The position numbers and the translations under genes are program-made. The notes under the pieces were generated by a model. It did no database searches and was not told where the DNA came from. It saw nothing but the letters and a program-made list of their open reading frames with translations. DNA of 61,145 nt, from IMG/VR virus record IMGVR_UViG_3300027844_000688, positions 1 to 61,145 of that record; one strand, written 5' to 3'. Source of the DNA: a virus. Within the stretch, counting starts at the first letter, position 1. Each line of letters begins with the position of its first letter. Shown piece after piece: positions 1 to 61,145 of the stretch.

Positions 1-636
1 ACCGTTGACAGTCAGGTTGCCCGCAACCGTCACAGCACCAGCGAAGGCCGCCAGCTTGTCCTTGTCAATCGTGAGAGCCGGTGCCAAAACTGCATTAGTA
101 GCTTCCGTCTGGAAGATAATGGACCGCTCATCGCCAGCATTGATATACATCGACGAGGCACCACCTGTAATGGTGTTCGCCTTGATGCTCATATCCTCGA
201 TGTTGACCGAAGCAGTGCTCGTCAGAGCAGCGATGACCACGTTGCCCGCAGTAGTCTTGAGAGAAGCACTCGACCCACCAAGAATGTCGAGCCCAGCGAC
301 ACCCTCAATGCTGAAGGCTCCACTCACGGTCTTGCTAATGCTCTGAGGGCCAGCGGTATCGAGGGTGAGGTTGGCTGAAGCGACAATGGCCCCGTCAGCC
401 GAAAACTCGCCGCCAACGTGAAGCTGGCCGCCAATCTTGGCTCCGTGAGTTACCTCAAGAGCAAGATCGTTGGCAGCGCCGAAGTTGAAAAGCATGGGGA
501 CAGCGAGCGAGTTGACAAGAAGGTTGCTCGGAGTTCGTTGAGAACCCTTGAAGAGTTGCACAAACTTGTTTTCTGCCATCCCGTTCGTGTTGAATGAGTC
601 GAATGTGTTGTCGTTAGCGTAAGATGGAAAAGACAT
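1..636 (-). CDS. Fibre-like virion structural protein, C-terminus cut by window edge
   Basis: Reading leftward from ATG at 636, the frame is open to base 1 (212 codons), so the gene continues outside the window. A good ribosome site (GGGAG) lies about 10 bases upstream. The product starts MSFPSYANDNTFDSFN and becomes rich in small and alternating hydrophobic residues (for example LHVGGEFSADGAIVASANLT, then AGAVTVAGNLTVNG). Such short beta-strand repeats, with phrases like 'VGGxxTADGA' and 'VAGNLTVNG', are typical of phage tail-fibre or spike shafts and of tail-associated repeat proteins. I infer a tail or capsid fibre. There are no catalytic motifs. It lies downstream of the head genes on the same strand. 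Confidence 0.75.
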   Translation of the reverse strand, partial: MSFPSYANDNTFDSFNTNGMAENKFVQLFKGSQRTPSNLLVNSLAVPMLFNFGAANDLALEVTHGAKIGGQLHVGGEFSADGAIVASANLTLDTAGPQSISKTVSGAFSIEGVAGLDILGGSSASLKTTAGNVVIAALTSTASVNIEDMSIKANTITGGASSMYINAGDERSIIFQTEATNAVLAPALTIDKDKLAAFAGAVTVAGNLTVNG

Positions 637-810
637 GGTTTTTTTCTCCCGAAAAGTTGTTGCGCCGTTAGATGCGTGGGCAGACGCATAAGCACGTCAA
701 CCGTAGTATTGGTCCGTCGAACCGTCCGCCGTAGGGGGCGGTCATACATTCACATTCAATCGATACATCTCATCGGGAGATGTCGGCGTTGCCGGAATCA
801 GACCGGCTTC

Positions 811-830
811 ACCCTATATAGTGAGATATT
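811..830 (-). promoter_or_regulatory. Possible promoter element before the fibre-like gene
   Basis: The 211-base gap between the genes at 1-636 and 848-1399 contains, on the minus strand, CTCACTATATAGGG. It resembles both a TATA-type -10 region and the core of a T7-like promoter. A short hairpin (GCCGG/CCGGC) follows. I see no good -35 box and no single-subunit RNA polymerase in the window, so this is only a candidate. Confidence 0.25.
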
Positions 831-847
831 GGACAGCTATTGTGGGT

Positions 848-1399
848 TTAGAAGTCAGGAGCAGAAACTCGGCGCTTCTTTTTTGAGCCGCCCTCATCGG
901 TAGAGGTACTTTGCCCTGGATCTTCGATTGCTGTCTTCTCTGCGGGTTCTTCAGCTTTCTTGGCCTCGACCTTCTTCGGCTTCCAAGACGCTGATGCTTT
1001 CCCTTCGGCTACCATCTTATCGATGACGGCTCTGCCTGTGACTTTCCCTTCGTCCCCAGCTTCCTCTGACGCCTCTGCTTTGGGAGGTGCTTCTGCCTCA
1101 ACTTGAGGTGCTTCTGCTTCCACGCCCTCTCGTTGCGCCAGGAAGCCCTTGGCCTTGACCAACTCATCGGCCTCTTTCTGGAACTCTATGATCCGAGCTT
1201 CCGCCTTCTTGCGGACCTCATCTCGTTCCGTCTCAAGGCTTTTGACCTCATCGAAGATGCCAGCTTCTCGGATAAGCTCCACGATCTGTTCTTGGACCTC
1301 GCCATGATAGGCTTGGAACTTCTCCCCAATCTGGTTGACCTCTTCTTGCATAGAAGCAAGTCGTTGGTCGATGAAGGCGATGTCATCAGTACGGGGCAT
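848..1399 (-). CDS. Charged coiled-coil protein, unknown function
   Basis: A 183-residue product beginning MPRTDDIAFIDQRLASMQEE. Residues about 5-100 are predicted by eye to be a long helical coiled coil (heptad-like Leu/Ile/Val among Glu/Lys). The tail is low-complexity, rich in Ala, Glu and Lys, and ends in a basic KKKRR stretch. I chose ATG at 1399 because AGGAG sits seven bases before it. The same frame extends to an ATG at 1516, which would add a very basic 39-residue leader (many KR pairs). No family is recognised. It lies between the DUF5659-like gene and the fibre-like gene in the head region. Confidence 0.7.
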   Translation of the reverse strand: MPRTDDIAFIDQRLASMQEEVNQIGEKFQAYHGEVQEQIVELIREAGIFDEVKSLETERDEVRKKAEARIIEFQKEADELVKAKGFLAQREGVEAEAPQVEAEAPPKAEASEEAGDEGKVTGRAVIDKMVAEGKASASWKPKKVEAKKAEEPAEKTAIEDPGQSTSTDEGGSKKKRRVSAPDF

Positions 1400-1532
1400 T
1401 AGAGTCTCCTGGGGACTGTGGGGCTTGCGAGTCCGTTTGCGTTTGAGGGCTTTCTCCCGCTTGCGCTTATCACGCTGACGAGAGACGTTTCTCTTCTTCC
1501 CGCTGACTTTACCCATGATCCAGCCATCCCGT

Positions 1533-1787
1533 TCAAGAACGCCGCTTCTTTGCTTGGCTTGCGACCTTTACGAAGTCGTGCATGGTCTTACAAGCGGCAT
1601 CGTATTGTTGCTCTGAAGAACCGGGGTACTGGTTCAACGTATCTTGGGCGACATTTTCATCGTTATCAAAAATGAACACGACTTCTTGCCGGTCGTTTAT
1701 GTCCGTGCCCTGAAACTTCACACCACGGGCAACCAGAAACCCCGCCAGTCGAAAGTCTGTGAGTCGGATATCTTTCTTTTCAGACAA
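1533..1787 (-). CDS. Small DUF5659-like protein
   Basis: An 84-residue protein using a TTG start (GGAG eight bases upstream). The pattern 'DFRLAGFLVARGVKF' followed by 'EVVFIFDNDE' and a C-terminal helix 'YDAACKTMHDFVKVA' fits the small phage family DUF5659, whose members have a short beta-hairpin and two helices. Its function is unknown. It is the first gene after the capsid terminator at 1957-1994, so it probably has its own promoter in the gap 1788-1956. Confidence 0.75.
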   Translation of the reverse strand: MSEKKDIRLTDFRLAGFLVARGVKFQGTDINDRQEVVFIFDNDENVAQDTLNQYPGSSEQQYDAACKTMHDFVKVASQAKKRRS

Positions 1788-1817
1788 GGCTCACTCCTTC
1801 ACCTATGAGGCTTTGGT

Positions 1818-1838
1818 TGGGGGATACATTGTCCCCCA
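1818..1838. promoter_or_regulatory. Perfect hairpin in the gap upstream of the DUF5659-like gene
   Basis: TGGGGGA, seven loop bases, TCCCCCA: a perfect 7-bp inverted repeat just 5' of the minus-strand gene starting at 1787. It may be an operator or a 5' mRNA structure. The rest of 1839-1956 shows no clear sigma-70 boxes. Confidence 0.35.
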
Positions 1839-1956
1839 GCATTCATTACCACAGGGCTATCAATCAACTACCAAGACACTGTGGGGCTTCCCCCCAACGA
1901 ACGGATAGAAGTTTTTTAGGGCCGAGATTAGATTGGAGTGGATAGAGTCAAAATGA

Positions 1957-1994
1957 GAAAACCCGGCCTCCCCCAAAGGAGAGACCGGGTTTTC
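1957..1994. terminator. Bidirectional intrinsic terminator after the major capsid gene
   Basis: A 10-bp perfect stem GAAAACCCGG / CCGGGTTTTC with a CTCC/GGAG inner stem, flanked by A and T runs on both sides. It sits 26 bases beyond the stop of the leftward capsid gene and should end the head-gene transcript. Confidence 0.85.
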
Positions 1995-2019
1995 AATAGG
2001 GACTAACTCGAAGTTGAAA

Positions 2020-2892
2020 CTATCGAGTCACGGTCAGGCGGGTCAGACCACGGGGGTTGTACGCCCCGATACCCAAGTTCTCGAACACACTGAACCCGAT
2101 GGTACGAGCCTTCGGATCATCTGCCGAGAGAACCGTCAACTCGGTACGGACAGGAATCCGACCGAACATCTCGGGCTCACAGCAAACGTACACCGTGCCC
2201 ACAGGAACCAGACGGCTGGTAATGATCTGGGCACCCCAAAGGGTAGCCTGGAGACCAGTCTTCAGCAGTGTGGCCTGGGATTCGATGTCCAGGATGTCCC
2301 GACCGAACTTGCGAATATCAGCGTAGTCACGGGCGTTCATAAACACCCGAGCCACACGGAGATCGTGTCGTTCAATCAGAGCAAAGGCATCTGCCAGTAC
2401 CGAACCGGAAAGCGGAGCCACGACCGGCTGGTCGGGGTTCGTACCTGCGGAGATACTGTCGTAACCACTGGTTGCGATGCTATCCAGAACAGCGAACACA
2501 CGTTCGTCCTCGGCGGCCTGAATCTGCGCTCGGGCAAGATCCTGGGCACGCTCAATGAGGTCGAAACGACGCTCCTTGATCTGGGTCAGCGGAATCTCGG
2601 GGTTCGAGGCAATCTCGAACAACGGGAAAATCACACGCCTGGGCTTGGTGATTGCCAGAATGTTCTGACCTTCTTCACCCACAACAAAGGCCGTCACATC
2701 GGGATCTTTGTCGTAGATTGGAAGCGCACCGTCAGGAAGCTGCTCGACCAAGAAGGTCTTGCGCCCAACGGCACTGTAATCACGCCGAGTACGGAGTGGT
2801 TGGGTCATGGAGGCAGCGAGCTTGGCTCGACCCTGTGGGGTCTTGATGTAGTCGCTGATGATTTTTTGCTTTACAGCATTGTTGACACTCAT
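2020..2892 (-). CDS. Major capsid protein (HK97-like fold)
   Basis: 290 residues, preceded by a strong ribosome site (AAGGAGGGCTGAACA, then ATG) and followed by a strong terminator, as expected for the most abundant virion protein. The body reads like a phage major head protein: a helical N-arm, 'MTQPLRTRRDYSAVGRKTF', the long spine-like helix around 'RRFDLIERAQDLARAQIQAAEDERVFAVLDS' (split here for length; residues about 108-138), then 'VARVFMNARDYADIRKFG' and 'GAQIITSRLVPVGTVYV', which resemble the A-domain region of HK97-type capsid proteins. It lies downstream of protease and scaffold genes, the usual position for this protein. Confidence 0.85.
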   Translation of the reverse strand: MSVNNAVKQKIISDYIKTPQGRAKLAASMTQPLRTRRDYSAVGRKTFLVEQLPDGALPIYDKDPDVTAFVVGEEGQNILAITKPRRVIFPLFEIASNPEIPLTQIKERRFDLIERAQDLARAQIQAAEDERVFAVLDSIATSGYDSISAGTNPDQPVVAPLSGSVLADAFALIERHDLRVARVFMNARDYADIRKFGRDILDIESQATLLKTGLQATLWGAQIITSRLVPVGTVYVCCEPEMFGRIPVRTELTVLSADDPKARTIGFSVFENLGIGAYNPRGLTRLTVTR

Positions 2893-2905
2893 TGTTCAGC
2901 CCTCC

Positions 2906-3523
2906 TTATACGCGCTGGTCGTAGACCAGTTCGGTCTGGGTTGAATCGGGCGGCATCTTGAGAACACCGATCAGCGTATTGAAACCAGTACCGGTTGCAC
3001 CAGAATCACTGAATCCAGCGTTGTTCGCATCGTCGTGTGCGTTGTCAGCCGCAACGACGTTGGTCAAGTAGCCATTGAGAGATGCCACCAACCCGTCAGA
3101 GACGGAATAGGTAATATCAACACCACTGTTGAGATTAGCCGTCTCATAAAGAGCATTGGCATACGTTCCCTGACCAGAGATGTATGGTCCCTTACCAGAG
3201 GCGGTGCCCGGGGTGTTCTCAAACGAGTTACCGTTCGCACTGTTGATGAAGACACCAAGTACGACTGTATCTGCGCTTGCCTCGGGGCCACCAACATAGT
3301 TGGAACCCTCATCGGGGCGAGCGAAACATACAGAACCAGAGAGGACACCATTAGATGTGGTGTCAACCTGATCCGAAGTACCGGTTGTAGTATTAGGCGG
3401 GTTGTCCTGGGTGAAGCTATCTGCTGTCAGGACGCCCGTGGTATTACGAATACCAACGTGCAAAATCCGTAGCGCAGAGCTACTCTCAGTCCAACCACCA
3501 CTTGCCTGTCCAAGCAAAGGCAT
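2906..3523 (-). CDS. Putative virion protein next to the capsid gene
   Basis: 205 residues, with AGGAGAAAGATT before the ATG. The composition is rich in Gly, Ser, Thr and Asn with few charged residues (for example 'SGVDITYSVSDGLVASLNGY'), like a beta-rich surface or decoration protein. It ends 13 bases before the capsid start, so the two are probably translated from one message. A terminator at 3570-3588 separates it from the scaffold-like gene, suggesting its own promoter in 3524-3569. No family is recognised; head decoration is the likeliest role by position. Confidence 0.7.
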   Translation of the reverse strand: MPLLGQASGGWTESSSALRILHVGIRNTTGVLTADSFTQDNPPNTTTGTSDQVDTTSNGVLSGSVCFARPDEGSNYVGGPEASADTVVLGVFINSANGNSFENTPGTASGKGPYISGQGTYANALYETANLNSGVDITYSVSDGLVASLNGYLTNVVAADNAHDDANNAGFSDSGATGTGFNTLIGVLKMPPDSTQTELVYDQRV

Positions 3524-3569
3524 AATCTTTCTCCTACCTATGCTCCCTGTTTACAGGGGGCGGTTGATG

Positions 3570-3588
3570 AAAACGCTCAAAGCGTTTT
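3570..3588. terminator. Intrinsic terminator between scaffold-like and capsid transcripts
   Basis: AAAACGCT, loop CAA, AGCGTTTT: a perfect 8-bp stem with T runs on both strands. It lies downstream of the scaffold-like gene that ends at 3724 and upstream of the gene starting at 3523. Confidence 0.8.
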
Positions 3589-3640
3589 TTGTGAGAGACC
3601 ATCCCTCACACATAGTTAGCAAACTTATTGAATGAATATC

Positions 3641-3727
3641 GTAGGAAGTTTCCGAAAGTTAGCTCCCCCTGCTAAAAAACAGTCGCTAAATCGCAAGGGG
3701 AGGGTAACTTTCAAAGTTTCGTCCTAC
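3641..3727. repeat. Long imperfect inverted repeat beginning at the scaffold stop codon
   Basis: Arms 3641-3672 and 3693-3727 pair imperfectly over about 32 bases. The shared cores are GTAGGA, GAAAGTTA and TCCCC.TGC, with a 20-base A-rich loop. The right arm contains the TAG stop of the acidic scaffold-like gene. In the mRNA this would be a long stem just after that stop codon and before the terminator at 3570; an RNase processing site or stability element is possible. Confidence 0.5.
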
Positions 3728-5385
3728 GAGCCAAAGACGTTAGAAACGTCAGGAGCAGATTCCCACAGATTCGCAAGCTCGCTAATCTCACTGGCTGCGG
3801 TCTTGTTGACTGCACCAACGGACTTCACGCCCTTACTTGCCTTACGGGGCTGGGGACGCAGACGGGAAGCCTTCTTGGAAGATGCCTTCTCGTCATCGCC
3901 TTCGTCGGCATCGTCTTCATCGCCTTCGTCGGCTTCGTCGGCTTCGCCTTCGTCGGCATCACCCTCTTCCTCATCCTCACCAGCGAACTTGCCGCCGTAG
4001 AGGTTGGCAAGAAGATCGCCGTCCTCGGCCATGAGTTCCTCGGCCATCAGACCCATTGGATCTTCACCCAGGATCGGAGCCTCTTCACCCATTACGTCAC
4101 AGGCTTCGGATTCGGCCTCTTCTTCGGCCATCATCAGAGACTCAATGTTGGCCTCCATGTCAGCGTCGGAAGGACCAGCAGCCTGCTGTTCTTCAGCGAG
4201 CATCTCGGAAAGCATGTCCATCTCATCGGCACCGAGAGCGATAGCGAGACGCTGTAGAGCGGCCTTCTTGGAGGCTTCTTCTTCGGCCTCTTCTTCGGCT
4301 TCCTCTTCAGCTTCCTCTTCTGACTTCTTGGCCTTCTTGGAAGCTACTTCCTCTTCGGCCTCTTCGTCAGCTTCCTCTTCGGCCTCTTCCTCGGACTTCT
4401 TGGCTCGGAGGCGGCGGATACGTGCCTTCTTGGAGGCTTCCTCTTCCGCTTCCTCTTCGGCTTCCTCTTCGGCTTCCTCTTCGGCTTCCTCTTCGGCAGC
4501 CTTGGAGAAGGAACTACCGAGACCGGCAGCTACTTCATCACGGGAAAGGATGCCGTCACCATCGGTGTCGAGAGCAGCGAAAACAGCCATGCTTCCGCCC
4601 CACTCTTCGGCGGTAATGAAACCATCACCGTCCAGATCGTAGGCATCAAACATATCGTGGGCGGTTCCGCCCGTGGCTGCCTTGGCACCGTCTTCTTCGG
4701 CGAGCATCTCGGCGAGCATCGCTTCAGCAACGGCGGCTTCCGAGTCAACCTCTTCGGGTGCATCGGGAACAAGACCTGCGCTATCGGGAGCGAGTGTCTC
4801 GTCCGCTGGATCGTTCTGGTCTGCACGCATAGCCTGAAGCTCTGAACGCATAGCCTGAAGCTCTGACATTAGTTCGCCCTGGACACCTTCGTCCTCGGCC
4901 AACATTTCCTCACCGAGCATCTCGGCAAGAAGGTCACCATCAGCCTCTTCGTCAGCAGTAAAAAGACTCTGCTTCTGGAGGCGGGCGATACTGGCCTTGA
5001 TCTGGATGTCGGGGAGGTCCATCAGATCGAGAGCTTGATCTTCAATCTGTGCTGTGGTGGCGTTCTGTCCCAACATGGCCTGGGCAATACGGATGCACTT
5101 TGCAGCCTTACGCTCAACACTGGCACGGAGATCACGGGCCGACTTCAAGGCCGGGTGGTCGTGACCTTCATGGGGAACCGCAGGATGTTCGGCGTTCCCG
5201 TAAGGACCGGGGGTGGGATCTTCGGCCCACGACGAGGTGTCGCCATTCTCATAATCATGGGCATCAGGATCTTCCTGATGCGCCGGGTGATCATGGGTAT
5301 CAGCATCGGTATAACCAGGATTCGCCGGGGGTGGCGATGCCTGCTTCTGTTCTGCTGGGTTCCAAGTTTTGCGTGTACGTGCCAT
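3724..5385 (-). CDS. Acidic scaffold-like protein with two EF-hands and Glu-rich repeats
   Basis: 553 residues between the protease and capsid genes, where tailed phages usually encode scaffold. AAGGAG lies eight bases before ATG. Residues 1-80 are rich in His, Asp and Pro. Residues 80-190 are helical, including a repeated 'SELQAMR'. Residues 260-271 (DLDGDGFITAEE) and 283-294 (DTDGDGILSRDE) are two textbook calcium-binding EF-hand loops. Residues about 300-380 are EEEA repeats broken by basic patches, and the C-terminus is Asp/Glu-rich and then basic. The extreme acidity and helicity suit a capsid core or scaffold protein, degraded or expelled on maturation. The EF-hands suggest calcium-responsive assembly, which is inference. 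Highly abundant acidic internal proteins are the alternative. Confidence 0.75.
   Translation of the reverse strand: MARTRKTWNPAEQKQASPPPANPGYTDADTHDHPAHQEDPDAHDYENGDTSSWAEDPTPGPYGNAEHPAVPHEGHDHPALKSARDLRASVERKAAKCIRIAQAMLGQNATTAQIEDQALDLMDLPDIQIKASIARLQKQSLFTADEEADGDLLAEMLGEEMLAEDEGVQGELMSELQAMRSELQAMRADQNDPADETLAPDSAGLVPDAPEEVDSEAAVAEAMLAEMLAEEDGAKAATGGTAHDMFDAYDLDGDGFITAEEWGGSMAVFAALDTDGDGILSRDEVAAGLGSSFSKAAEEEAEEEAEEEAEEEAEEEASKKARIRRLRAKKSEEEAEEEADEEAEEEVASKKAKKSEEEAEEEAEEEAEEEASKKAALQRLAIALGADEMDMLSEMLAEEQQAAGPSDADMEANIESLMMAEEEAESEACDVMGEEAPILGEDPMGLMAEELMAEDGDLLANLYGGKFAGEDEEEGDADEGEADEADEGDEDDADEGDDEKASSKKASRLRPQPRKASKGVKSVGAVNKTAASEISELANLWESAPDVSNVFGS
4262..4500 (-). repeat. 12-bp tandem repeats encoding EEEA units
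   Basis: Within the scaffold-like gene, three runs (about 4276-4320, 4360-4405 and 4436-4498) repeat the 12-base unit TTCCTCTTCGGC (plus strand), coding for Glu-Glu-Glu-Ala. Such runs change copy number easily by slippage, so length may vary between isolates. Confidence 0.8.
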
Positions 5386-5386
5386 G

Positions 5387-6856
5387 TCAAGACTCCTTGT
5401 TCGGCGGTGTCGAATCGCTCATGTTGTTGTCCCTCACCGAAAGCAACTTTCCAAGCCGCATGAGGGTCATAGACTCTGAAACAGTAGGTTTTCTACCAAG
5501 TGATCCAGCGCAAGCATGGAGGTAACCCTCCAAGGAACCGTACCGATCAGTCGTGCCGACTTGTAGTGCGGTTCTATAGATACATCTCGGAATAGAAAGT
5601 CCAACGAAGTTATTGAAAGTTGCAACTTTGTTGATGAGGTCCGCATCTGTATCGCTCGACCTAATCAAAAGCTCCAAAGCTGCGTTGTAGCCCACTTTTC
5701 GCCGCTTTTCGGCGGCTTCTTTGATGACATTATCATTCAAAGCAGTGGAGGAACTTTCTGGTGACGGGTCAGGAGAAAGTTCATCTTTCAGTTCTTTCTT
5801 GCCCAACTCTTGGCGAATCTTTCCCTTGATTCGGTTGAGAATCATCTTCTGGACTTCAGACTCGAAGTCCCCAAGAGAGCCTCCAGCAGCATCGGGCTCG
5901 TCTCCGCCGCCACCTTCTTCCTCGTCGTCGCCCCACCCGGCATAAATGCCGTCACTCATATCGAGCATAGCGGCCTTTCGGCGGGTGTTCTCATCCCAAT
6001 CCTTTGGGGGAGTGGCGAGAACCCGCTGGGCCTTGCGAACAATGGTGGCGTCTATTTCTTGCGGTGAGAGGATGTTTCGCATCACAGCCCCACCGAAAGC
6101 GGGAGTTTCCACCCAAGAGGCTTCGATGAAATGAACTCCCCCGGTTGGATCAACTGAAGGGTGGCCGCAAAGTTCTGCGACTCGGTGTTTACTGCCGCCT
6201 TGGTCAAAGAACGTGTTGCCCTTCTCGTACCGAACATGCTTGCACATCTCGGTCTCATCAGCGGCGACATGCCCACATTTGGTGCAGATGGTGAAGTCAA
6301 CGGTACAACCCATCGACATCGAGGCCATCTTGCCGCCCTCGATAGACTTGACCAGATCAGTGTTCTTTCGGTCCGTGGCGATCAAAATATCGATGTAGAC
6401 GCTATCCCCGATATCACGGGCGCAGGCGTCAATGATCCTGCCTCTCGACAAGTCCTCGACTTGGACATGCTCCACGAAGTTGTGGGCTCCAATGAACGTC
6501 CGGTAGCTCTTGAGCAGAACGTCCCGATCCCAGCTATCGAGGTTGTTATTGATGAAACGGTCACACTCGGGCTTGATGCGGAAGTTGGGGAACTTCCGGT
6601 TGACCCGAAAGCCGTCTTCAGTCACCGACCCCATCTTCATGTTGGATACATCATAGGTATCCACAGAGGCCACGATAGTAGCGTGGGTCAATAGGAACTG
6701 TTCGGGGTTGAACTTCGTATCGAAGATCTCCCCGGCTTGGTCAATCAAGTTGACCGAGAGTTGGGTCTGGATACTTGCTGTGCGGATGGTCTTCCATGTC
6801 TTCTTATCGACACGGGGTTGAACAACAGTCGCACGGGCATACTTGAGGAACGCCAT
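5387..6856 (-). CDS. Prohead (capsid maturation) protease, long form
   Basis: 489 residues; its stop is one base from the start of the scaffold-like gene. The region 'SYRTFIGAHNFVEH' (residues 118-130), then 'GDSVYIDILIATDRKNTDLV' and 'KMASMSMGCTVDFTICTKCG' (about 176-195) matches the pattern of herpesvirus-like prohead serine proteases: a His after the first strands and a Ser in a 'xSMGC' strand. The following 'CTKCGHVAADETEMCKH' adds a Cys/His cluster seen in large-phage members. The C-terminal 200 residues are acidic and helical with no known domain, and could be a self-cleaved scaffold segment. The expected role is processing the scaffold, and perhaps tagged internal proteins, during head maturation. 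Confidence 0.75.
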   Translation of the reverse strand: MAFLKYARATVVQPRVDKKTWKTIRTASIQTQLSVNLIDQAGEIFDTKFNPEQFLLTHATIVASVDTYDVSNMKMGSVTEDGFRVNRKFPNFRIKPECDRFINNNLDSWDRDVLLKSYRTFIGAHNFVEHVQVEDLSRGRIIDACARDIGDSVYIDILIATDRKNTDLVKSIEGGKMASMSMGCTVDFTICTKCGHVAADETEMCKHVRYEKGNTFFDQGGSKHRVAELCGHPSVDPTGGVHFIEASWVETPAFGGAVMRNILSPQEIDATIVRKAQRVLATPPKDWDENTRRKAAMLDMSDGIYAGWGDDEEEGGGGDEPDAAGGSLGDFESEVQKMILNRIKGKIRQELGKKELKDELSPDPSPESSSTALNDNVIKEAAEKRRKVGYNAALELLIRSSDTDADLINKVATFNNFVGLSIPRCIYRTALQVGTTDRYGSLEGYLHACAGSLGRKPTVSESMTLMRLGKLLSVRDNNMSDSTPPNKES

Positions 6857-6857
6857 T

Positions 6858-7490
6858 TCAGCCTACCATCCCAAGAATGTCACAACGCTTGATCAAGAAC
6901 ATGCAGGAAGGGCAACCCATGAGCTTCTCACTCATGCCGCTCTCCCGCTTGTAGATCGCCTTGCGAAGCGAACCTGACCCGCACTTTGGGCAGCCAAAGT
7001 CGCTACTGGTTGTCTCGCTCTTCGTCGCCCGATACTTTCGATCCAACGCCGCCCAGTACAAAGCCTTCTTCACATGGGCTTCTGCTACTCGTTGAGAGAG
7101 ATGAGCCTCAATCCTGGCTGTACGGCGTTGCTCACGTTCAGCATCTTCCTCATCGTCGTCCACCATAAAGGTTGGAAGTGGAGTGTCGGGAGAGTTGCGT
7201 GAGGGATCGGGACCACCTGGAACTTCCACTGAACCTGCCCCGCCGGGGACAGAATCGTGGTGGGGTTCGTTTACGGGTGAGTCCTGTCGGATGCGCTGGA
7301 GGTCTTCAACAGGGTATCGCTTGTTGCCGTATGCGAACTCCACATCGACCATACCAATAGCAGGGAACACCGACACCACTCGGCCAGACACCATAGAGTC
7401 TGCACCAAAAGGAGCAACAGCATCCCCGACAGAGAACTCCGAAGCTCTCTGTTGGTAATCAATATAGACGGTGGCTGACCGCTCGGACAC
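6858..7490 (-). CDS. Zinc-ribbon protein with small beta-barrel-like N-terminus
   Basis: 210 residues from a GTG start with GGAGG six bases upstream. Residues 15-70 look like an SH3-type barrel ('FSVGDAVAPFGADSMVSGRV', 'GMVDVEFAYGNKRYPVEDLQ'). The middle is Pro/Ser-rich and acidic. The C-terminus has CPKCGSG and CPSC, a four-Cys zinc ribbon. It lies between the giant polyvalent protein and the protease, and is likely a virion-associated or DNA/RNA-binding accessory. No precise function is recognised. Confidence 0.7.
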   Translation of the reverse strand: MSERSATVYIDYQQRASEFSVGDAVAPFGADSMVSGRVVSVFPAIGMVDVEFAYGNKRYPVEDLQRIRQDSPVNEPHHDSVPGGAGSVEVPGGPDPSRNSPDTPLPTFMVDDDEEDAEREQRRTARIEAHLSQRVAEAHVKKALYWAALDRKYRATKSETTSSDFGCPKCGSGSLRKAIYKRESGMSEKLMGCPSCMFLIKRCDILGMVG

Positions 7491-7505
7491 AACAAACCTC
7501 CGTAA

Positions 7506-10500
7506 TCAAGCTGTCAGGTCAAAACCGTGTTGGACAGCGGCCTTCTTCCCAATGGAAGAAGCGGCATCATTCACGATATCGTCTGCGAGACTGACCAGCT
7601 TTTCCATACGTTCAGCCGAACCAGAAATCATCTCTTCAAGCCGCAGTTGGGCGGTCGGAGAAGAATCACCAGCACCGGTCATGCTATCGCAAAGACCCTG
7701 GAGGTAAGGAACGACCTCGCTCACGGCACCGACCACTCGATCAGATGCAGCAAGGGATTCCAGAGAGAGGCCGTCTTCACCGGCTGCTCCAGCAGAAATC
7801 AACGAGTCCCGAATCTTGTCCACGGTGCTGACCAAGGTATCGGCAGCGGAGGAAATCCCTCCAACACCTTCGACGCCCGCAGCAGCGAGCTTCGCAGCAC
7901 AGAGCTTGAGGTGGTCTCGGAGACGCCCCAGTTCCATCACCTGTTCATCGTGAGCCTGCTTGGCGAGTTGGACCACCCGGGAAGCCTGCTTGCCGGGTTC
8001 GGCACCTCGACTCTCTGTGGAGGCTGAAGCCAAATCACCCTCTTCCTGCTCCCCACGGAGTTCTCGGTTGGACTGTTGGGTGAAATGCCCATCCATGTAG
8101 GCACCTTCGTCCCCGTCGCCTTCGGCGGGACCGGCAACCTCACGACCGATGTCGTCTGGATCAAAGCCTTCTTCCTTCACGACATCGAGTTCATCAAGAG
8201 CAGTGCGATCTGCGCCTGCCTGACGCTCGACGTGATCTGAAAGCAGATCACAGCGATATGAGAAATCAGTTGCGACATGGGTGGGGACTCCAAGAGCCCT
8301 CGCCTCTGTCTCAAAAAGAGTAGCGATGCGGTCAAGTGTCTGGGACACCTGCTTTGCACCGTGTGGGGTCAGAGTTGCCATTTTCTTGTGCCTCCTAAAC
8401 CGGGTCGGGCCAGATTGTTCGTCTCTATCACGCAAAGGCCCTTCAGATACAGGAAGCCCTCTGCTTATATCACCAAGGTTATAGAGGAAAGATTGGGATG
8501 ACTTGTTTGCCAAAGATACTGCCCTGGTCAGCGAGGCTTCTTTGGCCTGTTCCAAGATTCGCCTCACTTGCTCGGGCTCAAGTGTCCCGTCTTCCACAAG
8601 TTTCGCCAGGGCTTGCCTGAAACTTTCAGGGACTTCTTTGCCCCCTGAAAGTTTGGAATGTTCGTCTGCGAGAGCCTTATGGACCGCTTCTGTGTGTTGA
8701 GAAACAGCCTTCTGGACCTCTTCATCGGTCCCCTCTGGAGGGGTCTTCAACTTGCCTATCGAGGCAAATGCCTCGACCACGGCGGTACTGGAATGAACCC
8801 GGGCCACCGCATCATCGATCTGGTCACGTTTCTCTGACGGAGAGAGATCGGCCCACTTCTTCTTGTCCTTCTGTTCCTTCTTCTTGTCCTTCTGTTCCTT
8901 CTTCTGCTTCTTCTTCCGTTCGTCTTCCTTGCCCTTACCTGACAGAGCCTTGGCGAGCATGGGGCCTTTAGTAGAGAAGTCGTGAGAAGCGTTCCGGCGC
9001 ATCCAGTCTTCCAAGAACGCTCTACCATCCCCCGTCATGGAGGAACTCTTGCTGTCCAGAGCCTTCGCCATGTCACCGTAAGGAGATTTATCGCCTCCGG
9101 TTACGGCCACGATATCGGTAGGGCTCATATCAGCGAGGGCTTCGTCGTAGATCCGTTTGGATTCATCGCTGCCGGGATCGTCAGCGATCTTTAGGACATC
9201 CCCCATCTTCCCCTGGCTCTGAAGGGATTTGATCATCTGGAGCACACCCGCTGATGGGGCGTCCCCGGTATTCCCAAAGGAATCGGGCTGGTCATTGAGC
9301 AATCGGGCAGTAGCGAGAGAGTTCCGTACAGCCTTGACTTGCTTGTACTCCGCAGACCTCTTTTCGTCCTTGAGAGTCCCGTCTACATTGGTCAGTGAAG
9401 AAATCCGGTCATTGAGCTTGTGGAGGATTTCCTCTTGCTCCTTCTCCTTCATGGAGCCGAACTGGACGACGGCGATGTTAGCCCTCTCACCCAGCTTCTC
9501 TGGGGTGGCTTGATCAGCGTCGTTCTTGATCTTGGAGCCACCAGACCACATCGGATTGAACGTGACCTGCTGGGCGATCTGGGAGTAAGCGATGGATTCT
9601 GCGAGTTCCTCGACCGAAACCCGCTTCTCCGCTTTGGCGAGCCTTGCCTTTGCAGCCCCCAGACTCCCCTCGACCCCCTGGACCTGCTCTTCTAACTTGG
9701 CCTTCTGCTCTTCCTTCTCTTCTGGTGACCCCTCACCGGACTCCAACGCTTTGAGTTGCTCCCCCAAGTCCTTCAGATTTCTCTCGGATTCCTTGACCTG
9801 GGACTGGGCTGCCGAGAGCTTCTCGAAGGGTTCAGTGTCCACACCACTCCGAGATGCCCTGGACTTATCCAATACCCAATCGGGGGTCTTACCCCCAACA
9901 GCCATCACATCAATAGCCTTGTTGATATGCCCCTGGACAGATTCGGACAACTCCAGTTGTTGGTCTTGGTCCAACAGCGCCATCGCATCTGCAATAGACT
10001 TCTTGGTTTCCCACATCGGCGAAGCGGAAGCCATCTGGCCTTCAAGCCGATTGACCGTCTTTGTGATCTTGTCTGCATCAGCTTTTAGCTTCTTGATCCT
10101 GCTCTCGTCCCGGGCTTTCTGGGTCTCACCTGCCCGAAACAACCCACCTTCGAGATCCTCCATCTCTGCAAGAAGTTCAGCCCGTTCTTGGTAAAGCGAA
10201 CCGAGTTCTTCCTCGGTCTCTTGCAGATCTTCGCTGCCATCGCCCATCTCTACATCAAAGGCATCTGCAATCGTGGCCTCCAACGCTTCGACGGCCTTTT
10301 CGATTCTTTTGGTCTTGTCTTCGGGGGACTCTTCCTTGGGAGTCTCCGAACCTTCACCCTCGTCCTTACCCTCGTCCTTACCCTCGTCCTCGTCTGTCCC
10401 TGGATCGTCCCCTGCAAGCCACGCCTCGGCGTCTTCTTTGGTCTTGAACTTCTGCTGTAAGGGCAGACCATCCTTATCCATCAAAGACTTGTGCTTGGCC

Positions 10501-12284
10501 TTGAAAGGCTTGCCACCCTTCTCTTTGGTCTCCCAAAGATCTCCTGGTTTCCGTTCCACGGCTTCCAAGTACCGAGAGGCAACTCGGTCAAGGGACTCTT
10601 CGTAAATGGTGTCCTTTAGATCAAAGGTGTCCTGCTGCTTGTTGGACACGAACCCGACTCGGGCCTTCAGCTTCTTCTTGCCCTTGGCAGGGGTGACACC
10701 CTTCGCCAAGAGATCGTTCGAGTACACGGGACTGGTCCCATCGGTCGCCACCGTGATGTGTGCAATCTTGTTGCTGCTCGTCACCCCGGCAACCTTGACC
10801 TTGACGGTTTGGCACTTCTCATCTGCCGCCCAACCGACGATCTCCAAAGGAGCAGAATCGCCCATAGGTAGCGCCTTGACCTCTTCTGGGCTGGGCTTGA
10901 ACTTGATCGTCATATGGTGGGCGAACCGCTTGGAAAGAAGGGGGATACCCGTCTCTTTCTCCCACCACCGGAACAACGCAGAGGGGTCGTCGAGAATGAC
11001 TGCTGTAAAGAGAGCCTTTGGCTTCTTGGCGGCAATCCTCTTGTAGTTCAGCGACAAGTCACGGTCTCCTTCCTGGCCCTGCGTCTCGATATCTGGATCA
11101 TCGACATCAAGTCGGCGCTTACGGAGATCGTACCGTGGGGGCTTCTTTTTTGGGTTGGGCTGGGACATATCTTCGATAGCTTCGTCCTCCTTCTCGGAAG
11201 GAGCCTTGGTAGCCACCCTTGTGGCCTCCCAACGAACCGCATGAATCGCTGCCCTTTCGCTGGTGTGCTTCTCAATAGAGAACCCCTCGCCCAAGGTCGA
11301 ATACCAGCCATGCCCGAACAAATAGACATAGCCTTTGGGGTCGAAGCTGCGAAACCCGACCGGGCTGCCCTTCATTTCCTCCACACCCCAATCGAACACT
11401 GCCTTCACAATGGTCGATTTGGAGAGAAGACCTCGGAGCCATCGTAAAAGCCCCGCCTCTCGATCCAGGGCGGCCTTCTTGACGGACATATCCTCGATGA
11501 CCGTGCCGTCCTTCATATAAGCATCCTCCAAGCCTGGGACCAAATACTGATCCTTCAGCATCGAAGAGGTATGCCCCACGGTCTTGGAGACCTCTTCCAA
11601 GACCTTCTTGAACTCATCTTTGAGGATTGCATCACGCTCTTTCCGGTCTACCGGAAGCTCCGGTCCGTCCTTACGAACGGCTTTCAGCGCATCCTGCATC
11701 TCACGATTAGCGTGGAACCCCCGAAGGTCTTTGGCGGTCACATCGTATTGATCGAGGTATTCGTTCACCTCTTTACCGTCGATCTTCTTCTCGATGCCCT
11801 CCCCCTGGAAAGCCAGAATGGAGTCCTCGGATTGCTTGTCTTTGACGGCCTCTTCCAAGGCTTTCACGACGTACTCGTTCTCGACGGTCTTATCGTGCTT
11901 GACCCCCGACTTACCTGTGTACTTGAGGCGAGCCTTGCCCCCTTCAAACGACACATGCCGCTTCTCCAAACAGGTCACCCCATAGTGGCCGTCCTCGGCA
12001 GACGAGGTGTTCCCGACCCGCTCGTAGGTTTCGTTGATTAGGGCAATCGCCAGGGCAGTCAATCGGGTCTCATCATCCTTGGATTGGAGGTCTTTCTTGA
12101 CCTTCGCTCGGAGATCGGAGATCGACGATTGGAGCTTGTCCAACCGCTCCGCTTTCTCTTCATGTCGCTGCTGGACCTGACGGGGGCCATACTCGTAGTG
12201 GGTATTCCCCTCTTCGTCTTCCGTCTTGGACTTGTACTTACCTTCCAAGTACCGGGCAGCGACTATGTTGGACAATGGGATCAT
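7506..12284 (-). CDS. Giant polyvalent virion protein: topoisomerase IB + 2H phosphoesterase-like domains
   Basis: 1592 residues, GGAGG five bases before ATG. Residues about 30-262 match poxvirus/bacterial-type DNA topoisomerase IB with all five catalytic residues in place: Arg89 (YERVGN), Lys125 (YTGKSG), Arg188 (AKDLRGFHAN), His238 (VGHTSS) and Tyr247 (LKDQYLVP). Residues about 423-560 carry two HxT motifs, His457-Met-Thr459 and His509-Ile-Thr511, the hallmark of 2H phosphoesterases. 'RVASRYLEAV' (567-576) and 'IVAARYLEGK' (7-16) repeat a short tag. Residues about 620-900 are long coiled coils, and further helical, Lys-rich segments follow. Near residue 1370 is a copy of the GPxE/FTQQ module shared with the protein at 19115-20107. 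It lies beside the portal gene, so it is probably packaged and delivered with the DNA (inference). Confidence 0.85.
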   Translation of the reverse strand: MIPLSNIVAARYLEGKYKSKTEDEEGNTHYEYGPRQVQQRHEEKAERLDKLQSSISDLRAKVKKDLQSKDDETRLTALAIALINETYERVGNTSSAEDGHYGVTCLEKRHVSFEGGKARLKYTGKSGVKHDKTVENEYVVKALEEAVKDKQSEDSILAFQGEGIEKKIDGKEVNEYLDQYDVTAKDLRGFHANREMQDALKAVRKDGPELPVDRKERDAILKDEFKKVLEEVSKTVGHTSSMLKDQYLVPGLEDAYMKDGTVIEDMSVKKAALDREAGLLRWLRGLLSKSTIVKAVFDWGVEEMKGSPVGFRSFDPKGYVYLFGHGWYSTLGEGFSIEKHTSERAAIHAVRWEATRVATKAPSEKEDEAIEDMSQPNPKKKPPRYDLRKRRLDVDDPDIETQGQEGDRDLSLNYKRIAAKKPKALFTAVILDDPSALFRWWEKETGIPLLSKRFAHHMTIKFKPSPEEVKALPMGDSAPLEIVGWAADEKCQTVKVKVAGVTSSNKIAHITVATDGTSPVYSNDLLAKGVTPAKGKKKLKARVGFVSNKQQDTFDLKDTIYEESLDRVASRYLEAVERKPGDLWETKEKGGKPFKAKHKSLMDKDGLPLQQKFKTKEDAEAWLAGDDPGTDEDEGKDEGKDEGEGSETPKEESPEDKTKRIEKAVEALEATIADAFDVEMGDGSEDLQETEEELGSLYQERAELLAEMEDLEGGLFRAGETQKARDESRIKKLKADADKITKTVNRLEGQMASASPMWETKKSIADAMALLDQDQQLELSESVQGHINKAIDVMAVGGKTPDWVLDKSRASRSGVDTEPFEKLSAAQSQVKESERNLKDLGEQLKALESGEGSPEEKEEQKAKLEEQVQGVEGSLGAAKARLAKAEKRVSVEELAESIAYSQIAQQVTFNPMWSGGSKIKNDADQATPEKLGERANIAVVQFGSMKEKEQEEILHKLNDRISSLTNVDGTLKDEKRSAEYKQVKAVRNSLATARLLNDQPDSFGNTGDAPSAGVLQMIKSLQSQGKMGDVLKIADDPGSDESKRIYDEALADMSPTDIVAVTGGDKSPYGDMAKALDSKSSSMTGDGRAFLEDWMRRNASHDFSTKGPMLAKALSGKGKEDERKKKQKKEQKDKKKEQKDKKKWADLSPSEKRDQIDDAVARVHSSTAVVEAFASIGKLKTPPEGTDEEVQKAVSQHTEAVHKALADEHSKLSGGKEVPESFRQALAKLVEDGTLEPEQVRRILEQAKEASLTRAVSLANKSSQSFLYNLGDISRGLPVSEGPLRDRDEQSGPTRFRRHKKMATLTPHGAKQVSQTLDRIATLFETEARALGVPTHVATDFSYRCDLLSDHVERQAGADRTALDELDVVKEEGFDPDDIGREVAGPAEGDGDEGAYMDGHFTQQSNRELRGEQEEGDLASASTESRGAEPGKQASRVVQLAKQAHDEQVMELGRLRDHLKLCAAKLAAAGVEGVGGISSAADTLVSTVDKIRDSLISAGAAGEDGLSLESLAASDRVVGAVSEVVPYLQGLCDSMTGAGDSSPTAQLRLEEMISGSAERMEKLVSLADDIVNDAASSIGKKAAVQHGFDLTA

Positions 12285-12323
12285 TGAACCTCCATGAAAA
12301 GGAGGCGATAGAGCGATTACCCG

Positions 12324-14021
12324 TTAGAAGCGGTCATCGCCTTCCGCTGGTGGTTCATAGTTCAACCCGAGCTTTTCGGCGATTAGCTGGACGACTTCAG
12401 TATTTTCCAGGATCTTATCTGCGGCACTGGAGTAAACCGAACGCATCATCTCATTATACATGGGATCGTTGATGGACCAGAGGTCACGTTCCAGCTTCAT
12501 GCGTGTGCTGACCGGATCGATATTCAAGAGTTCCAAGATCACGTCAACATCCAAACTGCCCTTCTGATACAGATTGAACAACGCATCGAACGTCTCACTA
12601 TTGTCTCGCAGTCCAAGACGGGTGAAGCTCAACTTCGGATAGATGATCTGCTCACCAAGTAGTTCATCCTCTTCGATGAACCCCATGCGGCGGCACATCG
12701 GCTTGAAGATGTATTCGTCAACGAAATCTTGAAGAATCTCCCGCAGGAGCATGTATCGAGTGTTGATGACTTCCAGATTGATCCGGTCGCCCGAGTAGGA
12801 AGACTCCCCTGAAAGGAGGCTCTCCGTGACCCCAAGACCCGAATACATCTGCCGGTCGGTCAGATCGTACTCGCTTGAAAGCTCCAGCAGACGGTTGGTG
12901 TTTCCCCCACCCATCTCTTCCCAAGTGACTTGGAAGTTAGTGACGATGGTGTAGTCAGGGTCTTGAAGACACAGATCGATCTGGTCACGCAGTTCCTCGG
13001 TATCCGCCGCATCCATGTCCTCTGCATAAACCAACCGATACGGGGTCATGTGCCTGGAGGCGATGCTGGTCTGGGCCTGTCGGAGTTTATCTCGATAGAC
13101 CAACACCCGAATGCACCGTTCAAGGATTGAGTGCCCTCGGGGCTCGTACTGGGACTTCTTCCGACTCATGTAGTACACGAACGACCCTGCATCGGGGTCC
13201 GTGTTCAAGGGGATGTTGCGGCCTTCTTGGATCGCCTCCACAACATCTCTCGGCATCGAGTTCACGATCCGTTGGGCCTGGACATCCCCCTGGTTTGCCT
13301 TCTGAACGATGTCCTTGGTCTTGGAGTCTGGGATTAGCTCAATGATCTTCTCGCTGGTGAACGGGAAGCTCTCCATGTGAATCTGCTCTGGGGGCAAAAC
13401 CCGCACCGCAGACCACCCATGAAAGTTCCGCTGCATCCAACGGACCTCACGCTCATCGGCATCCTCACGCTCATGGTAAGTCTCGGTCACTTCCCCATCC
13501 TCGGTCAGTTCCCGTCTGGCTTCCTCCCGAATGTCTTGGGGCATGTCCTCGGAGATGTCCTCAACGAAGATGAAGACCTCTCCAAGCAAGTAGTAGTCAT
13601 GGACAATCTCGATGAGCCTATGGAGCAGACCTTCTTTCTTGCTCCACCGCTCACAGAAATCGAGGGCTTGTTGGGCCAAAGTACGGTCTTCAGCTTTTGG
13701 CATCCCCAAACGAATCTTGGAAAGGGGAAGCTCCGTATGAAGATCGATAGCCTGCCCAACGAAGGGATCTGTCTGGTAGAAGAACCGATAGTAGTTCCGC
13801 TGCTCATCAAGAGACTGCGGAAGCTCCAAAAAGTCTGTTGAAAGCTCGGGGGAATAGAAGTTCCCCCCAGAGCCTCCGGTCGTCCCACCGCCTGTGAAGG
13901 CCACCCTCGAACGCATCGCAGACGTGACCACCACCTTGCGTGGTTTGCCAGTAGTCACCTTCGGTCTGGCTGGGGCCTTCCCTACAACCTTCGTGTCATT
14001 GGGGTTGTTCATCTTTGCCAT
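12324..14021 (-). CDS. Portal protein
   Basis: 565 residues. It has typical portal features: a flexible basic N-terminus, 'RNYYRFFYQTDPFVGQAIDL' (start of the wing), 'LIEIVHDYYLLGEVFIFVED', 'GHSILERCIRVLVYRDKLRQ', the stem-like 'TSIASRHMTPYRLVYAEDMD', and a clip/crown region followed by a helical C-terminus. It forms the dodecameric DNA channel at one capsid vertex and docks the terminase. It lies three genes downstream of terL, and its ATG shares one base (TGATG) with the stop of the upstream gene. Confidence 0.92.
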   Translation of the reverse strand: MAKMNNPNDTKVVGKAPARPKVTTGKPRKVVVTSAMRSRVAFTGGGTTGGSGGNFYSPELSTDFLELPQSLDEQRNYYRFFYQTDPFVGQAIDLHTELPLSKIRLGMPKAEDRTLAQQALDFCERWSKKEGLLHRLIEIVHDYYLLGEVFIFVEDISEDMPQDIREEARRELTEDGEVTETYHEREDADEREVRWMQRNFHGWSAVRVLPPEQIHMESFPFTSEKIIELIPDSKTKDIVQKANQGDVQAQRIVNSMPRDVVEAIQEGRNIPLNTDPDAGSFVYYMSRKKSQYEPRGHSILERCIRVLVYRDKLRQAQTSIASRHMTPYRLVYAEDMDAADTEELRDQIDLCLQDPDYTIVTNFQVTWEEMGGGNTNRLLELSSEYDLTDRQMYSGLGVTESLLSGESSYSGDRINLEVINTRYMLLREILQDFVDEYIFKPMCRRMGFIEEDELLGEQIIYPKLSFTRLGLRDNSETFDALFNLYQKGSLDVDVILELLNIDPVSTRMKLERDLWSINDPMYNEMMRSVYSSAADKILENTEVVQLIAEKLGLNYEPPAEGDDRF

Positions 14022-14347
14022 CAGTTATCACCAGTCACCGGTCGTTCGAGAGATACTACCGGCGTCTTTTCTACCACGGGTGGTTCTATCATCAGATCGG
14101 GATCTTCAGTGTTGGTGTGAGAACCCAACACTCGGATGGAATCGAGGGCTCCCAACGCTCTGTCGGTATCCCGGATAGTGCGCTTGATCCGTGTCCTCTC
14201 CAAACCAAAAGCGGCCTTCTTCTCCAGAGAACGACAGGTATCCAGCACCGCCAACAAGGATTTATGAGCCGTGCGGATCTTTGCGTGGATCTCCCTGTCT
14301 TCTGGAGACGTAAGCGTGCTACTGATTCGTTTGAGGTATCGTGACAT
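14021..14347 (-). CDS. Small helical protein between terminase and portal
   Basis: 108 residues from ATG at 14347, overlapping the upstream stop by one base. Residues 10-70 form two Lys/Arg-rich helices ('EDREIHAKIRTAHKSLLAVL', 'RTRIKRTIRDTDRALGALDS'); the tail is Pro/Val-rich. No family is recognised. Its location suggests a head-assembly or portal-associated accessory. Confidence 0.7.
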   Translation of the reverse strand: MSRYLKRISSTLTSPEDREIHAKIRTAHKSLLAVLDTCRSLEKKAAFGLERTRIKRTIRDTDRALGALDSIRVLGSHTNTEDPDLMIEPPVVEKTPVVSLERPVTGDN

Positions 14348-14619
14348 CAACCTACCTTACCCTTGCCAGTCCACTTTTCTTTATTAGTGAGGAAGCCTTT
14401 TTTGTAAGCCATCTTCACGATTCTCTTGAGTAGGTCAGTATCCGCCGGAGACCCCTTGAAGATTCCCTCCCACGTTCCACCGATCTTCACAAACGCATCC
14501 GAGATGCGGTCAAACTCGCTGGGCTGGGAATAGACTTTCCCCTTGTAAAGCATATTGACGATCTTCTGAATGAAACGATGGTCTGCTCTAATGGGAGAAA
14601 TGGGGGATAACGTAGCCAT
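14347..14619 (-). CDS. Small basic protein downstream of large terminase
   Basis: 90 residues. Start and stop overlap both neighbours by one base (TAATG, TGATG). The sequence contains 'FIQKIVNMLYKGKVYSQPSE' and 'LLKRIVKMAYKKGFLTNKEK', two similar helices of the form I-V-K/N-M-x-Y-K-x-G, so it may be an internal duplication of a small helix-turn-helix-like unit. Function unknown. Confidence 0.7.
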   Translation of the reverse strand: MATLSPISPIRADHRFIQKIVNMLYKGKVYSQPSEFDRISDAFVKIGGTWEGIFKGSPADTDLLKRIVKMAYKKGFLTNKEKWTGKGKVG

Positions 14620-16457
14620 TATCGAACCTTCTTCGGCCCTTTGAGCCGATCTATTTGCCTGGATTCGTGGCTGCCGCTCCGCATGAGCTTCCTCCGCAAG
14701 TGGGTCGGTTGGTTTCTGGGGATGGCATTACCACGCCCTCCTTTAGCAAAGTAAATAGGCTTTCCAAGCTGTTGACTGGCAAGCCACACCATACGAACAA
14801 GTGCATCACTCATATCATCGTGCTTACCCCTGACGTTAGGGGCCTCAACAGTCGTCAGGTACTTGGAGTGTTGCTTCGCTTGAAGCTCTAACAACTCTGT
14901 GAGGTAGGGGCAGTGTTCTTGGCCGTCTGGGATTGGGTGGTCATACAGGACCAACCGCTTATCCCACATCATGTCCTTGAAGGTCTTGAAAATCTCGGAG
15001 ACCAAGTTCTTCGTCATGTGCCTGGACTCCATCTGGCGCAGCCCTCTCTTCGCCAGGGCTTGCTCCAACGGGATTCCAGCCCACTGATCGAAGACGCCCT
15101 CGGTGATAAAGAACTTCTTGCCCAGATCCGCAATCCAATCCGCGACATCCTCGAACTCCAAGCGGTCTTGATCCTTGTACTTTCCAACACCCGCTCTGAT
15201 CTGCTCGATGTAATCGAGAACGACTACTGAACCTCTCTCCTTATCTGCCTCGATATGACCAATGGCAACGGCAGTGCCGTCCCCGGCCAACCCAAGGTCG
15301 AGCCCAAGAAAGTGTGGGGACCGTGCTTTCGCTCCTGTACGGGGCCTACGATCTGGATCAACGCAGGCCATCAAGTCTTCCTTGCGTTCAATCCATCCAC
15401 GGGTTCTGTCCGTGAACTCCCCGCCGTACTCCGTAAAGAAGACAATCGGGTCTTTCTGGTAGTGCTTCTCGAACTCGCTTGCAGGGACGGTGGGGTTCAC
15501 CTCCCAGGTTGGGGCCTGGATCGCCAGCATGTTCTTGCTCGCTGGACCCCCAGACATAGCGATCTGGAACAACTTGTAGAACTGTCCTTGTCGTCCCAAG
15601 GGGGATGAGATGGAGATGATTCGACCCTCAACCGGACCAATCGGTATTCGAGCATCGTCTGGGTCTTTGGGGGAGAACGCCGATGTCGAAGGCGTCACAG
15701 CATTGTAGACTTCTTCAGCCCCCGACTGACCTTTGTCAGTGAAGTGGGCCATCTCATCGAGAATCACGACCAAGTTACCCGCACCACGAAGACCCTTCGC
15801 CACGCAAGATCTGAAGGTAATCTTCAGAGTCGCCTTGGCCGTTGGATCATTGTCGTATGAACCGTACTTCTCGATGTCCGAAGGGGTCTGAAACCGGGCA
15901 TAGGACATCGTGTTGTTCGCCGTGTAGGGCGAGAAGAATGCACAGTTCCGGTAATGCCCCGACACCTCTTGATAGAGCAGACCAGCTTGGTCCTTGTCCG
16001 TAGCGACCGAGATAATCTGAATGTTGTTCCCAGAAGGCAGACCGTAATATCCCTGCGGATTCCCCTTGGAGATAAGCCTGTACGTCTCGTAGGCGGCGAT
16101 ACAAGCAGAGATAGCTGTCTTGCCTGACCGTCGTCCGATGGAGAGAATCATCTCTCGGCGTTCCTCACCAGGAATGATCTCTTGGACGTTACAGCGGCCC
16201 TCTTCATAGAGCTTCCGAAGATAGCCCGCCTCGGTCATGTACTGGTAGTCGTCCCGCCGCCAGTCTGAAACAGGGACGTTCTTGTCGATGTCATTGAGGG
16301 GTATCCCGTAGTGAGCCTTCAGAATGATCTTCTGGACGGGAAAGAGCTTCATAGCGAGACCCCAATCGGCCTCGATGAACTCAATGATGTCGGCTGCTTC
16401 CGTGTCGTTGTCGGTAGGAGACCTCCCAATCGTAGATGCAATAGTCGAGAGGCTCAT
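14619..16457 (-). CDS. terL: Terminase large subunit
   Basis: 612 residues. ATPase: Walker A GRRSGKTA (108-115), Walker B 'LVVILDEMAHF' (229-239, catalytic Asp-Glu 234-235) and coupling motif 'ISSPLGRQG'. RNase H-like nuclease: 'FLGLDLGLAGDGTAVAIGH' (Asp387), 'FFITEGVFDQW' and C-terminal 'HDDMSDALVRMVWLA'. The enzyme drives DNA into the prohead through the portal and cuts the concatemer. The start at 16457 shares a base with the upstream stop. Length and motif order are normal for the family. Confidence 0.95.
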   Translation of the reverse strand: MSLSTIASTIGRSPTDNDTEAADIIEFIEADWGLAMKLFPVQKIILKAHYGIPLNDIDKNVPVSDWRRDDYQYMTEAGYLRKLYEEGRCNVQEIIPGEERREMILSIGRRSGKTAISACIAAYETYRLISKGNPQGYYGLPSGNNIQIISVATDKDQAGLLYQEVSGHYRNCAFFSPYTANNTMSYARFQTPSDIEKYGSYDNDPTAKATLKITFRSCVAKGLRGAGNLVVILDEMAHFTDKGQSGAEEVYNAVTPSTSAFSPKDPDDARIPIGPVEGRIISISSPLGRQGQFYKLFQIAMSGGPASKNMLAIQAPTWEVNPTVPASEFEKHYQKDPIVFFTEYGGEFTDRTRGWIERKEDLMACVDPDRRPRTGAKARSPHFLGLDLGLAGDGTAVAIGHIEADKERGSVVVLDYIEQIRAGVGKYKDQDRLEFEDVADWIADLGKKFFITEGVFDQWAGIPLEQALAKRGLRQMESRHMTKNLVSEIFKTFKDMMWDKRLVLYDHPIPDGQEHCPYLTELLELQAKQHSKYLTTVEAPNVRGKHDDMSDALVRMVWLASQQLGKPIYFAKGGRGNAIPRNQPTHLRRKLMRSGSHESRQIDRLKGPKKVR

Positions 16458-17125
16458 CAGTCCCTCTTCATACGATTCTTCGCTTCATCTTCCCATTCAT
16501 CAGCAAGACGTTGGGCGAGCTTGGCGAACACCGTCTCGATCATCTCGGGTCGCAGCCCTGTATCAGACAGGGCACCTCGGAAGGTTTCCATGATGAACGA
16601 AAACAACTTCTTGAACGAGGCAGATTCCAGATCAACGGCGGTATGAGAAAGCTGATCCTTCCGCTTGAGCCATGTGTCCCCGATAGCTTTCAGCGCACTG
16701 ACACGCCGCATGGAGATGTGGCTCGTCTCCTTGCCCTCACGTTCAGCAGAGGTACGCTCGAACGAAAGGGAGGCTGCTTCATCGGCGAGTCCAACGAGAA
16801 CATGATCCAACACCTCGCCGGACGAGGGCTTGCCCTTGGCCGTCCGAAGAATCGCATCGCTTTCCAACACCACTTGCTTCTGACGGACATGCTCGGCAAC
16901 AGAGTCGTTGACGGGTTTGAGTGGAGGGGCTGCCTTGCGACCCGGCTTACCCTTCATCACGTAGGGGAGTCCGTCCCCCTTCAGAATGACTATATCTTTG
17001 TCATGGAGATCGTCTTTGTCCCGCCATTTATTGTGGCCGAACTCATCCTTGACCTTGACCCGAGTGACCTCTGGGTCGAGTGCATCAATGATGTCTTGTC
17101 TCTCACCGTGTGTTTGCTTGGGCAC
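16457..17125 (-). CDS. Possible terminase small subunit
   Basis: About 222 residues from a GTG at 17125 (AGGAGG five bases upstream); another GTG two codons earlier overlaps the ribosome site. It directly precedes terL with a TGATG overlap, the classic place for the DNA-recognition subunit. The C-terminal half is helical ('SFKKLFSFIMETFRGALSDT', 'AKLAQRLADEWEDEAKNRMK'), consistent with oligomerisation helices, and the N-terminal part is basic. I see no clear helix-turn-helix, so the call rests mainly on position and size. Confidence 0.6.
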   Translation of the reverse strand: MPKQTHGERQDIIDALDPEVTRVKVKDEFGHNKWRDKDDLHDKDIVILKGDGLPYVMKGKPGRKAAPPLKPVNDSVAEHVRQKQVVLESDAILRTAKGKPSSGEVLDHVLVGLADEAASLSFERTSAEREGKETSHISMRRVSALKAIGDTWLKRKDQLSHTAVDLESASFKKLFSFIMETFRGALSDTGLRPEMIETVFAKLAQRLADEWEDEAKNRMKRD

Positions 17126-17209
17126 TGGCACCTCCTACTGATTCTACCGTCAACTTGGAAGTGCCTGCTCCTATCTGCTGAACGGTTATTTTCTATTCAT
17201 ATCTGTATA

Positions 17210-17767
17210 TCAGCCCGCCATCGTGTGAGACGGTGCGCCAATAGTAGTACCCGTCAGGGTCAGATACCCGTCAGTAGGGCTCAAAGTAAAGTTCGTTGCT
17301 GTGGCCTTTTCAACCTTGTCGAAGACGGTCCGAGAGGGGCCAGATGGTCCAGTCACAGTCACCGTGTCCACGCCATCAGTCGCCGCACTAAACCCTGGAA
17401 GGTTATTGATCGCAGCCACGATGTTAGCTGCGATGTCTGCGGCTACCTCACTGTCAGCAGTGAAATGATGATCTGCGATCAAGACATGCTCTCCGATATG
17501 AAGCTCCGACCGGCTAACCGAAGTCGCACCGAGAAGACCTGTCTCGAAATCGTTGCTGGCTACCGTGATGGTGCCCGTGGCTCCAGAGACGCTTCCCGTG
17601 ATCAGAGCGTTGACGTGCCTACCACCACCCGTGGAGATCTGCTGCTGTGTGACCGCACGGCGGTCCACAGTGGAGTTGATACCCTGGCTCGGGTCAGAGG
17701 GTGAGCTAATACCGGCTACAAGCGTCTTGAAGGACTTTCCGGCTCGTACATTGGATGGCTTCTTCAT
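17210..17767 (-). CDS. Beta-rich structural protein
   Basis: 185 residues; its ATG overlaps the upstream stop (ATGA). It contains 'SVSGATGTITVASNDFETGL', 'HIGEHVLIADHHFTADSEVA', 'IAANIVAAINNLPGFSAATD' and 'VDTVTVTGPSG'. This pattern (a value-range domain followed by 'A.nla.AIn..pg..A...G..VtVt') recurs in tail and baseplate accessory proteins of phages. A virion protein is likely. The 77-base gap 17132-17209 after it is AT-rich and may hold a promoter for the small terminase. Confidence 0.7.
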   Translation of the reverse strand: MKKPSNVRAGKSFKTLVAGISSPSDPSQGINSTVDRRAVTQQQISTGGGRHVNALITGSVSGATGTITVASNDFETGLLGATSVSRSELHIGEHVLIADHHFTADSEVAADIAANIVAAINNLPGFSAATDGVDTVTVTGPSGPSRTVFDKVEKATATNFTLSPTDGYLTLTGTTIGAPSHTMAG

Positions 17768-19110
17768 GGCTGCCCGCTCCCGACCTTTTCGATCATCTTT
17801 CTTGCCTGTTTAGCGATGTCCTTGATTCGATTACCCCCACTCCAGTCGAAAGAATCAGAATCGCCCGACTCGGCAAAGACCACTGTGCAGCTACCGCTCA
17901 ACTTCCCACTGCTGCTGTGAAAGTACGCCACCAGTTCGTAGGGTCGGCCCTTCCAAATCGCCTCTACCCGAGCACCGGCAGGGCCATAAGAGTGGTCATG
18001 TGTAGGCTTTCCAAGGAGGGGTGTATCTTTCGCCATCCCCATCGTACAGATACCCAGGCACAGATCATCGAGTCTGCCTTGTGCAGTGTCGGGGGTCGAA
18101 GCAGCGGTCTTGCCGAACCACGCCTGCTTCAAGACCTGCTCGGACTTCTCAACATCATCCAAGCCCTTTGGCATATCCTCGTCAGTCGGATGGTCTGTCT
18201 TTATGACAAGGCGATTGAGCGTAGAGAAAGCCTCACCCCCAGGTTCCTTGTCACGAATCTCTGAAGGGGTTGGAGGCGTCTTGGGACCGTCTGGAGAACT
18301 TGGGTGATTGGAATCAGCCTTGGATTGGGCGAACTCTCGGGTCTCCCTCGTCAGGGGGTTGTCGAAGAACAGATGGGCTGCGCCTCCGCTCCCAGAGTCG
18401 GCTTCGCCTTCCTCGGGTTCGTCGGTCTTGAACCAACTCTTACCCAGTTCACCCTCGGCTGGATCAACCAAGTCCTCTTCCTCGGCGGTCTTGCCGAACC
18501 ACTGTCCAGCCAGCTTTTGGGCTGCACTTTTCATTAGTTCCCTCGGGCTGAACAATCCAAAGTTCTTGGGGTCCAAGACGGAATCCCGAACCTTGTCCCC
18601 ACGCTCTACAACGAAGTCTGTGGTGCCACGGAAAGCGGCATCTCCGTCATCTCCAGCCTGGGATTTGTTTGAGTATGGCCCGTAGGTGTCTCCATCCTCG
18701 GTGCTGACGTACCACTTGCGGGGGTCCAGATCCTTGAGACCCTTACGCCCTGCCTGCTTCTGGTCCTGTCCCGCCAGCTTGCCTCCCGTCATACGGGAAA
18801 GCTGCTTGTAGGCGGCAGGTGCGTTTTTCTTGGCTCGTTCGACCTTATCTTCCCCTCTGGGGGTGTCTTCAAGACTGTTCGACAAACGGTCAGTAGACCG
18901 CTTGAGGTCAGAATCACTCATCTGCTGAATCTGCTCTGCCGAGTAGTTGAACTCCTTTTCAAGAGCATCATGGAGCGCATAGAAGTAACCAATCAGGTTC
19001 TTTCGACCTCTTGGTAGCGATGCGGCTTCCAGACCTTCACTGTAACGAGGCCCGCCTACGGTTCCCATAGGTGCCCCAAGAGGGTACTCGCCGTCTGCGT
19101 GCCTGTTCAT
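17764..19110 (-). CDS. Multidomain virion-region protein with repeated WFGKTA peptides
   Basis: 448 residues from ATG at 19110; the open frame further upstream only shadows the next gene. It contains 'RKWYVSTEDGDTYGPYSNKS' (a GYF2-like phrase), acidic low-complexity linkers, two similar peptides 'LAGQWFGKTAEEEDL' and 'LKQAWFGKTAASTPD', and a C-terminal globular beta-rich domain ('YELVAYFHSSSGKLSGSCTV'). The layout, short domains joined by acidic Pro/Ser linkers, is like the other proteins of this block. I do not recognise the catalytic function, if any. It is probably packaged, by context. Confidence 0.65.
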   Translation of the reverse strand: MNRHADGEYPLGAPMGTVGGPRYSEGLEAASLPRGRKNLIGYFYALHDALEKEFNYSAEQIQQMSDSDLKRSTDRLSNSLEDTPRGEDKVERAKKNAPAAYKQLSRMTGGKLAGQDQKQAGRKGLKDLDPRKWYVSTEDGDTYGPYSNKSQAGDDGDAAFRGTTDFVVERGDKVRDSVLDPKNFGLFSPRELMKSAAQKLAGQWFGKTAEEEDLVDPAEGELGKSWFKTDEPEEGEADSGSGGAAHLFFDNPLTRETREFAQSKADSNHPSSPDGPKTPPTPSEIRDKEPGGEAFSTLNRLVIKTDHPTDEDMPKGLDDVEKSEQVLKQAWFGKTAASTPDTAQGRLDDLCLGICTMGMAKDTPLLGKPTHDHSYGPAGARVEAIWKGRPYELVAYFHSSSGKLSGSCTVVFAESGDSDSFDWSGGNRIKDIAKQARKMIEKVGSGQP

Positions 19111-19114
19111 ATCT

Positions 19115-20107
19115 CTAACCTCTACTTGCCCGTAGCTGACGACGGCGTTGAAGATGGGCCAAGCGTGCTTGCTTACCAGACGAAGGGGAGCGAGGCTCGG
19201 TAGTGACACCGGGGAGGCTCCCCGATTCTTGAGTCTCACGAAGTTCCCGGTTCTCTTGCTGGGTGAACTCTCCACCCATGTACGCCTCATCACCGTCCAA
19301 AGACTCCAAAGGACCACCAACCTCACGGCCAATGTCTGATGGGTCCATGTCGGAGGCAACTTTGGCCTTTTGGATAGCCTTCGTCATCGCTTTTTCCATA
19401 GCGGCGTCAGCTTCTTCTGCTGTTGCACCGCTCTCATAAGCAGACTTACTCGCATCCCAGATCTTTGGGATCGACATCATGTTGATGGTGATCCGATTAC
19501 CCAACCGGGAGTAGGTACTGTTGATGTGCTTGTCCAGCTTCTTACCTTTCAGCGGCTTCGCATCAGCAGCGGTCTTACGAAGCTCCTGCAAGCGAGCCTT
19601 CTTCTTCTTCTCAAACTTCTCCAAAAGCTCGGCGGGCATCTTGCCGTCGTCCTTCTTCTTGTCGTCCTTCTTGTCGTCCTTCTTGTCGTCGGACTTGGAC
19701 TTGGCCTTACCGGCGGCAGCAGGGCCTCCAGACTCACACATCTCACGCATCTTCCCGGCGGGCATCTTCTCGCAACCCGCAGCCTTGGCCGCACGAAGCA
19801 CACGAAGACGGCGTAGGGTCTTCAGCCGAGCTTGCTTACCGGGTGCCGGGGCACGAGGGCCGTCAACCGGGGATGAACCCAGGTCGCCTGCTTCCTGTCG
19901 GTCTGAAAGCTCACGCCAGATCTGTTGTGTGAAATGACCACCCATGTACCCGCTCTCGTCGGCTTCTGATTCCAGGGGGCCTGCGTTCTCACGAACGATG
20001 TCCTCTGGATCGAAGTCCGCCAGGACAACTTTCAAGATGTCCTTCCGAAGCTCGGGGTACTGGTGGGCCATGCGAACCATTCGGCTCAAAAAAGTCATGG
20101 GAGTCAT
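19115..20107 (-). CDS. Virion-region protein with two FTQQ modules and a LAY-like motif
   Basis: About 330 residues from ATG at 20107 (GAGG six bases upstream; a GTG at 20119 overlapping the previous stop is the alternative). Near the N-terminus is 'RMVRMAHQYPELRKDILKVV', a variant of the LAYxxPxLR motif. Directly after it, and again at the C-terminus, is a roughly 55-residue module of the form DPxDI.RE..GPLES..DE..YMGG.FTQQ..REL...QE.G.L....PGKQAR. Between them lie a DDKK tract and a helical domain ('TINMMSIPKIWDASKSAYES'). No enzyme family is recognised. The modules also occur in the 1592-residue protein. Confidence 0.75.
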   Translation of the reverse strand: MTPMTFLSRMVRMAHQYPELRKDILKVVLADFDPEDIVRENAGPLESEADESGYMGGHFTQQIWRELSDRQEAGDLGSSPVDGPRAPAPGKQARLKTLRRLRVLRAAKAAGCEKMPAGKMREMCESGGPAAAGKAKSKSDDKKDDKKDDKKKDDGKMPAELLEKFEKKKKARLQELRKTAADAKPLKGKKLDKHINSTYSRLGNRITINMMSIPKIWDASKSAYESGATAEEADAAMEKAMTKAIQKAKVASDMDPSDIGREVGGPLESLDGDEAYMGGEFTQQENRELRETQESGSLPGVTTEPRSPSSGKQARLAHLQRRRQLRASRG

Positions 20108-20115
20108 GGGATACC

Positions 20116-22293
20116 TCACTCGATTTCAATGCCACCGAAGAAGACATCGCCAAGGTCTTCATAATCGGGTGCTTCTTCATTTATTGAAAGATTGTCAGAT
20201 GCAAGGGTCAGGCTGAACTCTTGCGGATCGTGAGTCGGAGCAAAAAGGTTGGCCGTCAACTCGGCATCCGAAGCCTCTGCCTGACGGATCATCTCACGCT
20301 GATAGGCCGCTTTATCTTCTGCGGGAAGCTCATCCATCAACTGCTTCCCGTATTTTGTGCATGTGCCTCTGGAGTTGCAGGTACAAGCAGCACACTGCGA
20401 CATAGACATCACGAACTGAAGATCGTTTGTACGGTGCCGCTTGGCCCCATCCTCGCATCCTTCCAACCCTGTCGGAGTCGCATACGCCGCTGCATCCACA
20501 TAGAGATGTCCAGAGACGCCCTCATACTGCTTACGTGCCTCGGCGAGAAGATCCTTGGTAGCTGTTCGTAGCCCCTTGGTGAACCGTAGCTTGAGAATCT
20601 GCGTCAGGTCTGTACCTGCCATGCCCTCGGACATCTGCTTGCGAGCCCACCGGAGCATCCCTTTGATCTCACCAGCACGGAAACCGGATGTCTTGGCCGC
20701 CTGAATGATCCTGGCGTCTTCCCCAGTGAACCCAGTGAAACTCTCTGACTTCTGGGAGACACCTTCATAGGCTGCACCGTCATACTGCTTGGCCTTCTTG
20801 GAACGGATCTTCACAAGCTCCTTGTTCTCGGAGATGATCTCGGAAGCCCCCTTCAGCAGTTCTTCAGCAGAACCCTCTGTCGCCAATAGAACCTGTGCGT
20901 CCCGTTCGGGGATGAGCCCTGCGTCAGCCCACTTCTGGATCTTGACCTTGGCTTGCTTCACCCGACCTGCCTCAACTGCGGCTGTCTTCTCGGCTACCTT
21001 GTCCTCGGCAGTTGCCAACCTCTTCCAAGCGGCGTCCTCCGAGATGTTCGGTGTGTCCAGAACCCCAAGGCCGGTTCCCTCGTAATCAGAGGTCGCCGTC
21101 CGTTGGATCAATGCAACACCGATCTTCAGAACGTCCCGGGGGTCTGCCTCCGACGCAACGAGCCGCCGTGCTTCTTTACGATTCAGAAGCCCTGCTTCCA
21201 ACCACCGAATGATCTGATGGTGTGCTTTCTTACGGACAGAAGCAGCTTGTCGGCCTGCCAAATCCACGATCTCTTGCTCGGTAGGCTCCGCTTCAGCAAA
21301 AACCTTACGTGCGTCCGCATGACTAATGGTGTCTGCGGGTCGAACATCTACCGGCTTGGTGCGCTGGGCCTGCTTGGGGCTCAAGTTCTTCGGAATAGAC
21401 AAGAACGCCAGCCGAAGGATCTCTTTGGGATCTCCCTCGGAAGCGACCTTGAACCCGGCAGACTGGAGACGGGGAGCGTAGAGCCGATATGCCTTTTTCC
21501 AAGGCACCTCGTCCACCACCTCCATCTTTAGGACATCACCAAGGGGCGAACCCTCTTCAGCGATGACGTAGCGCACTGCGGCACACTTGCGGCGAAGGGT
21601 CTTCTTCCACTTACCGTTGTGAAGCCCGGGGAAGGCTGCGGCGTAAATGAAGACGTTGCCTGCGAGGCCATGTTCGTCTTTGACTTGGCGTAGGTCATCC
21701 TCGACCAGATGGAAGTCGTGGCCGAGAGTCTCGGCTGCTTCTTTGAGGATGTCCTGGATTGGATCACCATAGGCAGATCGTCGGTGTGCTCGGAACACAA
21801 CTCGATCCAACTCATCTTGGGCCGCCTGCTTTTCAGGCTTCTCACCACGAAGGGCTGCCTCGTAATCGGCAACGGCTTTATCCACGTTGGGAACGATTCC
21901 GTCCGTCCTACGATCTACGCCCCAGGCTTGTTCAAGCTCGGCGATACCTCGATTTACGGGGTTCTTGGGAAGTCGTGCGGGATCTTGTTCACCGTGCAAC
22001 CAGCCCAAGCCAGCCAGGGAACCTTCCTTCATCAACTCGGATAGATCGCCAATGCCTTCATGCTCGGAGCGACAAATACCTACGGGGATGTCATCCGCTT
22101 CACCGACCTTTGGATCGGACACAAGGCCGTCAGGCAACTGGGAAAGTCCTCGGGCTTCTGGGAGCCGTGCTCGATCCAGAACGCCATCGCCGTAATCCAT
22201 GTCGAAGTCAAAGCCGTCCATCCCGTAGTTCCACCCATTGGAAGGCGTGAAATCGGTGGGGAGGTTTGACCCTGCGTTTTTCTTCTTACTCAT
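20116..22293 (-). CDS. Large virion-region protein with Cys cluster and internal repeats
   Basis: 725 residues from ATG at 22293 (GGGGAG six bases upstream), overlapping the upstream stop. Three internal repeats are visible: 'VASEGDPKEILRLAFLSI', 'VASEADPRDVLKIGVALI' and 'LATEGSAEELLKGASEII', each preceded by a helix with an 'AG' turn. Near the C-terminus 'GCEDGAKRH', 'SQCAACTCNSRGTCTKYGKQ' gives a dense cysteine cluster suited to zinc or an Fe-S centre. Similar cysteine patterns occur in proteins of other large phages, without known function. It is probably a packaged or structural protein. Confidence 0.75.
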   Translation of the reverse strand: MSKKKNAGSNLPTDFTPSNGWNYGMDGFDFDMDYGDGVLDRARLPEARGLSQLPDGLVSDPKVGEADDIPVGICRSEHEGIGDLSELMKEGSLAGLGWLHGEQDPARLPKNPVNRGIAELEQAWGVDRRTDGIVPNVDKAVADYEAALRGEKPEKQAAQDELDRVVFRAHRRSAYGDPIQDILKEAAETLGHDFHLVEDDLRQVKDEHGLAGNVFIYAAAFPGLHNGKWKKTLRRKCAAVRYVIAEEGSPLGDVLKMEVVDEVPWKKAYRLYAPRLQSAGFKVASEGDPKEILRLAFLSIPKNLSPKQAQRTKPVDVRPADTISHADARKVFAEAEPTEQEIVDLAGRQAASVRKKAHHQIIRWLEAGLLNRKEARRLVASEADPRDVLKIGVALIQRTATSDYEGTGLGVLDTPNISEDAAWKRLATAEDKVAEKTAAVEAGRVKQAKVKIQKWADAGLIPERDAQVLLATEGSAEELLKGASEIISENKELVKIRSKKAKQYDGAAYEGVSQKSESFTGFTGEDARIIQAAKTSGFRAGEIKGMLRWARKQMSEGMAGTDLTQILKLRFTKGLRTATKDLLAEARKQYEGVSGHLYVDAAAYATPTGLEGCEDGAKRHRTNDLQFVMSMSQCAACTCNSRGTCTKYGKQLMDELPAEDKAAYQREMIRQAEASDAELTANLFAPTHDPQEFSLTLASDNLSINEEAPDYEDLGDVFFGGIEIE

Positions 22294-22918
22294 CGTGTTC
22301 TCCCCGCATGTATCGGTCAGCGAGCATTGAGGATGGGGTCTTGCGACGAGCGGTCTTGATACGAGCGGTCTTGCCGTGTGCCGCATCCATCTCTTCTTCC
22401 TCTTCGTCAGCCCACGATTCGGGATCTTCCTTGATTTCCTCGGCGTCTTGGACGATCTGCTCGACCTCGGCCCGGTCTTCTGGGTCTTCCTGACGGGAAA
22501 TAGCTGCCCAATGGGGTGCCCGCACTTCGTCGTAGATCGTGTCCGTCAAAGCAGAGAGAGCCTCGACCACGTTCATGTACTGCCGACGCATCTCGGCGAT
22601 CTTCTGGATGTACCCCTTGCCGCCCAACGACCCATCTGGGCTGACATCGGCAGACTTGAGCCTTGCGAACTTGTGATAGGCCGATATGGCGTGGCCCAGC
22701 GATGCCGTAGTGGCTCGTAGGATTCGGGCTAACGCCCTGACCTTCTTCGGATCGAAGGCATAGTCAGGACCAATCCGACGTTCCTGGGGGCCTGTGTCAT
22801 TCCATGCCCACTGGGAAGAATCCCCCGATTTGTCCTTGATAAAACGGACTTCTCCTGCCGTTTTGGACAGGGATGCCAGTTTCTTTTGGGCAACTCGTTT
22901 TGGATCTGGTTCAATCAC
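22286..22918 (-). CDS. Conserved large-phage virion-region protein
   Basis: 210 residues from a GTG start (GAGG eight bases upstream). The core 'SQWAWNDTGPQERRIGPDYA', 'KVRALARILRATTASLGHAI' and 'GGKGYIQKIAEMRRQYMNVV' looks strongly conserved and helical; I recall similar sequences near structural genes of other large phages. The C-terminal tail is acidic then basic, with 'SSMLADRYMRGEHDE', which resembles the RVAxRYL tag in reverse context. Function unknown. Confidence 0.7.
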   Translation of the reverse strand: MIEPDPKRVAQKKLASLSKTAGEVRFIKDKSGDSSQWAWNDTGPQERRIGPDYAFDPKKVRALARILRATTASLGHAISAYHKFARLKSADVSPDGSLGGKGYIQKIAEMRRQYMNVVEALSALTDTIYDEVRAPHWAAISRQEDPEDRAEVEQIVQDAEEIKEDPESWADEEEEEMDAAHGKTARIKTARRKTPSSMLADRYMRGEHDE

Positions 22919-22935
22919 ACCAATACCTCTCGTTC

Positions 22936-23841
22936 CTACATCACGGGCATCATAGGAAGATTACCTGCCGTCACTGCCAAGGGGGCGTCTCCACTGGAGA
23001 AGTCCTGTTCAAGCATGGCGAGATCCAGCGACAGCTTTCCACCCGAATACGTGATGTAGCGTTTCCCCATACACAGCATGAGCCTTACAACGAAGGCGAT
23101 GGGGAGCAAAGTGAAGGTTCCGAATCCAAGTCCGTTCATCAAAGCGCCTAATGCAGACCCAGGAACCGACCCGATCAAGTCCCCCATTGAGATCTGACCT
23201 GCCATAACCGCCCCAAGAGCATCCAAATCCCACTCGAACTCAACCACGTTCATCCAAATCCAGATGAACATGGCGACCATTAGAACCTTGCTGACCCTCG
23301 GCAGATGCTTTTTGAGCCAGATGTCAAACTGATCCACCTTGGGTCGGACATTCTTCTGAAGCCAACTCTTGAACCCTGGAAGCTGCTTCATCCCCGATTC
23401 AAGCATGGCATTCACAGAGAGCAGCTTGGATTCATCCATCGTGTAGAGCTTCAAGGGCCAGCGTTGAAATGCCTTGCCGATCCCCTCCCGCAGTGCCTTG
23501 AAGCCTCTTTCAGCCAAGTCCTTGATATGCTTGGGGCGAAGCTCCGTGAGCTTCGCTACACCCAGAAACTCCTTGAACGAGACCCACAGCTTCTTCCCCT
23601 TCTTGAGAAAGAACTGGACCATCTCCTTCAGCTTCTTGACCAACCCCCCAAAGGCAACCTTGCCCTGGTGCATTGGTAGATAGAAATGTTCGGCAAACGC
23701 CTCTATGACCTCGGGTGTGAAGTCCCACAGCGCAGCAGACCGGGTGTGAAATGACGTTTCACCCATAAAGGCTTCTCGGGCGGCCAAACGGCACAAATGT
23801 CGGTCGGCTACCCTACACGCTGAAGATGGATCATAACTCAT
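22936..23841 (-). CDS. Membrane-segment virion-region protein
   Basis: 301 residues. The N-terminus carries 'SSACRVADRHLCRLAAREAF', a form of the RVAxRYL tag. Residues about 60-180 are amphipathic helices rich in Lys, Trp and Leu. Residues about 190-265 hold two hydrophobic stretches, 'VSKVLMVAMFIWIWMNVVEF' and 'GTFTLLPIAFVVRLMLCMG', with a Gly-rich section between them. I infer a membrane-active protein, perhaps carried in the virion to help DNA or protein entry. Similar two-segment proteins occur in other large phages; none is characterised as far as I know. Confidence 0.7.
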   Translation of the reverse strand: MSYDPSSACRVADRHLCRLAAREAFMGETSFHTRSAALWDFTPEVIEAFAEHFYLPMHQGKVAFGGLVKKLKEMVQFFLKKGKKLWVSFKEFLGVAKLTELRPKHIKDLAERGFKALREGIGKAFQRWPLKLYTMDESKLLSVNAMLESGMKQLPGFKSWLQKNVRPKVDQFDIWLKKHLPRVSKVLMVAMFIWIWMNVVEFEWDLDALGAVMAGQISMGDLIGSVPGSALGALMNGLGFGTFTLLPIAFVVRLMLCMGKRYITYSGGKLSLDLAMLEQDFSSGDAPLAVTAGNLPMMPVM

Positions 23842-23844
23842 TCA

Positions 23845-24444
23845 TCACACCTTGAGAGGCTCACCACCATCATCAAAGAGGCGGGAAATGACGTAATCTT
23901 CTCCATCCTTGGATACAGACCAAAGATCCTTGGTTGCCTTATGGACCAGTTCACCCTCTTTCTCCCCGGCAGACATAAACAAGGATGAGATATCTCCAAG
24001 GTTAGAGGTCCGCAGAGCCATCGACTGGGCCTGCTTGATGCTTCTACGCAGATGCGTGGTGTCCATCGGACAGAACTCACCCGTGTCCCACTTCACGAAG
24101 ACCCGAGTGTTGTGGGCCGTGATGTCCCCGAACGCCGAACGGACCATCACAACGGTCCCCTCTGTTCCAGGGTGAGGTGGGTTGTCATAAGACATGACAG
24201 CACCGAGAGCGCCTGCAAAGCGAACCCTGGTTCCCGCTTCCACGGGTAGGCCGAGTGCGTTCCTCTCACGGTCTCGTTGGGTAAGGGCTTGGAGAGATGA
24301 AGTTCGACCGTCTTCGAGGTTGGTGGCGGTCAGTGTTTGATCTACGGCACCCCCCAGAAAATGATCAATCGACCCTACGGTATCTTCAGTCGCAGCAGTC
24401 CTTCCGAACGCCGACTGCATCAAAGTGTCCCAAAAATCGCTCAT
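23845..24444 (-). CDS. Conserved phage protein with SH3-like barrel
   Basis: 199 residues; its start shares a base with the upstream stop (TAATG). The central part 'AGTRVRFAGALGAVMSYDNP', 'GTEGTVVMVRSAFGDITAHN' and 'RVFVKWDTGEFCPMDTTHLR' is a small beta-barrel typical of KOW/SH3-type sequences and is common next to structural genes of large phages. The N-terminus has 'SAFGRTAATEDT', similar to the FGKTA peptides elsewhere in this block. Function unknown. Confidence 0.7.
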   Translation of the reverse strand: MSDFWDTLMQSAFGRTAATEDTVGSIDHFLGGAVDQTLTATNLEDGRTSSLQALTQRDRERNALGLPVEAGTRVRFAGALGAVMSYDNPPHPGTEGTVVMVRSAFGDITAHNTRVFVKWDTGEFCPMDTTHLRRSIKQAQSMALRTSNLGDISSLFMSAGEKEGELVHKATKDLWSVSKDGEDYVISRLFDDGGEPLKV

Positions 24445-25685
24445 TACATTCTCCTATGGGCTGCCCAGCCTACAGTTGTGGTTTGCACCCCACCGGGGAA
24501 CTCGATGTCGAACCCTGTGGCTGCTTTATTGGTAGTGATAGCCAGAGCATTGAGCCCAACCTCCAGCGATACCGTGTAGGAATCGTCTGGATGAGCGACC
24601 GTGAACGCCACTGAAACCGTGTCTGCGGTAGCAAAGTCAGCCGTACCGATCTGGAGTGGCTCGGCCAGCGTGCCTGCGCCTGCAACAGCCCCACGGCTGC
24701 AACCCACCAAGGTCGCTGCGGAGGTGCCATTCAGGGTCACATCCCCAAGGGCACAGCCAACGGCTGCCAATGAGCGGTCTCCGTTCATCGTCAGATTGGC
24801 AACGCTGCCACAGTTCGAGATGGATAATGATCCATCTCCTTCCAGGTTTGCGGAGATGGGTGTAGCCAACGTCGAGGTCGAAGCGACCGCTGTGCAGTTG
24901 GCGACACGATATTGTGAACCCACTGCGGAAGGCTTGGTAGCCGATGCGTCCTCGTAATCCAGTTGAAGACCGACAACCTCGTTGACGCTATCGAGCGTGA
25001 ACTCGGCGACTTCTTCAACCAAACAAAGAGCAGTTGGGGCGCTGGCCCCCATGTCCCCACCTTGGACGTGGACCACGTTCACGGAGCTTGCCCGAACCGG
25101 GTAGCCCCCTGCGCCTGTGGCTGTAAGTTTGCAGCCCTCAATGGACACCCCAACCGCTCCGATTTCGGAGGCAGCGCCTCCGATCACCCGAATACAGGCA
25201 TACCCATCATGGGCGTTCGTGACGTGGAGGTTCCGAAAGATGGCTTGCTCGGGGACTGTCCCCCCGCCTTCTTGGATCGTGATCGTATCTGCCGGGTCGG
25301 TGTTGGGGGTCGCTTCAGTAGCCGATTGGATCACCGCACCACCAAGTCCTACGAGATGTACCCCATTACGGGAGATCATAAGGTCTTCTTGGTAGACGCC
25401 TGGGCATATCAACACGACGTATGGATCGGTGTCACTCGACGAGACAGGGATCGCATCGAGGGCAGCTTGAATCGCAGAATAGGGGGCACCTGTTCCGCTC
25501 TTGCCCACGACCAAAACCCCGGTGATTCCTTGGATACCAGCCAACTCGGAGAGCTTGACGCCGCCCGTGACAACAGCGTCCACGAACTTCAACGCCCCGT
25601 CAGCGGCGTTGCGGGTGATCGTCAGAGTATCGCCGCTACCGGGCTCAATCTGAAGTTGATCTATTTGCAAAGGATCTTGGGCCAT
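24444..25685 (-). CDS. Pectin-lyase-like beta-helix protein (tail spike/fibre candidate)
   Basis: 413 residues from ATG at 25685 (GAGG five bases upstream). 'AGAPYSAIQAALDAIP'-like opening, then 'DPYVVLICPGVYQEDLMISR' and 'GVHLVGLGGAVIQSA' match the start of right-handed parallel beta-helix proteins (pectate lyase/pectinesterase fold). Many short strands follow ('SLSISNCGSVANLTMNGDRS'). The C-terminal 70 residues form a separate beta domain ending 'GFDIEFPGGVQTTTVGWAAH', like phage fibre tips. It is a likely receptor-binding or tail-associated protein. No catalytic acid cluster can be assigned by eye. Confidence 0.75.
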   Translation of the reverse strand: MAQDPLQIDQLQIEPGSGDTLTITRNAADGALKFVDAVVTGGVKLSELAGIQGITGVLVVGKSGTGAPYSAIQAALDAIPVSSSDTDPYVVLICPGVYQEDLMISRNGVHLVGLGGAVIQSATEATPNTDPADTITIQEGGGTVPEQAIFRNLHVTNAHDGYACIRVIGGAASEIGAVGVSIEGCKLTATGAGGYPVRASSVNVVHVQGGDMGASAPTALCLVEEVAEFTLDSVNEVVGLQLDYEDASATKPSAVGSQYRVANCTAVASTSTLATPISANLEGDGSLSISNCGSVANLTMNGDRSLAAVGCALGDVTLNGTSAATLVGCSRGAVAGAGTLAEPLQIGTADFATADTVSVAFTVAHPDDSYTVSLEVGLNALAITTNKAATGFDIEFPGGVQTTTVGWAAHRRM

Positions 25686-25692
25686 TTCATCC

Positions 25693-26121
25693 TCACACAA
25701 ATACGTCGTAGCCAACATCACCCGTATAGGTGATGCCAGTTTCGATAGTGAATCCGGTAATCGTTTTGCTAATCACTCGAACAAGAATGAAGTCCTCGGT
25801 CGAAAAAACCACCCGGTAGTTGGTGTTGGACATGGCCGTATCAAACGTCACGTCCTTGCTTGTCTCGATATCAAAGCTCTCAATACCGTTGCTTGCTGAT
25901 GTCTGGGCCACGAGATCCTCCACCTGACCAATCGCCGTCTGGATGTCATCCAATACAGCTTGTGGGAGAGACGAGTATGAGTCTTGGATCAACCCATTAG
26001 GCGTCTGCATGTTTCGCACGGAGACCACCGATGAAGAATCCAAGACCACGTTGAAGTAGTAGCTTTCCTCCCCCGATGAGGACTTGTAGGAAAACTCGGA
26101 TTGAACAAGCGATACGGCCAT
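25693..26121 (-). CDS. Fibre-tip-like beta protein
   Basis: 142 residues from ATG at 26121, immediately after the upstream stop. The C-terminal half ('DVTFDTAMSNTNYRVVFSTE', then 'GFTIETGITYTGDVGYDVFV') follows the 'V.F...f...nY.V......s..GF.v' pattern of small C-terminal beta domains on phage fibres (H-type-lectin-like). It pairs with the beta-helix gene eight bases downstream. A tail or fibre role is inferred. Confidence 0.65.
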   Translation of the reverse strand: MAVSLVQSEFSYKSSSGEESYYFNVVLDSSSVVSVRNMQTPNGLIQDSYSSLPQAVLDDIQTAIGQVEDLVAQTSASNGIESFDIETSKDVTFDTAMSNTNYRVVFSTEDFILVRVISKTITGFTIETGITYTGDVGYDVFV

Positions 26122-26123
26122 TG

Positions 26124-26441
26124 TTACCAAATCCCCGTAGTCTCAAAGCCGCGCTTCTCGAACCAATCTTTGAGGTTTATCAAGGACGTTCGGTTGCCCG
26201 ACCAAAGAGTGATGGAGTCGAAACCTTCTTCAATCCCCATGTCAGTGATGGGCTCTACCCCCGCCATGCGAATCTTGGCATCACGGAGAGAGCGTAGGAG
26301 GCCAGGAAGATTACGGATTTCAATGGCCCCGAAGTACACCTTGAGACGGTACTCTTCAGTCGCCTGCTTACGGAGCCATTGGCGAGCCAAGGACTTCGCC
26401 ATAATGACTCGTCTTTCTGAAGGTTTCTCTTTTTTTGCCAT
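26124..26441 (-). CDS. Small basic protein, unknown
   Basis: 105 residues from ATG at 26441; a TTG at 26510 overlapping the previous stop would add 23 residues but has no ribosome site. It has a basic helix 'SLARQWLRKQATEEYRLKVY' and then an alternating alpha/beta part 'GAIEIRNLPGLLRSLRDAKI' and 'GFDSITLWSGNRTSLINLKD'. No family is recognised. It lies at the junction between structural genes and the transcription/replication block. Confidence 0.6.
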   Translation of the reverse strand: MAKKEKPSERRVIMAKSLARQWLRKQATEEYRLKVYFGAIEIRNLPGLLRSLRDAKIRMAGVEPITDMGIEEGFDSITLWSGNRTSLINLKDWFEKRGFETTGIW

Positions 26442-26506
26442 CGTCTTTACCCGCCTGTGGAGCCTCACTGGAAGGTAAGCAATAATCAGAATACCGATAC
26501 GGCCCG

Positions 26507-27112
26507 TCAATCAACGGTATACATGACTGGGCTGGCCTGTGGATTCCTCTGAACCTCCCGAAGAATGTTCAGATTCTCGGAGATGGTCGTAAACAACGTG
26601 GCATAATCCATCATCCTGGTGTTATTTGACATCCTCTTGATAGAGCGGATGAAGCGGTGGCGTACAAGCCCCTGGCTAACACCAAGCCTCTTGGCAACTT
26701 CGCTCTGACAGGTCGTATCGAACATCAAGGCCATGATGTCCACGTCCAGCGGGTCCGAGAGGAACTTCCGTAAGTCATCTACCAGCTTGTCCCGACAGAT
26801 ATCAGGAAGCTCCAAGATGAACTGGATGCGGGCAGTGGCCCTTTGTAGTCGATAACAGACCGTTGGTTGGCTCACGTTGAAGATGGAAGCGATGTCGGTC
26901 TGCTTCAGGTGCCGGAAGTAGTAGAGGTCTATGAAGTCGGCCTCTCTTGGGGGGAGATCCCCCAAGATCCTTTTGATTCGGTCGATCTTTTCGAGTGCCT
27001 CGTCGTCCGGTTCGGTGAATATCGAATCCAACGCCGAGATGCCATCTTCGTTAGCAAACCTTGTTTCTATTTCCGTTGGATCGATCATATGGTGTCCTGT
27101 CCATCTACCCAT
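26507..27112 (-). CDS. Sigma-factor-like DNA-binding protein with two HTH motifs
   Basis: 201 residues. Residues 49-95 ('ILGDLPPREADFIDLYYFRH', 'QTDIASIFNVSQPTVCYRLQ') match sigma-70 region 4, the -35-binding helix-turn-helix. A second HTH follows at about 135-160 ('CQSEVAKRLGVSQGLVRHRF'). There is no recognisable region 2, so it may work as a partial or accessory sigma-like factor. GGGGGAG precedes the ATG at 27112, which overlaps the stop of the NusG-like gene; an alternative ATG at 27088 has AGGA six bases upstream. The tight coupling with the NusG-like gene suggests a shared role in redirecting host RNA polymerase. Confidence 0.75.
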   Translation of the reverse strand: MGRWTGHHMIDPTEIETRFANEDGISALDSIFTEPDDEALEKIDRIKRILGDLPPREADFIDLYYFRHLKQTDIASIFNVSQPTVCYRLQRATARIQFILELPDICRDKLVDDLRKFLSDPLDVDIMALMFDTTCQSEVAKRLGVSQGLVRHRFIRSIKRMSNNTRMMDYATLFTTISENLNILREVQRNPQASPVMYTVD

Positions 27113-27656
27113 TGGCTCCCCCTTCCTCTGTGATTTCCATGAAGATTCGAGGCAGCCGAGTAATAACGCTCAAAGAGCGGAGGTCTATCTTTACGAAGAC
27201 GTGTTCGCCTTCGGAGTCCATAACCAGCCCTTCCAAAGAGCGGTAGGCACCTTCGATAACACGAACACTTGCCCCGATGACAATACTCTCGGAAGTGATT
27301 TCTCGGAGCTTCCGCTTCATTTCCCCTACGTGATCGTCGGTGATCACACAGAGAACCCGATATCCAACGGAACACTTCCGAGACATGACCTTGGCGACGT
27401 AAGCCTTCTCTTCCAACCGGAAGAAGTCTGTCTCGTCAGGGCCACTCCCAATGAAGACGTAGCCCTCCATCAAGTGAATCATCACCTTGCGGCCATTCTT
27501 CCAATAGATGGTGGAGGGCACAAAGACCGGGTGGTCTGAAGTGAGTTTTAGGTCTTTCCGAAGCTGCTTCTCAAGCACATTGTCTGCGATGTATGTCTCG
27601 CCTAAACGTGTAAGCTCAAGTGCGGCCCAGGTTGTTCGGTCTCGATGATCGGTCAC
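27105..27656 (-). CDS. NusG/RfaH-like transcription elongation factor
   Basis: 183 residues. Residues about 8-118 resemble the NGN domain: 'TWAALELTRLGE' opening, then 'VFVPSTIYWKNGRKVMIHLM' and 'GYVFIGSGPDETDFFRLE', the usual 'lfPGYvFv' strand context. Residues 126-175 contain a KOW motif: 'GASVRVIEGAYRSLEGLVMD', then 'VFVKIDLRSLSVITRLPR'. NusG proteins bind the clamp helices of RNA polymerase and modulate pausing and termination. The start overlaps the end of the clamp-loader gene by 41 bases. It is a phage paralogue rather than a host nusG, judging by its divergence and setting. Confidence 0.78.
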   Translation of the reverse strand: MTDHRDRTTWAALELTRLGETYIADNVLEKQLRKDLKLTSDHPVFVPSTIYWKNGRKVMIHLMEGYVFIGSGPDETDFFRLEEKAYVAKVMSRKCSVGYRVLCVITDDHVGEMKRKLREITSESIVIGASVRVIEGAYRSLEGLVMDSEGEHVFVKIDLRSLSVITRLPRIFMEITEEGGANG

Positions 27657-29064
27657 ATTTGCCCTCGCTGATTTCGTTCACACGCAGGGCAAGAAGACGA
27701 CAAAACTCTGACTGCGATAGTGCAAAAGGCGAGAACTGGGAACCGGACCTTGTAGTGTCTGCGTCTCGCTTCATCGCCCTTCGGTCCACATGGACACCAT
27801 TGGCAGTCAAAGTTACCCCACCAACATCTTGGTGGGATGGCTTTGGTGGAACTTCCGAGGCCGGAAGTCTTGACACCTTACCGAGATCGCATGACTTTTG
27901 TCTCTCGGTGGAGCGAGAACCCATAGAAACTTTCGCCGAAACTTTCGGGGAAAGTTCATCGAATCTTTGAGGGGTCCGAGATAGAATCGGGGGTCTCTCG
28001 CCAGAACAGACCCGATGAAGCTGAATCAAATCGCATTCAAGAGTCGCCGATGTCGGCTTCCCTAATCTAATAGAAAGCATTGATGCAATATCGAGAAGTT
28101 GGTCCCCGTGGCGGTTACCGACTGTCTCCAACGCTTCTCGATCCCAGTATAGCGGATTCTTTGCCAATCCTAAAGAGACCTTGTACGAAAAAAGGGCCGC
28201 TCGGGCCAGACGCTCGTAACAAGTGGAGGGTGAAACCCGCCCCAATAGGGCTGTAAGGCCGGAAAGCACATCATCTAATGAACCTCCCAAGGCGGATAAA
28301 ACTTCCAAGTAAACCGCATTGAGATCAAGGTGCAGGTAGCTCACCACATTAGCTCGGTTCACTGGACCGAGCATGGAGACCCCCTCCACGGCCTTGATGG
28401 CATCCCGAACATGGCACTCTGTTATCTCGGCGATGAGGGGTAGAACCTGGGGGTCGTTCTCAATGCCTTCTGCATCGCAGATTTGAGTCAACCGTTCAGC
28501 GATGACGGAAGGGGCAAGAGGGTTGACCACAAAGGCGGGGGCACAACGAGAGAGGATCGTTGCCCGCATCTTCTCGGGTTCCGTCGTACAAAAGATGCAA
28601 ACCAATCGGCGGTCTTCGGAACCTTGACTGGCTTCCTCCAAAGGCTTGAGCATCGCATCCAAGGCACTTGTCGAAAGCTGGTGGGCTTCATCAAACAAGT
28701 AGATTCGACGCTTGCCGCTAAAGGTCGAGTAACCGATCTCGGCCAGAATCTTCTGGATGTCCGCCTTGCCGGAGTTGGTGGCGGCGTCCACCTCCACGAA
28801 GCTCTCACTGACGCCCAACTCCAAGATCGAACGGCAAGACATACATTGGTCGCAGGGGCCGCCTTCAACCGGACTCTCACACAAGAGAGACCGGGCGAGA
28901 ATCCTGCCCAACGTCGTCTTTCCAGAACCATGACGACCGGCAAACAAATAGGACTGCCGGAAACCCAACCCTTGATCCACAAAGCAGCGGAGAACAGAGA
29001 CCGTGGCCTCCTGTCCAAGCACATCCTCGTAGCGGAGGGGTCTGTATTTTGTATCAAGGCTCAT
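27616..29064 (-). CDS. dnaX: Clamp loader gamma/tau subunit (DnaX-like)
   Basis: 482 residues. Canonical opening 'YRPLRYEDVLGQEATVSVL', Walker A GRHGSGKTT (43-51), zinc-binding cysteines 62, 71, 74 and 77, Walker B with DEAH (125-128: 'IYLFDEAHQLS'), sensor 1 'CIFCTTEPEKMRATILSRC', then the lid domain. Residues about 235-350 resemble domain III; the last 120 are Ser/Pro-rich and unlike bacterial tau. It loads the sliding clamp with the delta and delta' subunits encoded at 47.4-49.0 kb. GGAGGGG precedes the ATG. A cluster of GAAACTTTC repeats at 27931-27957 lies inside the gene. Confidence 0.93.
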   Translation of the reverse strand: MSLDTKYRPLRYEDVLGQEATVSVLRCFVDQGLGFRQSYLFAGRHGSGKTTLGRILARSLLCESPVEGGPCDQCMSCRSILELGVSESFVEVDAATNSGKADIQKILAEIGYSTFSGKRRIYLFDEAHQLSTSALDAMLKPLEEASQGSEDRRLVCIFCTTEPEKMRATILSRCAPAFVVNPLAPSVIAERLTQICDAEGIENDPQVLPLIAEITECHVRDAIKAVEGVSMLGPVNRANVVSYLHLDLNAVYLEVLSALGGSLDDVLSGLTALLGRVSPSTCYERLARAALFSYKVSLGLAKNPLYWDREALETVGNRHGDQLLDIASMLSIRLGKPTSATLECDLIQLHRVCSGERPPILSRTPQRFDELSPKVSAKVSMGSRSTERQKSCDLGKVSRLPASEVPPKPSHQDVGGVTLTANGVHVDRRAMKRDADTTRSGSQFSPFALSQSEFCRLLALRVNEISEGKCDRSSRPNNLGRT

Positions 29065-29126
29065 TACCCCTCCTGTGGGTTCCGCTTATACTGGATACCC
29101 GCCAGCCAAGGATAACGACCCCCTGA

Positions 29127-29615
29127 CTATGCTTCCATGTCGGGAGGTGGAGTCCCGTCATCACTGACAAAGAGAGTTGTGATGGGCGCTTCTGACGCCT
29201 CGTTCTCTTCACGAGGACGCCAATCTCCGTGACGGTCCATCTCATCGTTGTAGTACGTCACATCTGGGGGTGCCACGAAGCACTTGAAGTCACCCGTCTG
29301 GGGGTTCTCTTCAGTACGACAAGCACAGAGATGATGGTCCAACAGCGCCGTCTTCTGGGCACCTGTCAGACCCGACCACTCATCCGAGGCCAACTCAAGA
29401 ATGAACTTGTACTCTGTATCTCCCAGGACACCCACGATAGCTGGAGCCTTCCGGGACTTCCCAAGGATAACCCGACCACCCGCCTTGCTCGCCCGCTCAC
29501 GAAAGATGACGGCGATCTCATCCAAGACCATCACCAGATCGGGGTGGTAGTCCGAGACCAGCTTTGTCACTACGTCGTAGACATCCTTGCCTGCTTTCCA
29601 CATTTCGACTGCCAT
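29127..29615 (-). CDS. Phage metallopeptidase-family protein lacking the HExxH residues
   Basis: 162 residues, GGGAGATAAGATT before ATG. The order of motifs ('YHPDLVMVLDEIAVIFRERA', 'GGRVILGKSRKAP', 'YKFILELASDEWSGLTGAQK', 'ALLDHHLCACRT', 'DRHGDWR') matches the 'putative phage metallopeptidase' family, where the usual active-site phrase is LDHELCHC. Here it reads DHHLCAC, so the catalytic Glu and the second His are replaced. It is probably a non-enzymatic binder or a family branch with different chemistry. Often seen near phage replication genes. Confidence 0.7.
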   Translation of the reverse strand: MAVEMWKAGKDVYDVVTKLVSDYHPDLVMVLDEIAVIFRERASKAGGRVILGKSRKAPAIVGVLGDTEYKFILELASDEWSGLTGAQKTALLDHHLCACRTEENPQTGDFKCFVAPPDVTYYNDEMDRHGDWRPREENEASEAPITTLFVSDDGTPPPDMEA

Positions 29616-29619
29616 AATC

Positions 29620-30300
29620 TTATCTCCCTCTAAATGCGTGTTTGAGTCCGTCCAGACCTGCTCGGTCCCATATCTCTCCAGGATCTTTTCCGCCTGTGTA
29701 GGCTACCTTTCGACATGAGATTCCGGCACGCCTCAACCAATGAAGAGCTTTATCCGTCCCTACCCTACCCGTCTCGTCGTTGTCATAGACTACATTGACG
29801 AAAACTCCGAGCCGCCGAAGATACTCAATGTGCTTGCGAGTGAGACTCGCCCGCACCGAAGCAAGAACGGCGTCCGTCTCTGGGACGACCCATTCCATCG
29901 GATAGAGATCAAAGCGGCCCTCTACGATCCAAGCCTCCCCACCTGCCCACAGTTTCTTCGCCGTATCTGTCCCGGTAACCCAGATGGGATTCCAATCCGC
30001 CTTGGGCCGCACCAGATACCGGGTCAGGTACTTCCGGCTCATGGACTTCGCTTCAAACCCAACGGGTTCTCCCCTTGGCGTGTAGAGAGGGCATACCAAT
30101 AGCCCTTCCAGAGACTCTCCATGAGAACCATATCGATCAACGAAGTCGGGGTCGGTGTTGGGGGTAGGGCAACGGGTCCATACACCCTCTCCCATGTTCT
30201 CGTAGGAAGCTGTCTTCGCCCCTCTCCCAAGAAGGTAGCCTTCAGCCTCTTCTGTCAGGGAGATCGTATCCAGAGCCTCTTCGATCCACGTCATTGTCAT
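29620..30300 (-). CDS. DnaG-type primase core (TOPRIM domain)
   Basis: 226 residues from ATG at 30300, overlapping the upstream stop (ATGA). 'LVCPLYTPRGEPVGFEAKSM' and 'KYLTRYL' match the RNA polymerase-like core of DnaG ('P..d..G.vvgf..R...pKYl'). TOPRIM motifs: 'AWIVEGRFDLYP' (Glu127, Asp131), 'VNVVYDNDETGRVG' (Asp173, Asp175) and 'GGKDPGEIW'. The N-terminal zinc domain and C-terminal helicase-binding domain are absent, so it would need partner proteins. The role is primer synthesis for lagging strands. Confidence 0.82.
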   Translation of the reverse strand: MTMTWIEEALDTISLTEEAEGYLLGRGAKTASYENMGEGVWTRCPTPNTDPDFVDRYGSHGESLEGLLVCPLYTPRGEPVGFEAKSMSRKYLTRYLVRPKADWNPIWVTGTDTAKKLWAGGEAWIVEGRFDLYPMEWVVPETDAVLASVRASLTRKHIEYLRRLGVFVNVVYDNDETGRVGTDKALHWLRRAGISCRKVAYTGGKDPGEIWDRAGLDGLKHAFRGR

Positions 30301-30848
30301 TTCTTGGCAACCCCAAGTCCTCTGCTGGGGTTGTGGATTACCGAGATCGCACGGGATGATCCGAACCTGGAAAGGAAGCCCACGTAAGAACGGTCTGCTG
30401 GGACGGCCACCACCATGTCCCCGAGCATCCAATCAACCCGATGGATGGGGCAACCTCCGAACTCATCAAGCCCAGGAAGTACCTGATCGAGTTCTTTTAC
30501 GGCAGAAATGAGTTCAATATCTGGGAGATCATAGGACCGGACATACTCGATGGCTTGGTTCACGCCCTTGTGCGTGCCTTCGGACACGTTCCCCCACTTG
30601 GCCTCCTGACCCATCCCGATGATCTCATCCAAGACCTCTCTGAAGAACGGGCCGTCATCTTTGATATGACGCACGGCTGCTCGGACTACTTGATTAGCCA
30701 GGGGCTCTCGGACCCACAACAACCCATGAGACGTAGAGACAAGGTACGGTGCGGTCGCTGTGTTCACCGGAAACTCCACCATAAGTGGAACCCCCCGACT
30801 CTTGGTTATGCGTGGGTCTGGTTCCAACTGCTGAAGAAGATCGTTCAT
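30297..30848 (-). CDS. Conserved replication-region protein, unknown
   Basis: 183 residues from ATG at 30848; overlaps both neighbours by four bases (ATGA), so it is translationally coupled with the primase core. It contains a helical centre ('ANQVVRAAVRHIKDDGPFFR') and a C-terminal 'HRVDWMLGDMVVAVPADRSYVGF', reminiscent of short 'DWLPDDTVVVVP.DR.fVG' segments in other phage proteins. No catalytic motif is visible. Confidence 0.65.
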   Translation of the reverse strand: MNDLLQQLEPDPRITKSRGVPLMVEFPVNTATAPYLVSTSHGLLWVREPLANQVVRAAVRHIKDDGPFFREVLDEIIGMGQEAKWGNVSEGTHKGVNQAIEYVRSYDLPDIELISAVKELDQVLPGLDEFGGCPIHRVDWMLGDMVVAVPADRSYVGFLSRFGSSRAISVIHNPSRGLGVAKK

Positions 30849-31339
30849 TTCCGAAACCACTTGAACAAGAAAGACCACCAACGGGCAGGAACCGTATAAA
30901 CCACTGAAATGCAGGCCGGTTCTTCCACTACGTCAGGCTCATCGAGGAAAGGATCGTCTGACCTGACAACCTCTTCATCCTCGTTATCGAGCACCCACAT
31001 CAAGGGAGCCATGTCAGGATAACGGAAAGCGATCTCGGCCCGGGAAGCAGTCTCTACAAACTCTCGGAAGTCGTCCTTGAGGGCGGTCTTATCCTTGATC
31101 GGGCTGAAGATGGGACAGCCCTTGGCCTTGTCCACGCCCTCGAACCGGACATCACAGATCGTCAAATCCTTGAGACAGATATGGATCTCGGCCCCGTCTT
31201 GGCTGACTCGCCGCTCATTGAAAATACAGTTGTGGGGCCGCTTACGGAGAGACACGTCCAACAACTTATGCAGGTGTCGTGTCCGCACCTGCTTGAGTTT
31301 GTATTTTATGGCCCCTTCGTTCTTCACAGTCTTCTCCAA
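30845..31339 (-). CDS. Conserved replication-region protein, unknown
   Basis: 164 residues, overlapping the next gene by ATGA. It includes 'RKRPHNCIFNERRVSQDGAE', 'IHICLKDLTICDVRFEGVDK' and 'KGCPIFSPIKDKTALKDDFR', with three conserved-looking cysteines that could bind a metal, then 'FRYPDMAPLMWVLDNEDEE' and an acidic stretch before a hydrophobic C-terminus. No family is recognised. It belongs to a run of tightly overlapping replication genes. Confidence 0.65.
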   Translation of the reverse strand: MEKTVKNEGAIKYKLKQVRTRHLHKLLDVSLRKRPHNCIFNERRVSQDGAEIHICLKDLTICDVRFEGVDKAKGCPIFSPIKDKTALKDDFREFVETASRAEIAFRYPDMAPLMWVLDNEDEEVVRSDDPFLDEPDVVEEPACISVVYTVPARWWSFLFKWFRK

Positions 31340-31359
31340 TCGTCACAGCACAATACCGA

Positions 31360-31818
31360 TCAGAAACCCGACGCTTCCCAATCATCCAAGATATTGGACA
31401 ACTGATTGAGTCGGTCAATGTTGAGATTCCCCATGCGCTTCTTGATCTCCTTTCGGAGTCCTCTGACACGCATGGATGTTTTCTGTACGTCAATCTCGTC
31501 GTCTGGGGTCAACTCCCAGACAATCGCTTGGGACAATGATGCAGTCAATCTCCGCTCACCAGAGGCTCGAACCAAGCCGTCTTCTACAAGAGAAAGCCTC
31601 GTAGGCCGATTGGACCGTGTTGCTGCCGTATTGAAAGCGGTGTCCATCTCTTCATCGGTGCCGCCAAGAGCACCCCTATCGCCAAGGAACACAAGGATTT
31701 TGCTCCGCATCCCCGATGCTCGTTGAGCAGACTTCTTCCATGCCTCCCGAGAGGTGTCCTTGTAGCCAAGATTTTGGTCCAACTGGTCGAACCAGACATC
31801 TACATCAGTCTCACTCAT
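31360..31818 (-). CDS. Winged-helix DNA-binding-like protein
   Basis: About 152 residues; ATG at 31818 overlaps the upstream stop (a TTG two codons earlier is possible). 'RSKILVFLGDRGALGGTDEE', 'NTAATRSNRPTRLSLVEDGL' and 'VRASGERRLTASLSQAIVWE' is the pattern of small winged helix domains that read 'GlTD.E......n..R.rR..L...G.v......R.T..G..a.vw', common in phage replication modules. A helical tail follows. It may be a replication accessory or regulator. Confidence 0.65.
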   Translation of the reverse strand: MSETDVDVWFDQLDQNLGYKDTSREAWKKSAQRASGMRSKILVFLGDRGALGGTDEEMDTAFNTAATRSNRPTRLSLVEDGLVRASGERRLTASLSQAIVWELTPDDEIDVQKTSMRVRGLRKEIKKRMGNLNIDRLNQLSNILDDWEASGF

Positions 31819-32434
31819 GCTCAACCCCGCTCATCTTGATTCCCATGATCTCGTTGTAGTCAAACCGCTTCCCCAGAACATCTTGGATCAAGATACTTTT
31901 GCCAGTCAGTTCGATGACCTGACCATTGTAAGTACGGGCATAATACGGAACAGATATCTGCCCTTTGGCAAAGGCGACACCCTTGCTCGTTGGACGCCAA
32001 AAACCGGAGTCTTTCTTCCCTGTGGACTCTTGGTCCTCACGGGTCATCTCACCCTTCTCAAGCAACCCCCACCACCGAAGCGTGGTGTGTTGGTTGGTCT
32101 TGGTCAACCACTGCGGGGCTCGGTTTGGCACATCCACCCATCCCGATTGACCCACCCCTAAATCTCCCTCTGAAGTCTGGACCAACCAGATCAGCCCACG
32201 GGCCATCGTCCCATTGAGGTTCCGGTCATAGCTCTTGGCCCACTTGGAGCAGCAGGGGCAAATAGTTCCATCTTCCAACTGTGCAGCCAATCTATCAATG
32301 GATTCGGACAGTAGTTCCCCGCTTGCAGCGGTTGGCAACATCCGACGCAAGCTCTCTCGCAGAGAAGAACCGGGGCTGACCTCTTTAGCTTTGGGTTCTT
32401 CTAACCCGCTCCACCAATCGTCTACCTCACGCAT
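31811..32434 (-). CDS. Zinc- and winged-helix-like replication-region protein
   Basis: 207 residues from ATG at 32434 with GGAG seven bases upstream; both ends overlap neighbours. 'GTICPCCSKWAKSYDRNLNG' supplies a CPCC cluster, followed by 'ARGLIWLVQTSEG' and 'KTNQHTTLRWWGLLEKG', which resembles a winged-helix recognition region. The C-terminal part is beta-rich ('KGQISVPYYARTYNGQVIEL'). It opens with 'MREVDDWWSGLEEP', similar to 'ETDVDVWFDQLDQN' of the next gene, so the pair may be related or share a partner-binding peptide. Function unknown. Confidence 0.65.
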   Translation of the reverse strand: MREVDDWWSGLEEPKAKEVSPGSSLRESLRRMLPTAASGELLSESIDRLAAQLEDGTICPCCSKWAKSYDRNLNGTMARGLIWLVQTSEGDLGVGQSGWVDVPNRAPQWLTKTNQHTTLRWWGLLEKGEMTREDQESTGKKDSGFWRPTSKGVAFAKGQISVPYYARTYNGQVIELTGKSILIQDVLGKRFDYNEIMGIKMSGVEHE

Positions 32435-32663
32435 ACTCAATCTCCGATACCACCTTGACTACGGCATAGGGGCCGCTTGGAGGTTGGGGCTGCCCGAAGT
32501 CCTCGTTGCCGCTCACGGCAACGACTTGTCCGACCCTATTGATAAGCAGGTAGTCGTCCTTCTCGTACTCCAGAATCTCGGTTCTCTCCACAGAGACCTC
32601 CCCGACACAACGCTCACATGGCTGGGCTGACCCACAGGTTTCGCAGATGCTTTTCCATGTCAT
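32427..32663 (-). CDS. Small zinc-finger protein
   Basis: 78 residues, overlapping both neighbours by 4-8 bases. The N-terminus 'CETCGSAQPCERC' gives two CxxC pairs for one zinc. The rest is beta-rich ('DDYLLINRVGQVVAVSGNED', 'YAVVKVVSEIEY'). It is coupled to the Rad50 C-terminal-half gene. No specific role can be assigned. Confidence 0.65.
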   Translation of the reverse strand: MTWKSICETCGSAQPCERCVGEVSVERTEILEYEKDDYLLINRVGQVVAVSGNEDFGQPQPPSGPYAVVKVVSEIEYA

Positions 32664-33298
32664 CGGACCTCCTTGAAGACCGATGCTTCATCCTTGATCT
32701 GAATGGTGTATGCCTTGTCTGCCGCCTCCACCAATGCTGGGTTGTGAGACACCAGCAAAATGTCCATGCCCAGCCGCTTGCACAGTAGGGACAGGAAGCG
32801 GCTCATGTTGTGGACGTAGTGGGCGTCGAAGGCTGGCAAAGACTCATCCAACAGCAACAAGGGACGCATCTCCCGACGCAGCAGGACAATGATTCGTAGC
32901 AGGGCTGATTGGACCGTTGTGACCGCCCCACCGAAAGCATCACTACTCGAACCATCGATAACAGTCCCATTCGGTTGACGTTGCTTGGTGATCAGATCCA
33001 CCGAGACCTTGCCCCGTTGAACCTCGACGTTGGCCTCCACCCACAGGTCTTGGTCGTCAAAAACCGACGCAAGCCCTTCGGAGAGCAGCTTCTCGACGGC
33101 CTGGACTCCCTCGGTGATCTCCATGTCGATCATCTGCCGGAAGACATTGGCTACCAGTTCGAGCTTCTCTTCTTCGGCCTCGAAGCGGCGGATCTCGGCC
33201 TGGGTGTCGCCCAAACGCCGTTGGACGCCTTCACGCATACCAACGGCTCGATCCAGCTTCGACCGAAGCTCCTGTGTCTTGGGGACGGGGGGGAGCAT
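32660..33298 (-). CDS. Rad50/SbcC C-terminal half (separate gene)
   Basis: 212 residues. A coiled coil (residues 9-60) leads into an ABC ATPase C-lobe: degenerate signature 'SSSDAFGGAVTTVQSALLRI' (117-136), Walker B 'RPLLLLDESLPAFDAHY' (Asp151, Glu152, D-loop) and H-loop 'DILLVSHNP' (His185). No Walker A is present; it lies on the separate gene at 37050-38117. It follows the clamp gene with a TAAATG junction. I infer that the two polypeptides assemble into one Rad50-like head that works with the SbcD/Mre11 nuclease at 35692. The lack of a long coil is notable. Confidence 0.85.
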   Translation of the reverse strand: MLPPVPKTQELRSKLDRAVGMREGVQRRLGDTQAEIRRFEAEEEKLELVANVFRQMIDMEITEGVQAVEKLLSEGLASVFDDQDLWVEANVEVQRGKVSVDLITKQRQPNGTVIDGSSSDAFGGAVTTVQSALLRIIVLLRREMRPLLLLDESLPAFDAHYVHNMSRFLSLLCKRLGMDILLVSHNPALVEAADKAYTIQIKDEASVFKEVR

Positions 33299-34429
33299 TT
33301 ATACCTCCCAGGCGACAATAGACAGGTAGTCGTCACCACTTCGACTCTCATCGAAGCGAACCCAACCACCCTTACCCTTCTGATTGATGCCGAAGCGGAT
33401 CGTGTCTCCCTTGTAGCTGGATAGAATCTTCTCCAGATTCTTGTAACTGATGGAGAAACTATCCAGATCATCCGAGTTGTCAGAGGCACCTGACTCCACA
33501 CACTCAACAGGGAGGTACTTCTGGCCTCCCACCATGCGGGTCATGCCCATCTCAACCCCTGCCTCGGAAGGGCGAAAGAAGAGGCGCACGTCTTCGTGAG
33601 GCGCACCAGAGCGAAGGAATCGGATGCCCGTCTCAACACCCTCTTTGGAGAGAACCCAATAATGCTGGTCCTCACGGTCACGGCCCACGTCCAACATAGG
33701 GAACGCCTTGGAGAAGCGGGACTCCCCGAAGAGTGCCCCATCCCCACGCCGGTAGATGGCGAAGCGGTCGTGCTCCAGAATCTCGATGTCTCCATCACCA
33801 CACAAGGTCAAGAACTGCTGCAAAGCGGGGATGTTCTTACCGTGGATACGAATCGTAGATCCCTTGATCCCTTGAACCCCAACGACCGTGGCCGTTTCCT
33901 TGTCTGAAGCGTAGAACAGCCCATCCCGAACCTCGGTCAAGCTGAACTCTGGTGTCTTCGTGTCGTCTGGGGAAATGAAGGAACGGAGATGCGAGAGCGC
34001 ACCAAAGAGGCGGGGCGTCTCCAAGGACACCGTGGAGGCAGCTTCCTTGAGGACATCATCCCACAACGGAAACATCTCTGGGTCCAAAGAGGCGAACTGT
34101 TGATCCCCAACCGGGGCTGTGGCCTTCACCACCTCCCCGTCAAACTCCAACGTGAGAGCGGCATCTTCTACTGCGCTCAACCACATCTGGAGCCTCTTAC
34201 CCTCGACGGTGAACGCAGAGGGTTCACCATCAGTATGATCGACCACCTGACAAACCAGGGGGCAACTGCTGAATACACGATTGCTTTGAGACAGTACCTC
34301 CGCCCCGGTTCCGTCACCCGTCACCCGAAACAAGTAGTGGGTTGAGATGTCCGACCCTGTGGTTGAAATAGTGGTAGAGGTCAACTTGATAGCGTCCATC
34401 AAGTCCTGCTTGGCAATCAAGATTTTCAT
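33299..34429 (-). CDS. dnaN: DNA polymerase III beta-type sliding clamp
   Basis: 376 residues, close to the bacterial length (about 366). Three repeated domains are visible, with typical phrases: 'MKILIAKQDLMDAIKLTSTT', 'FTVEGKRLQMWLSAVEDAAL', 'FSLTEVRDGLFYASDKETAT', and C-terminal 'SFSISYKNLEKILSSYKGDT' followed by 'SGDDYLSIVAWEV', in place of the usual '...yLImPmRl' end. The clamp encircles DNA and tethers polymerase. It overlaps the coiled-coil gene by ATGA and is flanked by Rad50/Mre11 parts. Confidence 0.88.
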   Translation of the reverse strand: MKILIAKQDLMDAIKLTSTTISTTGSDISTHYLFRVTGDGTGAEVLSQSNRVFSSCPLVCQVVDHTDGEPSAFTVEGKRLQMWLSAVEDAALTLEFDGEVVKATAPVGDQQFASLDPEMFPLWDDVLKEAASTVSLETPRLFGALSHLRSFISPDDTKTPEFSLTEVRDGLFYASDKETATVVGVQGIKGSTIRIHGKNIPALQQFLTLCGDGDIEILEHDRFAIYRRGDGALFGESRFSKAFPMLDVGRDREDQHYWVLSKEGVETGIRFLRSGAPHEDVRLFFRPSEAGVEMGMTRMVGGQKYLPVECVESGASDNSDDLDSFSISYKNLEKILSSYKGDTIRFGINQKGKGGWVRFDESRSGDDYLSIVAWEV

Positions 34430-34713
34430 TCTGGATCTCCCTGCGTGGTGTCGTTCAGATATGGTTGAAGGGCTGTCTCGGCGGTCGTGATCTCATTCTC
34501 GATATCGGAGACAGCCTTGGTGTATCGACCAGACAGGCTTTCAATAGCCTTATCAAGCTGGTCAGGCTCGATCTTGCGGTCTCGACACTCACGTTCTACG
34601 GTTTCCAGGGATTGCTGGGCGCTCTCCAGCCTTCCCTTCATACGCTGAACCTCGGAAGCGAGTTTATCCCTACGTTTGACAGCATCTTCTAATCGGCGGT
34701 GTACTTCATCCAT
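34426..34713 (-). CDS. Short coiled-coil protein, possible detached Rad50 arm
   Basis: 95 residues, almost wholly heptad-patterned: 'HRRLEDAVKRRDKLASEVQR', 'GRLESAQQSLETVERECRDR', 'AIESLSGRYTKAVSDIENEI'. It lies inside the recombination cluster, between the Cas4-like nuclease and the clamp. It could be the ascending or descending coil missing from the split Rad50, or an unrelated oligomerisation factor. No metal hook or catalytic residues. Confidence 0.65.
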   Translation of the reverse strand: MDEVHRRLEDAVKRRDKLASEVQRMKGRLESAQQSLETVERECRDRKIEPDQLDKAIESLSGRYTKAVSDIENEITTAETALQPYLNDTTQGDPE

Positions 34714-34733
34714 GTGGACCTCCTACGCATTAG

Positions 34734-35681
34734 CTACCCCCCACCCGGGGACTTTGACCCCCCGCCAGACAGGCCAAACTCAATAAGACCCTCGGCACCA
34801 TCAAACAGGTCTGTTGTATTCTTCGGCTTACGTCGATTCTGTTTCCGCTGTGCCTGCCTCGCATCACAAACATCCTCATAGTCACAGAGGCGGCACATAC
34901 TGGGAACCGGGACTGGATCAAACTTCTCCTTGTGTATCTCTTTACGGACACCTGCGGCTCGTTGGGCGAGTCCCTGCAAGTCCTCTTTCGAGAAGTCCAC
35001 CCAATCCACACCTGCATCTTCTGTCCCGTCTTCCTTGGGCGTCCCATATGGGTAACGGAAATACACGAACCCAATCCTGTCGGGGGATACATTGTGGGCG
35101 AGATAAAAGCACAGGGCATACCAACGAAGCTGGTCTGGGTCTGTGTACCGACCCTTGTGGACCGAGTTCTTCCCATCGAGGATCGTGATGCCTGTGTCCT
35201 CACGTCGGATGATGTAATCAGCCCTGCCACCGATGGGGGTGTACTTGTTCACGTAAGCAACCAGATCGACCTCGGACCGGGCGTAGGGTCCAACGAAGCG
35301 GTTGTGCTTCACAGTGCCAATAAACCCGGTCACTCCGTCGATACAGATCTGGAGCATTTCTGCCCGAGTTGGGGCCATTCGAGGATCAATATAGTGTTGT
35401 GCGATCTCGAAGGTGAACTCACGCCGGGTCAACTCTTTGAGGCGGTACACCAAGCCCGCAGGCTCTCTCCAAAGCTCATCGTTGTAGAAGGTCTCGGTCA
35501 CCTTGGCGATCACGATGCCCATCAAGGCGTGATGAGTGGATCTCTTATGGGGCTTGGGTTTCTTCTTTCCCGGCCCTGCCCCAAGGTCAATAGCGCCCCA
35601 CCCGCAATACCAGAGGAACTTCTGGGGACAATCTTCGTAACGACGAAAGTTAGTCCAATACAGCGTAAATGGTTTGTCCAA
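34734..35681 (-). CDS. Cas4/RecB-family Fe-S exonuclease
   Basis: 315 residues from a TTG start at 35681 with AGGGG about seven bases upstream; the longer open frame only shadows the SbcD gene. PD-(D/E)XK core: Glu137, Asp155 ('GGRADYII'), 'ITILDGKNS' (Asp169, Lys171) and 'PDQLRWYALC' (Gln184, Tyr188). Four cysteines, one before the core (Cys18 'RYEDCPQKF') and three after (263, 266, 272 in 'CRLCDYEDVC'), match the Fe-S cluster of Cas4 and AddB nucleases. A 5' or 3' single-strand exonuclease in recombination is expected. The C-terminus is basic. Confidence 0.82.
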   Translation of the reverse strand: MDKPFTLYWTNFRRYEDCPQKFLWYCGWGAIDLGAGPGKKKPKPHKRSTHHALMGIVIAKVTETFYNDELWREPAGLVYRLKELTRREFTFEIAQHYIDPRMAPTRAEMLQICIDGVTGFIGTVKHNRFVGPYARSEVDLVAYVNKYTPIGGRADYIIRREDTGITILDGKNSVHKGRYTDPDQLRWYALCFYLAHNVSPDRIGFVYFRYPYGTPKEDGTEDAGVDWVDFSKEDLQGLAQRAAGVRKEIHKEKFDPVPVPSMCRLCDYEDVCDARQAQRKQNRRKPKNTTDLFDGAEGLIEFGLSGGGSKSPGGG

Positions 35682-35691
35682 CTTGCTTCCC

Positions 35692-36672
35692 CTATTGAGC
35701 CTGTTCCAAGTAGAGGATGGCCTGCTCCCGAACTTCCTCTGGAATATCTGGCAGACCCCGAATGATGTCCAGCAAAGAAGTCTGGGTGTTGGAGGCCAAG
35801 GTCTCCTTGATGGACTCCACAAAGAAATCCATCGCCGCAGTACGAGCCTCTGTACGCACTCTACCGTCGAGATCAAAAACTTCGGCGGCGGGGAGAACAT
35901 TCAAATCACGGCGTTCAATACTCACACCAGACGCCTCGAAAGAGAGAACGACACAGGCTGGTTTGCGGTCCAAGTCATCTTGGATCAACGCCCCTCGACT
36001 CAAGCTACCGAGATTCACAACCTGCTTACCGGGAGCAATCTCTGTAATGCCCTGGTCCTTGTGCCAATGCCCGAACAACCAAACATCGGGATCAAGGCCA
36101 GCCAGATCTGCATACTTCACGATGTCTTCGTTCTCAAACATCTGACCGCCCTTCGGGCTGGCAAGAACATGAGCCGCTACCACAAGGTAGTCCTCATCCC
36201 CCTTCTTGATGTTCTTGAAGCGGTCCATGTCGTACTTGGTCCCGTGGTATGGGATGCCCACAACACGAACTCTCGGTCGGAGCTTCGTCCCGGGCGAACC
36301 AAATACCGCCTCGTATTCGTCGTATAAGCGGCGGAAGACACCCGTTGAATACAGCACCCCCAAAGGCTGCTGGTCCAGATAAGAGTAGTCACCGTAGATA
36401 CAATCATGGTTGCCGATGTTGGCATAGACCGGGCAGGGATATTCGGCGTGGAGATCTGCCACCGCCCGAACGAGGCTGTGGCTGTTCCTGCTTGGACTCT
36501 TGAGGTCAAAGAAGTCGCCGCCGTCAATCACCGCTTCGGCTTTGACCTCTTTGGCAATCTCTCCGATCTGCCGGAGCTTCCCCAGGATCGTCTCCCGCCA
36601 ATCATCTGTACGAGATTGGGGGGATCTATCCGATAGATGTACGTCTGTTCGCCAAACAAGTGTCACGCCCAT
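35692..36672 (-). CDS. sbcD: SbcD/Mre11-like nuclease
   Basis: 326 residues from ATG at 36672 (GGGAG six bases upstream). Calcineurin-type metal ligands in order: 'TDVHLSDRSP', 'AVIDGGDFFD', 'YANIGNHDCIYG', 'VVAAHVLAS' and 'DVWLFGHWHKDQG'. This is the Mre11/SbcD double-strand-break nuclease, comparable to T4 gp47. It lies between the two gene halves of its Rad50/SbcC partner. The C-terminal helices after residue 260 probably bind the Rad50 coil base. Confidence 0.88.
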   Translation of the reverse strand: MGVTLVWRTDVHLSDRSPQSRTDDWRETILGKLRQIGEIAKEVKAEAVIDGGDFFDLKSPSRNSHSLVRAVADLHAEYPCPVYANIGNHDCIYGDYSYLDQQPLGVLYSTGVFRRLYDEYEAVFGSPGTKLRPRVRVVGIPYHGTKYDMDRFKNIKKGDEDYLVVAAHVLASPKGGQMFENEDIVKYADLAGLDPDVWLFGHWHKDQGITEIAPGKQVVNLGSLSRGALIQDDLDRKPACVVLSFEASGVSIERRDLNVLPAAEVFDLDGRVRTEARTAAMDFFVESIKETLASNTQTSLLDIIRGLPDIPEEVREQAILYLEQAQ

Positions 36673-36725
36673 TGTGTTCTCCCATGCAACACTTGTTCTA
36701 CTCGGAACAACCCAAAACACGCCCC

Positions 36726-37028
36726 CTAATGGACGGCGATTTGTGGTGTCCTCAAGAGAGTGGCAAAGGCGGGCGTTTCTTCACCGACCCAAGCCCCGAG
36801 CGTGTTGAACTCAAAGAACTCGACGGCTTCCGCATGTGTCATCTGATCCCGTTCGGTCAGAATCTCAATGCAACGGTTCTTATCGTACAGAGCTATCGGG
36901 GGTCGCCCGAACTGTTCAACGTATCCAATCAAGGCATCTTCATATCCATCGGCCAGGATCAACTCCAGGCGAGATACTTCTTCAATGACATCTTCCGGCC
37001 ATACTGCGTAGGCGTCCTTTGTACCCAT
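36726..37028 (-). CDS. Widespread conserved small phage protein, unknown
   Basis: 100 residues. The C-terminal half 'PPIALYDKNRCIEILTERDQ', 'MTHAEAVEFFEFNTLGAWVG', 'EETPAF' is a pattern I recognise from many unrelated phages ('..cydyd.cIeiLm...m..eeAiEff.fN..GayvGe.tP.f'), but its function is not established. It sits between Mre11 and the Rad50 N-terminal half, suggesting co-expression with recombination functions. Confidence 0.75.
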   Translation of the reverse strand: MGTKDAYAVWPEDVIEEVSRLELILADGYEDALIGYVEQFGRPPIALYDKNRCIEILTERDQMTHAEAVEFFEFNTLGAWVGEETPAFATLLRTPQIAVH

Positions 37029-37049
37029 GTCCCAACCCTCCCAAACGGT

Positions 37050-38117
37050 TCAGAACACAGTACCGCAGACAGGGCACTCTCCGTGATCCCCAAGCAAATC
37101 CTCTACCGCCTTATCGGCGGAAGATCGTTCTGTGTCCGTGGTTTCGATGTCTTTCTGGGTATCTATTATTTGGGCACGCACGATGAGTATACGATCTCGC
37201 AACGACCGCAGATCGACCAATGTAGACGCCATGTTAGTAGCGGCCACGACTGACCCATTGAAGTTGGGAACCGACGCCTCATCGATACCCGTCAGACTTT
37301 CAACCGCCTGCCGAGAATCCTGCAAGCGGGTGCGTAGACCACGCATCTCTTGAAGCTCCTTCAAGAGATCGTAGAGATCCCACCGTGGGATCTTGATCTC
37401 ATCAACCCCGGCGAGATGCTCAACTTCAGATGTAGCCTTCACCCAAGCGGCGTGCAGGTCCGTGACCTTGCCTATGACCCCATGAAGATGCGCTGCCTTC
37501 TCGATGGAACCTTCAATGCCGCTCGACTGGTCAATGACTTCATCCAACCCCTCATAGGTCTCAAGCTCTCCCACCAGGGATTGCTCATCGGTGCGACGGA
37601 CCTTGAGGGTGCTGGAGGCAGAACGGCGGTCAGACTCGGAAGTCTTCAAGGCTCGGTTCAAGGCACCGACCCGTTCCACGTCAGACACAGCTTCCGCAAT
37701 CACCGATCCTGGCTGATCCACAAGGAACGCCACATCAACGATCTGCCGTGCAACTTGAGGCCAGATGGGCTGACCGCCTGCCACAATAGGTCTAATGTCG
37801 AGAGCCGCCACCTCGGGGGGAACTTCCCGCCCAGAATAGATGGGTTCACCGTCGTTGACGATGTATCGAGGCTTGATCTTCGGCCCCTTCTCCCAACACA
37901 CCTTCTCACCGGAATCAAACTCAATCTCCACCGATGAGTAGTCTGCCCCATGCCTGACGAACGATGTCCCCTTGGTGTTGGTGAAGACACCATGAATAGC
38001 CCGCATCAAGGCGCTTTTGCCCCGGTTGTTGCTCCCGGTAACAACAGTAAAACCATCGATCTCGATGCTACTGTCTTTGATACTCTGGAAGTTCTGTACC
38101 CGAACTCTAATCGCCAT
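37050..38117 (-). CDS. Rad50/SbcC N-terminal half ending at the zinc hook (separate gene)
   Basis: 355 residues from ATG at 38117. The N-lobe has 'IRVRVQNFQSIKDSSIEIDG' and Walker A 'GSNNRGKSAL' (28-37), then the Q-loop region and a long coiled coil (about 140-340). The protein stops four residues after the CPVC zinc hook (Cys348, Cys351: 'GECPVCGTVF'). Walker B, signature and D-loop are missing here and appear in the gene at 32660-33298. This is not an assembly frameshift, since five genes lie between the halves. I infer a two-chain Rad50. Confidence 0.87.
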   Translation of the reverse strand: MAIRVRVQNFQSIKDSSIEIDGFTVVTGSNNRGKSALMRAIHGVFTNTKGTSFVRHGADYSSVEIEFDSGEKVCWEKGPKIKPRYIVNDGEPIYSGREVPPEVAALDIRPIVAGGQPIWPQVARQIVDVAFLVDQPGSVIAEAVSDVERVGALNRALKTSESDRRSASSTLKVRRTDEQSLVGELETYEGLDEVIDQSSGIEGSIEKAAHLHGVIGKVTDLHAAWVKATSEVEHLAGVDEIKIPRWDLYDLLKELQEMRGLRTRLQDSRQAVESLTGIDEASVPNFNGSVVAATNMASTLVDLRSLRDRILIVRAQIIDTQKDIETTDTERSSADKAVEDLLGDHGECPVCGTVF

Positions 38118-38373
38118 TGGCCGCTCCACTCGTCTCTGGGGGCGTAAGCGAACGAGTCACAGAAGGTGAGGCATAAGGACACGCAGGGCATCCCAAGTAG
38201 GTGCATACCCCCACATCACCCGTAAGTTGGGCCATCTTCGCTTTCACTGTCACTTCACAGAGATTGGCCCCGCAGTTAGGGCACGTCATGTTCTTGTCTT
38301 GGCTGGCTTTCCACTCGGGAACACCAATCGGTTCCGGGTTTGGGAGCCCATAGTCTCGTAGGTTTTTGCTCAT
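38107..38373 (-). CDS. Small zinc-ribbon protein
   Basis: 88 residues. 'NMTCPNCGANLCEVTVKAKM' and 'VGVCTYLGCPACPYASPS' give CxxC pairs for one or two zincs. The last 10 bases overlap the start of the Rad50 N-half gene. Upstream, 38374-38409 is a short gap after recA's stop. Role unknown; probably a nucleic-acid or partner-binding ribbon. Confidence 0.65.
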   Translation of the reverse strand: MSKNLRDYGLPNPEPIGVPEWKASQDKNMTCPNCGANLCEVTVKAKMAQLTGDVGVCTYLGCPACPYASPSVTRSLTPPETSGAANGD

Positions 38374-38409
38374 AAGACCTCCTGTAAGTTTTACCCCCCA
38401 CAGCGGGTT

Positions 38410-39558
38410 TTAGACCCCCTCCAACCCATCGAACACATCAAGCTCTTCTTCCTCGGGAACGGTTCCATGCGCTTGACGCATCCCCATCTGGGCTTGGAGG
38501 TAAAGCTCTTCCAAGGCCCCTGGTGTAGCCTGGAGAACCTCACGGAACTTCTCGGACCCCTGACCCCGAATCTCTGTGCCGTCTGATCGGTGCCAAGAGT
38601 ACCAAGAGCCTGACTTCTTCAAGACCTTGTGGGCCGCTGCCACATCAAGGATGCTCCGAAGATTGTCTATCCCCTCACCCTGCCGGATGTAGAGAATCGA
38701 GTCGTGGTTCTGTTGGGGTGAAACCTTGCACTTCTCCAGCTTGACCTTCACCACGTTCCCGATGGTTTGATCCACCATCTTGTGGGACATCGGGTCGTAG
38801 ACCTTGCCCTTCTCCTGCTTGATCCGCTGGAGCTTGATCATCAGAGAGGCATAGAACTTCCATGCCTTGCCACCCTGAATGTTGGTGGAATCGCCGTAGC
38901 CCATCGTGTTGATCTTGTCTCGAATCTGGGCGATGCAGATCAGGGTAGTTCCCGTCTTCTGGGTCTTCACCTTGAACTTGGGGAGATACTTGGACCACTG
39001 ACGGGCAAGCTCTCCAATCGCAGATCGACGACCCTGCTCATCCACCTTCTCCGCCATCACGGCTTCTGGAACGGCTGCTCCAACAGAGTCGATGACAATG
39101 AGGTCCACCCCTGCATTGATCAGCACCCAGATGATCTTGATACCTTCTTCCAGGGTATCTGGCTGGTACAGCATGAACTTGTTGGGGTCGTTGATGGGAA
39201 TCCCGAGGTTGGCAGCGTAACGTGGCTGGATCTCGTTCTCCCAATCGATGTAGGCCACCGTCCCACCAGCGGCGATCACAGATACCGCTGCGGTCAGGGC
39301 CAGAGTTGTCTTCCCCGACGCTTCGTGACCGTAGATGCTAATGACCTTCCCGACCGGATAGCCAGGACAGATAGAGTCTGGCCCCCCAATCAAAGAGTCG
39401 AGAACGATACTCCCGGTTGCGATGTGGGGGATCTGGTCACGGGCATCGTCTTCCCCCAAAGGAACGTAAGCATCCGAATCCTTCAATGCCTTGTCGAGCA
39501 CCTCTTTGGCGCTGGACAACGCTGATTGTGCTACTTTTGCCTTCGTTCCTTTTGCCAT
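38410..39558 (-). CDS. recA: RecA/UvsX-type recombinase
   Basis: 382 residues. Walker A 'GHEASGKTT' (77-85), Walker B 'DLIVIDSVGAAVPEAVM', L2-region 'AQIRDKINTMGYGDSTNIQG' with the conserved GGKAWKFYAS that follows in RecA ('GG.alkfyas'). The C-terminus is acidic and ends 'EEEELDVFDGLEGV'. It forms the helical filament on single-stranded DNA for strand exchange. It is next to RuvC and the SSB candidate, a complete strand-exchange set. Length and order are as in bacterial RecA. Confidence 0.93.
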   Translation of the reverse strand: MAKGTKAKVAQSALSSAKEVLDKALKDSDAYVPLGEDDARDQIPHIATGSIVLDSLIGGPDSICPGYPVGKVISIYGHEASGKTTLALTAAVSVIAAGGTVAYIDWENEIQPRYAANLGIPINDPNKFMLYQPDTLEEGIKIIWVLINAGVDLIVIDSVGAAVPEAVMAEKVDEQGRRSAIGELARQWSKYLPKFKVKTQKTGTTLICIAQIRDKINTMGYGDSTNIQGGKAWKFYASLMIKLQRIKQEKGKVYDPMSHKMVDQTIGNVVKVKLEKCKVSPQQNHDSILYIRQGEGIDNLRSILDVAAAHKVLKKSGSWYSWHRSDGTEIRGQGSEKFREVLQATPGALEELYLQAQMGMRQAHGTVPEEEELDVFDGLEGV

Positions 39559-39560
39559 TT

Positions 39561-40223
39561 CTATCCCTCCGACCAGACCGACCAGAGGAAGAAGCGGTCT
39601 TCTTCCCTATGGATCAATCCAGGTTTTATAGTTTGACCAGCCTTCTTACCACGCTGGTATGTATGAATCTTGATGAACTGGTGCTTCTCTGCGGGAGTCA
39701 GATCCCCCTCCTGTAAAGTACCCTCAAAGAACTGCCAGAACCGAGCCGCAGCTAAAGCTGCCCAAAAGGCGTCTGCCTCGTTGTGGTTCCAACGGCCTTT
39801 GTTCCCAGCGTTCCTCTTGGCGGCTTCGACCATATCGCCCTTGAGCATCTTCCAGCCCTTCGGACGATCCAAGAAGTGTCGAGCGTGAACTTTGAGTTGG
39901 CCGGGAGAGAAGAACACAACGTCTTTCTTCTCCAGCTTCAATGCCTCGTTGGAGTAGAGGAACAGGCCGTACATGCCCTCACTCCACAGATCATTGAACA
40001 CAGGAGACTCAATACCAACCCGGTCCGGTTGGTATGTCTGGATCAACTCCCGCAAATGCTCCCGCATGTAGATGTACCGATCCACAAAGGGCATCTTCGG
40101 TGTCGTCTGAAAACGCCCTCGTTGTGGGCAGCGGCTTTGGCCTTCTGCCTCGGAATCATAGATTGCCCACCCGTAGTTGGTGAGCGATGGGTCGAGCCCG
40201 AGAACCAGCACAGCAGCCTCCAT
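39561..40223 (-). CDS. RuvC-like Holliday-junction resolvase
   Basis: 220 residues. RNase H fold with acidic residues in the expected spots: 'LVLGLDPSLTNYGWAIYD' (first Asp), 'DRVGIESPVFND' (Glu) and 'WNHNEADAFWAALAAARFW' (C-terminal Asp pair region). 'VVFFSPGQLKVHARHF' and 'GDMVEAAKRN' correspond to the linking helices. It should resolve branched DNA before packaging. It has a C-terminal extension of about 50 basic residues compared with bacterial RuvC. Stop and recA start are two bases apart. Confidence 0.85.
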   Translation of the reverse strand: MEAAVLVLGLDPSLTNYGWAIYDSEAEGQSRCPQRGRFQTTPKMPFVDRYIYMREHLRELIQTYQPDRVGIESPVFNDLWSEGMYGLFLYSNEALKLEKKDVVFFSPGQLKVHARHFLDRPKGWKMLKGDMVEAAKRNAGNKGRWNHNEADAFWAALAAARFWQFFEGTLQEGDLTPAEKHQFIKIHTYQRGKKAGQTIKPGLIHREEDRFFLWSVWSEG

Positions 40224-40230
40224 TAGACCA

Positions 40231-40265
40231 CGCCGTAGTTGGGGCCGGGTGCCCCAACTACGGCG
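40231..40265. promoter_or_regulatory. Perfect 15-bp stem-loop just upstream of the RuvC-like start
   Basis: CGCCGTAGTTGGGGC, loop CGGGT, and the exact reverse complement, filling most of the 48-base gap between the SSB stop and the RuvC ATG. No T run follows on either strand, so a simple intrinsic terminator is unlikely. An mRNA stability, processing or translation-control element that limits RuvC relative to the abundant SSB fits better. Confidence 0.7.
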
Positions 40266-40271
40266 AGAGGG

Positions 40272-41009
40272 CTACTCTGATAGGTTCAGGATGTCGTCCA
40301 GAAGATCGTCCACTTCCTCGGTGGTAGCAGACGTGTCAGTAGGCGTGGAAACCCCACCATCCTTGCCCAGCTTCTCTCGAATCTGGTCCAGGGTCAGATC
40401 ACGGGCAAAGTCGTCACGGATCGTTGATGCGACCACCAAGGCTTGAGCCAGGATCTTCTCCACCACTTCTGCCTTCTTGTCACCTGCTTCCACGAACTTG
40501 CGGAACAGGCTCTCACGGCACGGAGAGAGGTTCAGCTTCTTGAACTGTGCCTCGGTGCAGGTCACAGACAGATCGTGGCTGCCAAAGGGGAACTCTCGGT
40601 GGATGCTCGCCATCTGCTCGTACTTCGACTTGCCAAAGAACCACGGCAGAACCTCACACTCACCAGCGGCGATGCGAGCCTTGTCGGGGGTTCCATCGTC
40701 CTTGGTGGGCCAAACGATAGCGATGGTGCCAACGCCCATACGGGGCTGATCACCGGCCAGCTTGGTGTACTCGGAACCCTTGTTCAAGATGTACCCCACC
40801 TTCGGGATGTACGAACGGGGGCCACCGATGAATCGGGGGGTCTCGGCATCCATGTCGAGTTCACCCTCTTCCAGACCGGGCCACCAAACGAAGCTGACCC
40901 GATAGGTCTTGTCCAACTCCTTGGGGTCGAACCGCTTGTTGCCCTTAGACTTGACCGAGGAATCTCCGTCCCCAAAGCCAAACTCTGCATATCCTGTTGC
41001 TGTACTCAT
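40272..41009 (-). CDS. Single-stranded DNA-binding protein candidate
   Basis: 245 residues from ATG at 41009 with AAGGAG nine bases upstream. An OB-like core ('KTYRVSFVWWPGLEEGELDM', 'RFIGGPRSYIPKVGYILNKG', 'MGVGTIAIVWPTKDDGTPDK', 'REFPFGSHDLSVTCTEAQFK') resembles SSB-role proteins found beside recA in other large phages. The C-terminal tail 'EEVDDLLDDILNLSE' is the acidic, hydrophobic-ended peptide used by SSBs to recruit partners. It is separated from RuvC by a strong hairpin. It is not of the E. coli SSB sequence family, so the call rests on pattern and setting. Confidence 0.72.
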   Translation of the reverse strand: MSTATGYAEFGFGDGDSSVKSKGNKRFDPKELDKTYRVSFVWWPGLEEGELDMDAETPRFIGGPRSYIPKVGYILNKGSEYTKLAGDQPRMGVGTIAIVWPTKDDGTPDKARIAAGECEVLPWFFGKSKYEQMASIHREFPFGSHDLSVTCTEAQFKKLNLSPCRESLFRKFVEAGDKKAEVVEKILAQALVVASTIRDDFARDLTLDQIREKLGKDGGVSTPTDTSATTEEVDDLLDDILNLSE

Positions 41010-41103
41010 TTTTGCTATCTCCTTGCAGGCTGGTTGTGAAATCTTATCGTTCGGAAACGTGCCTGCACTCTTCATACTCTATGGGAGAGATATTCACCCC
41101 CCC

Positions 41104-41952
41104 TCAATCAAAAGTGCTGATCAAATCGTCCAGATTGAACCCTTCATCTGCGAATCGGGTGACGGGTGACGTAGAGGGTGGATCAATCCCCTGCTTCTTT
41201 GAGGGGAGGGTCTCCATCTCGATATCATCGAGGAACCCATCTACCTCTGCTTCCTCCGAAGTGGGGGGCAAGACCTCCGCTGCGGTAGGGGTCACATCCT
41301 CGGGCTTGGTCTTCGATTCTGGGGCGTCCTCTACATCGGGGGCGTCCTCTACATGGAACTCCCCCTCAACATTGTCGAGAAAGCCGTCGATGTCTGCCAG
41401 GGCATTGTGGCCTGCCATTAGATCAACATCGGTTCCTGGGACTACTTTTGATCCCCAATGAGAGCCAAGTGAAATCTCTTCTTGGCAGAGCTTGATCTGA
41501 TCCCGAAGACGCCCTTGGATGTCCTTCAAGTCAGTACGCTTGGCCTTGACCACGGTCATCACACCTTCGAGTTCGTGAGCCGCATCCTCGTAGATGATCT
41601 TCTCTTGGATCTCGGCTCGCATCTTCACAGATGCCATCGCCTCACGATCTGCGACGTTACGCCCCGCTCGAACTTCTGGGTCAGAAGCAAACAAGTCGTG
41701 TTTGGTAAGTTCAATGACCGCTTCGGCCTTGCGGAGCTTGTGCTTGAACCACTGGAGATCCTGGGCGACCGAGAGATACATCCGTTCTAACCGAGAAAGC
41801 AGAGCACGGACCTCATAGACCTTGGTGTTGATCCGCTTCGGACCAAAGGCCAACGGGTCGGCATCCAAAGCAACATCCATAGTGGATAAGGCCCCGTAAA
41901 CCTTTTCGACCCTCTCTTGATCAATGGTTGGCTTACGTTCCTTCTGGGCCAT
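41104..41952 (-). CDS. Coiled-coil protein with repeated acidic DGFLDD peptides
   Basis: 282 residues from ATG at 41952 (AGGAG seven bases upstream). Residues 1-165 are helical and charged. The tail has three SSB-tail-like peptides, 'IDGFLDNVEGEF', 'VDGFLDDIEMET' and the C-terminal 'FNLDDLISTFD', separated by Pro/Thr-rich linkers. The same type of peptide ends the SSB candidate encoded next to it. It may be an SSB- or recombinase-associated mediator. The 94-base gap 41010-41103 before the SSB gene shows a GATAAG-like -10 but no convincing -35. Confidence 0.65.
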   Translation of the reverse strand: MAQKERKPTIDQERVEKVYGALSTMDVALDADPLAFGPKRINTKVYEVRALLSRLERMYLSVAQDLQWFKHKLRKAEAVIELTKHDLFASDPEVRAGRNVADREAMASVKMRAEIQEKIIYEDAAHELEGVMTVVKAKRTDLKDIQGRLRDQIKLCQEEISLGSHWGSKVVPGTDVDLMAGHNALADIDGFLDNVEGEFHVEDAPDVEDAPESKTKPEDVTPTAAEVLPPTSEEAEVDGFLDDIEMETLPSKKQGIDPPSTSPVTRFADEGFNLDDLISTFD

Positions 41953-42280
41953 GTCCTGCTCCTTGTACCAAGGAGGCCATCTCGGATGCGATGAGATTGG
42001 CATAGCCTCGTTTGATTGAAATGATTTGGTCTCGGAAGAAATCATCCGAGACGGCACCGGAAACTTTGGCTTGCTCAAGCAAAGCCACGTCTGCCCGAAG
42101 TGCCAACATATGGGCACAGACCACAGCGTCAGAGGCGTACCCATCGATCTCTACCGTGAACTGAAGACCGAAGTCGTTGGTTTCAGTCTTCAAGGTACGG
42201 GTAACGGCCACCTCTCGGAGTCTCATAGAGTCTCGGAGGTGTTCAAAATGGGTCTGCTCTGTGGTCTTTTCGTCGCTCAT
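41933..42280 (-). CDS. Small conserved protein, unknown
   Basis: 115 residues; its end overlaps the next gene by 20 bases. A helical N-terminus ('THFEHLRDSMRLREVAVTRT') is followed by 'KTETNDFGLQFTVEIDGYAS' and helices 'VCAHMLALRADVALLEQAKV'. No motif for a function can be seen. It lies in the run between helicase and SSB. Confidence 0.6.
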   Translation of the reverse strand: MSDEKTTEQTHFEHLRDSMRLREVAVTRTLKTETNDFGLQFTVEIDGYASDAVVCAHMLALRADVALLEQAKVSGAVSDDFFRDQIISIKRGYANLIASEMASLVQGAGHGPEGT

Positions 42281-42318
42281 TCGGGCCTCTCTTTTGTCTA
42301 CCCTGCGGGTAACTAAAT

Positions 42319-44703
42319 CTACCCACCCACCACAAAAGCGTGCCGGAGACGATCAATAAACAAGGTGTTGCGGTCTTGTTCTTTGTTGTTGCCTACTGCT
42401 CGCTCCAGTGCCGAGTGGGTTCCCACCAAGATCACCTTCTCCTTGGCCCGTGTGACACCCGTATACAACAGGTTGCGTTGAAGTTGGTGGTGGAACGAAT
42501 CCACCAGGGGCATCACGATATGCCCATACTCCTGCCCCTGACTCTTGTGGATAGTGCAAGCGTAAGCCAACCGCAGATACCGGGGTGCATCCTTGAAGGA
42601 GAACCGGACCAAGAGGGGACGAGTGTCGTGGATTTTGACTTCCACTTCCTTGGTTCGACGGTCGATCCGAGAGATCTTCCCCACGTCTCCGTTGTAGACA
42701 TGCAGCTTGTAGTTGTTCTTCACAACCATGACCCGATCACCCTCTCGGACATCGCCGGACCCCAAACGAATCTCCTGTACGCCAGGAGACTTGGGGTTCA
42801 GCAACTCTCTCAACCGAGAGTTTAGGTTCGTGACACCTACGGTTCCGGTGTGACGTGGAGAGAGGATCTGAAAGTTCTCTCGGTCCCGGTATAGCTTCTC
42901 GGCGATCTTGAGGATCGCAGCCAACACCTTGGTCTCATCAGAGATACCCACCAAAGCGAAGTCAGACTTCTGACCGGCATCTGGAACCCGACCCGCATGG
43001 ATCTCATGGGCGGCGTACACAATGTCAGAAGTGTCTTCCTGTCGGAAAATCTCGGTGAGGCTGACCGTAGGGAACGAATCGGAGTCAATCAGATCACGCA
43101 GGACATTCCCCGGCCCCACAGAAGGTAGCTGTGCCGCATCCCCCACAAAGACCAACCGACAAGTACGGGAGGTGCCTGCCAGCAACCGATAGAGTAAGGC
43201 TTGATCCACCATCGAGGCTTCATCAATCACAACGAACTGGGCAGGGTGGGGGTTGCTCTGTGAGTGCCCCCATTCTTCCGATGAGTTGGCCTCAACCCGG
43301 GTCTGTGAATCCCCAACGATTCCTGCATACGTGAACTCTCGGGTCTCGGCACTGATACCAGAGGCTTGGAACGCCCGATGGATCGTCTTTGCCTTGGACC
43401 CGGTAACAGCCTCAAGCCGCTTGGCGGCGATGCCTGTCGGGGCTACCAACAAGTAAGGCAGGCCCGTTGACTGGATAATACGAACCAGAGTTCGCAAGCT
43501 GGTGGTCTTCCCGGTGCCGGGGAGACCCGAAATCACACTCACGGGATTCAGCAAGGCGTTCCGAACGCCTTGAATCTGGTCCGGTGTCAGGTTGACCTTT
43601 GCCAACTCACCCCATTCATCAATGGCTTGCTGGGCGACCCCCTCAACGAGATCGTCGGCCCGCTTCTTGGAAAACTGCTTCCAACCCTGGATCTTCTTCT
43701 TGGCCCCGCCCGCAGTCTTCATGGTCTTCGGACCCACAGAGGCCAACTGCTCCACGAACTGCTCTATGCGGTCTTGGTTGTCCAACCCAGCATGTCCCAC
43801 CCTCTCTCGCAGCAAGGCTGTGGATTCCTCTTCGACCTTGTAGAACCAGGGTTCATAAATCGCTGTGGTCCCGGGGCGGGTCTCCCGGTCCAAATGGACC
43901 AGCCCTGCCTTGCTCAAATCTCCCAAGGAGACCGCCAACTGCTTTGGCTCCAAGTCAGGGATGTTCTGACGTACCAGATGAAGCAACTGCCCGGTAAGCA
44001 AGTAAAGGTGGCCCATCTCCTTTTGAGTCTTGATGGCATAGAGAGCCGCCCCCTTGACCCGATTGAGATCGTTGAGATCGAGGCCGAGCTTCCTCGCAAC
44101 CTCATCGGCAACCTTGAAGGTCAGCCCCTCAAGCTCAACCAAAGACCACGGGTTCTGGGTCAGGATGTCCTGTGTCTTATCCCCGAAATGTGCCCAAATC
44201 TTGGTGATCTTGCCCTTCGGAACATCAAGATCGTTCAAGAAATCCAACACTTGGAAGTGCGCCTTGGCAGACCTCCACCGAGAAGCCAAGTGTAGCGCCG
44301 TGAGATTGGTCATGCTGGGAGCCTTCTCAAGCCGAGAAGAGTCCTCCAAGGCATCGATAAAGTCGTCCCCAAAATGGTGGTGCAACCGCTTGACGAGAAG
44401 CTCACCGACACCGGCAGAGATCAACATCTTTCCTGCGGTCTCGATATCGATACCGTCCTTGAGGACGGGTGCCCGAAGAATCTGGATCTGTCTCCCGTAT
44501 TGTGGGTGATCTACCCATTTACCATCGAAACCGAACCAGACCCCGACCGACACGGGCAAACCGGGAATGTTTCCCCGAACAGTGACGGGGCCTCTCCCAT
44601 TAGTGTCATCCATTGACACCTTGAGGACGTAGAACGCCTGGGATGAGTTCTCATAAAGAACCGAGTGAACCCTTCCAGAAAAGTATGTTTGAGGGCTACC
44701 CAT
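42319..44703 (-). CDS. RecD2-type SF1 helicase
   Basis: 794 residues from ATG at 44703, overlapping the upstream stop by eight bases. An N-terminal OB-like part ('TYFSGRVHSVLYENSSQAFY') and helix-hairpin-helix region precede motif I 'ISGLPGTGKTTSLRTLVRII', motif II 'FVVIDEASMVDQALLYRLLA', motif III 'LVFVGDAAQLPSVGPGNVLR', 'LTEIFRQEDTSDIVYAAHEI' and C-terminal 'AYACTIHKSQGQEYGHIVMP', 'LLYTGVTRAKEKVILVG'. This is the full RecD2 layout, a 5'-3' helicase. With no DnaB-type helicase in the window, it could serve in recombination or be one replicative helicase of the phage. Confidence 0.9.
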   Translation of the reverse strand: MGSPQTYFSGRVHSVLYENSSQAFYVLKVSMDDTNGRGPVTVRGNIPGLPVSVGVWFGFDGKWVDHPQYGRQIQILRAPVLKDGIDIETAGKMLISAGVGELLVKRLHHHFGDDFIDALEDSSRLEKAPSMTNLTALHLASRWRSAKAHFQVLDFLNDLDVPKGKITKIWAHFGDKTQDILTQNPWSLVELEGLTFKVADEVARKLGLDLNDLNRVKGAALYAIKTQKEMGHLYLLTGQLLHLVRQNIPDLEPKQLAVSLGDLSKAGLVHLDRETRPGTTAIYEPWFYKVEEESTALLRERVGHAGLDNQDRIEQFVEQLASVGPKTMKTAGGAKKKIQGWKQFSKKRADDLVEGVAQQAIDEWGELAKVNLTPDQIQGVRNALLNPVSVISGLPGTGKTTSLRTLVRIIQSTGLPYLLVAPTGIAAKRLEAVTGSKAKTIHRAFQASGISAETREFTYAGIVGDSQTRVEANSSEEWGHSQSNPHPAQFVVIDEASMVDQALLYRLLAGTSRTCRLVFVGDAAQLPSVGPGNVLRDLIDSDSFPTVSLTEIFRQEDTSDIVYAAHEIHAGRVPDAGQKSDFALVGISDETKVLAAILKIAEKLYRDRENFQILSPRHTGTVGVTNLNSRLRELLNPKSPGVQEIRLGSGDVREGDRVMVVKNNYKLHVYNGDVGKISRIDRRTKEVEVKIHDTRPLLVRFSFKDAPRYLRLAYACTIHKSQGQEYGHIVMPLVDSFHHQLQRNLLYTGVTRAKEKVILVGTHSALERAVGNNKEQDRNTLFIDRLRHAFVVGG

Positions 44704-45295
44704 CTTGAGTGATCTTCTCCAGTCTTCCGAGCATGTCCTTGAGTTCAGCAATATCGACACCCAAGACCTCGGGATCAATATCGGGCTTCTGACCGGGCAT
44801 CGTGGCCCGTAGCTTCTCAAGGGATTCCTTCATCTTGTCCACATCTATCATGGTGGCGCAGGCCACCCGAGAGTAGTGCCCAACAAGGAAGGCGAAGGGG
44901 AGGTCTACCTCGGTTCCGTCGAACTTCTCTATGAACCAACGAGTGCCGTCTTGTCGGAGGATGCCCTCCAAGGAGAGGCTAAAAAACCTGTGTGGGTGCT
45001 CATGGTGGCCGAACTGGCACCATTCCATCGGTTGAAGAAGGCAGGAACCCCCACCCCATTTCTCTGGGTCCGGTGGCATAACCGGAGGGAAGTGGTGAAG
45101 GGCTATCGTGACCCGTTGGTCGATCTGGGGCTTCAAAGTCTCTACAAGAGACTGCTTTCCATGATCTTCCGTAAGGGAGACAATCGTAGTGGGGTCCACC
45201 ACGAAGGGATCTTGGCCCCACGGGGCCTCCCCATCATCTTCCAGGGAGAATACTCCCTCCAACAATATGGCTTTGAACTCTTCAAGTGCTTCCAA
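44696..45295 (-). CDS. Conserved protein, unknown, TTG start
   Basis: 199 residues from TTG at 45295 with GGAGG five bases upstream. Alternating alpha/beta sequence ('KPQIDQRVTIALHHFPPVMP', 'HHEHPHRFFSLSLEGILRQD', 'TEVDLPFAFLVGHYSRVACA') and a helical C-terminus ending in 'AELKDMLGRLEKITQDG'. The same frame stays open 53 bases further upstream, reading PPVHFHVDGVDVLEVP, which looks protein-like but offers no standard start codon. No family is recognised. Confidence 0.6.
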   Translation of the reverse strand: MEALEEFKAILLEGVFSLEDDGEAPWGQDPFVVDPTTIVSLTEDHGKQSLVETLKPQIDQRVTIALHHFPPVMPPDPEKWGGGSCLLQPMEWCQFGHHEHPHRFFSLSLEGILRQDGTRWFIEKFDGTEVDLPFAFLVGHYSRVACATMIDVDKMKESLEKLRATMPGQKPDIDPEVLGVDIAELKDMLGRLEKITQDG

Positions 45296-45350
45296 GGGAA
45301 CCTCCAGTACATCTACTCCATCTACATGGAAATGTACCGGTGGTAGACCC

Positions 45351-47339
45351 TCAAAGACTCAAAGTACAGGTGCCGCCATCACAAAACTTGTCCTCTGCGG
45401 ACACATCATGGGTTTCGGTAGAGGCAAGATTCAGTGGGGAGATCTTATCCATCATCTGCCAGTATTGATCCCCGGTGATCGTCTCGTAGGGGGCCTGCAC
45501 ATATCCGTGGTCGTTCAACGGAAGCATCGAGATGGACTTCAGGTCTGCCTCATAGATCTCCAGACAGGGCTTGATGTCCTTGACCTCATCCTGTCGGAAC
45601 GTGACCGTGATGGAGACTTGGTTGTCTGCCCAATGTCGCTGGAGGTCCACAGCGTTAGCGAACTGCTGCCACATGGTCACGTCGTCCTTACCTTGAACGA
45701 AGTGTTCCTCTCTGACCGGGAAGCTAACCACCGAAGTATCATCGGAATAAGCATCAGCCTCCACCTCGTACCCGGCTTTCTCGCAGGCAGCGACCAAAGG
45801 CGAAGTGTTCTGCACCCGAATACGTCGAATGTAGTGCTCACTGTGGGGGTAGTGAATCCCCGGGGTTGATCCAGTCAGAAGGCTCACCGTGCCGGACGGC
45901 TTCACTGAAGTCATCTTCTTACTCAATCCAACACAGAGCCACTCTGAATAGAGGGTGTCCAGGTCTTTGATGTAATCGTAGCCATTGTCGCACCAACGCA
46001 GGTACTCACGACGACCCAGCTTATTCATCGCCTGGATGATCCCAGATTGGGAACAACCGATCCGGCGGTTCCGCTGCGTCACGGCGTTGGTACGGACATC
46101 ATGTGTGGGAACCAGGGTGACGGTCTTGGCATACAAATAGGCAAACTTCAGCGTTCGCTTATAGTCCTCAAAGGAGGTGTGATTCGCAGGGAACGTCTCA
46201 ACCAGACAGCACAACTCGAAGCTCTCCAAGCTCTGCTCGCTACACGGGTTGGAACCCATCACCCGCATATCCTTGTTGTCTGCGGGCTTACCCATTCGGG
46301 AAAACCGCCGCATATTATCGAGCCAGATGATCCCAGGCTCCCCGTTCACAGCGATGGACTTGGCGATCTCGGTGTAGTCCATACCAACCGTGCCGAAGAC
46401 ACTGTTGTTAGAGGCCCAGCGACGATCCATCAGAGCTTCTTTGTCCTGCTTGAGCGTGATGAACTCTTCATCGTCGGGCTCGCCGAACATGATCTCGGCA
46501 GTGCGCCGAATGCCTCCGGCAACCACGCACTTCCCGATGTAGTTGAAGATGTCCACGATCTGCGCTGAAGAAATCTTGGAGGACTTGCCATCTTTGGGTG
46601 TCAGCAAGTTGGTCAGATTCTCAACCAGATCAATCATCGGTTGGGAGCCGGAAGCCACACCACCAAAGCCATTGATAGGAGTTCCACGGGGGCGGACCTC
46701 GGAGTAATCGATATTGGTGGGGTATGCGCCTCGACCGACGAAGCTGTTGAGGACCGTGTGAATCAGATCGACCCAACCCTCACGGGAATCGCCGACCACA
46801 TAAGTCTCATCCGTGTACCGGGGAGTCTGGATTCGGACCTTGCCCTTACCTCGGGTGTCCCCACCAACACCAACGCCCAGCATACTCATATCCATGAGGA
46901 AACAGAACGGAGCGGCGAAGTCCACGTCGATAGCTTGGGTAGAAGCGAACGCACAGTTGTTCAATGCTGCGCTGCCCTTCTCGTAAACCAAATCGGTCCC
47001 CATCATCCACAGACCACGACCGGGAGGAAGCCACTTGAAGTCCCACATACGTCGGAACATCTCTTGTGCCGACTTCTGTGCCTTGGGTTCGTTCCAAGGA
47101 AGCAGGTACGTGCGGCAGTGGATCTTCTGAAGGTTGTAGACACCCTCGACGACACGCTTGCAGGTTTCGTCCCACTCTTCGGTTCGACCGCCTTCGGTTG
47201 GACGGGCGTAGGTACGCTTATACGTGAAGTAGCCCAACGGCCCCCATTCGGGTTGCCTTCCCTGGTATTCCTCAACAAAGTTGAGGGAGAGGGAAAAAGT
47301 ACGGACCTTACGGTCATTCTGGGTTTGGGGGAATATCAT
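45351..47339 (-). CDS. Class II (adenosylcobalamin-dependent) ribonucleotide reductase
   Basis: 662 residues from ATG at 47339 (GGAG eight bases upstream). 'WLPPGRGLWMMGTDLVYEKG', 'ALNNCAFAST' (first redox Cys), 'MDMSMLGVGVGGDTRGKGKV', the active-site loop 'GSNPCSEQSLESFELCCLVE' (Asn, Cys and Glu of the NxCxE motif), and the C-terminal pair 'CDGGTC' with the same spacing as the swinging thiols of monomeric Lactobacillus-type reductase. It makes deoxynucleoside triphosphates without oxygen, using vitamin B12. Somewhat shorter than the bacterial enzyme (about 740). It is the first metabolic gene downstream of the clamp-loader delta genes. Confidence 0.92.
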   Translation of the reverse strand: MIFPQTQNDRKVRTFSLSLNFVEEYQGRQPEWGPLGYFTYKRTYARPTEGGRTEEWDETCKRVVEGVYNLQKIHCRTYLLPWNEPKAQKSAQEMFRRMWDFKWLPPGRGLWMMGTDLVYEKGSAALNNCAFASTQAIDVDFAAPFCFLMDMSMLGVGVGGDTRGKGKVRIQTPRYTDETYVVGDSREGWVDLIHTVLNSFVGRGAYPTNIDYSEVRPRGTPINGFGGVASGSQPMIDLVENLTNLLTPKDGKSSKISSAQIVDIFNYIGKCVVAGGIRRTAEIMFGEPDDEEFITLKQDKEALMDRRWASNNSVFGTVGMDYTEIAKSIAVNGEPGIIWLDNMRRFSRMGKPADNKDMRVMGSNPCSEQSLESFELCCLVETFPANHTSFEDYKRTLKFAYLYAKTVTLVPTHDVRTNAVTQRNRRIGCSQSGIIQAMNKLGRREYLRWCDNGYDYIKDLDTLYSEWLCVGLSKKMTSVKPSGTVSLLTGSTPGIHYPHSEHYIRRIRVQNTSPLVAACEKAGYEVEADAYSDDTSVVSFPVREEHFVQGKDDVTMWQQFANAVDLQRHWADNQVSITVTFRQDEVKDIKPCLEIYEADLKSISMLPLNDHGYVQAPYETITGDQYWQMMDKISPLNLASTETHDVSAEDKFCDGGTCTLSL

Positions 47340-47376
47340 CTAACGGGCTCCGCTATCTACTATGGGTTCCAATATC

Positions 47377-47394
47377 GGGCTCTCGGCAGAGCCC
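47377..47394. terminator. Hairpin between clamp-loader delta and ribonucleotide reductase genes
   Basis: GGGCTCT, loop CGGC, AGAGCCC in the 75-base gap. No strong T run follows in the leftward direction, so it may attenuate or stabilise rather than fully terminate. Confidence 0.4.
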
Positions 47395-47414
47395 CCACTA
47401 CTGGAGGACGACTA

Positions 47415-48407
47415 TCAAAGCCCTACCGACACTTCTCGGGGATCAAAAATCCGAAGCAGGCCAGACTCAAAATGTACCCACGGATCAACGCAACCGTTCA
47501 ACACAGAGCGTTCTGTGTTTGCCATCAGTTCAATCAACTGACTGATCCCCTCTGTCCGCCACCTTCCAGCAGCAGGGAGCAGGTAGTTTTTGTACCTCCA
47601 CTCATTGACACCCAACAAGGCCGCTGCGTCTGTCGGGGCTATCTTTCGCTCCACCATATTTGCGGCACGCAACCAATCGAACACCGGGGAAGATGTCCGT
47701 CGTAAGACCTCAATCAACGAGTTAGGTTGAGTAGTCTTGATCTTCTGGACGGCGTAAAGCACTGCCCTCCGAGATCGTTTCTCTAAAGCATCTGAAAGCA
47801 GGAACGCCGATGCGTCGGAGAGAGCCGCCATCGACCGCTTGATGTGAGTGGGTTCAATCTGGTCTGCCCCCTCGGACTCGGCCAGAAACGCATACTTCTG
47901 AATCTCGAAGAACAAGTGCCCGAGATCAGTGCCAATACGCCTGACCAGATCAGCGGCCAGACGATCATCTAACTTCTTGTTGTACCGGGCAGCTTCCTCC
48001 ACGCAGAAGCTCGCAGCAGCTTCCTCGGCTTTCCAGGGCTTCGGAGCGGTGAACTCCTTGTGGTACTTCGAGTGCTGGGTGACGAGGCGGCTAAAAGCCG
48101 TTTTCTTCTTGGGGGCTGACGGGCTGTAAACCAGCAAGGAGATGTTGCTTCGGGGGGAAGCCTTCTGCTCATTGACGATGGCCTCGTCAATGTCCCCGGT
48201 CGTGTGGGCAACAACCAAGGTGTTGCCCTGCATAAACAAGTGAGATGCCCCACCCATCGCAGCGGCAAACTCTTTGCGTTTTGTCCCATCCACCCGCTCG
48301 ACTCGCCAGCCTCGTTCAATGGCCTTCTGTTCTGTCTGCTGCAAGAACCGCCGCCGCAGAAACCCCTCCGAGCCAGAGAGAAACATCAAGGGTGGGACTC
48401 GTTTCAT
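47415..48407 (-). CDS. holA: DNA polymerase III delta subunit (clamp loader, HolA-like)
   Basis: 330 residues, near the family norm (about 340). It starts 'PPLMFLSGSEGFLRRRFLQQ' (the 'yll.GdE.fl......i' opening), then 'GNTLVVAHTTGD' and 'SNISLLVYSPSAPKKKTAFS' in place of 'LiV......lk......l', 'LVRRIGTDLGHLFFEIQKYA', and the C-terminal collar helices 'SPVFDWLRAANMVERKIAPT' and 'NTERSVLNG'. Its role is opening the sliding clamp. Overlaps the delta' gene by four bases (ATGA), so both are made together. Confidence 0.82.
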   Translation of the reverse strand: MKRVPPLMFLSGSEGFLRRRFLQQTEQKAIERGWRVERVDGTKRKEFAAAMGGASHLFMQGNTLVVAHTTGDIDEAIVNEQKASPRSNISLLVYSPSAPKKKTAFSRLVTQHSKYHKEFTAPKPWKAEEAAASFCVEEAARYNKKLDDRLAADLVRRIGTDLGHLFFEIQKYAFLAESEGADQIEPTHIKRSMAALSDASAFLLSDALEKRSRRAVLYAVQKIKTTQPNSLIEVLRRTSSPVFDWLRAANMVERKIAPTDAAALLGVNEWRYKNYLLPAAGRWRTEGISQLIELMANTERSVLNGCVDPWVHFESGLLRIFDPREVSVGL

Positions 48408-49003
48408 GCCGAAGCCACCAACGCAGAGACAAACTCCAGCGTCGTAAACTGCTTGTGCTCACAGAGGGGGCGGAAATGGGGCCAGAACCGGGCGTGACGA
48501 TCCATATCCTCGGGAAGCAGTCGGAGACAGGCGTCGAGAAGCTCTGGTAGATAATCTCTGTGCTCTCGAACCGAACTAATCAACTCGGCGATCTGATTCT
48601 TCTCAACGTAGGAGAGAAGATTCTGTGCGGCCCCGTGCAGCCTGGGGGTCTCGTCTGACTGCATGTTGACCCAACGAGCAAAGCATCTGGAACGCACCGT
48701 GTCTCGAACTGAACCGATGTCCCCCACCCACAGGATTATCTGCCACGCAGAAGTGTCATAATCCTCCAAGGTCTTGAGTAGGACATCTTGCGTCTTCGGG
48801 TCTGCGTCATCGAGACGGATAAGGACAACCCCACGCCTGGAGCCGATCACGGGGGATTGAAGTAGACCTACCACCTCTCGGGCTGCGGCAACACGGAGAC
48901 CCTTTCCTGTTCCGAAGGGCGGTGCCGCCAGCATCCCAGATTGGGTGGCTTCTTCTCGGGCAGCTTGTTCAGCCCCCGGCCCATGAAATAGCAGTGCAGA
49001 CAA
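48404..49003 (-). CDS. holB: DNA polymerase III delta'-like clamp-loader subunit
   Basis: 199 residues from TTG at 49003 (GGAGG four to five bases upstream). 'MSALLFHGPGAEQAAREEAT' has a degenerate P-loop (no GKT), as in delta'. 'RRGVVLIRLDDADPKTQDVL', 'LKTLEDYDTSAWQIILWVGD' and 'VRDTVRSRCFARW' match the delta' core ('.ii.dad.mt..aqnaLLK.lEepp....fiL.t.....l..TirSRc'). It is shorter than bacterial HolB (about 330), lacking most of the collar. Confidence 0.82.
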   Translation of the reverse strand: MSALLFHGPGAEQAAREEATQSGMLAAPPFGTGKGLRVAAAREVVGLLQSPVIGSRRGVVLIRLDDADPKTQDVLLKTLEDYDTSAWQIILWVGDIGSVRDTVRSRCFARWVNMQSDETPRLHGAAQNLLSYVEKNQIAELISSVREHRDYLPELLDACLRLLPEDMDRHARFWPHFRPLCEHKQFTTLEFVSALVASA

Positions 49004-49035
49004 CCCTTCCTCCCGTACTACTCCTGCTACCCAGA

Positions 49036-49096
49036 AAAGAGGGAGTTCGACCCCCCATCAAATCGATACAAAGAGGGAGTTCGACCCCCCATCAAA
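49036..49096. repeat. Two direct repeats of 27 bp, 34 bp apart
   Basis: AAAGAGGGAGTTCGACCCCC plus CATCAAA occurs at 49036-49062 and again at 49070-49096. The second copy includes the stop codon of the gene at 49092-49283. The sites are just upstream of the delta' gene, so they could bind a regulator. Two copies only, so not CRISPR. Confidence 0.75.
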
Positions 49097-49283
49097 CCGC
49101 TACGTGAAAGGGGTGGTTGCAGGTCTGACAGACGTACCGGAAGGCTCGCCCGCCAGTAGGGAGTCGGTGGATAAAGATGATCTTCGCCTGTGTCCCTTCG
49201 CAACGCTCTCCGCTGCCACGACAAGCGACCCAAACGATATCCCCTGGCCTCGGGTTGTTCTTTGACTGCTTATTTTTTGCCAT
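49092..49283 (-). CDS. Small zinc-ribbon protein
   Basis: 63 residues from ATG at 49283, five bases past the upstream stop. 'PRPGDIVWVACRGSGERCEG' and 'RYVCQTCNHPFHVAV' give two cysteine pairs for a zinc ribbon; in other phages similar tiny proteins precede replication genes. The ribosome site is weak (GAGG close to ATG), so translation may depend on the upstream gene. Confidence 0.6.
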   Translation of the reverse strand: MAKNKQSKNNPRPGDIVWVACRGSGERCEGTQAKIIFIHRLPTGGRAFRYVCQTCNHPFHVAV

Positions 49284-49287
49284 AGCC

Positions 49288-49914
49288 TCACTCGTCAGTG
49301 GTAGGTGCTGATCCGGCTTGTACCTTCCTGGGTAAAGATGCCGCCGTAGCACTTGATTCTACCGATGTAGAGGACTCTCCGGTTCCAGTATTCCCAACAG
49401 CAGGAAGGAAACCGTTATCTCGGAAGCTCTTGAGCAGTTCGCCCTCCAACAGCTTGAGCACTTCTTTGTAGTCTTTACGATTCAGTAGGGTCTTGATCCG
49501 AGAGGCGGCCTTCTGATTGGCAGTATCCTGAATCACCGGGACGACCCCATACTGCCAGTGATCCCACTTTATGAAAGACGGGAAATAGGGCCGGAAATAG
49601 GGGCGGATGGGTCCACCCACGGTCGCCAAGACGGCCACCTCCAAAGAAGGAGCGGCACGATCTGACGTAGGGAACCACACAGAGCCCTTTCCCAAGATGA
49701 CATGAAGAACCAGGATGGCGAGCTTGTGGGTGTAGCTATCAGCTACCACATAGGGTTCATCAACAGGGGTACCCCGTACAACGGGGGTTCCCTCTTGAGT
49801 TACCTTGTCCCCGATCCCAGAAATCCCCGGCTGGGTATGCACAGAGCCAGAAGAGTCCTTTCCCGTTCTTGGATCGATATCGACTAACGTCAGGGATGTT
49901 TTCCACTTTGGCAT
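49288..49914 (-). CDS. Unknown protein, first gene of the leftward replication block
   Basis: 208 residues, first leftward gene after the non-coding region 49915-50607. The N-terminal half includes 'SYTHKLAILVLHVILGKGSV' (a hydrophobic segment or buried helix) and 'YFRPYFPSFIKWDHWQYGVV'. The C-terminus has a basic helix 'ASRIKTLLNRKDYKEVLKLL' and a Ser/Thr/Ala-rich tail. No family is recognised. A hairpin CCTGT/ACAGG lies right before its ATG (49924-49938). Confidence 0.55.
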   Translation of the reverse strand: MPKWKTSLTLVDIDPRTGKDSSGSVHTQPGISGIGDKVTQEGTPVVRGTPVDEPYVVADSYTHKLAILVLHVILGKGSVWFPTSDRAAPSLEVAVLATVGGPIRPYFRPYFPSFIKWDHWQYGVVPVIQDTANQKAASRIKTLLNRKDYKEVLKLLEGELLKSFRDNGFLPAVGNTGTGESSTSVESSATAASLPRKVQAGSAPTTDE

Positions 49915-49959
49915 GTTCTTCCACCTGTCTCATACAGGTTGAGGCATACCCAAACTATC

Positions 49960-50014
49960 GGGTGAAAGTTAGCTGAAAGTTGCGTATGTTTGGGTGAAAG
50001 TTAGCGAAAGTTGC
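49960..50014. repeat. Iteron-like direct repeats built on GAAAGTT
   Basis: GGGTGAAAGTTAGC(T) followed by GAAAGTTGC occurs twice (49960-49983 and 49992-50014), giving four GAAAGTT units in 55 bases. The last unit runs into an inverted AACTTT (AAAGTTGCTAACTTT). Likely binding sites for a replication initiator or regulator. Confidence 0.75.
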
Positions 50015-50160
50015 TAACTTTGCGAACTCCAGACGCACCTCTCCCAGTTGCAAACACCCTCATGTGGAGAGATAGAAGCGAAAGAAGAGTGAAACTTTGT
50101 AGTCTCATTTCTGGATGTAGAACGATTACTGGCACGGTCAAAGATAAGAGGGTGTTCTCT

Positions 50161-50177
50161 ATTCTATATAATAGAAT
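50161..50177. promoter_or_regulatory. AT-rich palindrome containing TATAAT
   Basis: ATTCTAT-ATA-ATAGAAT, a 7+3+7 perfect palindrome with a consensus TATAAT in its centre. No good -35 is visible 16-18 bases upstream on the plus strand. It may be a promoter -10 with an overlapping operator, or an easily melted origin element. Confidence 0.5.
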
Positions 50178-50607
50178 AACCTTCGAGACTTTCCCAATCT
50201 CCGTAGGGGCTACCAGATGTGTCCACCCCTTGAAGGTGGCTGATTTCCCTTATGGCCCCCTTCCTCCAAAAGAGGGTCGGGGTACACCGTGGTACATTTA
50301 GCTGTCAATGAACCGTGGATTGAAGAGACGCCGTATGAGCTTCCCGATGGTTTCCCACCTTCCAGTTCTTCTGGTTCGTCAGAAGGTCTGACTCCCCTTA
50401 CTTCCCCTACACCCCCTCCGAAGAGGGCTTGACGGTTTCGAGGTGCTACTGAAATACCCCCGAAGGGGCCAATCCGACGAGGAAGCTATTGGGATTCCCT
50501 CTGCTTGTCAAGAACCTTGATCCCTCTCGACGGTTAGATGCCCACTACTCCCCTTATGGGTTTCTCTATTAGAAGAAGCCACCGAGCCACGGGGGGAGGA
50601 AAGCACT

Positions 50608-50877
50608 ATGAACAGCAAGATATGGGGGCATATCAAAGACGCTCTGGTCCTTGCGGTGATCCCCTTGGTCCTATGGGGAGTCCGCTTGGAGATCACCCTG
50701 GCAGTCCAACAAGAGAAGCTGAACACCGTTCTGGCAGAAGTCAGCGAAGCCAGCACGACAGACAAGGACATCTCTCGCCTTGTCCAGACCAACGCCAACC
50801 AACTCACGGCCCTGAACGGGAAAATCGATGTCGCCAATGCGAGACTTGATGCTATCAAAGACCTTCTGGATAGGTAG
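50608..50877 (+). CDS. Small membrane protein with coiled-coil tail (lysis candidate)
   Basis: 89 residues, rightward, with GGGGGGAGG about eight bases before ATG. A single hydrophobic helix (residues about 11-30, 'ALVLAVIPLVLWGVRLEITL') is followed by a charged helical tail. Size, topology and the overlap with a second one-segment membrane gene are typical of phage holin or inner-membrane spanin pairs. No lysozyme gene is nearby, so the role is tentative. Confidence 0.65.
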   Translation: MNSKIWGHIKDALVLAVIPLVLWGVRLEITLAVQQEKLNTVLAEVSEASTTDKDISRLVQTNANQLTALNGKIDVANARLDAIKDLLDR

Positions 50878-51340
50878 CCTCGGGGCGGTCATCCTGGGAA
50901 TCCTCATCAGTCAGGGGATGTTTCTCGGCCTATGGCCCCAGACCATTGAGATGGCACCCCCTGGTGTCCTCATCCAAGAAGAGCAAGCGGGGGTCTTTCA
51001 AGAAGACCCCACCACTGTGATCACAATAGTGGGTTCAGCCGCCCCTGATGGCCCTGAAAGCCCCTCCGCAGGCAAAGAGGGTGTAGACCCCCTGCCTCCC
51101 GCTACGGTCGCCCCAGAGGGCCACAACGGGCGTCGTGAGATGATGGAGCAGAGGCGGGTCATTGAAGTCCAGAACCAGCGGGTCGATGACTTCAACCGTG
51201 GCCTCGGCGAGTTAGAAGAAAAGCTCCGCAAGCGGCAAGAGCGGATCGACCGTCAGCAGGAAAAGGCCGACCGTTTGGAGAAGCGCATCGACCGCAAAAC
51301 CGAGAAGGTTGAGCAAGAAGCCGAGCAGCCTCAAGATTGA
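50828..51340 (+). CDS. Membrane-anchored coiled-coil protein (lysis/spanin candidate)
   Basis: Up to 170 residues (ATG at 50828; inner ATGs at 50837 and 50849 are possible), overlapping the previous gene by 50 bases in another frame. An N-terminal membrane helix ('TFWIGSLGAVILGILISQGM') is followed by a Pro/acidic periplasmic-type linker and a long coiled coil ('LGELEEKLRKRQERIDRQQE', 'KADRLEKRIDRKTEKVEQEA'). This fits an inner-membrane spanin or a membrane-tethered scaffold. Converges with the glutamine synthetase gene. Confidence 0.65.
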   Translation: MSPMRDLMLSKTFWIGSLGAVILGILISQGMFLGLWPQTIEMAPPGVLIQEEQAGVFQEDPTTVITIVGSAAPDGPESPSAGKEGVDPLPPATVAPEGHNGRREMMEQRRVIEVQNQRVDDFNRGLGELEEKLRKRQERIDRQQEKADRLEKRIDRKTEKVEQEAEQPQD

Positions 51341-51384
51341 CCCGCAAGATCGCAGACGATTGCCGTGAGGGTTCAGGCTCTATT

Positions 51385-52584
51385 TTAGTTGAGTAGTGCT
51401 GCTGGTGGGATACTGATCCAAAAGCCGCACGAAGTAGCCAGCAGTTGTCTGGTCACCAAGTAGGGGTCGGCGTTCGCCGCAGGACGGCGGTCCTCGATGT
51501 AGCCACAACCCTTGGTCATCACGTCACGGGGAATACGGATGGATGCACCACGATCTGCGTCTCCATACTCGAACTCGTCGTAGTTGCAGGTTTCGTGCTC
51601 GCCTGTCATCCGAGCTTCATTCCCGACTCCGTAGACCGCCATATGCTCTTTGTGTGTCTCACCGAGAGCATCGATGATGGTGGCGATGTTCTTGGGAATC
51701 CCAAGTTCATTCCGACCCTGGTTAGGCTCACGGGTGGCCCAGGTGGAGAAGTTGGTATGTAGACCGCTCCCGTTCCAGTCACCTTGACGGGGCTTCGGGT
51801 CGTAGCACACAGCTAAACCATAGGTTTCGGCAACTCTGTCGAGGATGTACCGTGCCAACCATAGGTGGTCAGAAGCGATCAAGGCGTTGGCTTCATCCGT
51901 GTCAGACGAGAGACCTCGATGGCCGATCTGGAACTCCCATTGGCCCAAAGCCACTTCGGCGTTGAGACCGTAGATCAAGATGCCCGCTTCCATGCAGTAG
52001 CGGAGATGGCGCATCGCAATCTCCCGGCCAACGACATTTTCGGCTCCCGTTCCACAGTAGTACGGGCCTTGGGGAGAGGGTTCAGCACCCACCTCGGGCC
52101 AACCCATGATCAATCCGTTGGTGGCTCCCCGGTTCTCACTATCTGGGTAGTAGAGGAAGTATTCCTGCTCAAACCCAAACCAACTCTCTGCCTTGGCGGC
52201 ACCTTCATTGATAATGGAGGTCAAACGGGCACGGGTATTGGATACGTGCGGTGTGCCCTCGGCATCGAGCACTTCACAGAGAACGAGGAACCCCAGACCC
52301 TCTTTCTGGAAGGGGTCGAGGACGTAATGGACAGGTTTCAAGATGCAGTCGGAGTTCTGCCCTGTCGCTTGCCCTGTCGATGATCCATCAAAGCCCCAGT
52401 CTGGAAGATTAGGAACCGGGACATTAGAGTTTTCGGTGTCCCAGACCTCAACTACTCGGACTTTGCTCCGTACTTGTTGAGTAAGGGTGGGCTCGTCCTG
52501 CGTTGGGGTTGTTCCATCAAGCCAAAGGTACGTGGCGATGGCAAGGGTGGGTGCGGTTCTCGTATCGATCCTACGAAGTGTCAT
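51385..52584 (-). CDS. Type II glutamine synthetase
   Basis: 399 residues. 'PDWGFDGSSTGQATGQNSDC' (beta-grasp/active-site start), 'AESWFGFEQEYFLYYPDSEN' (metal-ligand Glu), 'CYDPKPRQGDWNGSGLHTNF' (ATP and ammonia loop), 'GEHETCNYDEFEYGDADRGA', then 'SIRIPRDV' and 'GYIEDRRPAANADPYLVTRQ' match eukaryote-type GSII throughout. It joins glutamate and ammonia with ATP. In GSII the loop usually reads 'GVANRGAS'; here 'GDADRGAS'. It has its own upstream operator-like repeats and follows a terminator, so it is a separate unit. Uncommon in phages. It may raise glutamine for nucleotide synthesis, or act on another acceptor; this is inference. Confidence 0.93.
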   Translation of the reverse strand: MTLRRIDTRTAPTLAIATYLWLDGTTPTQDEPTLTQQVRSKVRVVEVWDTENSNVPVPNLPDWGFDGSSTGQATGQNSDCILKPVHYVLDPFQKEGLGFLVLCEVLDAEGTPHVSNTRARLTSIINEGAAKAESWFGFEQEYFLYYPDSENRGATNGLIMGWPEVGAEPSPQGPYYCGTGAENVVGREIAMRHLRYCMEAGILIYGLNAEVALGQWEFQIGHRGLSSDTDEANALIASDHLWLARYILDRVAETYGLAVCYDPKPRQGDWNGSGLHTNFSTWATREPNQGRNELGIPKNIATIIDALGETHKEHMAVYGVGNEARMTGEHETCNYDEFEYGDADRGASIRIPRDVMTKGCGYIEDRRPAANADPYLVTRQLLATSCGFWISIPPAALLN

Positions 52585-52624
52585 GCGTCACGTCTCGCTC
52601 TTTATGTGTCACGTCTCGCTCTTT
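52583..52624 (-). repeat. 21-bp tandem direct repeat at the glutamine synthetase start
   Basis: AAAGAGCGAGACGTGAC followed by R-CAT occurs twice in tandem; the downstream copy ends with the start codon of the gene, so one copy includes the ribosome-binding region (GAGCGAGA). A second ATG-like end (ACAT) suggests a recent duplication of the leader. Confidence 0.75.
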
Positions 52625-52627
52625 AGT

Positions 52628-52650
52628 GGTGTCGATCAATGATCGACACC
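52628..52650. promoter_or_regulatory. Perfect 10-bp palindrome upstream of glutamine synthetase
   Basis: GGTGTCGATC-AAT-GATCGACACC: two exact 10-base arms around three bases, about 45 bases upstream of the gene start. It has no T run, so it is more likely an operator for a dimeric regulator than a terminator. Confidence 0.6.
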
Positions 52651-52672
52651 ATACCCAGCACTGGACAAAGAA

Positions 52673-52704
52673 AAGCCCGTAGCTGCCGAAACAACCACGG
52701 GCTT
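52673..52704 (-). terminator. Intrinsic terminator after the structural gene at 52729
   Basis: AAGCCCGT / ACGGGCTT (8 bp), 16-base loop, followed leftward by TTTTCTTTG. It ends the transcript from the right and isolates the glutamine synthetase unit. Confidence 0.75.
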
Positions 52705-52728
52705 ATCAACCCAGAAAGCAGCAAAGGG

Positions 52729-53694
52729 TTACGGGTTCAGACAAGTACCGTCATCGTCGAGCACTGTCACAATGCGGGAGGCCAAAACCTGTGTCAGAGG
52801 CGTCGTCTTCCCACCGCCGACAGAACCACGGTTCGCAGCCCCGCCACTACGGATGGGGTAGGAGCCTCGTTCCTGCACTTCACCCGAGAGGGTGGGGCTT
52901 GCAGCAACGGCGGTTCCGTCGAGGGGTGTAGGTCGGACATTGAGATCAGCAACGCCACCAAAACCAGCAGCGGACGAGAGAGAACCTTCACTGTAACTGA
53001 TGCGAAGACTGCCACTGTTGTAGATGGTACGGATACCCTCGTTCTCTACCGTGACGGTAGCAACCGGAGCGGTAGGGTTCGGGTGGTTAGACCCACCAGC
53101 ACGGACACCGACACGCTTGGCCTCGGTCGCCGATTTGGTGAAACCACCTTGCACACCGTCAGTGCCGGGATCAAAAGCACCCGCAGCCTCGGTCGAGTGG
53201 ATCTGGGCCATGTTGGCGATCTGATAGACCCGACCCGAAAGGATATCCAGCACGTCGGCCAGGGTTCCCGCAGAGTTACCTGTGGTGAGCGTACAAGCAG
53301 CGTTAGCTGCCGTACCCTGGATCGCAGTGTTGATAGCGGCCAGAGTGGTATCGGAGCCACCGTCAACCAAAGCGATGATCGCATCGGCAGAGGCGTTGGC
53401 GATTGCCGCCGTCATAGCTTGATTCTGACCACCACCATCGGCACAGGTGTCGAGCAGATATGCCGCAAGACCTTGAACCGGGCTGGAAGCTGAACCACCA
53501 CCCTTGGAGACCAAGATCGGGGTTCCGCCGCCGCCATCTTGAGAGATGGTCACGGTGTCACTGGTGACTCGGTTGGCATACCGGGTTTGGCCGGGGCCAT
53601 CGAGGTCGCTTCGTTGAGAGACGTTTGGGACCAGATCGAGAACCTGTACGGTTCCGTCAGAGACATTAGAGTTGGCAATACAAATGTAGGGCAT
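52729..53694 (-). CDS. Conserved large-phage structural protein
   Basis: 321 residues from ATG at 53694. It starts 'MPYICIANSNVSDGTVQVLD' and 'LVPNVSQRSDLDGPGQTRYA', a pattern I recall from virion proteins of other large phages, then 'VQGLAAYLLDTC', 'LADVLDILSGRVYQIANMAQ' and a Gly/Thr/Ser-rich C-terminus. Its own terminator and separate position suggest high expression. Role in head or tail unknown. Confidence 0.7.
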   Translation of the reverse strand: MPYICIANSNVSDGTVQVLDLVPNVSQRSDLDGPGQTRYANRVTSDTVTISQDGGGGTPILVSKGGGSASSPVQGLAAYLLDTCADGGGQNQAMTAAIANASADAIIALVDGGSDTTLAAINTAIQGTAANAACTLTTGNSAGTLADVLDILSGRVYQIANMAQIHSTEAAGAFDPGTDGVQGGFTKSATEAKRVGVRAGGSNHPNPTAPVATVTVENEGIRTIYNSGSLRISYSEGSLSSAAGFGGVADLNVRPTPLDGTAVAASPTLSGEVQERGSYPIRSGGAANRGSVGGGKTTPLTQVLASRIVTVLDDDGTCLNP

Positions 53695-53699
53695 GATGT

Positions 53700-54365
53700 T
53701 TACTCGCTTTCCTTGGGGGGTTCTGGTTCGGGTTCTTGCGTGGGAGTCCGTCCCAGCATGTCGTGATCTCCAATCGGCATCGCTGCTTTCTCCGCACACG
53801 GCGCAAGGTCAACAGCAACAGAAGGGACCGTCAGTTCTCCATCTGGGTTTGTCATCTCTTCAATCACGACAGGGAGTAAGCCCCTTGCCCATTTAGCACT
53901 TGAGATAACCATTTTATTGTCCACACAGTTCGGGATTCCCCCTGCGTAGTATTCAGCCAGGGCCAAAGCAGAGTCCAGCATGTCACCTACGATCTTGGCG
54001 ATCTCTTCTTCATTGATCACAGATTCCAAAGACTTTCCCGGTCCTCTTGGTGCCAAGCACCCACTAAAGTCGATAGCCACTTCGGGGAACACAGCCCCCT
54101 TCTTCTCAATGACTTCTGCTGCCGTGGAGAGCACCGTTCTTACCGATGCCCCTACAAGACAGATGGTGAAGTCACCGTCTGGTCGGGACTCTTGGATGTA
54201 AGCGATGGCTGCTGCCGAGCTTGCTCCATTTAGAGCCGCTACGACGAGGGGGATGTTCTGCTCGAAAGTGTTGGGTTGATACCCGGTCTGGGTTTGCTTA
54301 TGAAGCCAAGCACACCCTTGAAGAAGCAAGAGAGAGACCAATAATACTGAAATCGAATGCCGCAT
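53700..54365 (-). CDS. Predicted lipoprotein
   Basis: 221 residues from ATG at 54365 (GGGGG five bases upstream). 'MRHSISVLLVSLLLLQGCAW' is a signal peptide with lipobox LLQGC; the Cys would be lipidated and Asp is not at +2, so outer-membrane sorting is expected. The mature part is mixed alpha/beta with two later cysteines and a Pro/Glu tail ('TPTQEPEPEPPKESE'). It may alter the host surface (superinfection exclusion) or act in lysis. Suggests a Gram-negative host. Confidence 0.75.
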   Translation of the reverse strand: MRHSISVLLVSLLLLQGCAWLHKQTQTGYQPNTFEQNIPLVVAALNGASSAAAIAYIQESRPDGDFTICLVGASVRTVLSTAAEVIEKKGAVFPEVAIDFSGCLAPRGPGKSLESVINEEEIAKIVGDMLDSALALAEYYAGGIPNCVDNKMVISSAKWARGLLPVVIEEMTNPDGELTVPSVAVDLAPCAEKAAMPIGDHDMLGRTPTQEPEPEPPKESE

Positions 54366-54376
54366 CACACCCCCAA

Positions 54377-56020
54377 TCAATCCCACCAAAGACGAAGGGT
54401 TCCGTCTTTTCGGATATCTGATTCATCTACTTTGGCGCTGCTGCCTCGACCTGCTTTTTCAATCTGAAGTAAGAGATCTGGATTGTCACTACGGATGTAG
54501 AGGGCAACGCTGTACTCACGGGCGGCTTGAATCTCAAGATTGCCCATCTTTTCGTATTTCTTGAGCCACCGACCAACCTTGTCGGCGTTGAAGTCACCAT
54601 ATCCAAAGGGCATCGCAGCCTTCGCAGCCTTCTGCCAAGTCGATACATCCGTCCATTGGTTGGAGCGCCACTTGAGTTGGCGATGCTTCATGGCGATCTC
54701 GTAGTCCCCTTCCGTCATCGCTGACATATCGGCGAAGACTTTAGGTAGATCATTGAGGCCAGCAGCCAGTCGGATCAGAGCTTTGCGATCAGATGCCTTC
54801 TTGCCCTTCTCCTTCTTCTCTGGCTTGGACCCACCAGAAAGGGCTGTTACCAGGGAAGATTCCATCGCATCCAACCACTTTTCTTTGTCACCTTTGGACA
54901 TCATATCTAACCAAGAAGACCAGTCGCTTTTTGGAGCCGTCACCTTCTTCCGAAAAGTCTCCCCCACCTCTTTTGGGGTTGAAGCGGAAGAGATCATATC
55001 GTCAATCCCTTGACCCATGATGACCTTGCTGTATTGAACCACCTCTTTCCAAGTGTCCTCGGGGTCCAACTTCCCCCCTACGGAGGGGTCGGTGATGTCC
55101 TTGAGGGCATCAAGGGCTTTAGGCGTCCCAGCGTCTTGAAGTGCTCCTGACATTTCCTTGCGTGTTTGCTCCAGCTTCTCGGCCTTCTCCCCCTCCTTCT
55201 CCTTCTCGGGATCTCCAACGAGTCCCAGATCCTTCCTGAACTGGACGAACTGCTTTTTGACGGCGGGGGCATCATCGGGGTTGTTTTTGAGTTCCTTCTC
55301 CAAAAGACCGGCGAGGTGCTCTTCAACCGTTTTACCGGAAGAGATGAGCTTTTTGATGTCTTCCGACTTCACCCCCCACTTCAACTGGTCGCGCACGGGC
55401 ATAGCCTCAAAAACTGCGCCTGCTGCTTCACCCTTGGCCTCTCCAGAGGGCTTGGCCTTCTCGGTATCACCTACACTGTGCGCCTTGGGGTCAGCGCCCG
55501 GGTGTTCCTTGAGGTACTTCTTGAGAGCCTCTTCAGTGGCGTGTTCCTTCGCAGTCTTCAGCACCCCAGCGGTCTTCTGGCTGGCGAACATGCCGCTTGG
55601 GAGTTTGATGCCCATAAGGTCGGCGACCTTGAAGATATTGTTCCGTTGAAGGCTGATGTCCCAGTTCTGACCACCCTTGATCAACTGGGTGAGCCTGCTG
55701 ATAGCGTTGTACTCGTTGTCTTTGATCTTCAAGGAGTCAGAGAGCTTGTCGGTGATGTCCTGCAATAGCTGGGCTGATTGCTTGTCTTGCTTTTCAACCG
55801 TCCTATACAGCTTGAAGAAGTCTCGTTGGTCGAGAAGCCTCCAGAGGATCTCACTACCTGCGTGTGCGGCCTGACGCCTCGTAACAGTCTTCTTGCCTTT
55901 CTGGGTGCTCGCCAAGAACCACCATTCGGAGTTACTTGCCATCTTGATCAGTGGGAGTAGCTTTGGTCGAAGATCTGGCCGCTCATAGGCGAGCTTGATT
56001 GCTGCGGTCCGTAAAGACAT
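54377..56020 (-). CDS. Virion-region protein with N-terminal LAY motif
   Basis: 547 residues. Residues 2-27 are 'SLRTAAIKLAYERPDLRPKL' plus 'LPLIKMA', a copy of the shared LAYxxPxLR motif. Further on, 'TAKEHATEEALKKYLKEHPG' is another phrase shared with the next gene. The rest is helical and Lys/Glu-rich, with a C-terminal part ('QLKWRSNQWTDVSTWQKAAK', 'NLEIQAAREYSVALYIRSDN') that may be a separate domain. No catalytic motif is visible. Abuts two other LAY-motif genes, forming a cluster. Confidence 0.7.
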   Translation of the reverse strand: MSLRTAAIKLAYERPDLRPKLLPLIKMASNSEWWFLASTQKGKKTVTRRQAAHAGSEILWRLLDQRDFFKLYRTVEKQDKQSAQLLQDITDKLSDSLKIKDNEYNAISRLTQLIKGGQNWDISLQRNNIFKVADLMGIKLPSGMFASQKTAGVLKTAKEHATEEALKKYLKEHPGADPKAHSVGDTEKAKPSGEAKGEAAGAVFEAMPVRDQLKWGVKSEDIKKLISSGKTVEEHLAGLLEKELKNNPDDAPAVKKQFVQFRKDLGLVGDPEKEKEGEKAEKLEQTRKEMSGALQDAGTPKALDALKDITDPSVGGKLDPEDTWKEVVQYSKVIMGQGIDDMISSASTPKEVGETFRKKVTAPKSDWSSWLDMMSKGDKEKWLDAMESSLVTALSGGSKPEKKEKGKKASDRKALIRLAAGLNDLPKVFADMSAMTEGDYEIAMKHRQLKWRSNQWTDVSTWQKAAKAAMPFGYGDFNADKVGRWLKKYEKMGNLEIQAAREYSVALYIRSDNPDLLLQIEKAGRGSSAKVDESDIRKDGTLRLWWD

Positions 56021-57307
56021 CTAACGCCCCTTTGCTTTGGAGAGCGGCATTGGCTTCCAAGAGAGGTCTCTCTCGACAAGAGGCAAACCGTTTCGGTTCA
56101 TACTCTGAAGCTCGTTCAAGGACATATAGCCAAGCTCACCGTGTCCAAGATCTGCCCAACCAAACATCCGGTCACGTCCGTCGAACTCGGTGACGTACCA
56201 GACACCCCGGCCATACGGAGAGAAGAACTTGACCCATACAGTTGGATCTTCCACGTCTTCCTGCGTGTAGAGCTTGGGGATCTTCCTGGCGATGTTGTTG
56301 GGCATAAGCTGGTGCTTACGCACACCGTCGAGCGGGTGCTTGGCTGCTTGCTTGATCAGCGGAAGCAACTTCGGTCGGAGATCGGGACGAGCATAGGCGA
56401 GCTTGATTGTGTCCCTACGGAGCTTGGCCTTCTTGACGGCCTTTTCCTGGCCTTTCCAAGCCTCTTTCGTCATGTGTTCTTCGAGACCCTTCTCGTCGAA
56501 CTTGCCGGTCTTTGGATCAACGAACTTCTCAATGAGCTTGGCCTCTTGGTCACTAACTTCGGTGTAGTAGTCGAGAAGCTCCTGCTTCACATCATCGGGC
56601 ATCTTCCCACCTTCAGCGGCGGTCTTACCTTCAGCGTCTTTACGCTTGCCCATCGCCCAATCATGGAACTTGGAGGTTGCCGCCATTGGGACAAAAGTCC
56701 CAACTCCGGTTCCAATCATCCCTGCGGTTGCACCCATGCCGAAGCCCATGCCCCAGCCCTTGATTCCCAGAGCAGCAGCAGCCACCCCACCTGCGGCACC
56801 ACTACCCATGCCTAAAGTGGCCGCCAAACCCGCAGCCACAGGGGCCAGATAGACGCCACCTGCAATACCACCTGCAAGGGTTCCCATGCCCAGGAGCACC
56901 TTTACACCAGCGTCGAACTTGTTTTTCTCCAGAAGCTCGAAACCGCCGAGCTTCTTCATCCCGGCATCGGCACCCTCAAGGATCTTGCCCGAGCCCTTTT
57001 CCAGTGCTCCGAAGAACGCCGTCTTGATCTTCTTCTTGATGCTCTTCAAGGCACCCGTCAGTCCCTTGGCAGTGGGGGCTTCGTTGCTTCCACCCTCTTC
57101 TCCACCGCCGCCTTCGCTGTCACCTTCCTCAAAGAAGTCTTGTGGCTTCTTCTTGGAGTCGGGGTGCTTCTCCATGTACTTCTTATGGAGGTTCTTGGCA
57201 CCCTCTTCAGTTTTGGCCTTGTCCCCTGCTACCAAGATCGGAAGGATCTTCGCACGGAGTTCGGGCTTCTCGTAAGCGAGCTTGATTAGGCGGGTGCGTG
57301 TACTCAT
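56021..57307 (-). CDS. Polyvalent virion-region protein with two LAY motifs and DUF2958-like domain
   Basis: 428 residues from ATG at 57307 (AGAGG seven bases upstream). The N-terminus is 'STRTRLIKLAYEKPELRAKI' and a second copy, 'TIKLAYARPDLRPKLLPLIK', lies near residue 300 just before the last domain. Between them is a Gly/Ala-rich hydrophobic region (about 130-215, 'GMGSGAAGGVAAAALGIKGW'), possibly membrane-active. The C-terminal 90 residues ('KIPKLYTQEDVEDPTVWVKF', 'GELGYMSLNELQSM', 'LPLVERDLSWKPMPLS') match DUF2958, a domain found in polyvalent proteins of mobile elements. Probably packaged (inference). Confidence 0.72.
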   Translation of the reverse strand: MSTRTRLIKLAYEKPELRAKILPILVAGDKAKTEEGAKNLHKKYMEKHPDSKKKPQDFFEEGDSEGGGGEEGGSNEAPTAKGLTGALKSIKKKIKTAFFGALEKGSGKILEGADAGMKKLGGFELLEKNKFDAGVKVLLGMGTLAGGIAGGVYLAPVAAGLAATLGMGSGAAGGVAAAALGIKGWGMGFGMGATAGMIGTGVGTFVPMAATSKFHDWAMGKRKDAEGKTAAEGGKMPDDVKQELLDYYTEVSDQEAKLIEKFVDPKTGKFDEKGLEEHMTKEAWKGQEKAVKKAKLRRDTIKLAYARPDLRPKLLPLIKQAAKHPLDGVRKHQLMPNNIARKIPKLYTQEDVEDPTVWVKFFSPYGRGVWYVTEFDGRDRMFGWADLGHGELGYMSLNELQSMNRNGLPLVERDLSWKPMPLSKAKGR

Positions 57308-57317
57308 TGGGAAACCT

Positions 57318-58466
57318 CTACAAAAGACCGAGCAAGTGCTCACGGTGTTGCGGTTTGTTGTAAGCCAGCTTGATGATCTGGGTACGGAAAGCTGCCTTCT
57401 TCTGGGCAGCCATCCTCTGACCACGGGTCAGCAGGTACAGACCGACGATCTCTTGGATCTTCTTGTCTTTCTGCATCGCTGATGCGATGGCCGTCAGTCC
57501 CTTCTTGATGGCACGCCCAATGGCTACCTTCTTGCTCTTGTCTGTGGGGTCTTCACCCATCTCTCGAAGGATTCCAGCCTGTCCTGTGGGCTTGCCCTTC
57601 TCCAAGTGCTCGATGAAGCGTTCGACCACTTCTCGGTCCCAGTCGTTGAGACTGCGAGGGATCATCTTCTTCATAAAGTGGATGATGAACTTCCCTTCTC
57701 GACGTTGGTGGCGGATGAGTTGGATGATCAACATCCCAAAGTCGGAGTCCCCACCGTCGTTCTTATCGAGCCAGGACTTGCCCATCGCTCTCGCCACTGC
57801 GGGATCTGCGTCGAAGTTCCCTTCCTGGCCTGCACCCGACTCCGAATCTGTCATGTCTCTGACTCGGCGGGTGCGCTCGGCTTCCTCGGTTTTGATGAGT
57901 TGGATCACCTTTTTCTTCAGCCCGTCTTGGGCGACATTCAAGGGAGCCTTGTCTGGAGTAGCCGTGCCGTTCAAGATCTGCCTCTGGAGCTTCTTGCCGA
58001 TGCTTGGGAAAAACTGGACATTTACATCCCGGCTTCCGAGCGGGATACCACCAATGGTGTTCTGCAAGATGTCCTCGGCGGTCATCCCCTGGACCTGGGG
58101 TTCTCCTTCATTGGAGACGGTGCTCAAGATCTTGTAGAGGTTCCCGAGCATGATCTTGCACATAGGTCGCTTCGGGTTCCGCCATTCGGGGCTGATGTTG
58201 GCGAACTGTGGGTCACCTTCAATCGATGCCCATGCCCGTGGACCCTTGCCAGCCAAGCTGAAAAAGGGAAGGCCAGCAGCGCCCTCAAGGATTTCCAGTC
58301 GGATAGCCTCATCCATCTTGTCGCTGCAATATGAAGCGATCCGCTGCAACCTCTTCGCCGCCACACGCAGCATAACTCTGCGAGCAGGTAGAGAAGTGAT
58401 CTTGAGTTCACCAGTAACAGCAGTAAGCGCCTGCCGTGCGATCTTGTATCTCGTCAAAACGTGCAT
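57318..58466 (-). CDS. Virion-region protein with C-terminal LAY motif
   Basis: 382 residues, first gene of the leftward run behind the regulatory gap 58467-58801. N-terminus 'MHVLTRYKIARQALTAVTGE'. The core is helical with a globular part ('GLPFFSLAGKGPRAWASIEG', 'DPQFANISPEWRNPKRPMCK'). The last 23 residues are 'FRTQIIKLAYNKPQHREHLL' plus 'GLL', the shared motif at the extreme C-terminus. No enzyme family is recognised. Confidence 0.7.
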   Translation of the reverse strand: MHVLTRYKIARQALTAVTGELKITSLPARRVMLRVAAKRLQRIASYCSDKMDEAIRLEILEGAAGLPFFSLAGKGPRAWASIEGDPQFANISPEWRNPKRPMCKIMLGNLYKILSTVSNEGEPQVQGMTAEDILQNTIGGIPLGSRDVNVQFFPSIGKKLQRQILNGTATPDKAPLNVAQDGLKKKVIQLIKTEEAERTRRVRDMTDSESGAGQEGNFDADPAVARAMGKSWLDKNDGGDSDFGMLIIQLIRHQRREGKFIIHFMKKMIPRSLNDWDREVVERFIEHLEKGKPTGQAGILREMGEDPTDKSKKVAIGRAIKKGLTAIASAMQKDKKIQEIVGLYLLTRGQRMAAQKKAAFRTQIIKLAYNKPQHREHLLGLL

Positions 58467-58527
58467 CGTTGAACCTCAATCTTCGGAAACTCGGGAGCGG
58501 CCTCTACGAGAGGCAGTACATAGAGGG

Positions 58528-58555
58528 ATTATCGATAGATAGAGTCTCAAAACAA
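58528..58555 (-). promoter_or_regulatory. Candidate leftward sigma-70 promoter
   Basis: On the minus strand: TTGTTT, 16 bases, GATAAT (five of six matches to the -10 consensus). It would transcribe the genes from 58466 leftward. Confidence 0.5.
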
Positions 58556-58670
58556 GGGCTTGGTGGCCTCCCCCAGAATACGACGATATCTCTGTCAGAA
58601 GTGCTTGACGGCTTCGTCTGTAAAGTGTTACTCCCTCCCGAAGTTTGGGAGGGATAGCCCCTATGTCTCT

Positions 58671-58699
58671 TTGACATAGGGTACTCAACCTGTTAGGCT
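58671..58699 (+). promoter_or_regulatory. Candidate rightward promoter for the sigma-like regulator
   Basis: Perfect TTGACA, 17 bases, TAGGCT. The -35 lies in the right arm of the CCCTATGTC/GACATAGGG palindrome, so a repressor binding it would block the promoter. The start codon is 103 bases beyond the -10. Confidence 0.6.
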
Positions 58700-58801
58700 G
58701 ATTTTAGTTTCCAGGCAACGACCCTGCTCGGTAAGAGCGTCTGTCACAGCCCGGGATGGAACCACAACTGATACCTCGCCGATACGGCGTACAGGACGAA
58801 G

Positions 58802-59854
58802 ATGACAAACACGGCCCCCACAGCTTCCTCTCTTTTCGACCCACTGGTCAAAGTTCTCGGAACCCTCATCGCCTACGATGAGGCCCAAAGCGTTTGCCGA
58901 GAGACCGTGTACGATACGGTCCTGCTGGAAGCGGGGATCGACCCTACTACGACACCCCTCTCGCTGAAGGGACGAACCGGACTTTACCGGATCGTCCAGT
59001 TTGCACACCGCAACCAGCGTGACGGCTACTGCGGCACGAAGCGAGCCGCCACCACAACCCTGACCGCTGCCGGTGGTTGGAGCCTGACGCCTGCTGGCGT
59101 TGCCCTGTCCCAAGCTCTCAATGGAACCACCCCTCCGGTTGTTGCCGCCGTGGCAACTTCGACACCGCAACCGTCCTCACCCAACGAGACGAGCGAGTGG
59201 CTGGCAGGCCAGCCTCCTGCGTTCTGGAATCGCCTGGAGTCGGCCATCGCCAGCAAGTGCCGGGTCTCGGCCAAGATGGACCTTGTGGGCGACCACCTCC
59301 ACAACGCTGTGGAAAGGTGGGTGAAGCGCAACGCCTTCGCTAACCGAATCCACGAAGGGAACCCCCCGAGCTACTCCGACTGCGCCACTTGGGCCGTCCG
59401 TTCAGCGTTCACCGACATCCGTGGTTGGGGTAAGTGGGGAGACGCCAAGGCTCTGCGAGGTGCGATGACCGAAAAGGAGCGTAAGGATAAGGAAGAGTAC
59501 GACAAGAAGAGCCCGCAGTTTGCCGACGAAAGTGGGGGGCCAGCACAGTTTGGTGGTGGTCAGGTTTCCTTTGATCTGGAAGGGGCTCTGCTTGAGGTCG
59601 AGGACGTAAGCCACAGCAACGACATCGAGACTGTCCTGCACATGGAGTGGAACATCAGTTGGGCAGAGGAAACGCTCCGTGCCCGTATGCCGATTGCCCA
59701 CGAACGCTACACCCGAGTTCTGCACTGGCTGATCGAAGGCTACAAGGCCCGAGAGATTGCCGACTTTGAGGGTGTCAGCGTGTACCGTGCGTCAACGATG
59801 GTAGCCGACTTGAAGGCTCTGCTCCGCAAGGCCCGAGACGACGAAGGCTGGTAG
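58802..59854 (+). CDS. Sigma-factor-like regulator (C-terminal HTH)
   Basis: 350 residues, one of three rightward genes. The C-terminal 50 residues ('HERYTRVLHWLIEGYKAREI', 'ADFEGVSVYRASTMVADLKA') form an HTH like sigma region 4, preceded by a region ('MDLVGDHLHNAVERWVKRNA', 'YSDCATWAVRSAFTDIRGWG') that reads like a sigma-type helical domain (region 2-like) and an acidic linker. Residues 1-130 look separate ('LYRIVQFAHRNQRDGYCGTK'). It could be a phage sigma factor or repressor. It has its own promoter and a convergent terminator, so it is independently controlled. Confidence 0.72.
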   Translation: MTNTAPTASSLFDPLVKVLGTLIAYDEAQSVCRETVYDTVLLEAGIDPTTTPLSLKGRTGLYRIVQFAHRNQRDGYCGTKRAATTTLTAAGGWSLTPAGVALSQALNGTTPPVVAAVATSTPQPSSPNETSEWLAGQPPAFWNRLESAIASKCRVSAKMDLVGDHLHNAVERWVKRNAFANRIHEGNPPSYSDCATWAVRSAFTDIRGWGKWGDAKALRGAMTEKERKDKEEYDKKSPQFADESGGPAQFGGGQVSFDLEGALLEVEDVSHSNDIETVLHMEWNISWAEETLRARMPIAHERYTRVLHWLIEGYKAREIADFEGVSVYRASTMVADLKALLRKARDDEGW

Positions 59855-59867
59855 CCTTTGGGTCATG

Positions 59868-59886
59868 CCCGTGGTCGAACCACGGG
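59868..59886. terminator. Convergent hairpin terminator
   Basis: CCCGTGGT, loop CGA, ACCACGGG, within a larger CATGCC/GGCATG pairing, in the 66-base gap between the ends of the rightward regulator and the leftward gene at 59921. A T run is weak, so efficiency is uncertain. Confidence 0.6.
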
Positions 59887-59920
59887 TGCCCCGGCATGTA
59901 ATCGTAGTTAGAGCTTGGGC

Positions 59921-60379
59921 TCAATGTCCAAACCCACCCCTCGTTTGGCTCTGTGGCCGACCATCCCAAGAGTGGGCACCAGAATAAGAAGAGATGCTCA
60001 CAGAGATGCCCCCGTTGATACCGGGCCTCCACTTCTTGCGGAGCTTCTTCCCTCTCGGGTCAAACTTCCCTTTGAGGGGCACGACCTTTTCGTCTGTACG
60101 CCCCACGCTCACGACCTTCTTCTGAAGCTGTTGGAGGATTATCTGCTTCGGCGTGGCTCGGATGATCTGGTAGTAATCGATGTTGGTCTGGTCGTAGCCC
60201 CAGTTTGAGTAGAGGATATCCCCCACAACGGGTTCTTCGGGGAGATTCCCTGCGGTGAGATACCTGTGAGCGACACGGGCAACGTCCCCACGACTGCTCT
60301 GGAGATACTTTAGAGTCTCGTAGCGTTCCGCTATCCGAGAAGATGATGCGGTGCGATATTTCTGGAGCTTCCGGTCCAT
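59921..60379 (-). CDS. Conserved phage/mobile-element protein with RVAxRYL tag
   Basis: 152 residues. N-terminal 'SSRIAERYETLKYLQSSRGD' and 'VARVAHRYLTAGNLPEEP' repeat the RVAxRYL tag seen in virion-region proteins here. The core 'GDILYSNWGYDQTNIDYYQI', then 'GISVSISSYSGAHSWDGRPQ', is a pattern common in phages and plasmids ('GDif.ssWGYDQTNvdfYqV.', '...a..WdG'); its function is unknown. The start overlaps the upstream stop by one base. Confidence 0.75.
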   Translation of the reverse strand: MDRKLQKYRTASSSRIAERYETLKYLQSSRGDVARVAHRYLTAGNLPEEPVVGDILYSNWGYDQTNIDYYQIIRATPKQIILQQLQKKVVSVGRTDEKVVPLKGKFDPRGKKLRKKWRPGINGGISVSISSYSGAHSWDGRPQSQTRGGFGH

Positions 60380-60720
60380 TACTCAACCTCTTCGCCGAGC
60401 CTGTCCATGTTCGTTGGCTCTTGTCGGTCATCGAAAGGTTCAGTGGGGATCGGCAGTGCGTCGAGATCAGCAAGAGGGTCACCATCGACCAGACCTTGTA
60501 GATCAAACTCACCTGGGGGCGGGAGTTCCCCGGCTGACATGAGGCGTCGAGAGAGGACTGTCATCACGCCCTGGATCTCTTCCATCTCGTAGTCTTCCCG
60601 GCGCAGCATCCTCACGAAGCTAATGTTGTTCATCACCTTCGCCTTGGACAACAACTGGTCAGCGTTGTACCGGGAAAAGTAATCGTCCCATTCTTCAACT
60701 GTTCGTGGATCTGCACTCAT
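60379..60720 (-). CDS. Small acidic protein, unknown
   Basis: 113 residues; GAGG eight bases before ATG at 60720. A helical N-terminus ('EEWDDYFSRYNADQLLSKAK', 'RREDYEMEEIQGVMTVLSRR') is followed by an acidic Pro-rich tail. 'VLSRRLMSAGELPPP' is close to 'VAHRYLTAGNLPEEP' of the next gene, so the two may share a partner-binding peptide. No known family. Confidence 0.6.
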   Translation of the reverse strand: MSADPRTVEEWDDYFSRYNADQLLSKAKVMNNISFVRMLRREDYEMEEIQGVMTVLSRRLMSAGELPPPGEFDLQGLVDGDPLADLDALPIPTEPFDDRQEPTNMDRLGEEVE

Positions 60721-60730
60721 CTCATTATCC

Positions 60731-61145
60731 TCAATACGTTTGGATCTTGAACACTTGTGAAATCTCTTTCGGAGTCGGTTCCCAGACCTTGGCGAACTTC
60801 AAGTAGATGTTGAGGTCGATGGAATAACCCTTTATCTCACCCTTCTTCCACTTCTCCATCTCTTTGGAAGACATCGCGTAGCCGTTCTCATCCCCATGCC
60901 AGCCACAGATGAGACGACCATCCTCAAACGCCGTCCATGCTTTCTTGTCTTTTGGGGCATCGGAGCGGCCAATGAAGTATTTGATCACCTCGTCGGGTGA
61001 CTTGAATGTCCCAACATTTCGACCATTGTCCAGAAGTTGGCCTCTGCCAATCTCACCTTCATCGAAAGAATCTTCCGTGGACTCTATCGACCAAGAGTCC
61101 ACGATGATCTCGAATGTCTCCTTGGCACCGGCCCACTTCGATTGG
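60731..61145 (-). CDS. Conserved small phage protein, N-terminus cut by window edge
   Basis: The frame is open to the right edge. A GTG at 61102 could start it, but the codons before it (AGAKETFEIIVDSWSIESTE) read smoothly into the rest, so the gene most likely begins outside the window. 'VDSWSIESTEDSFDEGEIGR', 'FKSPDEVIKYFIGRSDA' and 'WEPTPKEISQVFK' resemble a small conserved phage family ('.v.vdvWtpESaEdGd..E.G'). Function unknown. Confidence 0.65.
   Translation of the reverse strand, partial: QSKWAGAKETFEIIVDSWSIESTEDSFDEGEIGRGQLLDNGRNVGTFKSPDEVIKYFIGRSDAPKDKKAWTAFEDGRLICGWHGDENGYAMSSKEMEKWKKGEIKGYSIDLNIYLKFAKVWEPTPKEISQVFKIQTY

Follow-up and report, generated by a model that had tools for sequence, protein, structure and literature searches.

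A multi-chain Mre11-Rad50 (SbcCD) complex very likely encoded by separate phage genes

Here we propose that the products of separate phage genes very likely assemble into a multi-chain Mre11-Rad50 (SbcCD) complex. Rad50 is a motor protein that handles DNA breaks and is a single chain elsewhere; the usual view of Rad50/SMC-type ATPases is of one chain that forms an outgoing arm, reverses at a hook or hinge, and returns. The two-chain Rad50 suggested by the first-pass annotation gains support from the complementary motifs of the two halves, their constant co-occurrence with Mre11, the lack of any intact Rad50 among the related whole records, the top-ranking co-variation of N- and C-halves, and two fusions in reverse order. 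The genes concerned are found in the window, which denotes the whole stretch of DNA analysed (61,145 nucleotides; IMG/VR virus record IMGVR_UViG_3300027844_000688), and are arranged as follows:

37050..38117, (-) strand: Rad50 N-half, 355 aa, with lobe I, outward helical arm, and zinc hook (AAA_23 match over cut-off)
36726..37028, (-) strand: 100-aa protein (phrog_13182)
35692..36672, (-) strand: Mre11/SbcD-type nuclease (PF00149, 4.8e-13; phrog_100; PDB Mre11 match)
34734..35699, (-) strand: PD-(D/E)XK (PDDEXK_1) nuclease (PF12705, 2.9e-13)
34426..34713, (-) strand: coiled-coil protein, 95 aa, proposed piece of the Rad50 return arm
33299..34429, (-) strand: DNA polymerase sliding clamp (processivity factor; phrog_947, 2.9e-11)
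32660..33298, (-) strand: Rad50 C-half, 212 aa (phrog_15167, 2.1e-17)

The initial description of five genes between the halves, including Mre11/SbcD and the clamp, was borne out, but its label 'Cas4-like' was not: a PD-(D/E)XK (RecB/PDDEXK_1) nuclease fits better, with Cas4 itself giving only 0.2. The start of this nuclease is uncertain, the first in-frame ATG (35900) overlapping Mre11. The Mre11 gene is kept in related cassettes and the PDDEXK_1 nuclease gene in jumbo-type cassettes, and in jumbo-type loci the clamp gene adjoins the C-half. Comparison of cassettes shows the 100-aa phrog_13182 protein to be absent from the related ones, and its gene is probably an unrelated insertion among the Rad50 parts.

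Translation of the N-half gene agrees with the earlier statement that it has a Walker A motif and ends four residues past CPVC: Walker A (GSNNRGKS) occupies residues 28-35, the Q-loop glutamine is Q125, and CPVC at 348-351 is followed by GTVF and a stop. The N-half profile matches both Rad50 lobe I (PDB 1ii8_A, 1f2t_A) and Rad50 zinc-hook domains (6zff_A, 2e-4; 1l8d_A, 3e-4). G28, N31, G33, K34, and Q125 are conserved and CPxC is invariant in 17/17 N-halves (alignment A8), while the span from Walker A to hook ranges from 317 to 418 aa. Phage N-halves lack the mid-chain hook between equal antiparallel arms that characterises Rad50/SbcC. In every lineage except Magritte, only 3-18 residues separate CxxC from the C-terminus (the first hook Cys lies 7-17 residues short of the C-terminus in the 16 complete N-halves), in keeping with the proposal that the hook end is a free terminus. 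In the proposed complex the distal tip is a free chain end bearing CPxC; the length of the arm is therefore unconstrained, and the chain makes no hairpin turn at the hook. The Magritte N-half has no CxxC, and the zinc hook is therefore not universal. His and Cys are strongly enriched past CxxC in most lineages (e.g. CPFCGAAHETSC), and the tip may consequently bind zinc within one chain, either instead of or besides between two. Two sets of N-half candidates were rejected: T5-like 'AAA-ATPase' matches (PHB04, Jeremy, ST4) come from single-chain proteins that measure ~440 aa and lack CxxC, and the RCS47 'RecF' is an unrelated, weak match.

The C-half carries the complementary motifs. As had been reported for this gene, its translation contains the signature (FGGAV, 122-126), Walker B (LLLLDE, 147-152), D-loop, and H-loop (SHN, 184-186), and neither Walker A nor CxxC. 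It opens with an N-terminal coil segment that corresponds to the base of the return arm. GG123-124 and DE151-152 are invariant in an 8-row alignment (A1), and the profile matches Rad50 C-lobe chains 3qkr_B and 1ii8_B (from profile position 37-41 to 208) with weak E-values, yet over most of its length. The gene has its own Shine-Dalgarno sequence (GGGAGG), and its ATG lies immediately next to the stop codon of the clamp gene. C-halves fall into 25 clusters at 70% identity; scans with the Tunturi and Mvi-JY20 C-halves returned no further viral loci.

These gene ends bear on a rival reading in which trans-splicing inteins or split introns link the halves after expression to give an ordinary one-chain Rad50. 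Apparent inteins do occur in related cassettes, in Walker A of one N-gene (locus L030) and in one Mre11 gene (locus L036), but both are complete and lie inside a single gene. The N-half ends 3-18 residues past CxxC with no N-intein, the C-half has a Shine-Dalgarno sequence of its own and begins with a coil, not a C-intein, and joining would leave most of the return arm still unaccounted for. Neither intein halves at the window break, intein domains in the Pfam scan, nor Rfam introns in the window were found. RNA folding at the end of the N-half gene was not stronger than in shuffles, and hence gives no sign of a structured recoding signal there. We regard such joining as extremely improbable.

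As judged from sequence, the Rad50 split is old and widespread. A search for the same split in related phages recovered about 20 distinct jumbo-type loci and 27 of the Bacillus phage vB_BboS-125 type, all with separate N- and C-halves, Mre11, and the coil gene; Microcystis, Tunturiibacter, and Microbacterium phages also encode the halves separately. The matches to Rad50 in the PDB and the recurrence in dozens of independent contigs indicate that the arrangement is not due to chance. The halves match complementary parts of the single-chain family phrog_77 (SbcC, 967 positions), the N-half at about 298-427 and the C-half at 757-952 (BboS-125 and Mvi-JY20 halves). An intact Rad50 elsewhere in the genome, named at the outset as the finding that would speak against a split, did not turn up in any of 19 whole records, which reach 536 kb in length: apart from one short extra match (G001), every AAA_23 match above the cut-off was an N-half or a permuted fusion, and PF00149 (Mre11-type) matches were present in 17/19. 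Among 15 cassette gene pairs, the N-C distance matrices correlated best (r=0.89; others 0.51-0.81), although these values are inflated by shared genome ancestry. It is conceivable that the halves have decayed or been repurposed and act apart (e.g. one as a zinc-tipped adaptor, the other as an ABC-like regulator) without a shared ATPase; the Magritte N-half has lost its hook, and halves can lie >90 kb apart or, in Tunturi_5, on opposite strands. Conservation of catalytic residues in both halves, co-occurrence with Mre11, the leading N-C co-variation, and the two natural fusions make this very improbable.

The fusions are circularly permuted and occur on two phage contigs of 270-280 kb, where the C-half is followed by the N-half and the hook is C-terminal. 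The two proteins (L006, 651 aa; L013, 604 aa) share 40% identity; the C-half profile falls on residues 119-199 (E 2e-8) and the N-half profile on 226-378 (E 4e-16). Only here are the lobes found in one chain, in reversed order, as opposed to the separate genes of the window and its relatives; permuted and split proteins were aligned together (A10), with N-halves trimmed. An AlphaFold model of L013 had a pLDDT of 78, with both lobes mostly >80; pTM was only 0.63, the distal arm being poorly predicted. Its best PDB matches are Rad50 chains, N- and C-fragments alike. Because a circular permutant cannot be matched by Foldseek as one continuous alignment, whole-chain TM-scores for L013 are low by construction, and were not counted for or against a single head. 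The permuted fusions can be viewed as a Rosetta stone for one head, and constitute strong sequence evidence that the pieces belong to one machine.

The small coiled-coil protein, which was initially suggested to supply the missing arm, does appear to belong with the halves: its gene travels with them in 20/20 examined jumbo-type loci and 27/27 BboS-125-type loci. As the whole arm it is too short, given that it comprises 80-82 aligned residues regardless of outward arm length, and thus cannot be a full return strand. The window protein is a homologue of vB_BboS-125 gp34; homology to Tunturi gp180 and Mvi-JY20 XAI95541 is unproven (hhalign 15% and 10%, respectively), and a PDB search with the coil profile returned only generic coiled coils. 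In all 27 BboS-125-type loci the gene sits between N and C, an order that equals the domain order of Rad50, which suggests that the protein is probably part of the return arm. In Tunturi_5 a coil gene follows directly after the hook, in frame, past a stop and a Shine-Dalgarno sequence, and the window coil matches ASRP at 348-429/593, downstream of the N-half match at 3-308. A head of N- and C-chains only, with the coil protein outside Rad50 as a clamp-operon member or regulator, would account for the position of the gene immediately before the clamp gene in jumbo-type loci and for a coil far shorter than the outward arm that does not scale with it, and coiled-coil matches are easily spurious. 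Given the gene orders and the ASRP match, we consider that arrangement rather unlikely.

In the proposed complex, the N-half chain would contribute ATPase lobe I together with the outward arm and zinc hook, and the C-half chain lobe II plus the return-arm base; the small coil protein would probably lie against the arm and form a piece of the return strand. Lobes I and II would join as one ABC-ATPase head, and a pair of such heads, with ATP held between them, would gate the Mre11 dimer in the manner of ordinary Rad50, giving a putative ATP-gated processing of DNA ends in the service of phage recombination and replication. More tentatively, Rad50 may consist of three chains (N-half, coil, and C-half) whose zinc hook is now a removable or self-contained C-terminal tip. 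The permuted proteins would, under that same tentative reading, represent re-fusion of split halves by two jumbo phages. If true, zinc binding within one chain would allow arms that differ in length to open at their tips and exchange there.

A search of an open-access library without preprints turned up no account of a Rad50 that is split or permuted. A natural, conserved Rad50 cut at the hook, its return arm absent or delegated to another protein, together with a natural permutant, would directly test which parts of the design are needed: whether head engagement needs a covalent arm link, whether a hairpin at the hook is indispensable, and how ATP signals pass along the coil. The phage halves also offer small natural fragments for structural work, and phage genes labelled 'exonuclease', 'ATPase', or 'hypothetical' can be checked for a role as Rad50 parts.

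The phage system resembles T4 gp46/gp47 and SbcCD in pairing a Rad50/SbcC-type ABC ATPase with an Mre11/SbcD nuclease; a location close to the clamp, among phage replication and recombination genes, is part of the resemblance. Gp46 and SbcC are single chains, as the first-pass annotation stated, whose two ends carry Walker A and signature/Walker B, respectively (PMC5105663); they have two arms and a mid-chain hook, whereas in the window phage the chain is broken at the hook and the return arm is mostly missing. Viral Mre11-Rad50 is also rearranged in Mimivirus R555 and Bacillus phage 0305phi8-36, but there Mre11 is fused to Rad50, while in the present cassettes Rad50 itself is split; for 0305phi8-36 and Anaerostipes, one SbcC P-loop segment was reported as 'not observed' (PMC3175470). 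Jumbo phages likewise encode single chains as separate genes in different enzymes, namely split DNA polymerase III alpha and split RNA polymerase beta/beta', in a survey that counts SbcC as an ordinary ortholog (PMC7824862). PHROGs 16465, 15167, and 18563 contain the same three proteins (vB_BboS-125 gp32, gp35, and gp34) under the labels 'exonuclease', 'ATPase', and unknown, and are not linked as one Rad50. A structural parallel is offered by the P. furiosus Rad50 constructs (PDB 1F2T, 1II8, 3QKR), which are engineered fragments with truncated coils: lobes I and II are two chains that form one head, and the phage N- and C-halves match chains A and B, respectively. In contrast to these engineered constructs, the phage split is natural, and its N-chain retains the arm and hook.

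The virus record, 61,145 bp long, encodes the two halves of a putative Rad50 as separate genes:

37050-38117, minus strand: Rad50 N-half, 355 residues, with Walker A, Q-loop, a long helical arm and the C-terminus CPVCGTVF-stop

32660-33298, minus strand: Rad50 C-half, 212 residues, beginning with a coil segment followed by the signature FGGAV, Walker B LLLLDE, D-loop and H-loop SHN

Neither Walker A nor CxxC occurs in the translated C-half. Between N-half and C-half, in order of transcription, lie genes for a 100-aa unknown protein, Mre11/SbcD, a PD-(D/E)XK nuclease, a 95-aa coiled-coil protein, and the sliding clamp. Given that a UvsX-like recombinase, RuvC, primase, and clamp loader are among the products of neighbouring genes, the region constitutes a phage replication-recombination block. 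Elsewhere in the window, a 1592-aa open frame (7506-12284, minus strand) adjoins the portal gene and has no PHROG match.

The N-half was assigned to phrog_16465 and the C-half to phrog_15167 (211 positions). On phrog_77, the single-chain SbcC family (967 positions), N-halves of other phages align at 298-427 and C-halves at 757-952, that is, at opposite ends. A profile of 17 N-halves matches Rad50 lobe I in the PDB (1ii8_A, 1f2t_A), and its last 60 positions match the Rad50 zinc-hook domain (6zff_A, 2e-4; 1l8d_A, 3e-4). The C-half profile matches Rad50 C-lobe chains from the same kind of structures; some ABC transporters score equally or higher, as expected from the shared ABC fold. Judged from these profile matches, both halves are Rad50. 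The first-pass annotation had proposed one Rad50 encoded as two separate genes with complementary motifs, and the translations, phrog_77 alignments, and PDB matches bear this out.

An intact second Rad50 was sought in 19 whole records of up to 536 kb, including the deposited complete genomes of Magritte, Tunturi_5, vB_BboS-125, and Mvi-JY20 as well as metagenomic records that may be incomplete, and none was found. Matches to AAA_23 over the cut-off comprised only N-halves or permuted fusions, except that a 402-kb record has one additional short match; the Tunturi_5 N-half falls below AAA_23 detection. Matches to phrog_77 in these records were all partial, mostly to the same half or fusion genes, and none spanned both lobes.

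Separate halves were identified by tblastn in the 485-kb uncultured phage LR745208, Tunturiibacter phage Tunturi_5, and Microbacterium phage Magritte, and are also present in Bacillus phage vB_BboS-125 and Microcystis phage Mvi-JY20. Scans of IMG/VR revealed two cassette arrangements: a jumbo type in approximately 20 distinct contigs (N - Mre11 - PDDEXK - coil - clamp - C), and a BboS-125 type in 27 loci (N - AP2 protein or other - coil - C - Mre11). C-halves, permuted fusions included, form 36, 25, and 6 clusters at 95%, 70%, and 50% identity, respectively, which are lower bounds because some divergent members, such as Mvi-JY20, were missed. By homology, then, the split is conserved and widespread in phages.

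Several further features of these loci were recorded. An AP2-domain protein directly follows the hook gene in vB_BboS-125 (gp33, L040:5032-5604) and in the BboS-125-type loci L045, L046, L060, L062, L063, and L069; it is possibly derived from a homing endonuclease, and insertion at this site might have caused the split. The vB_BboS-125 Mre11 gene (L040:6872-7852) is absent from the deposited gene table (gap gp36-gp38). Apparent complete inteins lie within Walker A of one N-half gene (L030:2644-4764) and within one Mre11 gene (L036:3689-6016). Two contigs binned into bacterial MAGs (L038, L039) carry the same cassette, probably as phage contamination or prophage.

A pair of phage contigs (272 and 281 kb) from different metagenomes encodes both halves as a single chain in reversed order, C-half then N-half (L006:9320-11275 and L013:7905-9719; 651 and 604 aa, 40% identity), with the hook, CPLC or CQTC, near the C-terminus. 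In profile-profile comparison, split C-halves align to fusion residues 119-199 (E 2e-8) and split N-halves to 226-378 (E 4e-16), and by this alignment the protein is a circularly permuted Rad50 that occurs in nature. Fusions of this kind are usually a sign of separate partners working together. The AlphaFold model of the L013 protein has both lobes confident (pLDDT mostly >80) and a weak distal arm; in the PDB it is matched best by Rad50 chains, among them both N- and C-fragments of two-chain crystal structures. We infer that the two lobes form one head. Matches to this model in BFVD include stand-alone proteins of other viruses the size of a Rad50 half, e.g. A0A6J7XLB5 (215 aa), A0A8S5ME05 (219 aa) and the 16.8 kDa Rad50-like ascovirus protein Q0E500. 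Among pairs of six cassette genes, N and C have the highest distance-matrix correlation (r=0.89; remaining pairs 0.51-0.81), of which only the ranking is informative, as shared descent inflates all values.

The small coiled-coil gene (34426-34713), earlier suggested to supply the missing arm, has counterparts in every jumbo-type locus examined and, between N and C, in 27/27 BboS-125-type loci; N, coil, and C are consecutive in L067, L068, and L070. The window coil is homologous to vB_BboS-125 gp34 (hhalign 94.8%, E 5e-8). In Tunturi_5 a coil gene directly follows the hook in frame, separated by TAG and a Shine-Dalgarno sequence. On the single-chain ASRP model the window coil aligns at 348-429, past the N-half match (3-308), although coil matches are prone to be spurious. 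Its constant presence, its position, the Tunturi_5 arrangement, and the downstream ASRP match make the coil protein a probable piece of the Rad50 return arm.

Normal Rad50 has two arms whose lengths must match. In 16 complete N-halves Walker A and hook are 317-418 residues apart, and the coil protein is constant at 80-82 aligned residues; the return arm is therefore either missing or short, and most of the outward arm's stability has to come from that arm itself. The first hook cysteine lies 7-17 residues before the C-terminus in these N-halves. His and Cys make up 12.9% of residues after CxxC versus 2.5% in whole N-proteins, and 19 of 25 tails contain at least one, suggesting that the free tip carries additional zinc ligands. 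The first His recalls CPxCGxxH of bacterial SbcC hooks, but pairs of such ligands could hold zinc within a single chain. The window tail, GTVF (37050-37073 region), lacks His and Cys, so zinc there, if any, would be shared between chains. Magritte gp155 (L008:5989-7041) is an N-half devoid of CxxC; the hook is lost, and both ATPase halves and a PF00149 gene are kept.

The original observation and its main interpretation thus stand, with more in their favour than was first put forward: the split is widespread in phages, with a probable small third subunit and a permuted single-chain counterpart. In the open-access literature, preprints excluded, we found no report of split or permuted Rad50/SbcC. 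A paper on Mimivirus fusions (PMC3175470) notes that neither in Bacillus phage 0305phi8-36 nor in Anaerostipes was one SbcC P-loop segment seen; this may be another instance of the split. A jumbo-phage survey handles SbcC as an ordinary ortholog and describes split DNA polymerase III and split RNA polymerase (PMC7824862), whereas the protein divided here is Rad50.
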